Shown here: positions 1-47,097 of the stretch, piece after piece | Numbering within the stretch: the stretch's first letter is position 1 | Layout of the letters: every line of letters starts with the position of its first letter | NCBI GenBank assembly: GCA_030836535.1 | Contig: JAURPT010000069.1 | Location: 1-47,097 of the forward strand | Source of the DNA: Alphaproteobacteria bacterium | Lineage (GTDB): Bacteria; Pseudomonadota; Alphaproteobacteria; SMXS01 | Length of the DNA: 47,097 nucleotides | Reading direction: 5' to 3' | Position numbers and translations under genes: made by a program | Notes under the pieces: generated by a model | The model's input: the letters and a program-made list of their open reading frames with translations, nothing else | What the model was told of the DNA's origin: nothing | The model's database searches: none

Positions 1-443
1 AGTGTACTGCCACCCTGCACAACCCCGCCCGCTGTAACATTTGCCCAAAGAGCGCGCGCTACACCGATATAGTCCAGCCCACCATGGTCATAAAAGCGCC
101 GGTCTTCCGTTGCCAGCACCGCATCAATCAGAACCTGGGGCATTTCATCGTGAGCCAACCACTCATCATACCCCCCGCCAAGGGTGGAAAGAGTGGATCC
201 ATCAGCTGCCAGGATTGTGGTAATCGGCGGTTGCTTGCGGGCAAGGATGGCATCGACATCGGGCAGGGTCAGGGCAAACCATGCCAGCACGGCCAAGCCG
301 CCCAGCAATGCCCACAGGCCGGCCAATAGACCGTATTGCCACCACTTGCGGCCTTGTTGCTTCGCCGCGCTTTTGGATTTGGCGGTCTTCGCCGTTTTGG
401 CCGACTTGGCTGGCTGTTTCTTCCTGCTTTTACCCTGCGCCAA
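1..443 (-). CDS. Class A penicillin-binding protein (PBP1A-like), N-terminal part, cut by window edge
   Basis: Bifunctional peptidoglycan synthase acting at the outer face of the inner membrane; only about the first 147 residues are in the window. The reading frame starts at a TTG at 443, eight bases after the gyrB stop. The frame is closed by a TGA a few codons upstream, and no ATG or GTG precedes the conserved part, so TTG is the likely start. The N-terminus is a Lys/Ala/Ser-rich cytoplasmic tail (residues 1-32), followed by one membrane segment (about 37-58). The start of the glycosyltransferase family 51 domain follows, with the hallmark EDRRFYDHGGLD, whose Glu is the catalytic acid/base, and VVQGGSTL at the very edge, which normally continues as TQQ. 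It could be PBP1A or PBP1C; the transpeptidase half is needed to decide. It follows gyrB in the same direction and may be co-transcribed. Confidence 0.88.
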   Translation of the reverse strand, partial: MAQGKSRKKQPAKSAKTAKTAKSKSAAKQQGRKWWQYGLLAGLWALLGGLAVLAWFALTLPDVDAILARKQPPITTILAADGSTLSTLGGGYDEWLAHDEMPQVLIDAVLATEDRRFYDHGGLDYIGVARALWANVTAGGVVQGGST

Positions 444-451
444 TGGCCGGC

Positions 452-4094
<3,643 letters not shown>

Positions 4095-4098
4095 ATGA

Positions 4099-5214
4099 TC
4101 AGACGCGCATCGGCATCAGCACATAAAGAGCTGTGGCGTCGCTTATATCCTGCACCAGGGTTGGGGCAGATGAATCAGCAAAGGAGACCTTCACCGAATC
4201 CCCTTCAACCTGCCCCATAATGTCGAGCACATAACGGGCGTTGAAACCAATCTCAATAACGTCGGACTGGTAGCCAGCCGCAACTTCTTCCGTCGCCGAG
4301 CCGCTTTCCAGGCTGTTGACAGACAATGTTACCCTGTCCGTATCGACCATGAGCTTCACCGCACGGGACTTTTCGCTGGAGATGGTCGATACACGGTCAA
4401 TGGCCTCCGCAAACAGATGGGCATCGACCTCCAGATCCTTGTCATTCTGCTTGGGGATCACCCGGTCGTAGTCGGGAAAGGTGCCATCGATCAGCTTGGA
4501 ACTGAGCACAGCACCAGGGATGTCAAACCGGATCTTGCTTTCCGACAGCGAGACCTGCACAGCCTCCTCCACTTCATCGAGCAGTTTGCGAATTTCATTC
4601 ACCGTTTTACGCGGAATGATGACACCGGGGATGCCCGCAGCGCCATCTGGCAGGGCCAGGCGCACACGCGCCAAACGATGCCCGTCGGTTGCCACGGCCA
4701 CCAAAGCCTGCGCATCGCTTTCGGGCACATGCATGAAAATACCATTCAGGTAGAAACGCGTTTCTTCGGTGCTGATCGCAAAGCGTGTCTTGTCGATCAG
4801 GTTCTTGAGGTCTTCTGCCGACAGTTGGAATGTGTGCGGCATATCGTCTTCCGCCATGACCGGGAATTCTTCCCGCGGCAGGCAGGCCAACACGAACCGT
4901 GACCGGCCGGAGGCCAAGGACAATTTCTGTGCCTCGCCATCATAATCCAGTGCAATCTGTGCGCCGTCGGGTAGCTTGCGGACAATGTCATACAGCGTAT
5001 GGGCCGGGGTGGTAATGGAGCCCGCCTCGGTGATGTCGGCGGCAACAGAATCGACCATGGCCAGGTCCATATCCGTCGTTGTCAGGCTCAACTTGCCGTC
5101 GGCGGCGTCGATCAAAACGTTTGAAAGAATGGGAATAGTATTGCGCCGTTCCACAACACTTTGCACATGGTTCAAAGAGCGTAAAAGCGCAGCGCGTTCG
5201 ATGGTTAGCTTCAT
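4099..5214 (-). CDS. dnaN: DNA polymerase III subunit beta (sliding clamp)
   Basis: Ring-shaped processivity clamp of the replicative polymerase. The protein is 371 residues, beginning MKLTIERAALL and ending in the family-typical YVLMPMRV, with the three clamp domains spanning the length. An in-frame upstream ATG at 5253 would add 13 residues without homology. I chose 5214 because it matches the family N-terminus and has a GAAGAAGA purine tract about ten bases upstream. dnaN is separated from dnaA by about 250 bases and so may have its own promoter. recF follows after four bases. Confidence 0.97.
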   Translation of the reverse strand: MKLTIERAALLRSLNHVQSVVERRNTIPILSNVLIDAADGKLSLTTTDMDLAMVDSVAADITEAGSITTPAHTLYDIVRKLPDGAQIALDYDGEAQKLSLASGRSRFVLACLPREEFPVMAEDDMPHTFQLSAEDLKNLIDKTRFAISTEETRFYLNGIFMHVPESDAQALVAVATDGHRLARVRLALPDGAAGIPGVIIPRKTVNEIRKLLDEVEEAVQVSLSESKIRFDIPGAVLSSKLIDGTFPDYDRVIPKQNDKDLEVDAHLFAEAIDRVSTISSEKSRAVKLMVDTDRVTLSVNSLESGSATEEVAAGYQSDVIEIGFNARYVLDIMGQVEGDSVKVSFADSSAPTLVQDISDATALYVLMPMRV

Positions 5215-5296
5215 AGCGTCAAATTCTTCTTCGTTCCTACCGGTTTTCCGCATAAGCCTTTGGCTTTAAACGGTTTTTCAGACGCGATCAAAAGCC

Positions 5297-5322
5297 GCCC
5301 TGAAACCCGGGAAAAACAGGGC
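5297..5322 (-). terminator. Hairpin in dnaA-dnaN gap, possible dnaA terminator
   Basis: On the minus strand a GCCCTG ... CAGGGC stem of six base pairs encloses a loop that itself contains CCCGGG. It is followed by GGC and then TTTT. The structure lies between the dnaA stop (5464) and the dnaN start (5214). The stem is short and the U-tract is displaced, so this is a weak candidate; it could equally be a pause or processing site. The rest of the gap (5215-5463) shows no ORF and no DnaA-box consensus. Confidence 0.3.
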
Positions 5323-5463
5323 CGCTAACGGCACCACCCGGTAGGAAACCTTAGCAAATCTGGGTCAGCGCTGCACGCTTTTTAGGCACACCGACAGATC
5401 CGCCGGAGCAGGGCCAAAACAAGCATTTCCAAGGGGTTAAGACGCCCCGAAACGCGGCGCGAT

Positions 5464-6930
5464 CTAGCCGCCCAGCACCCGGCTGAGATGCTGCAGATCA
5501 TCATCCAGGCTGGCATCCAGTTCCCGCAATTCATCGATACGTTTGACCGCATGGATCACGGTTGTGTGGTCACGTCCGCCGAATTTACGACCAATCTCAG
5601 GCAGGCTGCGCGCTGTCAGCTGCTTGGACAGATACATCGCCACCTGGCGCGGCCGCGCCACAGCGCGTGCCCGCCGCGCGGACAGCAGATCAGCAAGCCG
5701 AACGTTGAAATAGTCGGCAACCGACCGCTGGATTTCGTCAATCGTGACACGGCGGTCATTGGCGCGGATCAGGTCCTGCAACACTTCGCGGGTCACATCC
5801 AGCGTCACCGGCTTTCCCATCAGCGAGGCGTGGGCGCTCACCCGGTTCAGGGCGCCTTCCAGCTCGCGCACATTGGATGTGATGCGCTTGGCAAGGAATT
5901 CGAGCACGTCGTCATGCACTTCCACGCCCTGCATCTGCTCCAGCTTGGACTGCAGAATGCCCAGGCGAAGCTCATAGTCAGTGGCATGGATATCGGCCAC
6001 CAGCCCCCAGCCAAGGCGCGAGCGAATACGCTCTTCAATTCCTTCAAGGTCGGACGGCGACCGGTCGGCAGAGATGATCACTTGTCGGTTGTGGTCTACC
6101 AGCGCGTTGAATGTATGGAAGAATTCTTCCTGCGTGGCATCCTTGTTGGCAATGAATTGCACATCATCGACCATCAGCACATCAACCGACCGGAACTGCT
6201 CCTTAAAGGCCATCGTATCCTTGAAACGCAGGGCGCGAACAAATTCGTACATGAACTTTTCAGCCGACAGATACAGCACATTGCGGTTGGGATTACGGCT
6301 GCGGATTTCCCAGGCCAGGGCATGCATCAGATGCGTTTTGCCCAGACCAACTCCGCCATAGAGGAACAATGGGTTGAACTGCACGCCTTCCGATGACGCA
6401 ACCCGACGGGCCGCTGCATGGGCCAGTTCATTGGACTTGCCTACAACAAAGCTGTCGAAGGTATAGCGTGGGTCAATCGGTGCACAGAGGGCATCTGTTG
6501 CGCTTTGCTCCGACCGCGCAGCCTGTTGGTAGGCTGGCGTTGCAGAGGCCTGGCCAGCCTTGCTCTGCGGTTCAGGGGCCGTCGCACCGGCAGCATCTGC
6601 CGTCTTGTCGGCTGCAAGCGGATTAACCATCAGCTCGACAACAACCGGATGACCCAGTTCGGCCTGCCAAAAGTCGCTCAGGCGGTCGATATAGTTTTTC
6701 TGCACCCAGTCGGACATGAACCGGGTTGGCGCACCGACAACAACCCGCTTTTCGTCAGCCGAGAGAACACCAAGCGGCTTCAACCAGGAATTATAGACCG
6801 AATCGCCAAATTCCTTGCGCATGCGCGCCACGACCGCATGCCATTGTTCTACAAGCTTCGGGTCCGCCTGCGACTGCAGTGCCCCGACACGCCCCTGTTG
6901 TGATTCGTCTTGCATCGTCAACTTATCCAT
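5464..6930 (-). CDS. dnaA: Chromosomal replication initiator protein DnaA
   Basis: AAA+ ATPase that binds oriC DnaA boxes and opens the duplex. The protein is 488 residues from the ATG at 6930; the codon before it is TTG, so an upstream TTG start is possible but less likely. Domain I (about 25-90) carries WLKPL, followed by a low-complexity Ala/Gln/Ser linker. The AAA+ domain has Walker [14 protein letters not shown] (about 191) and Walker [10 protein letters not shown] (about 250). The C-terminal helix-turn-helix domain IV has the DnaA signature [11 protein letters not shown]. The gene begins nine bases after a rhodanese gene, so both probably share a promoter in the long AT-richer gap upstream. 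Confidence 0.98.
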
Positions 6931-6939
6931 CAACCCGCC

Positions 6940-7359
6940 CTATTGCTGCTGCCAGGCCAGGCCCCGCACTTTCCATCCACCAACTGTACCGCGGTGGCGC
7001 GTGCCATCCGGGTCCCCTTCAAAGCCTTCAAGCACATTCAGACATTTTGTGAAGCCGCGGGTCGTCATTTCCTGGGCCGCCGCAATAGAGCGGACACCCG
7101 ACCGACACAGGAACAACACCGGCGCATCCTTGTCAGCCGCCGCCCCTTCAACCTGGGCCGCGAAATCAGGATTGATTCGCCCTTCCGGGAAGGTAACCCA
7201 CTCAATGAAAAGCGCGTTTTTATTTAGCGGTGACAGATCAACAAAGCCGACATAGGACCATTCAGCCTGGGTACGAACATCAATGAGAATCGCGGAAGGG
7301 TCTGATTCCAAAAGTGACCAAGCTTCCTGTGGCGAAACATCTCCTGCATAACCCGTCAT
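6940..7359 (-). CDS. Single-domain rhodanese-like protein upstream of dnaA
   Basis: A 139-residue single rhodanese domain, probably cytoplasmic because no signal peptide is seen. The N-terminal DVSPQEAW segment and LIDVRTQAEW (CH2A-like motif) are typical. The active-site loop is CRSGVRS near residues 84-90, so the catalytic cysteine is present and persulfide transfer is possible. I chose the ATG at 7359, which has AGAGG five bases upstream, over an in-frame GTG at 7392 with no clear ribosome site. The stop is nine bases before dnaA. The substrate is unknown; a thiosulfate or mercaptopyruvate donor cannot be told from the sequence. Confidence 0.85.
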   Translation of the reverse strand: MTGYAGDVSPQEAWSLLESDPSAILIDVRTQAEWSYVGFVDLSPLNKNALFIEWVTFPEGRINPDFAAQVEGAAADKDAPVLFLCRSGVRSIAAAQEMTTRGFTKCLNVLEGFEGDPDGTRHRGTVGGWKVRGLAWQQQ

Positions 7360-7671
7360 CGCAACCTCTGCCCTCTTATAAGCCGCACTCACTATCTGGA
7401 AACTGAACCGAAATAGCTTCCAAGTATTTAAAATCGCACTGAGTTGAGAAGACGCACAAAGACAATAAAACGCTAGTGTTTTACTTGGCCTTTTCTTGTT
7501 GTTTTCTTACATGGCACTGACGCCAACCCCCCACAGGCAAATGCAGGCTTACGCCAAGAATCGTGGACTGGCAATAGTACAAAAATCGATTCTGAAAAAT
7601 ATTGTTGGCTTCTTGAGGGTCTATCAGACTTGACATACTAGATATGGATTCATGGCCGATACCACGTTGCA
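7360..7671 (-). promoter_or_regulatory. AT-richer leader and putative promoter region of the rhodanese-dnaA unit, with three GANTC sites
   Basis: This is the longest gene-free stretch in the window (about 390 bases including the rpsT terminator). It has no convincing ORF, tRNA or TTATCCACA-like DnaA box. It is visibly AT-richer than its surroundings and contains a T-rich tract (7490-7509 on the plus strand). An imperfect palindrome, AAAACGCTAGTGTTTT, lies at 7467-7482. Three GANTC sites lie within 94 bases (7558-7562, 7588-7592, 7647-7651). I could not place one unambiguous -35/-10 pair. It must hold the promoter of the rhodanese-dnaA unit unless that unit is read through from rpsT. Confidence 0.5.
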
Positions 7672-7706
7672 GAAAAGCAAAAAGCCCACCCTGTTGGGGC
7701 GGGCTT
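7672..7706 (-). terminator. Rho-independent terminator of rpsT
   Basis: On the minus strand AAGCCCGCCC pairs with GGGTGGGCTT (ten base pairs including one G-U) around a five-base loop, at 7682-7706. It is followed by TTTGCTTTTC. It sits about 45 bases past the rpsT stop and should isolate rpsT from the rhodanese-dnaA unit. Confidence 0.85.
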
Positions 7707-7749
7707 GATACAGCCTTGGTGCCGACGCTCGATACGCCAGTAAATTGTC

Positions 7750-8016
7750 CTATGCAGACAGTGCCTTGATGCGCTTGTTCAGGCGCGAAATTTTGCGAGC
7801 ACCGGCATTCTTGGCAACGACACCTTTGGTGACGCCACGCATGATCTCCGGCTGTGCTTCGCGCAGGGCATCGCGTGCTGCTGCTGCATCACCGCTTTCA
7901 ATAGCCGTCTCGACCTTTTTGACATAGGTGCGGACGCGGCTGCGGCGAGCCATGTTTACAGCGGTGCGGCTTTCCGTCTGGCGGATGCGCTTGCGAGCTT
8001 GGGGCGAGTTAGCCAT
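7750..8016 (-). CDS. rpsT: 30S ribosomal protein S20
   Basis: Primary 16S rRNA-binding protein of the small subunit. The 88-residue basic protein begins [13 protein letters not shown] and ends NKRIKALSA, both family-typical, with the helical core rich in Lys, Arg and Ala. It is flanked by a near-consensus promoter upstream and a strong intrinsic terminator downstream, so it should be a single-gene transcript. Location next to the dnaA unit is common in alphaproteobacteria. Confidence 0.98.
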
Positions 8017-8048
8017 TTCAGTCTCTTCTTCTGTTCAAACCTTGTTTG

Positions 8049-8084
8049 CGCGGGGCTTATAGACGCTCCCACAAGCCCCGTCAA
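8049..8084 (-). promoter_or_regulatory. Sigma-70-type promoter of rpsT
   Basis: Read on the minus strand: TTGACG (8084-8079), a 17-base spacer, TATAAG (8061-8056), with the start expected near 8049. Both hexamers match the consensus at five of six positions. A perfect inverted repeat GGGGCTT ... AAGCCCC (8079-8052) lies across the spacer and -10, so a hairpin or protein site may overlap the promoter. This is the clearest promoter in the window. Confidence 0.7.
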
Positions 8085-8133
8085 CACCAGCGTTGCCTAG
8101 TTTTTCAGGCCTTACCGATGCTTCAATTCCGGC

Positions 8134-8910
8134 TTATTTGTTGGTGAAATTCGGGGTGCGCTTTTCAACGAACGCTTCCATGCCTTCTGTCTGATCGTCA
8201 AAGGCAAACAGGGAATGGAAAACTCGGCGCTCAAACATAACGCCTTCATCGAGCGGCACTTCGTAAGACTTGTTCACTGATTCTTTCAGCAGGAACAGCG
8301 CCGGGCGGGACAGTTCGGCAATTTTGGTCGCAACAGACAGGGCTTCTTCCAACAGGTCTTCTGTCGGCACCACGCGGGACACCAGGCCAGAGCGTTCTGC
8401 TTCTGCAGCATCCATCATGCGACCGGTCATGCACATTTCCATGGCCTTGGACTTGCCCACAAAGCGCGTCAGACGCTGGGTACCACCGGCACCGGGGATC
8501 ACACCCAGCTGAATTTCGGGCTGGCCGAAGCGGGCATTTTCACCGGCAAGGATGAAATCGCACATCATAGCCAATTCACAACCGCCCCCCAGCGCATAAC
8601 CGGCAACAGCGGCAATCATGGGCTTGCGGGTGCGGGTTACTTCTTCCCAATTGGCCGTGATGAAGTCTTCCATCATCACATCTGCATAGGACTTGGACTG
8701 CATTTCCTTAATGTCAGCACCAGCGGCAAAAGCACGATCGCTACCGGTGATCACCGTACAGCCGATGGCGTCATTGGCTTCAATGCTGCGTACAGCGTCT
8801 GTCAGTTCGTCCATCAACTGGCGGTTCAGTGCATTCAGCGCTTCGGGCCGGTTCAGCGTGATCAGTGCAACGGCACCGCGCTCTTCCAGGACAATGGTTT
8901 CATAGGACAT
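8134..8910 (-). CDS. Enoyl-CoA hydratase (crotonase family)
   Basis: Adds water to trans-2-enoyl-CoA in fatty-acid beta-oxidation; 258 residues, normal for the family. The N-terminus MSYETIVLEERGAVALITLN matches mitochondrial-type enoyl-CoA hydratases. FAAGADIKEM forms the oxyanion-hole region. Catalytic acidic residues are in the EEVTR...GGGCELAMMCD and GAGGTQRLTR regions. The start at 8910 is preceded by AGGAG at six-base spacing; the reading frame extends 34 codons further upstream, but that part has no homology. Presence beside mutM and rpsT is a conserved alphaproteobacterial arrangement without clear functional link. Substrate chain length cannot be read from the sequence. Confidence 0.93.
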   Translation of the reverse strand: MSYETIVLEERGAVALITLNRPEALNALNRQLMDELTDAVRSIEANDAIGCTVITGSDRAFAAGADIKEMQSKSYADVMMEDFITANWEEVTRTRKPMIAAVAGYALGGGCELAMMCDFILAGENARFGQPEIQLGVIPGAGGTQRLTRFVGKSKAMEMCMTGRMMDAAEAERSGLVSRVVPTEDLLEEALSVATKIAELSRPALFLLKESVNKSYEVPLDEGVMFERRVFHSLFAFDDQTEGMEAFVEKRTPNFTNK

Positions 8911-9026
8911 CTTAATCTCCTGCCACGTTATTTCGTGCCCCGGACGACTCGGTGTCGACGAGGGCGTTTTAATTCCGGCACGCTTTCTGGCAGAGCTTGA
9001 CCGGGTTTTCAAGGATACTTCGTGCT

Positions 9027-9458
9027 TTAGTCGGCCTGCTGGCTGGGGGCCAATGACAAGGTCAACGTCAATTGACTGCCCGTTTCAACGATATTGATGT
9101 GAAGTACTTCGCCGCGGCGTACATATTTACGCGCACCACCCATGTCTGATGGTTTTTCTGACCAGCCATTCGCCAACAATGCCTGCTGATACCAGGCTTC
9201 TATATCAGCGGCTTTCATTTCCGGCGCAGTAGTTTCTGTCACCAGCTGCGCTTCCAGCAGGCGCCCTTCAGGCTTGTCAAACAGGATGGTTTCGTCCGTC
9301 AGCTCGGCCAGGCCTGGCATGATCGGCAGCCCGAGAACCCCGGCCACATTGGCTTCGGCCGTCCAGCCAGTCTGGCTTTCAGCCTCCTGGGCAACAGAAG
9401 CACCCGGCGCAAAAAGCGCAAGGCCAACGAGCAGGGCAAGAATGTGAAGCATTTTCAT
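9027..9458 (-). CDS. Small exported protein of unknown function
   Basis: I do not recognise a named family. It is 143 residues. The N-terminus MKMLHILALLVGLALFAPGASVAQ is a clear Sec signal peptide with probable cleavage after AVAQ-like ASVAQ (around residue 24). The mature part is small, acidic-to-neutral and cysteine-free, with the pattern PEGRLLEAQL, a helix DIEAWYQQALLANGW and then two probable strands KYVRRGEVLHINIVE and LTLTLSLAP. It is read with mutM (stop 23 bases upstream) and may be the second gene of that unit. A periplasmic location is inferred from the signal peptide only. Confidence 0.75.
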   Translation of the reverse strand: MKMLHILALLVGLALFAPGASVAQEAESQTGWTAEANVAGVLGLPIMPGLAELTDETILFDKPEGRLLEAQLVTETTAPEMKAADIEAWYQQALLANGWSEKPSDMGGARKYVRRGEVLHINIVETGSQLTLTLSLAPSQQAD

Positions 9459-9481
9459 ACCCTCAGACTAACAGAAAGCCC

Positions 9482-10333
9482 CTAGCGCTGACAGCCGGAA
9501 CAGAAGAACGTCGACCGGCCGGACTGAACGATACGCTGGATCGTGCCGCCACAACCGTCATGCCGACAGGCCTCTCCTTCGCGGTCATAGACCCGGAATT
9601 CATGCTGGAAGTATCCCGATTCGCCATCCAGTCGCGCATAATCCCGAAGGGTCGACCCGCCCGACGCAATAGCCCGCTGCAACACATCCCTGATCGCGGG
9701 CACCAGCCGCTCCGCCCGCTTGCCCGGCACCGTAGAGGCCTTGCGGCGCGGCGAGATACCCGAATCATACAAGGCTTCACACACATAGATATTGCCAAGG
9801 CCCGCCACGACCCGCTGGTCCAAAAGCACACTTTTGATGGGTGTGGCCTTGCCCGCAAGCGCCTTGTTCAAGGCGTCCGCATGGAAGTCATTGCCCAGAG
9901 GTTCAGGACCCATGTCGCGAAACCAGTCATGGCTGGCCAGTTCATCTTCGCGCATCAGGTCGAGAAAGCCGAATCGGCGCGGGTCGTTATAGGTCATGCG
10001 ACCACCATCACTGAGGTCGAACACCAAATGGTCATGCTTGGCCGGTTCGGGGAAGGGTTCATCCCCCGGCGGCAGCAGGTTCACCCGGCCAGACATGCCC
10101 AGATGCAACACAACGACCGTTGGCGAGGGGTCCGCATCATCCAGCACGATCTGCAGATATTTGGCCCGCCGCCGCGCCTCAAGAACCGTGCGACCTTCCA
10201 GCCGCTCAGACAGGTCTGCGGGAATGGGAAAGCGCAGGTCCGGCCGACGCGCCACAACCTTTTCGAATCGGCGGCCAACCAGGGCCTGTTGCAGGCCGGT
10301 ACGGACCGTTTCCACCTCTGGCAATTCGGGCAT
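9482..10333 (-). CDS. mutM: Formamidopyrimidine-DNA glycosylase (Fpg)
   Basis: Base-excision repair enzyme that removes 8-oxoguanine and formamidopyrimidines and nicks the abasic site. The 283-residue protein begins [11 protein letters not shown]: after Met removal Pro is the Schiff-base nucleophile and Glu3 the helper. The H2TH region carries [12 protein letters not shown]. The C-terminal zinc finger has four cysteines (C-x4-C before GGTIQR, then FFCSGC). It is divergent from ubiE, with only about 50 bases between the starts, so their promoters must be close together or overlapping. Confidence 0.97.
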
Positions 10334-10386
10334 TGTGGCGCTTTTTCCTTCAAGAACTTTGCTGGTGCATAGCCAAGGCGTGGGCT

Positions 10387-11214
10387 ATGGTGCCGCGCAT
10401 GATAGAGCAAAAACCAGACAGCGCATCAGAAACCAGCGGACAAGACGCACAGGACGACGTGCATTCCTTCGGCTTTGAGTCGGTTTCCGGCACTGAAAAG
10501 ACCGAACGCGTACGCGGTGTCTTTTCTTCTGTTGCCAGCAAATATGACGTCATGAATGACGCCATGAGCATGGGTGTGCACCGGCTCTGGAAAAACGCCA
10601 TGATGGATTGGCTCAAGCCGCGCCCCGGCATGCATGTGCTGGATGTAGCCGGTGGCACGGGCGATATCGCCTGCCGCATTCTGGACCGCGCCTCGCGCCA
10701 GCAGCACGACGGCCAGCAAACTGCCCGCGTGACTGTTTGTGACATCAATGAAGCCATGGTGGGCGAGGGCCGTGAGCGGGCGTTGAACGAAGGCCGCCTG
10801 GAAGGGCTGGACTGGGTCTGCGGCAATGCTGAGAGTCTGCCCGTGCCCAGCTGTAGCGTTGACGCCTATACGATTGCCTTTGGCATTCGCAATGTCACCC
10901 ATATCGACAAGGCGTTGCAGGAAGCTTACCGGGTAGTCAAGCCAGGTGGGCGTTTCCTATGCCTGGAGTTTTCCATGCCGGAGAGCCCGGCATTGCAGAA
11001 GCCTTATGACCTCTACTCCTTTGAAGTGATCCCCCGTCTGGGCGGCATGATTGCTGGTGACCGGGAATCTTATCAATACCTGGTAGAGAGCATTCGTAAG
11101 TTCCCACTGCCTGACGACTTTGCTGCCATGATGGGAGACGCTGGCCTGCGCAATGTGCAATATCGTCGGATGACCGGCGGGCTGGTCGCCATGCATTCCG
11201 GCCGCCGGATTTAG
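10387..11214 (+). CDS. ubiE: Ubiquinone/menaquinone biosynthesis C-methyltransferase UbiE
   Basis: SAM-dependent C-methyltransferase of quinone biosynthesis. The UbiE/COQ5 signature [17 protein letters not shown] lies near residues 52-68, and SAM motif [11 protein letters not shown] near 86-95. The second signature, around [15 protein letters not shown], is also present. The ATG at 10387 has AAGG eight bases upstream (10375-10378) and gives 275 residues; ATG 10399 is the alternative. The frame stays open upstream into the opposite mutM gene, but that part is a shadow. ubiB follows after 11 bases, so the two form a ubiquinone operon. Confidence 0.95.
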
Positions 11215-11225
11215 GGTCTGGAGCC

Positions 11226-12785
11226 GTGCTGAAAGATATAGGGCATCTCTGGCGCCTGTTCGGCATTGCGCGCAAGCTGGCGCAATATAATGCCCTGTTC
11301 CCCCTTGATGCACTGAACCCGCCCAAAATCGTCTATCACGGCATTCGCCTGTTTACCGCCTTTGGGCCCCGAAAGGGCGACCCGGACAAAAGCCCTGGCC
11401 AACGTCTGGCCCAGGCGCTGGAATTCATGGGGCCCAGCTTCATCAAGCTGGGGCAGATCCTGGCGACACGGCCAGATATTATTGGCGAAGACATCTCCAA
11501 CGACCTGACCGCCCTGCAGGACCGCCTGCCGGCATTCCCCAAAGACGTCGCCCGTGAGATTGTAGAGAAGGAACTTGAGGCCCCGCTGGAAGAGCTGTTC
11601 ACCAGCTTCTCTGAAGAGGCCGTGGCTGCTGCCAGCATTGCCCAGGTGCACAAGGCTACGACCATCGATGGTCAGGAAGTTGCCGTCAAAATCCTGCGCC
11701 CGAATATTGAAGAAGCCTTCGCCCACGACCTCGAGCTTTTCTATTGGGTGGCCCGGCAGTTGGAAAAGCGGGCGCCGTCGCTGCGACAGCTACGCCCGGT
11801 TGATGTCGCCGATGTCTTTGCAGATATGGTGCGCCAGGAAATGAACCTGATGAACGAGGCGGCGGCCGCCGCCGAATTGGCGCAGAACACAGCAGAAGAC
11901 CCCTTCTTCCGGGTGCCCTTCGTAGTGTGGAACCGCACCTCAAAGCGCGTGCTGACCACCGAGTGGATCGACGGTATTCCCATTAACCAGCGCGAGCGGC
12001 TGGTAGAAGCGGGGCATGACATGGCGGCCCTGGGTGAAGGGGTGGTGCGTAATCTGCTGCTACAGGTGATGCGTGACGGCTTTTTCCACGCCGATTTGCA
12101 CCAGGGGAACCTGTTTGTCGACCGCGACAGCAACATTGTGGCCATTGATTTTGGCATCATGGGTCGGCTGGACCGACGCTCCCGACGCTATCTGGCCGGG
12201 ATCATGCGCGGGTTCCATACGGGCGACTATCGGAGGATCGCGGAAATTCACTTTGAAGCAGGCTTTGTGCCCCGTACCAAGTCGCTGGGGGAATTTGCCC
12301 AGGCCCTGCGCGCCATCGGGGAACCAATTGCCGGTCAATCACTGCAGGATATTTCCTTTGGCAAGATGCTGGCACAGCTACTCGATGTTGCCCGCACCTT
12401 TGAAATGGAAACGCAACCACATCTCTTGTTGTTGCAGAAGTCGATGGCCATGGTGGAAGGCCTGTCTGTCTCGCTGCACCCCGGCATTAATATGTGGGAT
12501 GTCTCGCCGCCGCTGATCGAGGACTGGATGGCCGCCAATATAGGGCCGTCTGCCCTGTTGCAGGAAGGGGCAGAAGCTGCCCTCAAGCTGTTCCGTTATC
12601 TGCCACTACTGGCTGATGAAGCCGAAACCCAGGCCAAGAGTGTACTGCGGGACGGGGTGCGCCTGCACCCGGACAGTACTGAACCGTTGAAGCCCCATGG
12701 CAGCAAATGGCAGAAGGCGCAGACACTGGTATTGGCCGCTATTGCTGTTCTTCTGGCTATTTCACTGTTTCAAAACGACCTTTAG
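11226..12785 (+). CDS. ubiB: Ubiquinone biosynthesis atypical kinase/ATPase UbiB
   Basis: ABC1/ADCK-family protein needed for aerobic ubiquinone synthesis, membrane-anchored. The start is GTG. Family motifs are present: the KxGQ signature FIKLGQILATRPDII (about 74-88), the Ala-rich loop AAASIAQVHKA, the catalytic-loop-like FFHADLHQGNLFV (about 286-298) and DFG in AIDFGIMGRLD (about 308). One hydrophobic C-terminal segment (about 495-515) is the membrane anchor. The 519 residues are in the usual range. It is separated from ubiE by 11 bases. Confidence 0.95.
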   Translation: MLKDIGHLWRLFGIARKLAQYNALFPLDALNPPKIVYHGIRLFTAFGPRKGDPDKSPGQRLAQALEFMGPSFIKLGQILATRPDIIGEDISNDLTALQDRLPAFPKDVAREIVEKELEAPLEELFTSFSEEAVAAASIAQVHKATTIDGQEVAVKILRPNIEEAFAHDLELFYWVARQLEKRAPSLRQLRPVDVADVFADMVRQEMNLMNEAAAAAELAQNTAEDPFFRVPFVVWNRTSKRVLTTEWIDGIPINQRERLVEAGHDMAALGEGVVRNLLLQVMRDGFFHADLHQGNLFVDRDSNIVAIDFGIMGRLDRRSRRYLAGIMRGFHTGDYRRIAEIHFEAGFVPRTKSLGEFAQALRAIGEPIAGQSLQDISFGKMLAQLLDVARTFEMETQPHLLLLQKSMAMVEGLSVSLHPGINMWDVSPPLIEDWMAANIGPSALLQEGAEAALKLFRYLPLLADEAETQAKSVLRDGVRLHPDSTEPLKPHGSKWQKAQTLVLAAIAVLLAISLFQNDL

Positions 12786-12829
12786 GACACACCGGCTTCG
12801 CTGAGCGCGAAAAGCGCGGGCCATTCTGA

Positions 12830-12872
12830 TTTACACAATTTTGTTGTAAATAGGTTGGAATTCCTCTAATAC
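12830..12872 (+). promoter_or_regulatory. Candidate promoter with overlapping inverted repeat upstream of coaBC
   Basis: TTTACA-N9-TGTAAA (12830-12850) is a perfect six-base inverted repeat in an AT-rich patch. TTGTAA (12844-12849), 17 bases, TAATAC (12867-12872) could be a -35/-10 pair overlapped by the repeat. The hexamers are only moderate matches. The arrangement suggests a repressor site for the coaBC-dut-Rrf2 unit; the regulator is unknown. Confidence 0.35.
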
Positions 12873-12917
12873 GCATGCGGAATTTGGGAAACGGCCTTAA
12901 AACGCCGTGCAAGGGAC

Positions 12918-14138
12918 ATGCTGGAAAACAAGCGCATCCTGATGATCATTGGCGGCGGCATTGCCGCCTATAAGAGCCTTGAGCTCATTCGTCGCCTGCA
13001 GGACAAGGGCGCGTCCGTGCGCGCGATCCTGACCGAGGGTGGCTCACAATTCATCACACCGTTGAGCGTCTCCAGCCTGACGGGCGACAAATGTTATACG
13101 GATTTATTCTCGCTGACCGATGAAGCGGAAATGGGGCACATTCGCCTCTCGCGTGAGGCAGACCTGCTGCTGGTCTGCCCTGCAACAGCAGACCTGATGG
13201 CCAGCATGGCCCATGGTCTGGCACGCGACCTGGCCAGCACCGCCCTGTTGGCCACCGACAAGCCAGTCATGATCTGCCCAAGCATGAATGTGCAGATGTG
13301 GCAACACCCGGCAACCCAGCGCAATGTAGGAACACTGCGCAAAGACGGCATCATCCAGATAGGGCCCGAAGACGGCGACATGGCCTGCGGCGAAGTGGGC
13401 AGTGGCCGCCTGGCAGAGGTGCCCAACATAGTTGCGGCGGTAGAGGATTTTTTCAGAGCCGCTGAGGCCCAACCCCTTGCCGGTCGCCACGCTCTCGTCA
13501 CCGCTGGTCCGACCTGGGAAGCCATCGACCCTGTGCGCTATATCGCCAATCATTCCTCCGGCAGGCAAGGTTATGCCATCGCCGAGGCGCTGGCACGGCT
13601 TGGCGCGCGGACAACGCTCGTCTCTGGCCCAACGAACCTGGCTGCACCCGCCGGCGTTGAAACCATCAACATTACCTCGGCCCGCGACATGGAAGCCGCC
13701 TGCCATGGCGCTTTGCCGGCAGACATCGCCATCTGTGTCGCTGCGGTGGCCGACTGGCGCGTCGACAGCGAAGCGCAAAGCAAGGTCAAGAAGGATGGCG
13801 GGGCACCCCCCAGCCTGACGCTGGTGGAAAACCCAGACATTCTGGCGGGCCTGTGCAACGCGGGCAACAAACGCCCTGCGCTGGTCATTGGTTTTGCCGC
13901 TGAGACAGACAATGTCGTCGATTACGCGACGGCCAAGCGCAAACGCAAGGGCTGCGACTGGATTGTTGCCAACGATGTTTCCCCCGCCACCGGCATTATG
14001 GGGGGCGAGAACAATCGCGTGCATCTGATCTCCGAACAGAGCTGCGAAGACTGGGCCGAAGGTGCCAAGGACGATGTTGCCCGCCAATTGGCTGACCGCA
14101 TCGCCGCACATTTTGAGTCTCAAGAGGCTGCACAATGA
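12918..14138 (+). CDS. coaBC: Bifunctional phosphopantothenoylcysteine decarboxylase / phosphopantothenate-cysteine ligase
   Basis: Two consecutive steps of coenzyme A synthesis: ligation of cysteine to 4'-phosphopantothenate (CoaB) and decarboxylation (CoaC). The CoaC flavoprotein domain (about 1-185) has catalytic His74 in GHIRL, the PSMN motif near 120 and the [11 protein letters not shown] lid near 157. The CoaB domain begins near 190, with [16 protein letters not shown], the NHSSGRQG motif and [18 protein letters not shown]. The ATG at 12918 has AAGGGA just upstream. Its stop overlaps the dut start by four bases (ATGA), indicating coupled translation. Confidence 0.96.
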
Positions 14139-14602
14139 CAACCACCGTTGCCATACAGCAATTGCCGCACAGCGACGGCATGGCCCTGCCCAATTATGAG
14201 ACGGCGCAGGCCGCCGGTATGGACTTGGCCGCCGCCATCGACACCACACTTACCCTGGCGCCGGGAGAACGACAGATCGTGCCCACCGGCATTGCCATTG
14301 CGCTTCCCGCCGGGCTGGAAGCTCAGGTGCGGCCCCGGTCCGGCCTGGCAGCCAAGCAGGGCGTCACCGTCTTGAATGCACCGGGCACCATTGATGCGGA
14401 CTATCGCGGCGAAGTCGGGGTCATTCTCGTTAATCTTGGCCAGGACGATGTACAGATCGAACGCGGTGACCGCATTGCCCAGCTCGTCATTGCACCTGTT
14501 TTGCAAGTTGATTGGGAGCCAGTGGCGAGTTTGCCTGAAACCGTGCGCGGCACCGGCGGTTTCGGGTCAACAGGCCTAGCAGAAAGCGGGGGCGCAGGCT
14601 GA
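14135..14602 (+). CDS. dut: Deoxyuridine 5'-triphosphate nucleotidohydrolase (dUTPase)
   Basis: Hydrolyses dUTP to dUMP and pyrophosphate, keeping uracil out of DNA and supplying dTMP synthesis. The five dUTPase motifs are recognisable: [27 protein letters not shown] (with the catalytic Asp), RIAQLVI and the C-terminal [10 protein letters not shown] arm. The 155 residues are standard for the trimeric enzyme. It overlaps coaBC by four bases and its TGA shares one base with the ATG of the next gene (TGATG). The coaBC-dut pairing is widespread in proteobacteria. Confidence 0.97.
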
Positions 14603-15057
14603 TGCTGAAACTTTCCCGCAAGACGCTCTATGCCCTCGAGGCCGTGGTGGACATTGCCTATAACGCCCGGTCCGAACCGGTGCAGTCTAAGGAAATCACC
14701 CTGCGGCAGGGTATTCCCCAGCGTTATCTGGAACAGGTCATGCAGCATCTGGTCCGTGCGGGCATCCTCAAGGGGATCCGTGGACCCGGCGGCGGCTACC
14801 TGTTGGCCCGCGAACGCCGCCGGATCAGCGCGGGCGATATTGTCCGCGTTATCGGCGCATTGGAAAATGGCGGTGAACCCGGCACTTACGAAACGGATTC
14901 CAGCATTGGTCAGGAAATCGTACAACCCATTCTAGGTGAGCTGTATGACGGCATGATGGCCCAGCTCGACGACATTACCGTCGATGATCTATGCACCCGA
15001 GCAAGGGCGCAGGGGTTGAGCCGCGTTGGTGATGACCGCCTGGACTTCACCATCTAG
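14602..15057 (+). CDS. Rrf2-family transcriptional regulator, CymR-like
   Basis: A 151-residue winged-helix protein. [22 protein letters not shown] and the recognition-helix region IPQRYLEQVMQHLVRAGILKGIRGPGGGY (given here in part by its ends) are classic Rrf2 features. The three-cysteine cluster that binds Fe-S in IscR, NsrR or RirA is absent; the only cysteine is in DDLCTR near 133. That makes it more like CymR, the cysteine-metabolism repressor, and cysK is the next gene. Regulation of cysK or of its own unit is inferred. It overlaps dut by one base, so it may be co-expressed with coaBC-dut. Confidence 0.88.
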   Translation: MLKLSRKTLYALEAVVDIAYNARSEPVQSKEITLRQGIPQRYLEQVMQHLVRAGILKGIRGPGGGYLLARERRRISAGDIVRVIGALENGGEPGTYETDSSIGQEIVQPILGELYDGMMAQLDDITVDDLCTRARAQGLSRVGDDRLDFTI

Positions 15058-15179
15058 CTCGACGCAAACCTATCCTTTAGAACCACTTTTTGGGTGAGGC
15101 GCCCTGCGTTCTCCGCTAGTCTGGTGCCCTATAGCGGGGGCCGGGATGCCGGCGCATATCATCATCAAGGGAGCGAAGC

Positions 15180-16145
15180 ATGTCCGTTACCAAAACAGGC
15201 ACACAGGGCCGCGGCAAGATTTACGATTCGATTACAGAGACTATTGGCAACACACCGATTGTGCGCCTCAACAATATTGGCGAGGCCAATGGCTGCAAGG
15301 CCAACCTGCTGGCAAAGCTGGAGTTCTTCAACCCCATCTCCTCCGTGAAGGACCGGATCGGCGTCGCCATGGTCAGCGCCATGGAAGAAGCAGGCGTGCT
15401 GGGCCCCAACACCACCGTAATTGAACCGACATCCGGCAATACGGGGATTGCACTGGCCTTTGTCTGCGCCTCTCGCGGCTATCGCCTGATACTGGTGATG
15501 CCGGAAAGCATGTCCATCGAACGCCGCAAAATGCTGCTATTGCTGGGAGCTGACCTTGAACTGACACCCGCCGCCAAGGGCATGCGCGGGGCGATTATGC
15601 GCGCTGAAGAGCTGAAAGAAGAAATTGGCGATGCCGTTATCCCGCAGCAGTTCGACAATTCGGCCAACCCTCAGATCCATCGCATCACATCGGCTGAGGA
15701 AATCTGGGCCGATACAGACGGCAAGGTGGACGCTGTAATCTCCGGCATCGGAACCGGCGGGACCATTACCGGCATCGGTGAAGTCCTGAAAGAGCGCAAC
15801 CCCGACCTGCAGATGATCGCAGTAGAGCCCGAAGACAGTCCGATCCTGTCTGGCGGGGAACCGGGGCCGCACAAAATCCAGGGTATTGGCGCGGGCTTTG
15901 TACCATCGATCCTGAACACCGAAGTGATCGACGAAGTGCTGACCATCTCCAATGAGACCGCTTTCAATGTCGCCCGCGAACTGGCCCGGACAGAGGGTAT
16001 TCCTGTCGGCATTTCCTCTGGCGCTGCCGTTGGGGCTGCTATTGAATATGGCTCACTCCCGGAAAACGAGAGCAAGAATGTGGTGATCATCATTCCATCC
16101 TTCGCAGAGCGCTACCTGACCACCGCTTTGTTCGACGGGCTTTAG
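15180..16145 (+). CDS. cysK: Cysteine synthase A (O-acetylserine sulfhydrylase)
   Basis: PLP enzyme making L-cysteine from O-acetylserine and sulfide. The PLP lysine is K57 in SSVKDRIG, and the substrate loop TSGNTG is at 84-89. The C-terminal PLP-phosphate loop [10 protein letters not shown] is present. The 321 residues are typical. AAGGGAG six bases before the ATG is a strong ribosome site. A 122-base gap separates it from the Rrf2 gene and probably holds its own promoter, though I see no clear -35/-10. A MoeB-like E1 gene follows after 12 bases. Confidence 0.95.
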
Positions 16146-16157
16146 GCGCCAGGGTGT

Positions 16158-16964
16158 ATGGACTTTACCGACGACCAGATTGAGCGCTATGCGCGTCACA
16201 TCATCCTGCGGGAAGTAGGCGGCGCCGGGCAGCAGAAGCTGCTGGGTGCCCGTGTGCTGGTCGTTGGTGCTGGTGGGCTGGGGTCGCCCCTGTTGATGTA
16301 TCTGGCCTCAGCCGGGGTCGGCACCATCGGCGTTATTGATGATGATGTTGTCGACCTGTCCAACCTACAACGGCAGATCATCCATACAACACCGGATATC
16401 GACCACTCCAAGGTAGACAGCGCAAAGCAAACCATTGAAGCACTCAACCCGGATGTGACGGTCATCTGCCACCAGGAACGCCTGACAGCAGATAACGCAA
16501 TGGCGCTTATCAGCGACTACGACATCGTGGCAGATGGGTCAGATAATTTTGCGACCCGTTTTCTCGTGAATGATGCCTGCTACCTGGCGGGTAAAACGCT
16601 GGTCTTCGCGGCCATTGGCCAATTTGAAGGCCAGCTTTCCACCTTCAAGGCGCATAGCGGCGATGATGCCCCCTGCTATCGCTGCCTGTTTCCGGCCCCG
16701 CCAGCAGACGGTACAGTCCCTTCCTGCGCCGAAGCCGGTGTCTTGGGGGCTTTGGCCGGTGTGATGGGTGCCCTGCAGGGTGTTGAAGTCATAAAAGAAA
16801 TTCTGGAACTGGGTGACAGCATGGCCGGACGACTGATGATCTATGATGCCTTGTCTACTCGCACGCGGACTATTCGCCTCAAACCAGACCCCGCCTGCAA
16901 GCTTTGCGGCGAGCATGCCCAGTTGACTGACCTGTCACACTTCCAGGCCGAAGACGCTGCATGA
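16158..16964 (+). CDS. MoeB/ThiF/HesA-family adenylyltransferase (E1-like)
   Basis: Activates the C-terminal Gly-Gly of a sulfur-carrier protein (MoaD or ThiS type) by adenylation. The 268-residue protein has the ATP-binding GAGGLGS at 37-43 and the family segment DDDVVDLSNLQRQI. Two CxxC pairs for structural zinc are present: CYRC near 173 and CKLC near 248. SCAEAGVLG near 189 holds the candidate catalytic cysteine. There is no C-terminal rhodanese domain, so it is MoeB/ThiF-length. No ThiS or MoaD gene is in the window, so the partner is unknown. It ends in an ATGA overlap with the DsrE-like gene. Confidence 0.9.
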   Translation: MDFTDDQIERYARHIILREVGGAGQQKLLGARVLVVGAGGLGSPLLMYLASAGVGTIGVIDDDVVDLSNLQRQIIHTTPDIDHSKVDSAKQTIEALNPDVTVICHQERLTADNAMALISDYDIVADGSDNFATRFLVNDACYLAGKTLVFAAIGQFEGQLSTFKAHSGDDAPCYRCLFPAPPADGTVPSCAEAGVLGALAGVMGALQGVEVIKEILELGDSMAGRLMIYDALSTRTRTIRLKPDPACKLCGEHAQLTDLSHFQAEDAA

Positions 16965-17341
16965 GCAGGCCGGGCCTTGCACTGATCATTCATGATGGTT
17001 CGTATGACCGGGTCCACTATGCGCTGGTGATGGCCAGTGGCGCTGCCGCCATCAATCGGGATGTCTCTATTCTGTTCGCTGGGGCAGCAACCAAGTTAAT
17101 GACACAGGATGCGCCCCTGCCGGAGACGGACAAGCACTATCAGGACAAGGGTATCGCTGGTTTTGATGAATTGCTGGCTGCCTGTACAGACCTTGGGGTC
17201 ACGCTGCATGTATGCGAAACGGCCCTGGTTGCCCACGACATAGACCCCGCATCGCTGCGCCAGTATTTACCCCTGAAAGGGGGTGGATATGTCGGATTTC
17301 TGGCCAGTCTTGACGACACCACCCAGCAGATCTTTATCTAG
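16961..17341 (+). CDS. DsrE/DsrF-like family protein
   Basis: A 126-residue cytoplasmic protein of the DsrE-like fold, whose members pass or bind sulfane sulfur. The beginning LALIIHDGSYDRVHYALVMA and the middle VSILFAGAA match this fold. A single cysteine in VTLHVCETAL (around residue 85) is in the place where active DsrE/TusD proteins have theirs. Its start overlaps the E1 gene by four bases, so the two are probably made together; a link to sulfur-carrier chemistry is inferred from this. Its stop overlaps that of the convergent dehydrogenase within a CTAG. Confidence 0.75.
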   Translation: MSRPGLALIIHDGSYDRVHYALVMASGAAAINRDVSILFAGAATKLMTQDAPLPETDKHYQDKGIAGFDELLAACTDLGVTLHVCETALVAHDIDPASLRQYLPLKGGGYVGFLASLDDTTQQIFI

Positions 17342-18324
17342 ATAAGGCCCTCTAACACCCGGTCGGGCGGGGTGTGCCCGTCTGCGTGGGTGCGGATGTT
17401 GATGATGACTTTTTCACCCATTTCCACCCGGCCTTCGAGAGTGGCAGAGCCCATATGCGGCAAGAGGACCACATTTTCCATCGCCAGCATTTTCGGGTTG
17501 ATAGCCGGTTCTTTTTCAAACACATCCAACCCGGCACCCGCCAGCTTGCCGTCTTCCAACATCGATACAAGCGCCTGTTCGTCAACAATCTCGCCGCGCG
17601 CCGTATTGATCAGATAGGAATCCGGCTTCATCAACCGCAGGCGACGCGCGGATAGCAGATGATAGGTCGCGGGTGTATGGGGGCAGTTGACAGAAACAAT
17701 ATCCATCCGCGCCAACATCTGGTCGAGGCTTTCCCAATAGGTCGCCTCAAGTTCCTGTTCAGTTACCTCACGCACCCGCTGGCGGTTGTGATAGTGGATA
17801 GACAACCCAAATGCCCGCGCCCGTCTAGCGACAGCCTGGCCAATGCGGCCCATACCAACAATGCCCAGCCGCTTGCCAGAGACACGGTGCCCCATCATGC
17901 CCGCGGGGGACCAACCCTGCCAGGTGCCGGACTGGATCATCCCCATGCCTTCTGGCATCCGGCGCACGGTGGCCAGAATGAGCGCCATGGTCATGTCGGC
18001 CGTGTCTTCCGTCAGCACGCCGGGCGTGTTGGTAACTGTGATGCCCTGCGCCTGCGCCGCCTTAATGTCGATATGGTCGGTGCCCGTGCCAAAATTGGCA
18101 ATCAGCTTAAGATTGTCGCCCGCCTGCACCAGCAGCGATGCATCCAGCACATCGCTCAATGAGGGAACGAGGACATCCGCTTCTTGAAGGGCCTGGGCCA
18201 GTTGCTCGTTGGAAAAAGGGGTGTCATCGACATTCAGGCTGGTGTCGAACAGCTCCATCATCCGCGTTTCAATAGCGGCGGGGAGCTTGCGCGTCACGAT
18301 CACCCGAGGTTTCGATGATGTCAT
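17338..18324 (-). CDS. D-2-hydroxyacid dehydrogenase (glyoxylate/hydroxypyruvate reductase type)
   Basis: NAD(P)H-dependent reductase of 2-keto acids, 328 residues. The Rossmann motif GIVGMGRIGQAVARRA is near residue 153. The catalytic Arg is in NTARGEIVD (about 238), followed by a Glu and the catalytic His in LPHMGSAT (about 290), so the active site is complete. I start it at the ATG at 18324, preceded by AAGGGA, rather than at a GTG/ATG 21 bases further upstream. Glyoxylate, hydroxypyruvate or another keto acid could be the substrate. It is divergent from the SH3-protein gene. Confidence 0.93.
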   Translation of the reverse strand: MTSSKPRVIVTRKLPAAIETRMMELFDTSLNVDDTPFSNEQLAQALQEADVLVPSLSDVLDASLLVQAGDNLKLIANFGTGTDHIDIKAAQAQGITVTNTPGVLTEDTADMTMALILATVRRMPEGMGMIQSGTWQGWSPAGMMGHRVSGKRLGIVGMGRIGQAVARRARAFGLSIHYHNRQRVREVTEQELEATYWESLDQMLARMDIVSVNCPHTPATYHLLSARRLRLMKPDSYLINTARGEIVDEQALVSMLEDGKLAGAGLDVFEKEPAINPKMLAMENVVLLPHMGSATLEGRVEMGEKVIINIRTHADGHTPPDRVLEGLI

Positions 18325-18459
18325 GGTCTTTCCCTTAACACCCAACTGGTATGTCCGTTATATCGCGTGCGGTGCAAAGGAAACAATAGGCGGAAAGAAT
18401 GGCCCCCAATCCTTGCTGCCTATTGACCAAAGCGCCCCATCGCACCTACATCTACAGGC

Positions 18460-18975
18460 ATGATCAAACCTGTCTTCAAACCACTGATGTTGTTAGTCGC
18501 CGCCGCCGTTCTGACGACGGCAAACATACCGGTTACGGCCACCGCGCAGACAGTCGGCGAATCCGGCTTGCCGTTACCCCGCTTTGTCTCTCTGGGCGTC
18601 ACCAAGGCTAATATGCGTGTCGGCCCGAAGCAGACCCATCCAATCCAGTGGGTTTATCAGAAGAAAGGGACACCGCTGGAAATTATAGAAGAATACGAAG
18701 CCTGGCGGCGGGTTCGGGATATTGACGGTACCACGGGTTGGATGCACCGCCGGCTGCTGGTGGGCAAGCGCACCGCCATCATTACTGCAGACTGGGCCAG
18801 CATTCGCACGCAGCCCGACGTAACAGCGCCGCTGACCGTCCGCGCAGAAAAAGGGGTGGCGGGTACGCTGGAAGAATGCACCCAGCGCTGGTGCCTGATC
18901 ACCATTCAAGGGCGTGATGGCTGGATCGAAAAAGACCTCATCTGGGGGGTCTACCCAATTGAGGTCTTCGATTAA
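18460..18975 (+). CDS. Secreted bacterial SH3-domain protein
   Basis: A 171-residue exported protein. Residues 1-30 are a signal peptide (hydrophobic LMLLVAAAVL, cleavage likely after TATAQ). Two SH3b-like repeats follow. In the first, VTKANMRVGPKQTHPIQW and GWMHRRLL are diagnostic; in the second, ADWASIRTQPDVTAPL and GWIEKDLIWG. Such proteins often bind cell wall or peptides in the periplasm; the ligand here is unknown. The ribosome site is weak, and the start could be the Met at residue 10. Alphaproteobacteria frequently keep it divergent from a 2-hydroxyacid dehydrogenase, as here. Confidence 0.88.
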   Translation: MIKPVFKPLMLLVAAAVLTTANIPVTATAQTVGESGLPLPRFVSLGVTKANMRVGPKQTHPIQWVYQKKGTPLEIIEEYEAWRRVRDIDGTTGWMHRRLLVGKRTAIITADWASIRTQPDVTAPLTVRAEKGVAGTLEECTQRWCLITIQGRDGWIEKDLIWGVYPIEVFD

Positions 18976-18992
18976 GTCGGAATAGTCTTAGA

Positions 18993-19586
18993 CTAGAGAT
19001 CTCTGGCAAGCTCCGCCCGGACATCCGCATTCAGCCCGGCCATATGCATGTAATTTTCATGGCGTATCGCCAACATCACCTGCGCCTCGCCGCCAGCAAA
19101 AGCCTTGGCGGCTGACTCTGTCAGCGGGAAATGAATGAAGTGCACAGCAGACGTTTTGCCGTCATCTGTGGTGCGGTCGGCATCATCTTCCGGGATGCCG
19201 GCAATTTCTTCATCGCCGACGACCAGAAAAATCTGGTCTTCAATATGGCCCATACGCGCCAGGCTGCGCGCGCGACGACCGACATCTTCAATCTCAATCA
19301 TCATGGTGGCCACCAATTCGCCGCCCTGCGGTATCAGCGGGTTATAGGCTGCCAGTTCGTCGGCAATCTGTTCTTCGCCACCTTTTTCGATATAGAGCAT
19401 TTCATGAATCTGAAACCACATGGTGTCGTGGTTTTCAAAATAGAACATGACATCAGGGCCAACGGCAACGCGGCGGTTCCGCTTGGTCGCCACCAGCGCC
19501 GAGCGGCGTTCAAGGCGCTCTTCAGCGTAGACCTCCATGGGCAGGATGTCGTCACGGGTGATCTGACGGGGGGATGCAGTCGTCAT
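18993..19586 (-). CDS. DUF3501 family protein
   Basis: A 197-residue soluble protein of unknown function that I recognise as DUF3501. Typical segments are ITRDDILPMEVYAEER at the N-terminus, VGPDVMFYFENHDTMWFQIHEML and GGELVATMMIEIEDVGRR. It has no cysteine, signal peptide or membrane segment. It starts five bases after the CCG-type Fe-S protein gene, and a rubrerythrin gene lies just beyond. This trio recurs in many bacteria, which suggests a shared job, probably in redox or peroxide defence, but no mechanism can be claimed. Confidence 0.85.
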   Translation of the reverse strand: MTTASPRQITRDDILPMEVYAEERLERRSALVATKRNRRVAVGPDVMFYFENHDTMWFQIHEMLYIEKGGEEQIADELAAYNPLIPQGGELVATMMIEIEDVGRRARSLARMGHIEDQIFLVVGDEEIAGIPEDDADRTTDDGKTSAVHFIHFPLTESAAKAFAGGEAQVMLAIRHENYMHMAGLNADVRAELARDL

Positions 19587-19591
19587 TCGTT

Positions 19592-20938
19592 CTAAACCTC
19601 AATTCCGTAGGATTTTGCCATCAGTTCAATCGGGTGCCAGGCGCGGGGGCGATCAACCCCTTCGTCTTTGGAGAGCCGCTCAATACCCTGCGACAGGTGT
19701 TCAGCTGCAAGCGGGCATTCACTGGCAACATATTCCGTGCCTTCCTTCATGGCCGCACGGGCAGCGGGCTTGCCAACCTTCAGGGCTGTTTCAAAATTGT
19801 CTTTCATTACGCCCCAAGAGCCACCATGGCCGGAGCAACGCTCAATGGCGGTAACATCTGCCCCCGGCAAAAGGTTCAGCATTTCAACTGCTTTGGGGCC
19901 CATATTCTGGGCACGCGCATGACAGGCGAGGTGCATGGCAACACCACCTTCAAGCGGTTCCAACCCATCGGCCAGGCCTTCATTGCGGGCAATATCGACA
20001 ATATATTCACTGGCATCATAGGTTGCTTGAGAGAGCGTCTTGACGTTTTCATCATCGGGCACGATGAGCGGCCATTCAAACTTGAACATCAGGGTACAGG
20101 ACGGCACCAGCGCCACAATGTCGTAGCCCTTTTCAACCCAGGGAACGAGTTCGGCTGATACCTCGCGGGCGTTTTCGGCAACCTGCTCCAGATTGCCCTG
20201 CTCTAATTGCGGCATGCCGCAGCAGCGTGGATAAACAACTTCAACCTCGACACCATTTTTAGCCAGGATACCTTCCATGGCGGTGCCGATATGCGGGTTG
20301 TTGTAGTTGGAGAAACAGGTGGCATAGAGCACGACTTTGCGACCGGCGGCTGGCGCCTCTGCCACAACGGGGGCAGGGTTCGCCTTGGCGCGTTTTTCGA
20401 ACGTCTTGCTATTGAACTCCGGCAGGAACGCTTCCTTGTCGATACCAGCGACCTTTTCCATGATCGGACGGGTCAAGCCATTGTCTTCCTTGGACGCCCA
20501 GTTGACCAGGCTGTCCATAGCACCAAAAAGCTTGCCGTTTCTGTCGGTCTTGGACAACTGGCCGGAAACGAAGGACGTGTTGCCTTCTTTGAATTCCTTG
20601 GCGCGGTAGCGCAGCATCAAGTGCGGGAAGTCGATATTGAATTCGTGCGGCGGCACGTAAGGACACTTGGTCAGGAAGCACATGTCGCACAGCGTGCAAC
20701 CGTCCACCACTGGCTTGAAGTCGTCACTGCTGACAGAGTCCAGCTCCATGGTTTCTGATTCGTCGATCAGGTCGAACAGCGTCGGGAAGGAATCGCACAG
20801 GTTAAAGCAGCGCCGACATGTGTGGCAGATATCAAAGATCCGCCGCATTTCTTCATCAAGCGCATCAGTGTCGTAGAATTCCGGATTGTGCCAATCCAGG
20901 TCGTAACGCACGGGGGCGTCGAGGCTGCCTTCACGCAT
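19592..20938 (-). CDS. Heterodisulfide-reductase-related (CCG-domain) Fe-S protein
   Basis: A 448-residue cytoplasmic protein resembling GlpC/HdrD and LutA-type subunits. Two ferredoxin-type clusters are marked by C38-x2-C41-x2-C44-x3-C48 and C81-x2-C84-x2-C87-x4-C92. Two CCG-like domains follow: the first has the canonical YPRCCGMPQLEQG near 235, the second has ERCSGHGGSWG near 364, so its Cys-Cys-Gly is Cys-Ser-Gly. There is no flavin domain or membrane segment, so electrons must come from a partner. It is co-directional with DUF3501 (five bases) and downstream of the rubrerythrin terminator. Transfer of electrons to rubrerythrin is a guess from context. Confidence 0.87.
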   Translation of the reverse strand: MREGSLDAPVRYDLDWHNPEFYDTDALDEEMRRIFDICHTCRRCFNLCDSFPTLFDLIDESETMELDSVSSDDFKPVVDGCTLCDMCFLTKCPYVPPHEFNIDFPHLMLRYRAKEFKEGNTSFVSGQLSKTDRNGKLFGAMDSLVNWASKEDNGLTRPIMEKVAGIDKEAFLPEFNSKTFEKRAKANPAPVVAEAPAAGRKVVLYATCFSNYNNPHIGTAMEGILAKNGVEVEVVYPRCCGMPQLEQGNLEQVAENAREVSAELVPWVEKGYDIVALVPSCTLMFKFEWPLIVPDDENVKTLSQATYDASEYIVDIARNEGLADGLEPLEGGVAMHLACHARAQNMGPKAVEMLNLLPGADVTAIERCSGHGGSWGVMKDNFETALKVGKPAARAAMKEGTEYVASECPLAAEHLSQGIERLSKDEGVDRPRAWHPIELMAKSYGIEV

Positions 20939-21004
20939 GGGTTTTCCTTTACTCTGTTGCCACGATCAGTATCGCGCGGGGCCACCAAATGCCGGCGGCG
21001 GGCA

Positions 21005-21041
21005 TAAAAAACGGGCGCACCCCGCAAACGGCGTGCGCCCG
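21005..21041 (-). terminator. Rho-independent terminator after the rubrerythrin gene
   Basis: On the minus strand CGGGCGCAC pairs with GTGCGCCCG (nine base pairs, 21041-21012), with a smaller CCG/CGG stem inside the loop. It is followed directly by TTTTTT (21011-21006). It lies 16 bases past the rubrerythrin stop, so that gene is probably a short transcript, with the Fe-S/DUF3501 pair read from another promoter or by leakage. Confidence 0.88.
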
Positions 21042-21056
21042 CGCATTCAAGTCCGA

Positions 21057-21476
21057 TTAACCGTCGAGGTTATCAAGAGCCTTCTGGAAACGACCAGCGT
21101 GGGAACGCTCGGCCTTTGCCAGGGTCTCGAACCAATCGGCAATTTCGTCATGGCCTTCTTCACGAGCAGTCTTGGCCATACCCGGGTACATGTCGGTGTA
21201 TTCGTGGGTTTCACCGGCAATGGCGGCCTTCAGGTTATTTTCTGTAGAACCAATAGGTTCACCGGTTGCCGGATCGCCAACAGATTCCATGAATTCCAGA
21301 TGACCATGAGCGTGGCCTGTTTCACCTTCAGCGGTGGAACGGAAAACCGTGGCAACATCGTTGTAGCCTTCTACATCGGCCTTCTGGGCGAAGTAGAGGT
21401 AACGGCGGTTAGCCTGGCTTTCGCCTGCAAAGGCAGCTTTGAGGTTTTCGAGTGTCTGTGAGCCTGCAAGAGACAT
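21057..21476 (-). CDS. Rubrerythrin (diiron peroxidase domain only)
   Basis: Diiron protein that reduces hydrogen peroxide. The 139 residues form the four-helix ferritin-like domain only; the usual C-terminal rubredoxin domain is missing, so an external electron donor is needed. Diiron ligands are visible at E19 ([10 protein letters not shown]), E52 and H55 (GETGHA), E89 and E92 (AGETHEY), E123 and H126 (KAERSHA). The start at 21476 is supported by AAGGAG seven bases upstream; the frame runs 22 codons further without homology. It is preceded by the Irr gene and by a Fur-box-like palindrome over its likely promoter, suggesting iron or peroxide control. Confidence 0.94.
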
Positions 21477-21616
21477 TGTGTTCTCCTTCTTTCTTGCGTT
21501 CATCCCTGGGTCGCCGCGAAATGGGAGCTTACAAACGGCCAACCCGAATCTGATTGAATCATCTGCAAAGGACTATGCCCCGTTGTCCCGAGAGGGTCAA
21601 CAGGTTTATTAAAATA

Positions 21617-21649
21617 ATTATAAACTAACGTTTATGATATTGATTCTCA
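21617..21649 (-). promoter_or_regulatory. Putative rubrerythrin promoter with Fur-type box
   Basis: Read on the minus strand, TGAGAATCAATATCA (21649-21635) matches the Fur 7-1-7 consensus at 12 of the 14 defined positions. It begins at the irr stop codon. Directly after it lies ATAAAC-GTTA-GTTTAT (21635-21620), a perfect six-base inverted repeat, which overlaps a consensus TATAAT (21622-21617). No good -35 hexamer is present; the Fur-like box occupies that position. Binding here would block the promoter. Fur/Mur (42095) and Irr (21647) are both encoded in the window and either could be the regulator. Confidence 0.5.
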
Positions 21650-22063
21650 ATCTTTTTCGAGTTGGATGATAACATCCACTCGACCGATTTTTGAACCGTC
21701 TGGCGCTTCCGGCAACCCACTGAGGATAATGCTGTCCTGCGGAATATCCTGCAGCTGTTCTTCATCAGCATCATAGAAATGATGATGATCATCCGTATTG
21801 GTATCGAAGTAGGTTTTGCCCGAGCCAATCACGATCTGGCGCAGCAAGCCAACATCGGTGAACTGATGCAGCGTGTTATAGACAGTAGCTAATGAGACCT
21901 TGGCACCATTCTTGAGCACATCTTCATGCAGGGCTTCTGCTGTGACGTGCCAGTCTTCACCCCGTTCAAACAACAGCTTGGACAACAGCAGGCGCTGGCG
22001 CGTCGGACGCAATCCTGCGTCCTGAATCATCTTGAGGGCCTGTGCGTAAGGGCGTGTACTCAT
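21647..22063 (-). CDS. irr: Iron response regulator Irr (Fur family)
   Basis: Alphaproteobacterial Fur-family regulator that senses haem/iron status and represses or activates iron and haem genes. The 138 residues show LRPTRQRLLLSKLLF (winged helix), SLATVYNTLHQFTD (recognition helix), GLLRQI, KTYFDTN and the characteristic triple His (HHH, 93-95), followed by QDIPQDSIIL and GRVDVIIQL. There are no CXXC zinc motifs and no N-terminal haem-regulatory Cys-Pro, so haem sensing would rest on the His cluster. It is upstream of the rubrerythrin gene in the same direction, which makes iron/peroxide co-regulation likely. Confidence 0.93.
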   Translation of the reverse strand: MSTRPYAQALKMIQDAGLRPTRQRLLLSKLLFERGEDWHVTAEALHEDVLKNGAKVSLATVYNTLHQFTDVGLLRQIVIGSGKTYFDTNTDDHHHFYDADEEQLQDIPQDSIILSGLPEAPDGSKIGRVDVIIQLEKD

Positions 22064-22141
22064 TTCTGCTGCTAACCGTCTGTTTGATGTGGTTGCTTTT
22101 ATCGACTTGAGCCGAAAAAAGTCATCAGTGCTGGTGGCAGT

Positions 22142-23542
22142 CTAGTCACCTGTCATGATGCGATCAACCAATTCTTTTACTGTTGGCACAAAGCCATTTG
22201 AATAGAACGGATCTTGAGCAAATCTATAGGCACCGTGGCCCGAGAAAACAAGATTGTTTTCAATATCGTCGCTATGTGACACATCCATAAGGGTTTTTTG
22301 AATACAGAAGCTACGCGGGTCTGCCTTGCGGCCGGTAGAGTTGCCTTCCTTGTCAGACCAGTTGGAAAATTTGCACTGGCTCAGGCAGCCCATGCAGTCA
22401 GCCTGGTCCTTGTGAATTTCCGCCTTCTTGTCGGGCGTCACAAAAATAAGGCTATGGTCTGGCGTCACCATGTTTTCTGTAAAACCATTGTCGATCCAAC
22501 CTTCAACCAGCGAACGGTCGGCGTCGGTCAGGAAAACATCACGTTTGCGGGCGCCCAGCGAGAAGGCCACATCACGCACATCATTGGCTTCTTCCGAGAA
22601 CAGCACCTGGCGCTCCACCCGCTCATCCAACTCTTGCAGGAACGGATTATGGATAGCGGAAGAATAAAACCCGGTCGGCGAATGGTTGTGTAGCCGAACG
22701 TCGCCAGGCTCCAGCGTCATGAGCCTTTTCTTCCAGGCCTCGGAAATCGGGCTTTCCTTGGTCAGCAGCGGGCGCGTCCCAAACTGGAAACTGATAAGCC
22801 CGATCTCTTCATTGTCGAGCCAATATTCAAAGTCCCGAATATGCCAGACGCCACCGGCCATAATGATGGGTACATGCTGCAGGCCTACCGCATTCATCTG
22901 TTTGCGCAGGGCAACAACACGCGGATAGGGGTCTTCGGGCTGCAGAGGATGTTCGGAGTTGGACAGGCCATTATGACCGCCCGCCTTCCAAGGGTCTTCA
23001 TAGACCACGCCGCCCAGCCATTCGGCGAATTTCTTGTAGGCGCGGCGCCACAGGGCGTTGAAAGCGCGGCCGGATGAGACAATCGGGTAGTAGTGTACGC
23101 CATATTTGGCAGCAATTTCACCCAGCTTGTAGGGCATGCCGGCACCACAGGTTACGCCATGGACCAGGCCACGGGTTTTCTCCAGCACTTCGTGCAGAAC
23201 CCGCTGCGCACCACCCATTTCCCAAAGGATATTGATGTGGATACGCCCTTCGCCAGAGGCCCGTTCATAGGCTTCTCGAATCTGGGTCAGGCTACCCTTG
23301 ACCGCAAAATCGATCAGCTCTTCATGCCGGGCAACGCGCGTCTTGCCCTTATAAAGATGCGGCACAATGTTGCCATCCGCATCATAGAAATCCGGGTTTA
23401 CACAGGAAACAGTGCCGACACCGCCAGCGGCGGCCCAGGCACCCGAGCTTAACCCCTTGGTCACAGAAATACCCTTGCCGCCTTCGATAAGGGGCAGGAC
23501 TTCCTTACCGGAAATCTTGATTTCTTTAAGCGACTTCAACAT
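22142..23542 (-). CDS. Nitronate-monooxygenase-like FMN protein with C-terminal Cys cluster
   Basis: A 466-residue TIM-barrel flavoprotein of the NMO / 2-nitropropane dioxygenase superfamily. Family features are the N-terminal GGKGISVTKGLSSGAWAAAGG region, GVTCGAGMPY, the KAGGHNGLSN motif (Glu of EAGGH replaced by Lys), and IIMAGGVW for FMN phosphate. It is about 100 residues longer than simple NMOs. The extra C-terminal part holds DCMGCLSQCKF (Cys near 381, 384, 388) and another Cys near 413, a possible metal or Fe-S site. Activity on nitronates is not assured; an enoyl-reductase-like role is also possible. It lies upstream of irr in the same direction, with a gap of 78 bases. Confidence 0.82.
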   Translation of the reverse strand: MLKSLKEIKISGKEVLPLIEGGKGISVTKGLSSGAWAAAGGVGTVSCVNPDFYDADGNIVPHLYKGKTRVARHEELIDFAVKGSLTQIREAYERASGEGRIHINILWEMGGAQRVLHEVLEKTRGLVHGVTCGAGMPYKLGEIAAKYGVHYYPIVSSGRAFNALWRRAYKKFAEWLGGVVYEDPWKAGGHNGLSNSEHPLQPEDPYPRVVALRKQMNAVGLQHVPIIMAGGVWHIRDFEYWLDNEEIGLISFQFGTRPLLTKESPISEAWKKRLMTLEPGDVRLHNHSPTGFYSSAIHNPFLQELDERVERQVLFSEEANDVRDVAFSLGARKRDVFLTDADRSLVEGWIDNGFTENMVTPDHSLIFVTPDKKAEIHKDQADCMGCLSQCKFSNWSDKEGNSTGRKADPRSFCIQKTLMDVSHSDDIENNLVFSGHGAYRFAQDPFYSNGFVPTVKELVDRIMTGD

Positions 23543-23616
23543 TCGCCTTGGCTCTCCTGACGCACACTATTGGGCCTGTTTGCCTACAGACTCCTAATTG
23601 GGCACGATAGATGATT

Positions 23617-23645
23617 GTGCCAGCCCCCGATTCGGAGGCTAGCAC
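23617..23645 (-). terminator. Hairpin after pnp, possible terminator or processing site
   Basis: GTGC-AGCC-CCG arms pair across ATT/AAT, with two G-U pairs when read on the minus strand, giving about 13 pairs. The T-run (TTTTT, 23646-23650) lies on the plus-strand side, so on the minus strand the hairpin has no U-tract. It is 20 bases past the pnp stop. It may act as an exonuclease-blocking 3' end rather than as a classic terminator. Confidence 0.35.
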
Positions 23646-23665
23646 TTTTTCTGGCTGCGCGGGGA

Positions 23666-25786
23666 CTAGTCTTCGTCGCCGCTGGCAAGCTCTTCGCCAG
23701 TTTCCTGGTCAACAACACGCATGGACAGGCGAACCTTGCCCCGCTCGTCGATTGCCAGAACCTTGACATTGACCTCGTCACCTTCGTTGATGACATCAGT
23801 CACCTTGGCAACACGGCCGTCGGTCAGCTCAGAGATATGAACCAAGCCATCGCGGTTGCCGATGAAGTTCACAAAGGCACCAAAGTCGACAGTCTTGACC
23901 ACTTTACCGGTGTAGATCACGCCGACTTCCGGTTCGGCGACAATGTCGTTGATCATCTGACGGGCTGTTGCAATGGCTTCAGGGTCAGATGAAGAAATCG
24001 TCACCGTACCATCGTCGTCAACGTTGATCTTGGCACCGGAGACTTCAACCATCTCGCGGATAACCTTACCGCCGGTACCGATGATGTCGCGGATCTTGTC
24101 CTTGGCGACCTTCACCGTCTCAATGCGCGGGGCATTGCCGCTCAGCTCGCTCCGGGATGATTCAATAGCCTTGGCCATTTCACCCAGAATGTGCAGACGG
24201 CCACCCTTGGCCTGTTCCAGTGCGGTGGACATGATGTCGCGGGTAATACCCGTGATTTTGATGTCCATCTGCAAGGAGGTAATACCCTCTTCCGTACCGG
24301 CAACCTTGAAGTCCATGTCACCGAGGTGATCTTCATCACCCAGGATGTCAGAGAGAACCGCGTGGCCTTCATCTTCCAGGATAAGGCCCATGGCAATACC
24401 GGAAACCGGGCGCGTGATGGGTACACCGGCATCCATCATGGCCAGCGATGAGGCACAAACTGTTGCCATCGAGCTCGACCCGTTGGATTCGGTGATCTCG
24501 GAGACCAGACGAATGGTGTAGGGGAAGGCTTCCGCATCAGGCAAAACGGCACGAACAGCGCGCCACGCCAGCTTACCGTGGCCAATTTCACGACGGCTGG
24601 TAAAGCCGGTACGACCGGTTTCACCAACGGAATATGGCGGGAAGTTATAATGCAGCATGAAGCGTTCACGATAGGTGCCGGACAGGGCGTCAATGAACTG
24701 CTCGTCGTCAGACGTCCCCAACGTGGCAACCGTCAGAGACTGTGTTTCACCGCGGGTGAAGAGGGCCGCACCATGGGTGCGCGGCAGCACGCCAACCTGT
24801 GCAACGATCGGACGGACCGTTTCCAGGTCACGGCCATCGATACGCTTGCCGGTCTTCAGGATGGAACCACGAACAACCTTTTTCTCAAGGCTCTTGAACT
24901 GCTCACCAACCTTCTGTGGGGTAATGTCGGCTTCTTCGTCTGTCAGGGCTTCAACAACAGCGTCGCGAATTTCGTTCACGCGGCCAACGCGGGCCTGCTT
25001 TTCAACGATCTGGTATGCCTCAACAACATCGGCTTCAGCCTGTTCGGCAACCTTGGCGTAAAGCGCAGGCGCGCCTTCGTCGACCGTCAGTTCCCACGGC
25101 TCTTTGGCGCACTGTTCAGCCAGGTCGATGATGGCATCGATCACCGGCGCACAATGGTCGTGACCGAACATCACAGCACCGAGCATCACATCTTCGCTCA
25201 GCTCACTTGCTTCTGACTCCACCATCAGCACAGCGTCGCGCGTGCCAGCCATGGACAGGTCCAGTTCGCTGGTTTCCAGCTCTTCAAGCGTCGGGTTGAG
25301 GATGTATTCGCCATCCGCATAACCAACACGGGCACCGGCAATCGGCCCCATGAAGGGAATGCCGGAGATGGTCAGGGCCGTACTGGCGCCAATCATGGCA
25401 ACCGTGTCGGGGTCGTTTTCAAGGTCGTGGCTCAGCACCGTTACCTGCACCTGGGTTTCGTTCTTGAAACCCTTGGGGAACAGCGGGCGGATCGGCCGGT
25501 CAATCAGGCGCGACGTCAGCGTTTCTTTTTCGGTGGGGCGTGCTTCACGCTTGAAGAAACCACCGGGGATTTTACCGGCAGCATAGTATTTTTCAGAGTA
25601 GTTGACGGTCAGCGGGAAGAAGTCCAGCCCCGGCTTGGGGGCCTTGTCCGCGACGACAACGGCCAATACGACGGTTTCGCCATACTGGACGAGCACCGCA
25701 CCATCAGCCTGACGAGCCACACGGCCCGTTTCGAATGAAAGCGTACGACCGCCCCATTCAATTTCTTTACGATAAATATCGAACAT
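23666..25786 (-). CDS. pnp: Polyribonucleotide nucleotidyltransferase (PNPase)
   Basis: Phosphorolytic 3'-5' exoribonuclease of the RNA degradosome. The 706 residues start [13 protein letters not shown]; an upstream in-frame codon would add seven residues, but 25786 has AGGA at good spacing and fits the family. Two RNase PH domains (about 10-230 and 315-545) flank an alpha-helical linker, followed by a KH domain ([15 protein letters not shown] near 565) and an S1 domain ([17 protein letters not shown] near 625-690). The catalytic segment around [18 protein letters not shown]-like [18 protein letters not shown] is intact. It follows rpsO, the usual arrangement, so post-transcriptional autocontrol at the leader is expected. 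Confidence 0.98.
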
Positions 25787-25936
25787 AGTGTTTTTCCTGT
25801 TCCGCAATCCGCCCTATGCGGATTGCCCGTTAGGTGGCCTCAATGGGCCAGTGTGGCAGACTTCAACGGCAAAAGGGGCGGTTCAGGTGAACCAACCCTG
25901 CCGGGTGCCGTCCAATTTCCACATGGGCACCAACAG

Positions 25937-25965
25937 AAACGCCGCCCCGGTATGGTGCGGCGTTT
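25937..25965 (-). terminator. rpsO-pnp intercistronic hairpin
   Basis: AAACGCCGC pairs with GCGGCGTTT (nine base pairs) around an 11-base loop, 13 bases past the rpsO stop. On the minus strand it is followed by CTGTTGG, so the U-run is short. Position and strength fit the rpsO terminator or the RNase-cleaved hairpin known between rpsO and pnp in other bacteria. The remaining leader to pnp (25787-25936) shows no ORF. Confidence 0.6.
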
Positions 25966-25977
25966 TCGTTCTTCATG

Positions 25978-26247
25978 TTATTTGCGCAGGCCAAGGCGTT
26001 GAATAAGCGACTGGTAGCGCTCATCGTCATTCGCTTTGACATAGTCAAGCAGGCGGCGACGCTGGTTCACCAGCTTCAACAGACCGCGACGCGAATGGTT
26101 ATCCTTGTTATGAGACTTGAAATGCTCGGTCAGGTTCGCAATCCGTTCGGTGAGAATGGCAACCTGTACTTCAGGTGAGCCGGTATCCCCGTCGGTCGTG
26201 GCATATTCCTTAACCAGTTCCAATTTGCGCTCAGGCGTAATCGACAT
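25978..26247 (-). CDS. rpsO: 30S ribosomal protein S15
   Basis: Small-subunit protein that binds 16S rRNA and bridges to the large subunit. The 89 residues have the usual length and sequence: [35 protein letters not shown] and the C-terminal [14 protein letters not shown]. It lies between truB (14 bases upstream) and pnp, the conserved order. Confidence 0.98.
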
Positions 26248-26261
26248 CGTGTACTCCAGTT

Positions 26262-27155
26262 CTAGAGGTTAAAGACCCTTTTGGGCCGTAGTTCACCTTC
26301 TTCCAGCCATCCCAGTGCAACCGGCTTGCCTGCGGTGGTGATCAGCACCACCCCTTCACCAAGCTGGGGCAAATGAATGGCCTGTCCGGTACGAAGGCGC
26401 TTTGCCTCGCTGTCCATTACGGCGACCTCCGGGATGTCGTCCAGGGGCGTCTCCAATGGCAGGATGGCGTTTTCAAGCGGCGCACTATGGCTCAAAAGCT
26501 CTAGCTTATCCAGCGAAAAAGCGTCTTTTTCTGTAAAGGGGCCAACCCGTGTTCTGCGTAGGGCCGAGACATGCCCAACCGTGCCCAGCGCAAGTGCAAT
26601 GTCGCGCGCCAGCGACCGCACATAAGTGCCTTTGCCGCAGTCAACTTCAAGGCTGGCCGTGTCGTCTGAAGACCCCGTCAGCCGTAGGCCATATATTTCC
26701 ACGTCACGGCTCGGCAGGTCGACCTCTTCACCGGCTCGTGCCAACTTATAAGCCCGTTCCCCATCTACCTTGATGGCCGAATAGGCTGGTGGCGTCTGCT
26801 CAATGGTGCCGGTGAATTGGGGAAGCACCTGCTCGATAGCATCTGCCGTCGGGCGCAGGTCCGATTCTGCAACCGTCTCGCCTTCTGCGTCATCCGTCGA
26901 TGTTTGGACGCCCCATGTGATGTCGAATGCATATGTCTTGCTGCCATCCATGGCGTAGGACACCAGCTTGGTTGCCTCACCGAACGCTACGGGCAACACG
27001 CCGGACGCCAGGGGGTCCAACGTCCCGCCGTGGCCAGCCTTGGCGGCATTGAACAGGCGGCGCGCCTTGCCAAGCGCTTGGTTGGAACTCAGCCCAAGGG
27101 GCTTGTCCAGCACCAGCCAACCGTGAATGGGGTTTCCTTTACGACGACGGGCCAA
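26262..27155 (-). CDS. truB: tRNA pseudouridine(55) synthase TruB
   Basis: Makes pseudouridine 55 in the tRNA T-arm. The catalytic Asp is D47 in [13 protein letters not shown], and [10 protein letters not shown] opens the domain. The C-terminal PUA-like part ends in [12 protein letters not shown]. The start is TTG at 27155, four bases after the rbfA stop; no ATG lies near the conserved N-terminus, and GGAGG occurs about 12 bases upstream. At 297 residues the length is normal. Confidence 0.95.
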
Positions 27156-27159
27156 GGGG

Positions 27160-27570
27160 CTAGTCGTCCTCCGAAGGGGTAGGGTCTTGTTCCAGGTCGC
27201 GCTGGACAGAAGGCTGACTCAGCAGGGAATCCACATGAGCTGCGTTGTCAAACGACGGATCGATCTGAAAACTGAGGCGCGGCGTGAACTTCAGCGCCGC
27301 AGACCGGGACAATTGCCCGCGGATATAGCTGGCGCATCGGTTCAGCGCATCTTCGACCACCTGCTTGCCATCACCCCCCAGGGGCATGACCCAGGCGGTA
27401 GCGTTCTTAAGGTCCGGGCTGACAGTCACTTCCGTCACCGTAATAGAAACACCAGCCAGGTCCGGGTCGCGCAGTTCACCGCGCATAAAGACGTCGGCCA
27501 CGCTATGACGAATCAATTCGCCGACACGTTGCTGGCGCTGGCTGCGCGGATGACCGGACCGGTTACTCAT
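27160..27570 (-). CDS. rbfA: 30S ribosome-binding factor A
   Basis: Helps mature the 17S-to-16S rRNA 5' end in late 30S assembly. The 136-residue KH-like protein shows RQQRVGELIRHSVADVF, VSITVTEVTVSPDLKNATAWV and LKFTPRLSFQID, all family-typical, with a short acidic tail. It is between infB (26 bases upstream) and truB (four bases downstream), the usual order. Confidence 0.95.
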   Translation of the reverse strand: MSNRSGHPRSQRQQRVGELIRHSVADVFMRGELRDPDLAGVSITVTEVTVSPDLKNATAWVMPLGGDGKQVVEDALNRCASYIRGQLSRSAALKFTPRLSFQIDPSFDNAAHVDSLLSQPSVQRDLEQDPTPSEDD

Positions 27571-27596
27571 GACATAGCCTCAGATGGAGGGCTGCT

Positions 27597-30173
27597 TTAC
27601 AGCGAGCGCTCGCGTTCCTCAACGGTATAAATTTCGATGACATCGCCCTTCTTGATGTCGTTGAAGTCGGTCAGCGTGATACCGCATTCGGTACCGGCGT
27701 TGACTTCCTGCACTTCATCCTTGAAGCGGCGCACCGACGACACGTCGCCAGACCAGGAAACCACATCATCACGCAGCAGACGCGCCTTGGCGTCGGACCG
27801 CACAACACCATCGGTCACAATACAACCAGCGGCCTTGCCCTTACCCGCAGAGAAGACGTCCTGAACATTGGCGGTACCAATAATGGTTTCTGCAATTTCC
27901 GGCGCCAGCATGCCAGACAGGGTCGATTTTATATCGTCCACCAGGTCATAAATGACTGAATAGTAACGGATTTCTACGCCGACTTCTTCCGCCAGCGACC
28001 GGGCTTTGCCTGAGGCACGAACGTTAAAGCCCAAAATCGGCGCACCAGCTGACTGTGCCAGCGTCACGTCTGATTCAGAAATACCACCAACACCGGACAG
28101 CACAATCTTGGCCGCCACTTCATCTGTATTCAGCTGCTGCAGGGCGCCAGCCACGGCTTCTGCAGAACCATTCACGTCGGCCTTGATGACAACCGGGAAT
28201 TCTTCGGCACTTTCTTCCTTCAACCGGTCCAGCATGGCTTCGAGCGATGCCCGTGGTGCAGACCTGCCCTGGGTCAGGCGTTCCTGACGCTGGCGATATT
28301 CCGAAATTTCGCGCGCCTTGTTCTCGCCATCAACAACGGCAAAATCGTCACCGGCTGACGGGGTGCCGTTCAGGCCCAATACTTCAACAGGCTGTGACGG
28401 CAAAGCTTCTTTCACCTGGCGACCTCGGTCATCCATCATCGCGCGGACACGACCCCATTGAGAGCCTGAGACAAAAACATCACCCACACGCAGGGTTCCG
28501 CGTGTAATCAACACCGTTGCAACAGACCCGCGACCCTTGTCGAGCTGTGATTCAACAACCACACCTTCAGCAGCCCGGTCGGGGTTCGCCTTCAGCTCCA
28601 GCAATTCTGCCTGCAGGGTGATCGCCTCTTCCAACTTGTCGAGATTCGTCCCCTTAAGGGCAGATACTTCAATATTCAGCACATCGCCGCCCATTTCCTC
28701 GACGATGATTTCATGCTGCAGCAATTCCTGGCGAACGCGATCCGGGTTAGCCCCTTCGCGGTCCATCTTGTTAATGGCGACAATGATGGGCACTTCGGCA
28801 GCCTTGGCATGCTGAATAGCTTCAATCGTCTGCGGCATAATGCCATCATCAGCCGCCACCACCAGCACCACAATATCGGTGGCTTGCGCACCACGGGCAC
28901 GCATGGCCGTAAAGGCAGCATGACCCGGCGTGTCGAGGAAGGTGATCTTCGCGCCACTGGCCAACTGCACCTGATAAGCACCAATATGCTGGGTGATGCC
29001 ACCGGCTTCGCCAGCAACAACATCGGTCGACCGCAGGGCATCGAGCAGAGATGTCTTACCATGGTCAACATGACCCATCACCGTCACGACCGGTGCACGC
29101 GGCAGCAAATCATCAGCGGCGTCTTCACCGGCAAACAGTTCGCTTTCAACGTCAGCTTCGGTAACACGGGTCACCTTATGGCCCAGCTCGGTCACAATAA
29201 GTTCTGCCGTATCAGCGTCGATCACGTCATTGACCGTAACCATGATGCCATTCTTCATGAGTTCCCGGACAACATCATTGCCACGCACCGACATACGGTT
29301 CGCCAGCTCTGCAACCGAGATTTCTTCAGGGACCACAACATCACGGGTAATCTTGGCCGGCGTGTCCTTGGTGGCCCGCATGGCCTGCTTCTGCTTTTCG
29401 CGCGCACGACGAACAGCAGCCAGTGAACGCTGCCGCTCTTCCGCACCATCATCAAGCGCGCGGGCAATCGTCAGTTTGCTTTCACGACGACGCGATTCAC
29501 CACGCGTGCTCGGGCGCTGTTTCGGGCGCTCAACAGCCCGCATCTTACGGGGTTCTTCCGCTGCCTTGCCGCCGTCGCGACGGGCACGGGGGCCGTCTTC
29601 TTTTGCGCTGGGCTGCGCGGCCGCTTTGGCTTCTTTGGCCTGGGCCTGTGCAGCCGCTTCTGCAGCCTCTGCCTCTGCCTTTTTACGAGCCTCTTCTTCC
29701 TCAGCCGCCCGCTTGGCATCTTCTTCCGCTCGCAGGGCAGCCTCTGCTTCTTCTTTCTGGCGCCGTTCGGCTTCTCCAGCTTCGCGCTTGGCGGCTTCTT
29801 CAGCTTCGCGCTCAGCGCGTTCGGCCTCTTCCTTCTGGCGGACAACGGCCTGCTTGCGCGCTGCGTCCAAGACGCGGGCACGCACAGCACGTTCTTCTTC
29901 CGTCAGATGGCTGGGCGCTTCTGCCGCTTCAGGCCTCTCTACAACAGGGGCTTCAGGTTCCTGTACAGGAGTTTCCTGTTCTTCAACGATAGGCTCTGCA
30001 GGGGTATCAACATTAATGATGCGGCGGCGCTTTTTCTCCACCACGACAGATTTGTTGCGACCATGAGACAGGCTCTGACGCACCTGGCCGGCATCAACAG
30101 ACTTCTTCAGTTGAAGGGTCTTACGCCCGGACAGGGTGAGCTTTTTTTCGCTCTTATCAGTGCTATCAGTCAT
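27597..30173 (-). CDS. infB: Translation initiation factor IF-2
   Basis: GTPase that brings initiator fMet-tRNA to the 30S subunit. The 858 residues have an alphaproteobacterial N-terminal IF2-associated segment, then a long Ala/Glu/Lys/Arg coiled-coil-like stretch (about 100-230). The IF2_N domain ([19 protein letters not shown]) follows, and then the G domain: G1 [11 protein letters not shown] near 363, G3 [16 protein letters not shown] and G4 NKMDR. Domains II-IV complete the C-terminus, ending [12 protein letters not shown]. The ATG at 30173 is preceded by GAAGGTGAAG. It lies directly after ylxR. Confidence 0.98.
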
Positions 30174-30191
30174 TCTTTCTTCACCTTCGTT

Positions 30192-30803
30192 CTACGCTTG
30201 GCTTTGCCCGGGAACCGAGGTCGGTAACCCATAGCCGGCCAAACGCTGCGCCTGTTGTACAAGGCGACGGGCCAAACCGCCATCTTTTAGTGCTACATGC
30301 ACCACATTCTGTTGCCCCAGTGCCTGGCTTAATTCGGCAGAGGAAAACAGCTCAAAAACGGGGATTTCACCCGCCAGTCTTTGTAATTTTTCACGCCCGT
30401 CTGCACTGGCATCAGCTGCACAGAGCAACACCGTCGCCCGACCGCTTTTCAACCAGGCTTTGACCTTTTCAAACCCGTTGACCAGATCGCCGGACTTGCG
30501 GGCCAGGCCCAGACAGTTGAGGCACGCCTGCCGTAGCAACTGGTCGACCAGGTCTGGCAGGTCAGCATCAGCTTTGGCATTGGCGCGGGCAGCACGGGCA
30601 AACAGACCTTTTTCGCAGGCCAGCTCAACAGCATCACGAGACGCCGAAACCCAGAGGCCACGGCCGGGCAATTTGCCCGCTATATCAGGGACAACCTGTT
30701 GGTCAGGCCCGAGAATAAAGCGCACGAGCTCGCCCTGCGGTTTTGTATCACCGCTGACAAGACACCGACGGGTCGGTGTATGGGACGAATCCACCTTGTG
30801 CAC
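30192..30803 (-). CDS. ylxR: YlxR-domain RNA-binding protein with L7Ae-like domain
   Basis: About 203 residues from a GTG start at 30803, placed after the nusA stop (30817) with AAGGA ten bases upstream. The frame is open upstream inside nusA, but that part is a shadow. The YlxR (DUF448) domain has the typical RRCLVSGDTKP and GKLPGRGLWVSASRDAVELA. The second half resembles the L7Ae/L30e fold: CLGLARKSGDLVNGFEKV and GRATVLLCAADAS. YlxR proteins have been tied to RNase P and transcription control in other bacteria; here it lies between nusA and infB as usual. GTG at 30794 is an alternative start. Confidence 0.85.
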   Translation of the reverse strand: MHKVDSSHTPTRRCLVSGDTKPQGELVRFILGPDQQVVPDIAGKLPGRGLWVSASRDAVELACEKGLFARAARANAKADADLPDLVDQLLRQACLNCLGLARKSGDLVNGFEKVKAWLKSGRATVLLCAADASADGREKLQRLAGEIPVFELFSSAELSQALGQQNVVHVALKDGGLARRLVQQAQRLAGYGLPTSVPGQSQA

Positions 30804-30816
30804 TCTTGTCTCATCC

Positions 30817-32400
30817 TTATTCGGTTTCGGCTTCAGCCGGTGCGTCAGCCTCTGCTGCCGCGGGGGCGTCGCCTTCTTCGTCTTCGAACCAGTGGGCACG
30901 GGCCGCCATGATGACAGCATTGGCCTCGTCTTCCGTTAGTTCGTACTGACGCAGAATGCCTTCTTCGGGGTCATTCAGCTCGTCGCTGGCCAGGTCACCC
31001 AGGTCATCCAGCGTCTTGATACCGGCATTGCCCAGCACCACAAGCATTTCAGGCGACAGACCATCAATGGCAGCAACATCGTCTTCAACGCCAAGGCCGC
31101 GGCGTTCTTCGTCAAACTGCGCATCACGCTGAGCCAGCGCGGCGACCGCACGGGCCTGCAGCTCTTCGGCAATTTCTTCGTCAAAGCCTTCGATCATGGC
31201 AATTTCGTCGAGCGGGACAAACGCTACTTCTTCAAGGCGGGTAAAGCCTTCAGCCACCAAAAGCTGGCCAATGGTTTCTTCCACGTCGAGCGATTCGGTG
31301 AACATGGTTGAGCGTTCAATAAACTCAGCCTGGCGACGTTCTGATTCTTCAGCTTCCGTCAGGATGTCGATCGTCCAGCCGGTCAGCTGCGAGGCCAAAC
31401 GCACATTTTGGCCACGGCGACCAATGGCAAGGCTCAGCTGGTCATCGGGGACAACCACTTCAATACGGGCATTGTCTTCATCCAGCACGACCTTCTGCAC
31501 TTCAGCAGGGGCCAGCGCATTCACGATGAAGGTCGCCGCATCGGGCGACCACTGGATGATGTCAATCTTTTCACCCTGCAGTTCGTTGACAACGGCCTGC
31601 ACACGGCTGCCGCGCATACCCACACAGGCGCCAACGGGGTCAATGCCCGGGTCGCTGGAGGTCACCGCAATCTTGGCACGACTGCCCGGGTCACGGGCAA
31701 CGGAGCGAATGTCGATGACGCCATCATAGATTTCCGGCACTTCCTGGGCGAACAACGCCGACATGAATTCCGGGCGCGAGCGAGACAGGAAGATCTGCGG
31801 GCCACGTGGTTCACTGCGCACGTCAAAGATAAAGGCACGAACCCGGTCACCGGTGCGCAAGTTTTCGCGGGGAATGCCCTCGTCACGGCGGATAATGGCT
31901 TCAGCGCGACCCAGATCGACAATCACATTGCCATATTCAACGCGCTTGACGATGCCATTGGTGATCTCATTGGCACGGTCTTTATATTCTTCGTACTGGC
32001 GTTCACGCTCGGCATCCCGCACCTTCTGGGTGATGACCTGCTTTGCGGTCTGGGCGGCAATACGCCCAAAGTCCATCGGCGGCAGTTCTTCACGCAGTTC
32101 TGACCCCACTTCCAGGTTCAGCTCCGGATAGGCTTTTTGCGCGTCAGCGAGCAACAGCTCAGCCGTTTCGTTTTCGATTTCTTCAACAACCGTGGTGACA
32201 CGGAACAATTTAATGTCACCGTTCTGGCGGTCGATGATCGTACGGATGTCGTGTTCGGCACCATACCGGGACCGGGCAGCTTTCTGGATGGCTTCTTCCA
32301 TCGCTTCAAGCACCAGTTCCTTGTCGATCAGCTTTTCACGGGCAACGGCGTCTGCTACCTGCAAAAGTTCTAGCCTGTTGGCACTGACAGCACTGGACAT
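30817..32400 (-). CDS. nusA: Transcription termination/antitermination protein NusA
   Basis: RNA-polymerase-associated factor for pausing, termination and antitermination. The 527 residues begin [27 protein letters not shown] eight bases upstream fixes this start over one 23 codons upstream. The order is: N-terminal domain (1-125), S1 (about 130-200), two KH domains ([17 protein letters not shown] and [16 protein letters not shown]), and two C-terminal helix-hairpin-helix repeats (about 355-415 and 440-500). An Ala/Glu/Asp-rich tail closes it. It follows rimP and precedes ylxR-infB. Confidence 0.97.
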
Positions 32401-32413
32401 GTGGCGTACTCCT

Positions 32414-32929
32414 TTAGTCTTGCTGTGCCTGTTCGGCCCGCGCGGCTTCTGCAGCCAGGTGGGCGTCAATCAATTCATCGGTCAGAATCAGCTTGGCATT
32501 GGCGATATCACCAAATGCGAGTGCAAATTCTCCCTGGTCATTTGCCAGGCGGACGGTGTCATCCGTTACGCCTATCAAATGGCCCCGAAACTTACGCTGC
32601 CCCTCGATATGGGACTGCAACACGATGCGGGCCTCGAAACCTGCAAAGCGTTCAAAATCCTTCGGCCGGACAAGCGGCCGGTCAATCCCGGGTGAACTGA
32701 CCTCGAGGTTATATTCACCGGGAATAGGGTCCTCGACATCGAGAATGGCGGAGATAGCCCGGCTTAGGTCGGCGCAGTCATCAATTGTCATGCTGCCATC
32801 GGGCCGTTCAGCCATAATCTGCAACACTGTTTCCACATCGCCGGTAAAGGCCACGCGAACGAGGTTAAAACCCATCGCTTCCACGGTGGGTTCAATCAAT
32901 GCCTGCACTGGTGTAGCCAGATTTGCCAT
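32414..32929 (-). CDS. rimP: Ribosome maturation factor RimP
   Basis: Needed for 30S assembly. I start it at ATG 32929 (171 residues, MANLATPVQALIEPTVEAMG), preceded by GAAGG; the frame is open 27 codons upstream but overlaps the hairpin region. Typical segments are DDCADLSRAISAILDVEDPIPGEYNLEVSSPGIDRPL (recognised here by its DC and SSPGIDRPL ends) and a C-terminal SH3-like domain with FRGHLIGV. It is the first gene of the rimP-nusA-ylxR-infB-rbfA-truB operon. Confidence 0.94.
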   Translation of the reverse strand: MANLATPVQALIEPTVEAMGFNLVRVAFTGDVETVLQIMAERPDGSMTIDDCADLSRAISAILDVEDPIPGEYNLEVSSPGIDRPLVRPKDFERFAGFEARIVLQSHIEGQRKFRGHLIGVTDDTVRLANDQGEFALAFGDIANAKLILTDELIDAHLAAEAARAEQAQQD

Positions 32930-32985
32930 TCTACCTTCGTCGTTTGCTGCGCTCGACTCCAACGCCTGAACGCTGGAGCCCAAAT

Positions 32986-33013
32986 ACAAAAAGAGCGGGC
33001 CGCGGCCCACTCT
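32986..33013 (-). terminator. Perfect hairpin with U-tract between trmB and rimP
   Basis: A 22-base near-perfect palindrome (33013-32992 on the minus strand, one G-U pair, centre GCCGCGGC) is followed by TTTTTG. It is the best intrinsic-terminator shape besides those of rpsT and rubrerythrin. It lies about 90 bases past trmB and about 60 before rimP. It could end the metK-trmB transcript or serve as a leader hairpin of the rimP operon (see the promoter just upstream). Confidence 0.75.
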
Positions 33014-33020
33014 GCCAATT

Positions 33021-33050
33021 TTTAGCGGGTCACCCCGCCAACTATGTCAA
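33021..33050 (-). promoter_or_regulatory. Candidate promoter of the rimP-nusA-infB operon
   Basis: On the minus strand TTGACA (33050-33045) is a full -35 consensus. GCTAAA (33026-33021) after 18 bases is a weak -10. The expected start would fall almost on the first base of the downstream hairpin. A small GCGGG/CCCGC inverted repeat lies within the spacer. Confidence 0.4.
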
Positions 33051-33100
33051 GAGAACGTGCTTTATATCACAAACATCTGAAAATTCAAGGCGTATCGCTG

Positions 33101-33799
33101 CTAGACCCGCGTGTATCGCAGGTAAATCGACGAGCGGCCTTCGCGCACGGCTTTGGCTTCGTAACGCGTCTGGGGCCAGTCATCAGGCCGCACGCGCCAG
33201 TCCCCCGGGCATTCGGCCTGCCATTCAAAGTCTGTGCGCTGCACCATATGACGCAGGATCCAATTGCCATAATCCGTGTGATCGGTCCCGATCCTCAACT
33301 CTCCGCCAATTCTTAGCGCTCGGCTAATCAGGTCGAGATTTTCCGGGCGGATGAAACGCCGCTTATGGTGGCGGGATTTCGGCCAGGGGTCCGGAAACAG
33401 CACAAAGACGCGGGACGATGACCCTGGCACCAGGGCTGCCAGCAACAAAGCGGCATCATCATCATAGAGGCGAACATTCGCTAGTTCTTCGTCATCAATG
33501 ACACCAAGCAGTGCCGCCAAACCATTGATGAAGGGTTCCACACCAATAATGCCCACATCCGGGTTGGTGCGGGCCTGATGCGCCAGGTGCTCACCTTTGC
33601 CGAAACCAATCTCAAGCCAGGCTTCCTTTTTGGTGCCAGGAAAAAGTGTAAGAGGGTCCAGCCCATTGGCCTGTTCCGCAACGGGCACCAACAGGTCCGG
33701 AAGAACATCGTCCACCAATGCCTGTCGTCCAGCCCGTAGCGGCTTGCCCCGACGGCGACCATAGAGGCGCCGTTCTTTATGATCTTCTGATTGGGTCAC
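33101..33799 (-). CDS. trmB: tRNA (guanine-N7-)-methyltransferase TrmB
   Basis: Methylates G46 in the tRNA variable loop. The 232 residues have the SAM-binding EIGFGKGEHL, the family motif LFPDPWPKSRHHKRR (an RNA-binding and catalytic region) and a C-terminal TRYEAKAVREG. The start is GTG, six bases after the metK stop, so it is probably translated from the same message. metK-trmB linkage is standard in alphaproteobacteria; MetK supplies the SAM used here. Confidence 0.95.
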   Translation of the reverse strand: MTQSEDHKERRLYGRRRGKPLRAGRQALVDDVLPDLLVPVAEQANGLDPLTLFPGTKKEAWLEIGFGKGEHLAHQARTNPDVGIIGVEPFINGLAALLGVIDDEELANVRLYDDDAALLLAALVPGSSSRVFVLFPDPWPKSRHHKRRFIRPENLDLISRALRIGGELRIGTDHTDYGNWILRHMVQRTDFEWQAECPGDWRVRPDDWPQTRYEAKAVREGRSSIYLRYTRV

Positions 33800-33805
33800 A
33801 ACGCC

Positions 33806-34972
33806 TTAGGAAACAGCCCGTTGCAGGGACCCAACCAAGTCAGTCTTTTCCCAAGAAAAACCGCCGTCGGCCTCAGGGTCACGACCGAAATGGCCATAAG
33901 CAGCGGTCCGCGCATAAATTGGCCGGTTCAGGGAAAGATGTTCACGAATACCCTGCGGCGTCAGGTCCATAATATCGGCCAACACTTTCTCCAGCATGGC
34001 TTCATCAACCTGGCCCGTACCCTGTGTATCAACATAGAGCGATAGCGGTTTAGCAACGCCGATCGCATAGGACAGCTGGATGGTACACTTGTCGGCAAGA
34101 CCTGCAGCAACAACGTTTTTGGCCAGATAGCGTGACGCATAAGCGGCTGACCGGTCGACTTTTGTGGGATCTTTACCGGAGAAAGCACCGCCGCCATGGG
34201 GGGCCGCCCCGCCATAGGTGTCGACAATAATCTTGCGGCCCGTCAGGCCTGTATCGCCTTCCGGCCCGCCAATGACAAAGCGACCGGTCGGGTTGATGTG
34301 AAATTCGGTTTCATTGCTGATCCAGCCATCGGGCAGGGCGTCGGTAATATAGGGGCGCACCAGTGCCTCTACATCTGCAGAGGACATGGCTTCATCGTGC
34401 TGGGTCGATAGAACGATCGATTCTGCACCAACAGGGGCACCATTTTGATAGCGAACGGTAACCTGGCTTTTTGAATCCGGCCCCAGACCGGCTGCACGAC
34501 CATCGTGCCGGGCAGCAGCCAGATCAGCAAGGATACGATGCGAATAATAAATAGGGGCGGGCATCAACCCGTCAGTTTCGCGGCAGGCATAACCAAACAT
34601 GATCCCCTGGTCACCAGCGCCTTCGGCTTTGTCGTCAGCGGCATCAACGCCCTGCGCAATGTCTGCTGACTGGCCATGGACCAGTACTTCAACATCTGCA
34701 TCGCGCCAATGAAAGCCACTTTGCTCATAGCCGATCTGACGGATTCGCTCCCGCGCCACCTCTTCCAAAGAAGCCAGCACGTGGTCGGGGCCCCGCACTT
34801 CACCGGCCAGCACAACCTTCTGAGTCGTTACCAAAGTTTCTAAAGCAACACGGGCCTGCGGGTCAGCAGCGAGGTAGGCATCTAACACTGAATCGGAAAT
34901 AAGATCACACACCTTGTCAGGGTGACCTTCAGAAACAGATTCGCTGGTAAAAACAAAGTCCTGCCGCGCCAC
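33806..34972 (-). CDS. metK: S-adenosylmethionine synthetase
   Basis: Makes SAM from methionine and ATP. The 388 residues carry [16 protein letters not shown] (methionine/ATP site), the hexapeptide-type [10 protein letters not shown] and the P-loop-like [19 protein letters not shown]. The start is GTG at 34972, with AGGAGA eight bases upstream; an ATG at 34977 is out of frame. The leader to the xre gene (34973-35158) is AT-rich with a perfect small palindrome, but I do not recognise a known SAM riboswitch. Confidence 0.97.
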
Positions 34973-35095
34973 GACATTCTCTCCTGCAATCGATTGTGCT
35001 GCCGGGCGAACAGGTACAGAAAAAGGCTTAATTCAACCGACCACACGCCTGCAGATGGGCCACGTGTATATCAGCACGCCCCACACCGAACAAGC

Positions 35096-35111
35096 ATAAA
35101 GATTTCTTTAT
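35096..35111. promoter_or_regulatory. Small palindrome in the metK leader
   Basis: ATAAAG-N4-CTTTAT is a perfect six-base inverted repeat about 125 bases before metK and 50 after the xre stop. It could be a protein operator for metK or part of its promoter, since ATATAAAG on the minus strand resembles a -10. The regulator is unknown. Confidence 0.25.
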
Positions 35112-35158
35112 ATAACAAACCCTACATGTATCGAGTTTGCCTCAGCCAACCGTGGGCA

Positions 35159-35566
35159 CTAACCCTTACCGTCGGCAGCCAGCGCCTTGGCCAGATCGAT
35201 GACACCCTGCCGGGCCTTGTCGCCAGGGATGCGCCGGAACGCCTGCACCAGCTTCATGACTTCGCGGGTCATTTCCTTTTCAGGGTCGAACTCAGCCTGT
35301 TCTGCATCTGACATGCCAGGGATCGGCGCATTCTTGTTGAGCGACAGCCCTTCAAAGAAATGGTTGGGCCCGACATCCAAAATACGGCAGAGCTGGAACA
35401 GACGGCTGGCCCCAATACGGTTGGCCCCTCGCTCATACTTCTGAACCTGCTGAAAGGTCAGGCCCAACTCACGGCCCAGCTTTTCCTGCGTAATGCCGAG
35501 CACAGAACGCCGCTCGCGCAACTTTTTACCGACATGAACATCGACAGGGTTGGGTTTATGTTCCAC
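35159..35566 (-). CDS. XRE-family helix-turn-helix regulator
   Basis: A 135-residue regulator. The Cro/C1-type HTH occupies about residues 12-70 (LRERRSVLGITQEKLGRELG, then FQQVQKYERGANRIGASRL). The C-terminal half is helical and charged, with no ligand-binding motif I know. The start is GTG with GGGGAG seven bases upstream. It lies between lnt and metK, a conserved alphaproteobacterial position. Two palindromes lie just upstream of it and may be its own operators. Confidence 0.9.
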   Translation of the reverse strand: MEHKPNPVDVHVGKKLRERRSVLGITQEKLGRELGLTFQQVQKYERGANRIGASRLFQLCRILDVGPNHFFEGLSLNKNAPIPGMSDAEQAEFDPEKEMTREVMKLVQAFRRIPGDKARQGVIDLAKALAADGKG

Positions 35567-35622
35567 CCGACTTCTCCCCGAATAATTGGTTATCTCGCCG
35601 TGGCGGCAGCATAACCATACAC

Positions 35623-35663
35623 TTTAGATGGTACTAAATATTTCGATATCCGACTATCATCGA
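35623..35663 (-). promoter_or_regulatory. Paired palindromes upstream of the xre gene
   Basis: TTTAG-N6-CTAAA (35623-35638) and TCGAT-N11-ATCGA (35643-35663) lie back to back in the AT-rich 149-base gap between lnt and xre. Both are perfect but short. Their position 57-97 bases before the xre start fits an autoregulatory operator/promoter. No clear -35/-10 pair was found. Confidence 0.35.
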
Positions 35664-35715
35664 ACACAACCTAGCATTAGGCCCCGAAACACCCAAACAC
35701 AAGGCCAATATGGGG

Positions 35716-37293
35716 TTATTCAGCCCGGCCCGACGTCAGTTTTCCTGCCAGAAAACCGGTAACAACAACCAGAAGTACCAATACCCAGATCACGGAATTA
35801 CCATATCGGCCATAGAATGTTGGGCTCGCCGTGGCCACGGGTAGCAACCCGTCGACGGTGCCGCTTTTGCCAAGCCCAAGCTGGGAGATGACACGGCCCT
35901 GCGCATCGATAATCGCTGAAATGCCGGTGCCGGCGGCCCGCAGCATGGGCAAGCCTTCCTCAATGGCCCTGAAGCGGGTGATCATCAGGTGCTGGTAGGG
36001 ACCCGAAGTTTCTCCATACCAGGCATCATTGGTCACATTCAGCAGAAAGCCCGGGCGCTTTTCTGGCACAACCACGGCACCGGGGAAAATGACCTCGTAA
36101 CAAATCAGCGGGCTCATGGATGGCATGCCGGCAAGGGGCAGGGTGGCAGCGCCCCTACCCGGCGAAAAGTCACCCGCTCCCTCTACCAGTTTCTCGACAC
36201 CCAGCCACTCCAGCACCCCCTTGAGCGGTACATATTCACCAAATGGCACCAGATGAAACTTGTCGAAGGTTTCTATAACCCGACCAAAATCATCAACCAC
36301 GATCATGCTGTTAAAGAATCGTCGCGACCGGTCGGGCAGGATTTCACGACGCGGCACGCCGCTTATCACATATCCCCCCGGTCGAACGATACGGCCCATC
36401 ATCACGGTCTTGGCGGGCTCTTCGTCCAGATAATACGGCACAGCGGTTTCCGGCCAGACCAGCAGATCGAACCCCTCGCCTTCATTCTTCTCTGACAAAA
36501 CCAGATGCTGTTCAAAGTTCTGAGCCCGCAGGTCGGCCCGCCACTTGTCGCGCTGGTTGATATTGGCCTGGACAATACGCACACGAATGTCGTGATAGGC
36601 GGTTTCCCCCGCTGTTGCCAGGTGGGCAAAACCGTAACCGGCCACAGAGACCAAAATCAGCGCCCCCAGGACCAAAGGCATCAGTCGATGGAACCAACCC
36701 CGCGGGCTGAACAGGCAGACGGCCAGAGCGGTGGCAAAAACGGTCAGTAAAGACAGGCCATAGGTCCCTACCAGGGACACCGCTTGCGGCATATAGTCTG
36801 AGAAGGCCCAAACATAGCCCATCAGGTTCCACGGAAAGCCGGTAAACAAATACCCGCGCAGCATTTCTGCAGCGAGCCACAACAGGGAAAACAAGGCGAC
36901 GGATGCAATATCCCGGCTTTCAACCACCCCCCGGCTACGCAGCCACCCAGCCAGAACCCAATAGCCCAACAGGGCCAGCGCGGGGTAAAATGCCATGGAC
37001 AGCGGCAGCAAAATTGCCAGTTGCGGCGGCGCACCTGCAATCTCCAGCGCATTGCCAACCCAGTACAGACCGGCAAGCATGTGCCCGGCACCAAACAGCC
37101 ACCCCAGCCGCAGAACACGAGACCACTTCTGCGCTGCGTCGACCAATACCAGCATAACCGGCCAGGCAATCAACAACAGCGGCACGGCATAGACAGGCGG
37201 CAGGGCAAGTGTCGTAAACAGACCGGCCAGAACGGCAAACAGCGCCTGTAACCAACGGTTTTGTTGGGTCAGCCAATCTGCAATGCGGGACAT
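35716..37293 (-). CDS. lnt: Apolipoprotein N-acyltransferase
   Basis: Inner-membrane enzyme that adds the third acyl chain to lipoproteins. The 525 residues comprise about six membrane segments in the first 220 residues, a periplasmic carbon-nitrogen-hydrolase domain, and a last membrane segment near 500-518. The catalytic triad is visible: Glu in WPETAVPYYL (about 281), Lys in FDKFHLVPFGEY (about 343) and Cys in PLICYEVIFP (about 397). It begins two bases after corC, so both are coupled. Confidence 0.96.
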   Translation of the reverse strand: MSRIADWLTQQNRWLQALFAVLAGLFTTLALPPVYAVPLLLIAWPVMLVLVDAAQKWSRVLRLGWLFGAGHMLAGLYWVGNALEIAGAPPQLAILLPLSMAFYPALALLGYWVLAGWLRSRGVVESRDIASVALFSLLWLAAEMLRGYLFTGFPWNLMGYVWAFSDYMPQAVSLVGTYGLSLLTVFATALAVCLFSPRGWFHRLMPLVLGALILVSVAGYGFAHLATAGETAYHDIRVRIVQANINQRDKWRADLRAQNFEQHLVLSEKNEGEGFDLLVWPETAVPYYLDEEPAKTVMMGRIVRPGGYVISGVPRREILPDRSRRFFNSMIVVDDFGRVIETFDKFHLVPFGEYVPLKGVLEWLGVEKLVEGAGDFSPGRGAATLPLAGMPSMSPLICYEVIFPGAVVVPEKRPGFLLNVTNDAWYGETSGPYQHLMITRFRAIEEGLPMLRAAGTGISAIIDAQGRVISQLGLGKSGTVDGLLPVATASPTFYGRYGNSVIWVLVLLVVVTGFLAGKLTSGRAE

Positions 37294-37295
37294 GG

Positions 37296-38204
37296 CTAGC
37301 CCTGGCCTGAAGCACGCGGCAGGCGCACACGCAGCTTCTTCAGGCGGCGTGCATCGGCGTCGACCACCTCGAACTCTACGCCACTGTCATGGGTGACAAC
37401 TTCGCCCCGAACCGGCACGCGCCCCGCGAGGGTAAAAACAAGCCCACCCACTGAGTCGACTTCTTCATCCCGATCATCCGGCAGAATATCGGTCTCAATC
37501 ATGGCTTCCAGCTCGGTGACCAGGGCGCGGGCATCAACATCCAACGCACTATTTCTGCGGCGTCTGATCAGCGGTCCGGACTGCTCGTCATGCTCATCTT
37601 CGATTTCGCCAACGATTTGTTCGATCAGGTCTTCAATGGTTACCAGACCATCGGTGCCACCATATTCATCAATGACCAGTGCCATATGGGTCCGGTTGAT
37701 CCGCATATTCAACAACAGGTCGACCACCGCCATGGAAGGCGGCACAAACAATACCCGCCGCTTGATATCTGCAATGCGGGGACGCTCTCCATCATCGTGG
37801 CCTGCCATGGCCGCCACCACGTCCTTGATGTGCACCATACCAACAATTTCATCCATCGATTCGCGATAGAGCGGCAGTCGTGAATGTGTCGCCTGACGGA
37901 AGACCTGCACCATTTCGTCAAAACTCATGGCAATATCGATCGCCACAATATCTGCTCGCGGCACCATGACGTCGCTGATCTTGAGTTCCCGCAGTGAGAC
38001 AATATTGAGCAACATGACACGCTCTTCACGTGTCAGGTCACCCGTGTCGTCACCATGTTCTTCGATCACATCTTCAAGAGATTCGCGCAGGGACGGTTCA
38101 CGCCCGCACAGGGCTGTTACAAGTGAAGCCGCCCAGCGACTAAACGCTGAGTCGGATTCAGATGGCGGTAAGTCGCCCGCCGGGCTGTCAGAGTGAGACG
38201 CCAT
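37296..38204 (-). CDS. corC: CorC/HlyC-type CBS-domain protein
   Basis: A 302-residue cytoplasmic protein with a CBS pair (about 75-195, with SDVMVPRADIVAIDI and MALVIDEYGGTDGLVTIEDLIEQI) and a C-terminal transporter-associated domain (about 220-298). It lacks the DUF21 membrane domain, so it is the CorC type, linked to magnesium/cobalt efflux and stress resistance in other bacteria. Its ATG shares one base with the ybeY stop (TAATG), and lnt follows after two bases, giving the common ybeY-corC-lnt order. Confidence 0.9.
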   Translation of the reverse strand: MASHSDSPAGDLPPSESDSAFSRWAASLVTALCGREPSLRESLEDVIEEHGDDTGDLTREERVMLLNIVSLRELKISDVMVPRADIVAIDIAMSFDEMVQVFRQATHSRLPLYRESMDEIVGMVHIKDVVAAMAGHDDGERPRIADIKRRVLFVPPSMAVVDLLLNMRINRTHMALVIDEYGGTDGLVTIEDLIEQIVGEIEDEHDEQSGPLIRRRRNSALDVDARALVTELEAMIETDILPDDRDEEVDSVGGLVFTLAGRVPVRGEVVTHDSGVEFEVVDADARRLKKLRVRLPRASGQG

Positions 38205-38689
38205 TACTCCAGCTCATAGGGGTTGGCTATGCCCATACCCGCAAGAATATCAATTTCGAGACGCTCCATTCGAACGGCCTCTTCCTTCGATTCGTGATCA
38301 TACCCCAAGAGATGCAAAAGCCCATGCACCAATAAGTGGGAAAAATGATCGCCAACATTTTTTCCCTGCTCTGCCGCTTCCTGCCGGACGACGGTGCAAG
38401 ACAACGCCAAATCACCCAGATGAGCAGGGCCGCCATCTGGCAGGTCGGGCATGCCGGGCGGCAGTGGAGGCGCGGGAAAAGACAGCACATTAGTGGGCTT
38501 GTCCTTGCCGCGAAACCTCGTGTTCAGGTCCTGCAAGGCGGCATTGTCGTCAAGCAATACGGCCAGCGATCTGTTTTCCTGATCAATGGCAGCGCTGGCA
38601 GCAACCAGTGTTTTGAGACAATGATTCTCAACGTCAGGCACAAGGTCCCGCCATTCTTCGGCCGCCACACTTATATCTGCTGAAAGCAT
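38204..38689 (-). CDS. ybeY: Endoribonuclease YbeY
   Basis: Single-strand-specific metal endoribonuclease for 16S rRNA 3'-end maturation and ribosome quality control. The 161 residues have the zinc motif H-x3-H-x5-H in HGLLHLLGYDHE (about 121-132) and the conserved Arg in FRGKDKPTNVLSF. It starts two bases after the phoH stop and overlaps corC by one base, so phoH-ybeY-corC-lnt should be one operon. Confidence 0.96.
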   Translation of the reverse strand: MLSADISVAAEEWRDLVPDVENHCLKTLVAASAAIDQENRSLAVLLDDNAALQDLNTRFRGKDKPTNVLSFPAPPLPPGMPDLPDGGPAHLGDLALSCTVVRQEAAEQGKNVGDHFSHLLVHGLLHLLGYDHESKEEAVRMERLEIDILAGMGIANPYELE

Positions 38690-38691
38690 GA

Positions 38692-39735
38692 TCAGTCGTC
38701 GGAAGACCCAGCGTCGCTGCTGTCTGCCTGTTTGTCCTTGCGCTTCTTGCGGGCCTTGCGAATGCGGTCGTCGCGGGCGTTATAGGCATGCACCATCTTG
38801 GTCACCAGTGGATGGCGAACAACATCTGCCTCGCCAAACTCGACGAGTGAAATACCGTCCAGCTTGGCCAGAATATCAATGGCATCATAAAGTCCTGAAC
38901 GCTCCCCCGACGGCAGGTCAACCTGACTGGGGTCACCCGCCACGACCATGCGCGAGTTTTCACCCAGGCGCGTGAGGAACATCTTCATCTGCATCGCGGT
39001 GGTATTCTGCGCTTCATCAAGAATGATGAAGGCGTTCGACAAAGTCCGCCCCCGCATGAAACCCAAGGGGGCCACTTCAATCGTGCCGTTCAATAACTGC
39101 TTCTCGACCTGTTCGTCCGGCAACATGTCATGCAGAGCATCATAGAGTGGCCGCAGATAGGGGTCGATTTTCTCCCGCATATCACCGGGCAGGAAACCAA
39201 TGCTTTCGCCGGCCTCGACCGCCGGGCGCGACAGGATCAACCGGTCAACTGTGCCGTCGAGCAGCATATTGACCGCCATCGCCACCGCCAGATAGGTCTT
39301 GCCGGTACCTGCTGGGCCAGAGGCAAAAACCAACTGGTTCTCCCGGATTTGCTCGATATATTCAGCCTGCTGCATGCTGCGCGGCGTAATTTTGCGGCGC
39401 TTGGTGTGAATGGAATAACCATTACGACCACGGGCCATATCGTCGCCTTCGCGCGGGTTGGCCTTTACCAGACGAATAGCGCCTTCCACCTCACCGGGAT
39501 CGACACTCATGCCGTCGCGCAGGCGGGCATATAGCAGCTTGAGCACATCCTGCGCGAGACGCGCATTATGCAATTCGCCCGCAATGGACACCCGGTTACC
39601 ACGGGAGGAAAGACTAACTTCCAGCCTGTCTTCTATCAGGGTCAGGTGACTGTCATGCTCGCCATAGAGGTCGGGCAGAAATGCGTGGTTTTCAAAGTCC
39701 AGCACGATCGGGCCATGATTCTTCTTCTTGGTCAC
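38692..39735 (-). CDS. phoH: PhoH-family ATPase
   Basis: A 347-residue cytoplasmic ATPase of the PhoH/YbeZ type, a partner of YbeY in RNA metabolism. The P-loop is FASGPAGTGKTYLAVAMA (about 135-152), and Walker B FIILDEAQNTT is near 232. The segment GDPSQVDLP and a Lys/Arg-rich tail (KKRKDKQADS) are present. The start is GTG, with a G-rich but not classic ribosome site. It follows miaB after 40 bases. Confidence 0.93.
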   Translation of the reverse strand: MTKKKNHGPIVLDFENHAFLPDLYGEHDSHLTLIEDRLEVSLSSRGNRVSIAGELHNARLAQDVLKLLYARLRDGMSVDPGEVEGAIRLVKANPREGDDMARGRNGYSIHTKRRKITPRSMQQAEYIEQIRENQLVFASGPAGTGKTYLAVAMAVNMLLDGTVDRLILSRPAVEAGESIGFLPGDMREKIDPYLRPLYDALHDMLPDEQVEKQLLNGTIEVAPLGFMRGRTLSNAFIILDEAQNTTAMQMKMFLTRLGENSRMVVAGDPSQVDLPSGERSGLYDAIDILAKLDGISLVEFGEADVVRHPLVTKMVHAYNARDDRIRKARKKRKDKQADSSDAGSSDD

Positions 39736-39775
39736 GCTTTAGCACCCCCCGCTGCATATGAGTGAACCCGGGCAA

Positions 39776-41167
39776 TCATGAAGCAACGGCTTCCCTGTCC
39801 GTATCAACGGAAGAAACAAGACGCCCAGCCAGGCTAATTGCATGCAGGCCGGTGATTTCGACCTGTGCTTCCATGCCCGCGCTGGCGCCAGCCGCCGCTG
39901 CGCCATCGACGGCAACCGCCTGCATATAGGGACTGCGACCAACCCACTGGCCTTCATGGCGACCCGGTTTTTCAAACAACACAGGCAGCACTTTACCAAC
40001 CGTGGCTTCATTGAAGGCATTTTGCTGCAGTCGCAATTCATCCTGCAGAATAGAAAGACGGCGTGTTTTGACGTCCTCGGCCACCTGGTCTGTCAGCTCA
40101 GCCGCGGGCGTTCCCGGGCGCGGGCTATATTTGAACGAATAGGCTTGCGCGTAGGTAATGTCGCGGACCAGATCCATCGTGTGGTCAAAATCACGATCCG
40201 TCTCACCAGGAAAACCGACAATAAAGTCGCTTGAGAGAGCCAGGTCCGGTCGTGCCGCGCGCAGCCGCGCAACAATGGCGCGGTAGTCATCGGCAGTATG
40301 CTTGCGATTCATCGCTTCCAGAATACGGTCGGACCCGCTTTGAACCGGCAGGTGCAGATAGGGCATGATCTTTTCAATATCGCCATGGGCCGCAATCAGA
40401 GCATCGTCAACGTCGCGCGGGTGCGATGTTGTATAGCGAATGCGCGACAGGCCATCGAGGTCAGCCAACTGCGTCATCAACTCACCCAGCCTGGCAGGCT
40501 GGCCGCTGCCATCATCACCGGCATAGGCATTCACATTCTGACCCAACAGGGTGATATCGGCGGCCCCGGCTGCAACAAGGCGGCGCGCCTCTGCAATAAT
40601 CTCTGACACGGGGCGGGAATGTTCTGCCCCGCGTGTATAGGGTACAACACAGAAGGTGCAGAATTTGTCACACCCTTCCTGAATGGTCAGAAAAGCACTA
40701 ACCCCGTTTTGCGACGTTTGCGCAGGCAAGCGGTCGAACTTGTCCTGGGAGGCAAAGTCCATGGCGACCGGGCGGGCGGATGGCTTGTTATTCTTGGCCA
40801 GTTTGGCCTTTTCAATCAGCTCTGGCAGGGCCTGGTAGGACTGGGGGCCAAACACCATGTCGACAGCGGGCGCCCGCCGCATGATCTCTTCACCCTGGGC
40901 CTGGGCAACACAACCGCCAATGGCAATCATCATCTCTTCGCCATTCTGTTGGCGATGGTCCTTCATCAGCCGCAGACGACCAATTTCGGAATAGACCTTT
41001 TCGGCCGCTTTTTCCCGAATATGACACGTATTCAGGATGACAAGGTCCGCGTCCTTGGGATTATCCGTGGTTTCATAGCCCAACGGCACAAGAATATCGG
41101 CCATGCGCGATGAATCATATTCATTCATCTGGCAACCGTAGGTCTTGATGTGAAGGCGCTTAGCCAT
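39776..41167 (-). CDS. miaB: tRNA-2-methylthio-N6-dimethylallyladenosine synthase MiaB
   Basis: Radical-SAM methylthiotransferase acting on A37 of tRNAs. The 463 residues have the N-terminal cluster cysteines C12 (YGCQMNEYD), C48 ([13 protein letters not shown]) and C86 (GGCVAQA). The radical-SAM motif C-x3-C-x2-C is in [16 protein letters not shown] (about 160-175), and a C-terminal TRAM domain ends the protein. All six cluster cysteines are present. A candidate promoter TTGACT-16-TAGGGT lies upstream (41240-41214 on the minus strand). Confidence 0.97.
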
Positions 41168-41265
41168 TGATGGGCACTTTCTTCCTGATCATTCCGCCAA
41201 TTTCGGCGGCGCACCCTAACAATACCCGACCGGGAGTCAAGCAATGGGAGGATTGCCGCTTCGGC

Positions 41266-42069
41266 TCAGGCAGCCGCTGCATGGCTTGCTCCTGCCAGTT
41301 TTTGTTCGACCCCGACGGCGATCACCTCATGGCAGTGACGACACATGGCCTTTCTGGATTTGAATTCTGCCGAAGACACTGGCTCATGAAATTCAATCGC
41401 AACGCCAATTCGCCCAAGCTGCAGAAAGTCCCAAAAATGGGGGGCAAGATCCATATCGCCATACCAACCGATAAATGGTCGGTAGTGGCGCGTCAGCGGC
41501 ATACCATTGATCGTCTTATACCGGATCGACATAGGTTGGATCAGTAACGGGTCATCACCCGGCCAACGTTCAGCCACGGCAAACAAGCTGCTTTTGAAGG
41601 GCAGCACCTTGGTACCATCTGTGCTCGTGCCTTCGGGAAACAGGATCAGTCGGTCATCTTCCAGCAACCGTTCCGTCAGCTGGTCGAGCTGTCGGCCAGA
41701 CCGCACCCGGTTGTCCCGGTCTACAAACACTGTCTGCTGCAGCGTCGACAGATAACCAAAGATGGGCCAGCCTTCCAGGTCACCGCGCGCGACAAATGAG
41801 CCGCGCAGCACAGCGCCAAAAACGAAAATATCGAGCCAGGATATGTGGTTGGAAATATAGAGCACCGGCGCGCCTTTATAGGGCACCCCTTTCATGGTGA
41901 TCCGCACATCGAAAAGCCAGCTTAGCGTGGCAAAAAACCACCGCGGTGCAATTTCCGCCTTCTTGCCCCCAAAAGGAATCATGATGGCCTGTGTCGGTAT
42001 GATCAGCAGCACACAGACCAGTAACCCCAACAGGCTGACGCACGCACGCAGCCTGGTCAAGAAAAGCAC
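41266..42069 (-). CDS. plsC: Lysophospholipid/1-acylglycerol-3-phosphate acyltransferase family protein
   Basis: Membrane acyltransferase of phospholipid synthesis, 267 residues with a GTG start. A hydrophobic N-terminal segment (about 5-30) is followed by the H-x4-D motif in NHISWLDIF (about 72-80). The block FPEGTSTDG is near 141. Substrate (lysophosphatidate, or a lipid such as lyso-ornithine lipid, as in OlsA-like relatives) cannot be settled. It lies 25 bases after fur in the same direction. Confidence 0.88.
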   Translation of the reverse strand: MLFLTRLRACVSLLGLLVCVLLIIPTQAIMIPFGGKKAEIAPRWFFATLSWLFDVRITMKGVPYKGAPVLYISNHISWLDIFVFGAVLRGSFVARGDLEGWPIFGYLSTLQQTVFVDRDNRVRSGRQLDQLTERLLEDDRLILFPEGTSTDGTKVLPFKSSLFAVAERWPGDDPLLIQPMSIRYKTINGMPLTRHYRPFIGWYGDMDLAPHFWDFLQLGRIGVAIEFHEPVSSAEFKSRKAMCRHCHEVIAVGVEQKLAGASHAAAA

Positions 42070-42094
42070 CGTTTAAGCTGGCACCCGAGACCTG

Positions 42095-42520
42095 TCACGC
42101 GGGTGTTTCCCCATCGTCAATCTTGACCGCATACAGCTCCAGCCGATGGTCAACCAGCTTGTAACCCAATCTGCGAGCGATCTCCTGCTGGAGATCTTCA
42201 ATTTCATCATTATTGAATTCGATCACTTTACCGGTCTGTACATCGATAAGGTGATCATGATGATCATCGGTCCGTTCTTCATAGCGGGCACGGCCATCGC
42301 CAAAGTCGTGACGATCGAGGATGCCTGCTTCATCAAACAGGCGCACCGTACGATAAACTGTGGCAATGCTGATTTTCGGGTCAATCTTCGCTGCCCGTTC
42401 AAACACCTCTTCCACATCCGGATGATCGGTGGCCACAGACAATACGCGCGCGATAACCCGACGCTGGTCGGTCATGCGCATTCCCTTCTCAATACAGAGG
42501 CGTTCTAGTCTGTCTGGCAT
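42095..42520 (-). CDS. fur: Fur-family metalloregulator (Fur/Mur type)
   Basis: A 141-residue ferric/manganese uptake regulator. The winged helix has MTDQRRVIARVL and the recognition helix ISIATVYRTVRLFDEAG. The metal site shows HHDHLID (87-93). The CXXC structural zinc pairs are missing, as in alphaproteobacterial Mur/Fur proteins, so manganese or iron sensing is possible. It is the second Fur-family regulator in the window, distinct from Irr at 21647. It lies upstream of plsC. Confidence 0.93.
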   Translation of the reverse strand: MPDRLERLCIEKGMRMTDQRRVIARVLSVATDHPDVEEVFERAAKIDPKISIATVYRTVRLFDEAGILDRHDFGDGRARYEERTDDHHDHLIDVQTGKVIEFNNDEIEDLQQEIARRLGYKLVDHRLELYAVKIDDGETPA

Positions 42521-42588
42521 GGGGCAGAGTGTAACGGGTTTTTGGCCTGATGAGAATGCCTTTCAGAAGGCCCCTCAACAGCTTTCGC

Positions 42589-43023
42589 CTATTTTTTTCC
42601 ACGTTTGCCGCGCTGCGTACCCAGACCAATTTGCTTGGCCAGGTTGCGGCGCTGGTTGGCATAGTTCGGCGCGACCATCGGATAATCCGCAGGCAGGCCC
42701 CAGCGTTCGCGGTATTCTTCGGGGGTCATGCCATAGGCCGTACGCAGATGACGCTTGAGCATTTTAAGCTTCTTGCCATCTTCAAGACAGATAATGTGGT
42801 CAGGTGTAATTGAACGGCGGATTGGCACAGCAGGCTTCGGACGCTCTACAACCGGCTCTGCCGCTTTCGAGCCCAGCTTGTCCAAAGAATTATAGACCTG
42901 CTCTATAAGTACGGGCAAATCTTCCATCGCCACGCTGTTATTTGACACGTGAGAGGAAACAATATCAGAGGTCAGTGCAAGTAGTTCTGCCCGTTCAACG
43001 TAATCCTGTTCTTTTTCATCCAT
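42589..43023 (-). CDS. mucR: MucR/Ros-family transcriptional regulator
   Basis: A 144-residue global regulator that binds AT-rich DNA and controls surface, cell-cycle and virulence genes in alphaproteobacteria. The core is DHIICLEDGKKLKMLKRHL, then YGMTPEEYRERWGLPADYPM and VAPNYANQR. The four positions that bind zinc in Ros correspond to C79, D82, H92 and Y97 here, so two ligands are replaced and zinc binding is doubtful. I chose ATG 43023 over a TTG at 43038. It is divergent from the TusA-like gene; its promoter region holds a GANTC palindrome. Confidence 0.93.
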   Translation of the reverse strand: MDEKEQDYVERAELLALTSDIVSSHVSNNSVAMEDLPVLIEQVYNSLDKLGSKAAEPVVERPKPAVPIRRSITPDHIICLEDGKKLKMLKRHLRTAYGMTPEEYRERWGLPADYPMVAPNYANQRRNLAKQIGLGTQRGKRGKK

Positions 43024-43057
43024 GACATTTTCCGCCAATCAGTATTGAAATATCGTT

Positions 43058-43068
43058 GACTCCGAGTC
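43058..43068. promoter_or_regulatory. GACTC-C-GAGTC palindrome in the mucR/tusA-like intergenic region
   Basis: A perfect 11-base palindrome made of two GANTC sites, 35 bases upstream of the mucR ATG. The divergent TusA-like start is 73 bases away on the other side. In alphaproteobacteria GANTC is the CcrM methylation target and affects GcrA-dependent transcription, so this may be a methylation-sensitive promoter element. The link is inference. Confidence 0.4.
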
Positions 43069-43140
43069 TATATCGTTTACATGCGAATACGCCAATAGTA
43101 ATGCACGTACCGTTTGGACAAGTAAAGTTCGGTTGGATAC

Positions 43141-43377
43141 ATGAAACATGAGCTGGATATTACAAAATATCTTTGTCCCATGACCTTTGTCCGGACGCGT
43201 TTATTCATGGAAAAGTGCACCCCTGGTGATCAGGTCACTATCTTGATGCAGGGCGAAGAACCATTACAAAACCTGCCCAAAGCCATTGAAGAGTCTGGCC
43301 ATCAAGTACTGTCACTTATGGCGGCTTCATCCGCCGACGGGGTTCACACGCTGCAGGTGCAGGCAGGGCCCGGATAG
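43141..43377 (+). CDS. TusA/SirA-like sulfurtransferase-family protein
   Basis: A 78-residue protein with the TusA fold. The signature LCPMTFVRTRLFMEKCTPGD contains the active-site cysteine C12 in the Cys-Pro motif; the C-terminal half ALPQNL-like LQNLPKAIEESGHQVL also fits. TusA proteins carry a persulfide for tRNA thiolation or cofactor synthesis. The partner is unknown, though a DsrE-like protein is encoded at 16961. It is the only plus-strand gene in this block. It ends one base before the convergent rimI stop. The ribosome site is weak (GGTTGGA). Confidence 0.85.
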   Translation: MKHELDITKYLCPMTFVRTRLFMEKCTPGDQVTILMQGEEPLQNLPKAIEESGHQVLSLMAASSADGVHTLQVQAGPG

Positions 43378-43378
43378 G

Positions 43379-43867
43379 TTAAAGCGGGCTGCGCATCGTA
43401 CGGGCATTCACCCGCTGATTGTTCAGGCGGGTGTAATAGTCGGGGCGGGTGCCAACCTGGTCGAAGCCCATTTCGCAATAGAGCCGGTAAGCACCCGGGT
43501 TGTCTTCAGCGACCTCCAGGAACATCTGTTTGGCGCCGATGGCTAACGCACCCTGCTTTGCTTGCAGGATCAATGCCTGGGCAATACCGCGACGCTGATA
43601 GGCCGGCATCACGCCAAGGCTTAACAGCTCAGATTCCTGGGCCCTGACCCGAACGGCCGCAAAGCCAACTGGCGTTTCATCTTCCGCCTCATCAATCGCA
43701 ACCAGACAAAAGCACCCGGCAGAATTCAACACATCAGAGAATGCCCGTTCGCTCCAGGTTTCATCACCGGGGCGGTGAAACGCTGCAGCATGCAGGCGGG
43801 CCAATAACGGGGCCATAGCCACGCCGGCGCGGTCATATCGCATTTTGATGGGTGCCTGCACAGACAT
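43379..43867 (-). CDS. rimI: GNAT N-acetyltransferase, RimI-like
   Basis: Transfers acetyl from acetyl-CoA, classically to the N-terminus of ribosomal protein S18. The 162 residues contain the GNAT motif A QRRGIAQALI and the C-terminal GAYRLYCEMGFDQVGTRPDYY, typical of RimI. I start it at ATG 43867, which shares one base with the tsaB stop (TGATG); a GTG codon just upstream is an alternative. The adjacency of tsaB and rimI is widespread and supports the name, although GNAT substrates are hard to call. Confidence 0.86.
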   Translation of the reverse strand: MSVQAPIKMRYDRAGVAMAPLLARLHAAAFHRPGDETWSERAFSDVLNSAGCFCLVAIDEAEDETPVGFAAVRVRAQESELLSLGVMPAYQRRGIAQALILQAKQGALAIGAKQMFLEVAEDNPGAYRLYCEMGFDQVGTRPDYYTRLNNQRVNARTMRSPL

Positions 43868-44541
43868 CACGCACCAACCTCTTTACCGCCAGGCAATTTG
43901 GCATCAGGCGCGCGTAGGTACAGAGGCTCAGGAACACTATCTGGCACGGGGCGAGCGGCAGCCATGCCAGCCAGAACACAGGCATCCAGTCTCGTATAGC
44001 CTTCCAGTACTTGTATTGTGGCGGGGGTTTCGACCAAACCGACGCCGTTACCAGCTGCAACGCCGGATGTGCCTGACAGCAGACCGCTGGCGACCTCGTA
44101 AGAACAGGCAACCGGCTCACTCAAAGGTGCAACATCACTTTCCCCCAATGGCCGAAAAGACTGGCAATAGACTTCTTTGCGACGGGCATCGAAACAGATG
44201 TGAATATCTGTGGCCGATGGATGGTCATTGGCAACCTGCCGGGCCATGACTTCAAGCGTCGAGGCGCCCACCAGAGGCACATCGGCTGCAAGAGACATTG
44301 CACGCGCCGTGGCAACACCGATTCGCATACCCGTAAAGGTGCCCGGCCCGACAGTGACCGCTATGCGGTCGATATCAGTATAGGCCTTGCCTGCTTCTGC
44401 CAGGACTTTGTCCACCATAGGAACCAGACGTTCCGCCAGGCTTTTGGCGTTGGGTTCGTCGCAGGTTGCCAGCACGGCACCATTGCTGACCAACGCTACC
44501 GATCCAGCCGATAGCGCTGTATCAAATGCCAGGATGTTCAT
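43867..44541 (-). CDS. tsaB: tRNA threonylcarbamoyladenosine biosynthesis protein TsaB
   Basis: Scaffold partner of TsaD and TsaE in making t6A37 of ANN-decoding tRNAs. The 224 residues have the ASKHA-fold N-terminus NILAFDTALSAGSVALV and the conserved VTVGPGTFTGMRIGVATARAM. It lacks full catalytic residues, as usual for TsaB. The C-terminal part ends in PLYLRAPDAKLPGG, the family-typical YLR end. It precedes rimI with a one-base overlap. Confidence 0.95.
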   Translation of the reverse strand: MNILAFDTALSAGSVALVSNGAVLATCDEPNAKSLAERLVPMVDKVLAEAGKAYTDIDRIAVTVGPGTFTGMRIGVATARAMSLAADVPLVGASTLEVMARQVANDHPSATDIHICFDARRKEVYCQSFRPLGESDVAPLSEPVACSYEVASGLLSGTSGVAAGNGVGLVETPATIQVLEGYTRLDACVLAGMAAARPVPDSVPEPLYLRAPDAKLPGGKEVGA

Positions 44542-44562
44542 GACAGGAAGCGCCGATTGCGC

Positions 44563-45156
44563 CTAAAGGATAGAACAGAACTTGTCGAAGTCTGGTCGCG
44601 GGCTGCGTCCAAACAAACCTTCCGGGTCGCCATAGCCCAGACCACAGAGGAAGTTGGCCGTTATCTGCCCACCGGGGAAATAGGCCGCTTCAACCGCTGC
44701 CGGATCAAAGCCCGAAAGGGGTCCGCAATCCAACCCAAGCGAACGGGCGGCCATCATCAAATAAGCACCCTGCAAGGTGCTGTTGCGGAAGGCTGTGGCC
44801 TCAGCCACATCCGGCGCGTCAGCAAACCAGCTGCGGGCTGTTTCATCATGCGGGAACAGTTCGGGCAAATGGTCGAAGAATTTGGTGTCGTACCCCATGA
44901 TCGCAACCGCGCCCGCTGAACGAACCTTCTCGATATTACCGTCCATCACCATGGTCGAAAGGCGGTCTTTCTCTGCCTGCGAATGAGCAAAGACAATCCG
45001 GATGGGAAAGCAATTGGCGCTGGTCGGCGCCCACTTCATCAGATCGTACAGCTCTTTAAGGGTTTCTTCTGAAACCGGCTTATCCAGCCATTTGTTCTGA
45101 CTGCGTGCGTCGCGAAACAGCACGTCAAAGGCTGTATCATCAAGGGATGTGCTCAC
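44563..45156 (-). CDS. Nitroreductase-family protein, RutE-like (malonic semialdehyde reductase)
   Basis: A 197-residue FMN-dependent oxidoreductase. The protein resembles RutE/HadB: DVLFRDARSQNKWLDKPV, WAPTSANCFPIR (FMN loop), AMIMG-like VAIMGYDTKFFDHLPELFPH, STLQGAYLMMAARSLGLDCGPLSG and a C-terminal GRSPRPDFDKFCSIL. RutE reduces malonic semialdehyde in pyrimidine degradation, but no other rut gene is here, so the role may be general detoxification. The start is GTG. It is followed by tsaB after 21 bases. Confidence 0.86.
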   Translation of the reverse strand: MSTSLDDTAFDVLFRDARSQNKWLDKPVSEETLKELYDLMKWAPTSANCFPIRIVFAHSQAEKDRLSTMVMDGNIEKVRSAGAVAIMGYDTKFFDHLPELFPHDETARSWFADAPDVAEATAFRNSTLQGAYLMMAARSLGLDCGPLSGFDPAAVEAAYFPGGQITANFLCGLGYGDPEGLFGRSPRPDFDKFCSIL

Positions 45157-45201
45157 GAGGGCCTCTTGTTCTTCTGGTTCTGGGTGCCCGCCATGCTAGC
45201 G

Positions 45202-45756
45202 CTAGGCCGGGCGTACTTCCATCACTTCGGGAATAAAGTGCTGCAACAGGTTTTGGATACCATGCTGCAACGTGGCCGTTGAACTTGGGCAACCTGCACA
45301 AGCGCCCTGCATCTTCAAATAGACGATGCCATCTTCAAACCGGTTATAGACAATATCGCCACCGTCCTGCGCCACTGCAGGGCGCACGCGTGTGTCCAGC
45401 AGTTCCTTGATCTGGGTAACGATTTCAGAATCTTCCTCAGCATCACCAGCATGGGCGGACGCAACGGGTGCATCATTCTCCATGACCGGCAGACCCTGGG
45501 TGAAGTGTTCCATAATCACACCCATGACGGCGGGCTTGAGGTCCTGCCAATCAGCACCGTCAGAGGTGATCGTGACAAAGTCAGACCCCAGGAAGACCGC
45601 TGCGACGCCCGAAATATCGAACAGGCGAAGCGCCAGGGGAGACTTGCCCGCAGCATCTGGTGTTGAGAAATAGGCAGTGGTATCGCCCATCACATCGCGG
45701 CCGGGCAAAAATTTCAACGTCGCCGGGTTCGGCGTCTGTTCTGTCTGGATAAACAT
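45202..45756 (-). CDS. NifU-like Fe-S scaffold/carrier protein (Nfu type)
   Basis: Delivers Fe-S clusters to target enzymes, for instance MiaB-like radical-SAM proteins. The 184 residues have the N-terminal Nfu_N domain (MFIQTEQTPNPATLKFLPG) and a C-terminal NifU domain with the cluster-binding C-x2-C in MQGACAGCPSSTATL (about 148-160). The ATG at 45756 has GGAG six bases upstream; four upstream codons in frame are not needed. It is conserved next to the universal stress gene in many alphaproteobacteria. Confidence 0.93.
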   Translation of the reverse strand: MFIQTEQTPNPATLKFLPGRDVMGDTTAYFSTPDAAGKSPLALRLFDISGVAAVFLGSDFVTITSDGADWQDLKPAVMGVIMEHFTQGLPVMENDAPVASAHAGDAEEDSEIVTQIKELLDTRVRPAVAQDGGDIVYNRFEDGIVYLKMQGACAGCPSSTATLQHGIQNLLQHFIPEVMEVRPA

Positions 45757-45854
45757 CCTGCGCTCCAAATCGGACTAATTTCGTCTGGTTATATGCCCCC
45801 GGTCTGGTTTAATTTCAAGCCAAAGCGGTCGATTAACAGCCTAAATGGCCAAAA

Positions 45855-46355
45855 TCAGGCGATCTGGGCAATCTGATCGACGGTCAGATGCCCTGGTACG
45901 ATGACCACCGGGATGGGCATGGCGTTGATGAGTCGCCCTGAAAAAGCTGATACGAGGGGTCCCGGATTATCCTTGTCTGCACCAGCCGCCAGGACAAAAT
46001 ATTGTATGGCCGGGTCATCTTCTAGCAGGGCAAGGATCTGCTCACTCACATCCCCTTCGCGTACAACCAGTTCTGGCCGGGGGCCAATTTCGTCTTCGAT
46101 CTGGACGGCGACATCCCGCAAAACCTCCAGCGCCTCTTCGCGGGCTTCCTGTCGCATGACCTCTTCAACCGCCATCCAATGCTGGAAATCGGGCGGGTTG
46201 ATGATGTGGGCCAGCACGACAGAGCCGCCAACATGACGCGCGCGCCGGGCCGCAAATTCCCAGGCGACACGGCATTCAGGCGTGTCGTCGATGACGACAA
46301 GAAAGCGACTTTCCTTATGTGGTTCTGCCACAGTGGCAGTTGCCTCGGTGCTCAT
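45855..46355 (-). CDS. Universal stress protein (UspA family)
   Basis: A 166-residue single Usp domain. RFLVVIDDTPECRVAWEFAARRA begins the fold, with the ATP-site Asp. VSEQILALLEDD follows, and GPLVSAFSGRLINAMPIPVVIVPG forms the nucleotide-binding end. The ATP-binding glycines are partly conserved, so it may bind ATP. Expression cues are not visible. It is transcribed with the nfu-like gene after a 98-base gap. Confidence 0.9.
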   Translation of the reverse strand: MSTEATATVAEPHKESRFLVVIDDTPECRVAWEFAARRARHVGGSVVLAHIINPPDFQHWMAVEEVMRQEAREEALEVLRDVAVQIEDEIGPRPELVVREGDVSEQILALLEDDPAIQYFVLAAGADKDNPGPLVSAFSGRLINAMPIPVVIVPGHLTVDQIAQIA

Positions 46356-46439
46356 ACACAGCCCCCCTACGTAAAAGCAGGGAAGACTTTAGCAAATGTG
46401 CAGGGTCTGAGAAAGAACGCCGTCGCGGGCGCCACGGAA

Positions 46440-47075
46440 CTAGCGCTGGGCGTGCTGTTCGCGGTCCAACACCACGCGGCGGGTAATGCCGCTGGGGCCG
46501 GGGAATTCCACAAACATGGAATCGATCAGCAAGGGCATAACCTCTTCAAGCCGGTTGTTGCGGCCTTCAGAGACAACCTTACTTTCATAGAGGTTGGGAC
46601 CCTGTGTGCCGTTACGCGCGATGTCCATTTCGAAATAGCGGGCATAAAGCGCAACGGTGCGAATATCCGGGCCGTCATAATAGCCATAGCCATAAGGGCC
46701 ATTCCCCCAATGATACGGCCCATAGCCATAACCGATATAGCCAATACCGCCGGTGCTGCGCACATCGGAACGGGCATCTGACATGCCGTAATCCATGCTC
46801 ACCACAAGGTCTGGTCGCTGGGATGTCTGTGCAGGAACATAACCAACACGCTGCAGCCATATGCTGACCATCTCGGCATAATGGGCAAATTCAAGGGAGG
46901 CGGTCTTGCCATCATCCTTGGCAACGATCACAAAGCTTTCACCATTAGGCTGGGGCAGCTGGTGCCAGGAAGATATGTCTGATTTGAAGCTGGACGCGCA
47001 ACCACTGATGCCGACGGCTAAAGCAACCAGCAAGACTGTCTTGGTCAGTGATTTCTGCACATGTGCAATGGTCAT
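46440..47075 (-). CDS. DUF4136 family lipoprotein
   Basis: A 211-residue envelope protein. The signal peptide ends in the lipobox VGISGC (lipidated Cys near 26), so it is membrane-anchored. The DUF4136 domain shows FAHYAEMVSIWLQRVGYVPA and the PDLVVSMDYGMSD region. The middle carries a Gly/Tyr-rich stretch (about 106-130: GYIGYGYGPYHWG, GPYGYGYYDGP), frequent in this family. The function is unknown. A good ribosome site (GGGAGA) precedes the ATG at 47075. The remaining 22 bases to the window end hold only this leader. Confidence 0.88.
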   Translation of the reverse strand: MTIAHVQKSLTKTVLLVALAVGISGCASSFKSDISSWHQLPQPNGESFVIVAKDDGKTASLEFAHYAEMVSIWLQRVGYVPAQTSQRPDLVVSMDYGMSDARSDVRSTGGIGYIGYGYGPYHWGNGPYGYGYYDGPDIRTVALYARYFEMDIARNGTQGPNLYESKVVSEGRNNRLEEVMPLLIDSMFVEFPGPSGITRRVVLDREQHAQR

Positions 47076-47097
47076 CAGGTGTCTCCCAAACCTATTC

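Follow-up and report, generated by a model that had tools for sequence, protein, structure and literature searches.

A probable Irr-controlled promoter of the rubrerythrin-RFO-DUF3501 genes downstream of irr, with an auxiliary Fur-type site, in an alphaproteobacterial genome

Introduction

In the stretch of alphaproteobacterial DNA analyzed here (the window; 47,097 nucleotides, one complete contig of a 2.68-Mb draft genome), the gene for the Fur-family regulator Irr is followed on the minus strand by genes for rubrerythrin (RBR, gene rbr), an RFO/GlpC-like Fe-S protein and a DUF3501 protein. The question raised by this locus is which regulator controls rubrerythrin from the irr-rbr intergenic region, and in response to which signal. 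A preliminary description had proposed control by Fur/Mur or Irr, with peroxide or iron as signal, acting through a Fur-type box and a second palindrome placed over a consensus -10 hexamer. Apo-Irr binds Irr boxes (ICEs) at heme or iron shortage and represses or activates according to ICE location (PMC7762939). The aerobic-type RBR-RFO-DUF3501 gene cluster, and RFO itself, were defined in PMC5114695, a paper on the gene cluster in which, by term count, the term Irr is absent.

Results

Genes and regulators of the locus

The features of the locus are collected in Table 1. The irr product scored above the cut-offs of both NCBIfam models, IrrA (199.7 bits, cut-off 150) and Irr (178.9 bits, cut-off 170), and carries the HXH heme-binding motif as DDHHHFYD, which alignment shows to be kept in relatives. 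The gene is intact and adjoins that of rubrerythrin, whose ATG start at 21476 is preceded by AGGAG and whose stop lies at 21057; the solved chains nearest to its product are 9onm, 4di0 and 8fuh. With an RBR lacking the rubredoxin domain and with RFO and DUF3501 alongside, the genes form an aerobic-type RBR cluster. Only two Fur-family proteins were found in the genome, Irr and a Fur/Mur-type protein, and neither exceeded the cut-off of the PerR model. In the window and in many relatives that belong to other families, roughly 18-32 kb of a single contig separate irr from the Fur/Mur-type gene, which makes this a conserved long-range linkage.

No terminator-like stem was found between irr and rbr, and Rfam returned no RNA families in the window. 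A terminator-like stem with a T run was observed between rbr and RFO at 21025-21011 of the minus strand, and from this stem it may be that RFO and DUF3501 are read at a lower level than rbr.

Table 1. Coordinates of genes and control elements in the window
Feature	Position	Strand	Basis
irr, Fur-family heme/iron regulator, 138 aa, HHH (HXH) motif	21647..22063	-	NCBIfam models, alignment
Rubrerythrin without rubredoxin domain (aerobic-type RBR), 139 aa	21057..21476	-	Pfam PF02915, 110.3 bits
RFO, GlpC-like Fe-S oxidoreductase, same cluster as rubrerythrin	19592..20938	-	Pfam PF02754, conserved order
DUF3501 protein, same cluster as rubrerythrin	18993..19586	-	Pfam PF12007
Fur/Mur-type gene, sole other Fur-family gene found in genome search	42095..42520	-	Profile matches
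Fur-type 7-1-7 box TGAGAATCAATATCA, 12/14, overlaps irr stop codon	21635..21649	-	Consensus match, recurrent class upstream of ICE
Palindrome ATAAAC-N4-GTTTAT, probably incidental	21620..21635	-	Chance level, absent in L004 (same genus)
TATAAT inside degenerate Irr box, without -35	21617..21622	-	Sequence inspection
Putative degenerate Irr box (ICE) TTTATAATTATTTTAAT, 11/14, 7 nt upstream of -35	21608..21624	-	Class alignment, shuffles
Predicted -35 element TTGACC	21595..21600	-	TTGAC recurs 2-7 nt past ICE in 107 other regions
Predicted -10 element CATAGT, 17-nt spacer, predicted transcription start near 21565	21572..21577	-	Class profile, same CATAGT in L004

A probable Irr box next to the predicted rubrerythrin promoter

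A sigma-70 promoter, TTGACC-N17-CATAGT, matches the consensus at 9 of 12 positions, and its hexamers and spacing are conserved across relatives. When 107 regions were aligned on their TTGAC, the resulting profile contained the ICE, the TTGAC itself, a modal spacer of 17 nt and, as the commonest -10 elements, CATATT and TATAGT; in L004, the only relative of the same genus, the -10 is identical to that of the window. Upstream of this promoter lies a putative Irr box, scored against the consensus TTTAGAA-N3-TTCTAAA (14 informative positions). In shuffles of the local sequence, a match of 11/14 arose with P=0.02 anywhere in the region and with P=0.002 at a spacing of 3-7 nt from the -35.

The arrangement of irr directly followed by the rubrerythrin gene is widespread in Alphaproteobacteria, and among 144 distinct irr-to-rubrerythrin intergenic regions an ICE of at least 11/14 was a constant feature, being present in 113. 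In 94 of these 113 it stands 3-7 nt before TTGAC, at exactly 3 nt in 66. The window site falls in this conserved position; the 7-nt spacing shared by the window and L004 is unusual. The mean best ICE score where irr adjoins rbr was 12.1, compared with 8.4 in shuffles. Symmetry between the box halves beyond the consensus was slight (5.62 versus 5.47 when halves were re-paired, sd 0.06) and is not relied on. In the irr-rbr intergenic region of one metagenome-assembled genome (MAG), alpha proteobacterium MED-G09 (L046), several ICE-like sites were seen in a row upstream of rbr. An ICE between irr and rbr may already have been predicted in earlier work.

The box also follows the presence of irr. 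Thirteen alphaproteobacterial genomes with rbr, in which irr was not found by protein search (Caulobacteraceae, sphingomonads and others), had upstream ICE scores of 7-9. Three Methylocystaceae in which irr lies elsewhere carry an ICE of 12/14 upstream of rbr, and one further genome with irr elsewhere (L084) has a site of 10/14, 3 nt before TTGAC. One genome that has irr (L075) lacks the ICE upstream of rbr. The positions of these elements, their conservation and the dependence on the presence of irr were directly observed in the regions compared, and the association of irr with the ICE is strong, not absolute.

Of the elements named in the preliminary description, the palindrome ATAAACGTTAGTTTAT, with perfect 6-bp arms and a 4-nt spacer, and the TATAAT hexamer that it overlaps are both present where they had been placed, and this much speaks for that model, in which TATAAT is the -10 and the Fur-type box and palindrome are its operators. 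We nevertheless consider the model very improbable. The best hexamer 15-19 nt upstream of TATAAT matches TTGACA at only 3 of 6 positions, leaving no usable -35, and 40-50 nt further on there is a better promoter, of the type that is conserved; TATAAT itself falls within the degenerate Irr box and was rejected as a -10. A palindrome with perfect 6-bp arms occurred in 17% (first 70 nt) to 25% (whole intergenic region) of dinucleotide shuffles and is for that reason unremarkable. Conservation in relatives had been named as a check on the palindrome, and its loss in L004 counts against it by that same measure; as an operator it was rejected.

A Fur-type box upstream of the Irr box

The Fur-type box had been described as a 12/14 match to the Fur 7-1-7 consensus beginning at the irr stop codon, and this was confirmed: it matches TGATAAT-N-ATTATCA at 12/14, and its first TGA forms the stop codon. 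Among dinucleotide shuffles of the intergenic region, 0.15% contained a match of at least 12/14 (P=0.0015), which places the box above chance, and the 15-mer is unique in the genome, with only two other sites within 2 mismatches. The box is absent from L004 and missing from most relatives, and its absence from L004 weakens the case for it in the lineage of the window.

Recurrence of such sites was counted in 100 regions with the ICEs set aside, using 139 permuted half-site motifs as controls. Upstream of the ICE, 13 of the 100 regions had a Fur-type site of at least 11/14 and 7 had one of at least 12/14. The permuted motifs averaged 0.55 and 0.03, and none of the 139 permutations reached the observed counts. 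Downstream of the ICE the same region set showed no excess. Carriers include Pelagibacteraceae (L048 and L050, 13/14 each), a Rickettsiales-labelled MAG (L087), Rhodospirillales MAGs (L063, L088) and several other families. The centre-to-centre distance from Fur site to ICE ranged from 19 to 54 bp across regions, with no clear helical phasing.

That the window box is a functionless chance match is unlikely in our view: while it is missing from L004 and from about 87% of related regions and overlaps a stop codon, the shuffle result and the roughly 20-fold excess over permuted controls of sites upstream of the ICE oppose this explanation. On the sequence evidence, Fur-type sites upstream of the ICE are taken as a real, optional second input. 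We further propose, tentatively and with more doubt than confidence, that the operator of the rubrerythrin cluster is a tandem one in several alphaproteobacterial lineages: a Fur/Mur site responding to metal would stand 19-54 bp upstream of an Irr site responding to heme, and two Fur-family sensors of opposite action would jointly set one promoter.

The findings that weigh against an Irr model are the modest ICE of the window, the low score of the ICE-like site ATTGGAATACCTCCAAT in L004 (just 9/14), the unusual 7-nt spacing of both, the lack of genome-wide ICE enrichment and a Fur box mostly absent in relatives. No ICE site within 1 mismatch was found in this genome, and there were 33 sites at ≤3 mismatches compared with 71 for the reversed control; a genome-wide ICE regulon was accordingly not proposed for this species. 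The weakness of the ICE here and in L004 and its lack of enrichment could mean that the Irr box has decayed in this species and that Fur/Mur alone controls rubrerythrin through the Fur-type box, which is a stronger match than the ICE. We regard this as quite improbable: L004 does not share the Fur box, the ICE-like site keeps its promoter position (in L004 it is symmetric, with the 7-nt spacing retained), and an intact irr gene lies next to rbr.

Genome-wide, 77 Fur-like sites at ≤3 mismatches were counted versus 18 for the reversed pattern. Most of the matches examined lay inside genes and only a TonB-dependent receptor was convincing, and a genome-wide Fur regulon was not accepted. Two Fur-like sites of 11/14 each lie 42 and 80 bp upstream of this receptor gene (L139, near 1501-1553; G000:C23:7475-7527), which is a plausible Fur target of this genome.

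Proposed control of rubrerythrin

Taken together, we consider it probable that the promoter downstream of irr serves the rubrerythrin-RFO-DUF3501 genes under the control of Irr, with an auxiliary Fur site in this species. From the sequence we infer the following course of events. The sigma-70 promoter would start transcription near 21565, with the ICE, drifted in this species, touching the promoter from upstream, its centre about 51 nt upstream of the start. When iron or heme is short, apo-Irr would bind the ICE and contact or cover the -35; when heme is plentiful, Irr would leave it. The Fur-type box, centred near -77, could provide a second, auxiliary input from holo-Fur or Mur, and Fur at about this position could antagonize Irr or repress. 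Peroxide could act only indirectly, via iron or heme.

With respect to the direction of control, we lean modestly towards repression by Irr at low iron, for two reasons: the -35 comes close to the consensus, and the sole precedent of the same geometry, Rhodobacter sphaeroides ccpA, is weakly repressed by Irr, its expression being slightly higher without Irr at low iron (PMC3413700). By this precedent Irr would weakly repress rubrerythrin at low iron, saving iron. In the opposite arrangement, which we consider the less likely one, Irr on its site directly before the -35 would bring in RNA polymerase at low iron, and holo-Fur on the upstream box would silence the promoter at high iron, both inputs raising rubrerythrin when iron is short. 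A site upstream of the -35 is a common activator position, and according to the review cited above Irr commonly activates genes directly, depending on where the ICE lies (PMC7762939). In Pelagibacter, iron limitation raises rbr 1.57-fold (PMC2864753), an effect that is small and that counts against repression by Irr only if the strain in question carries the same promoter. Besides the ccpA precedent, a -35 that is near consensus in most relatives should need no activator.

The class-wide ICE by the promoter, its absence in irr-free genomes and the recurrent Fur-type boxes upstream of it together uphold part of what had been proposed at the outset: the irr-rbr intergenic region is supported as the control region of rubrerythrin, with Irr the likely regulator and Fur a credible second, and the roles given to the palindrome and TATAAT fall away. 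As to the signal, rubrerythrin is probably under the control of iron and heme supply, and peroxide has no direct support given the lack of a PerR-model match among the two Fur-family proteins.

Rubrerythrin loci of gammaproteobacteria

At rbr loci that do not adjoin irr, mostly gammaproteobacterial, another 7-1-7 palindrome, TTAGACT-N-AGTCTAA, was observed in front of rbr, in most cases 40-75 nt from the ATG (L039, L058, L060, L066, L068, L100, L104, L110, L111 and L112). It usually lies about 40 nt after the start of TTGAC, that is, over the likely transcription start, and no regulator gene adjoins these loci. An Irr-like protein of the Fur family that carries the HHH motif (L303, L304, L305 and L306) is encoded in four gammaproteobacterial genomes with the rubrerythrin cluster, those to which loci L058, L066, L104 and L059 belong; the three that were scored reached 130-139 bits, just under the NCBI IrrA cut-off of 150. 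This protein is a candidate regulator of the palindrome.

Discussion

The present analysis links Irr with the soluble rubrerythrin cluster of the aerobic type in much of the alphaproteobacterial class, Pelagibacter included, and provides a testable promoter model for it. An Irr-box promoter is in itself of known type; the interesting, less usual part is the tandem Fur/Irr layout, with a Fur-type box upstream of the Irr box recurring in unrelated families. The locus allows a direct test of whether, at low iron, Irr shuts down or switches on a peroxidase that itself contains iron.

In its gene content the locus resembles the cluster of PMC5114695, with its RBR lacking a rubredoxin domain followed by RFO and DUF3501, and what is added here is the link to a regulator and the anatomy of the promoter. 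Among known ICE promoters (R. sphaeroides ccpA and mbfA, B. japonicum bfr and blr7895; PMC3413700), the palindrome is of the same type and the targets likewise handle peroxide or iron, whereas in the window the box is degenerate and irr is directly followed by its target, a soluble rubrerythrin cluster of the aerobic type. In R. sphaeroides ccpA the start lies about 40 nt past an Irr box that is bound by Irr in vitro (PMC3413700), compared with 43 nt from the ICE to the predicted start in the window; in mbfA the start lies inside the Irr box, in contrast to the position upstream of the -35 seen here. The Fur-type box shares its half-site sequence and symmetry with the 7-1-7 Fur boxes of Caulobacter (PMC3751524) and Magnetospirillum (PMC3251581), where alphaproteobacterial Fur can repress and, more rarely, activate. 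It differs from them in lying upstream of an Irr box and not over the promoter, and the protein encoded in the window is of the Fur/Mur type.
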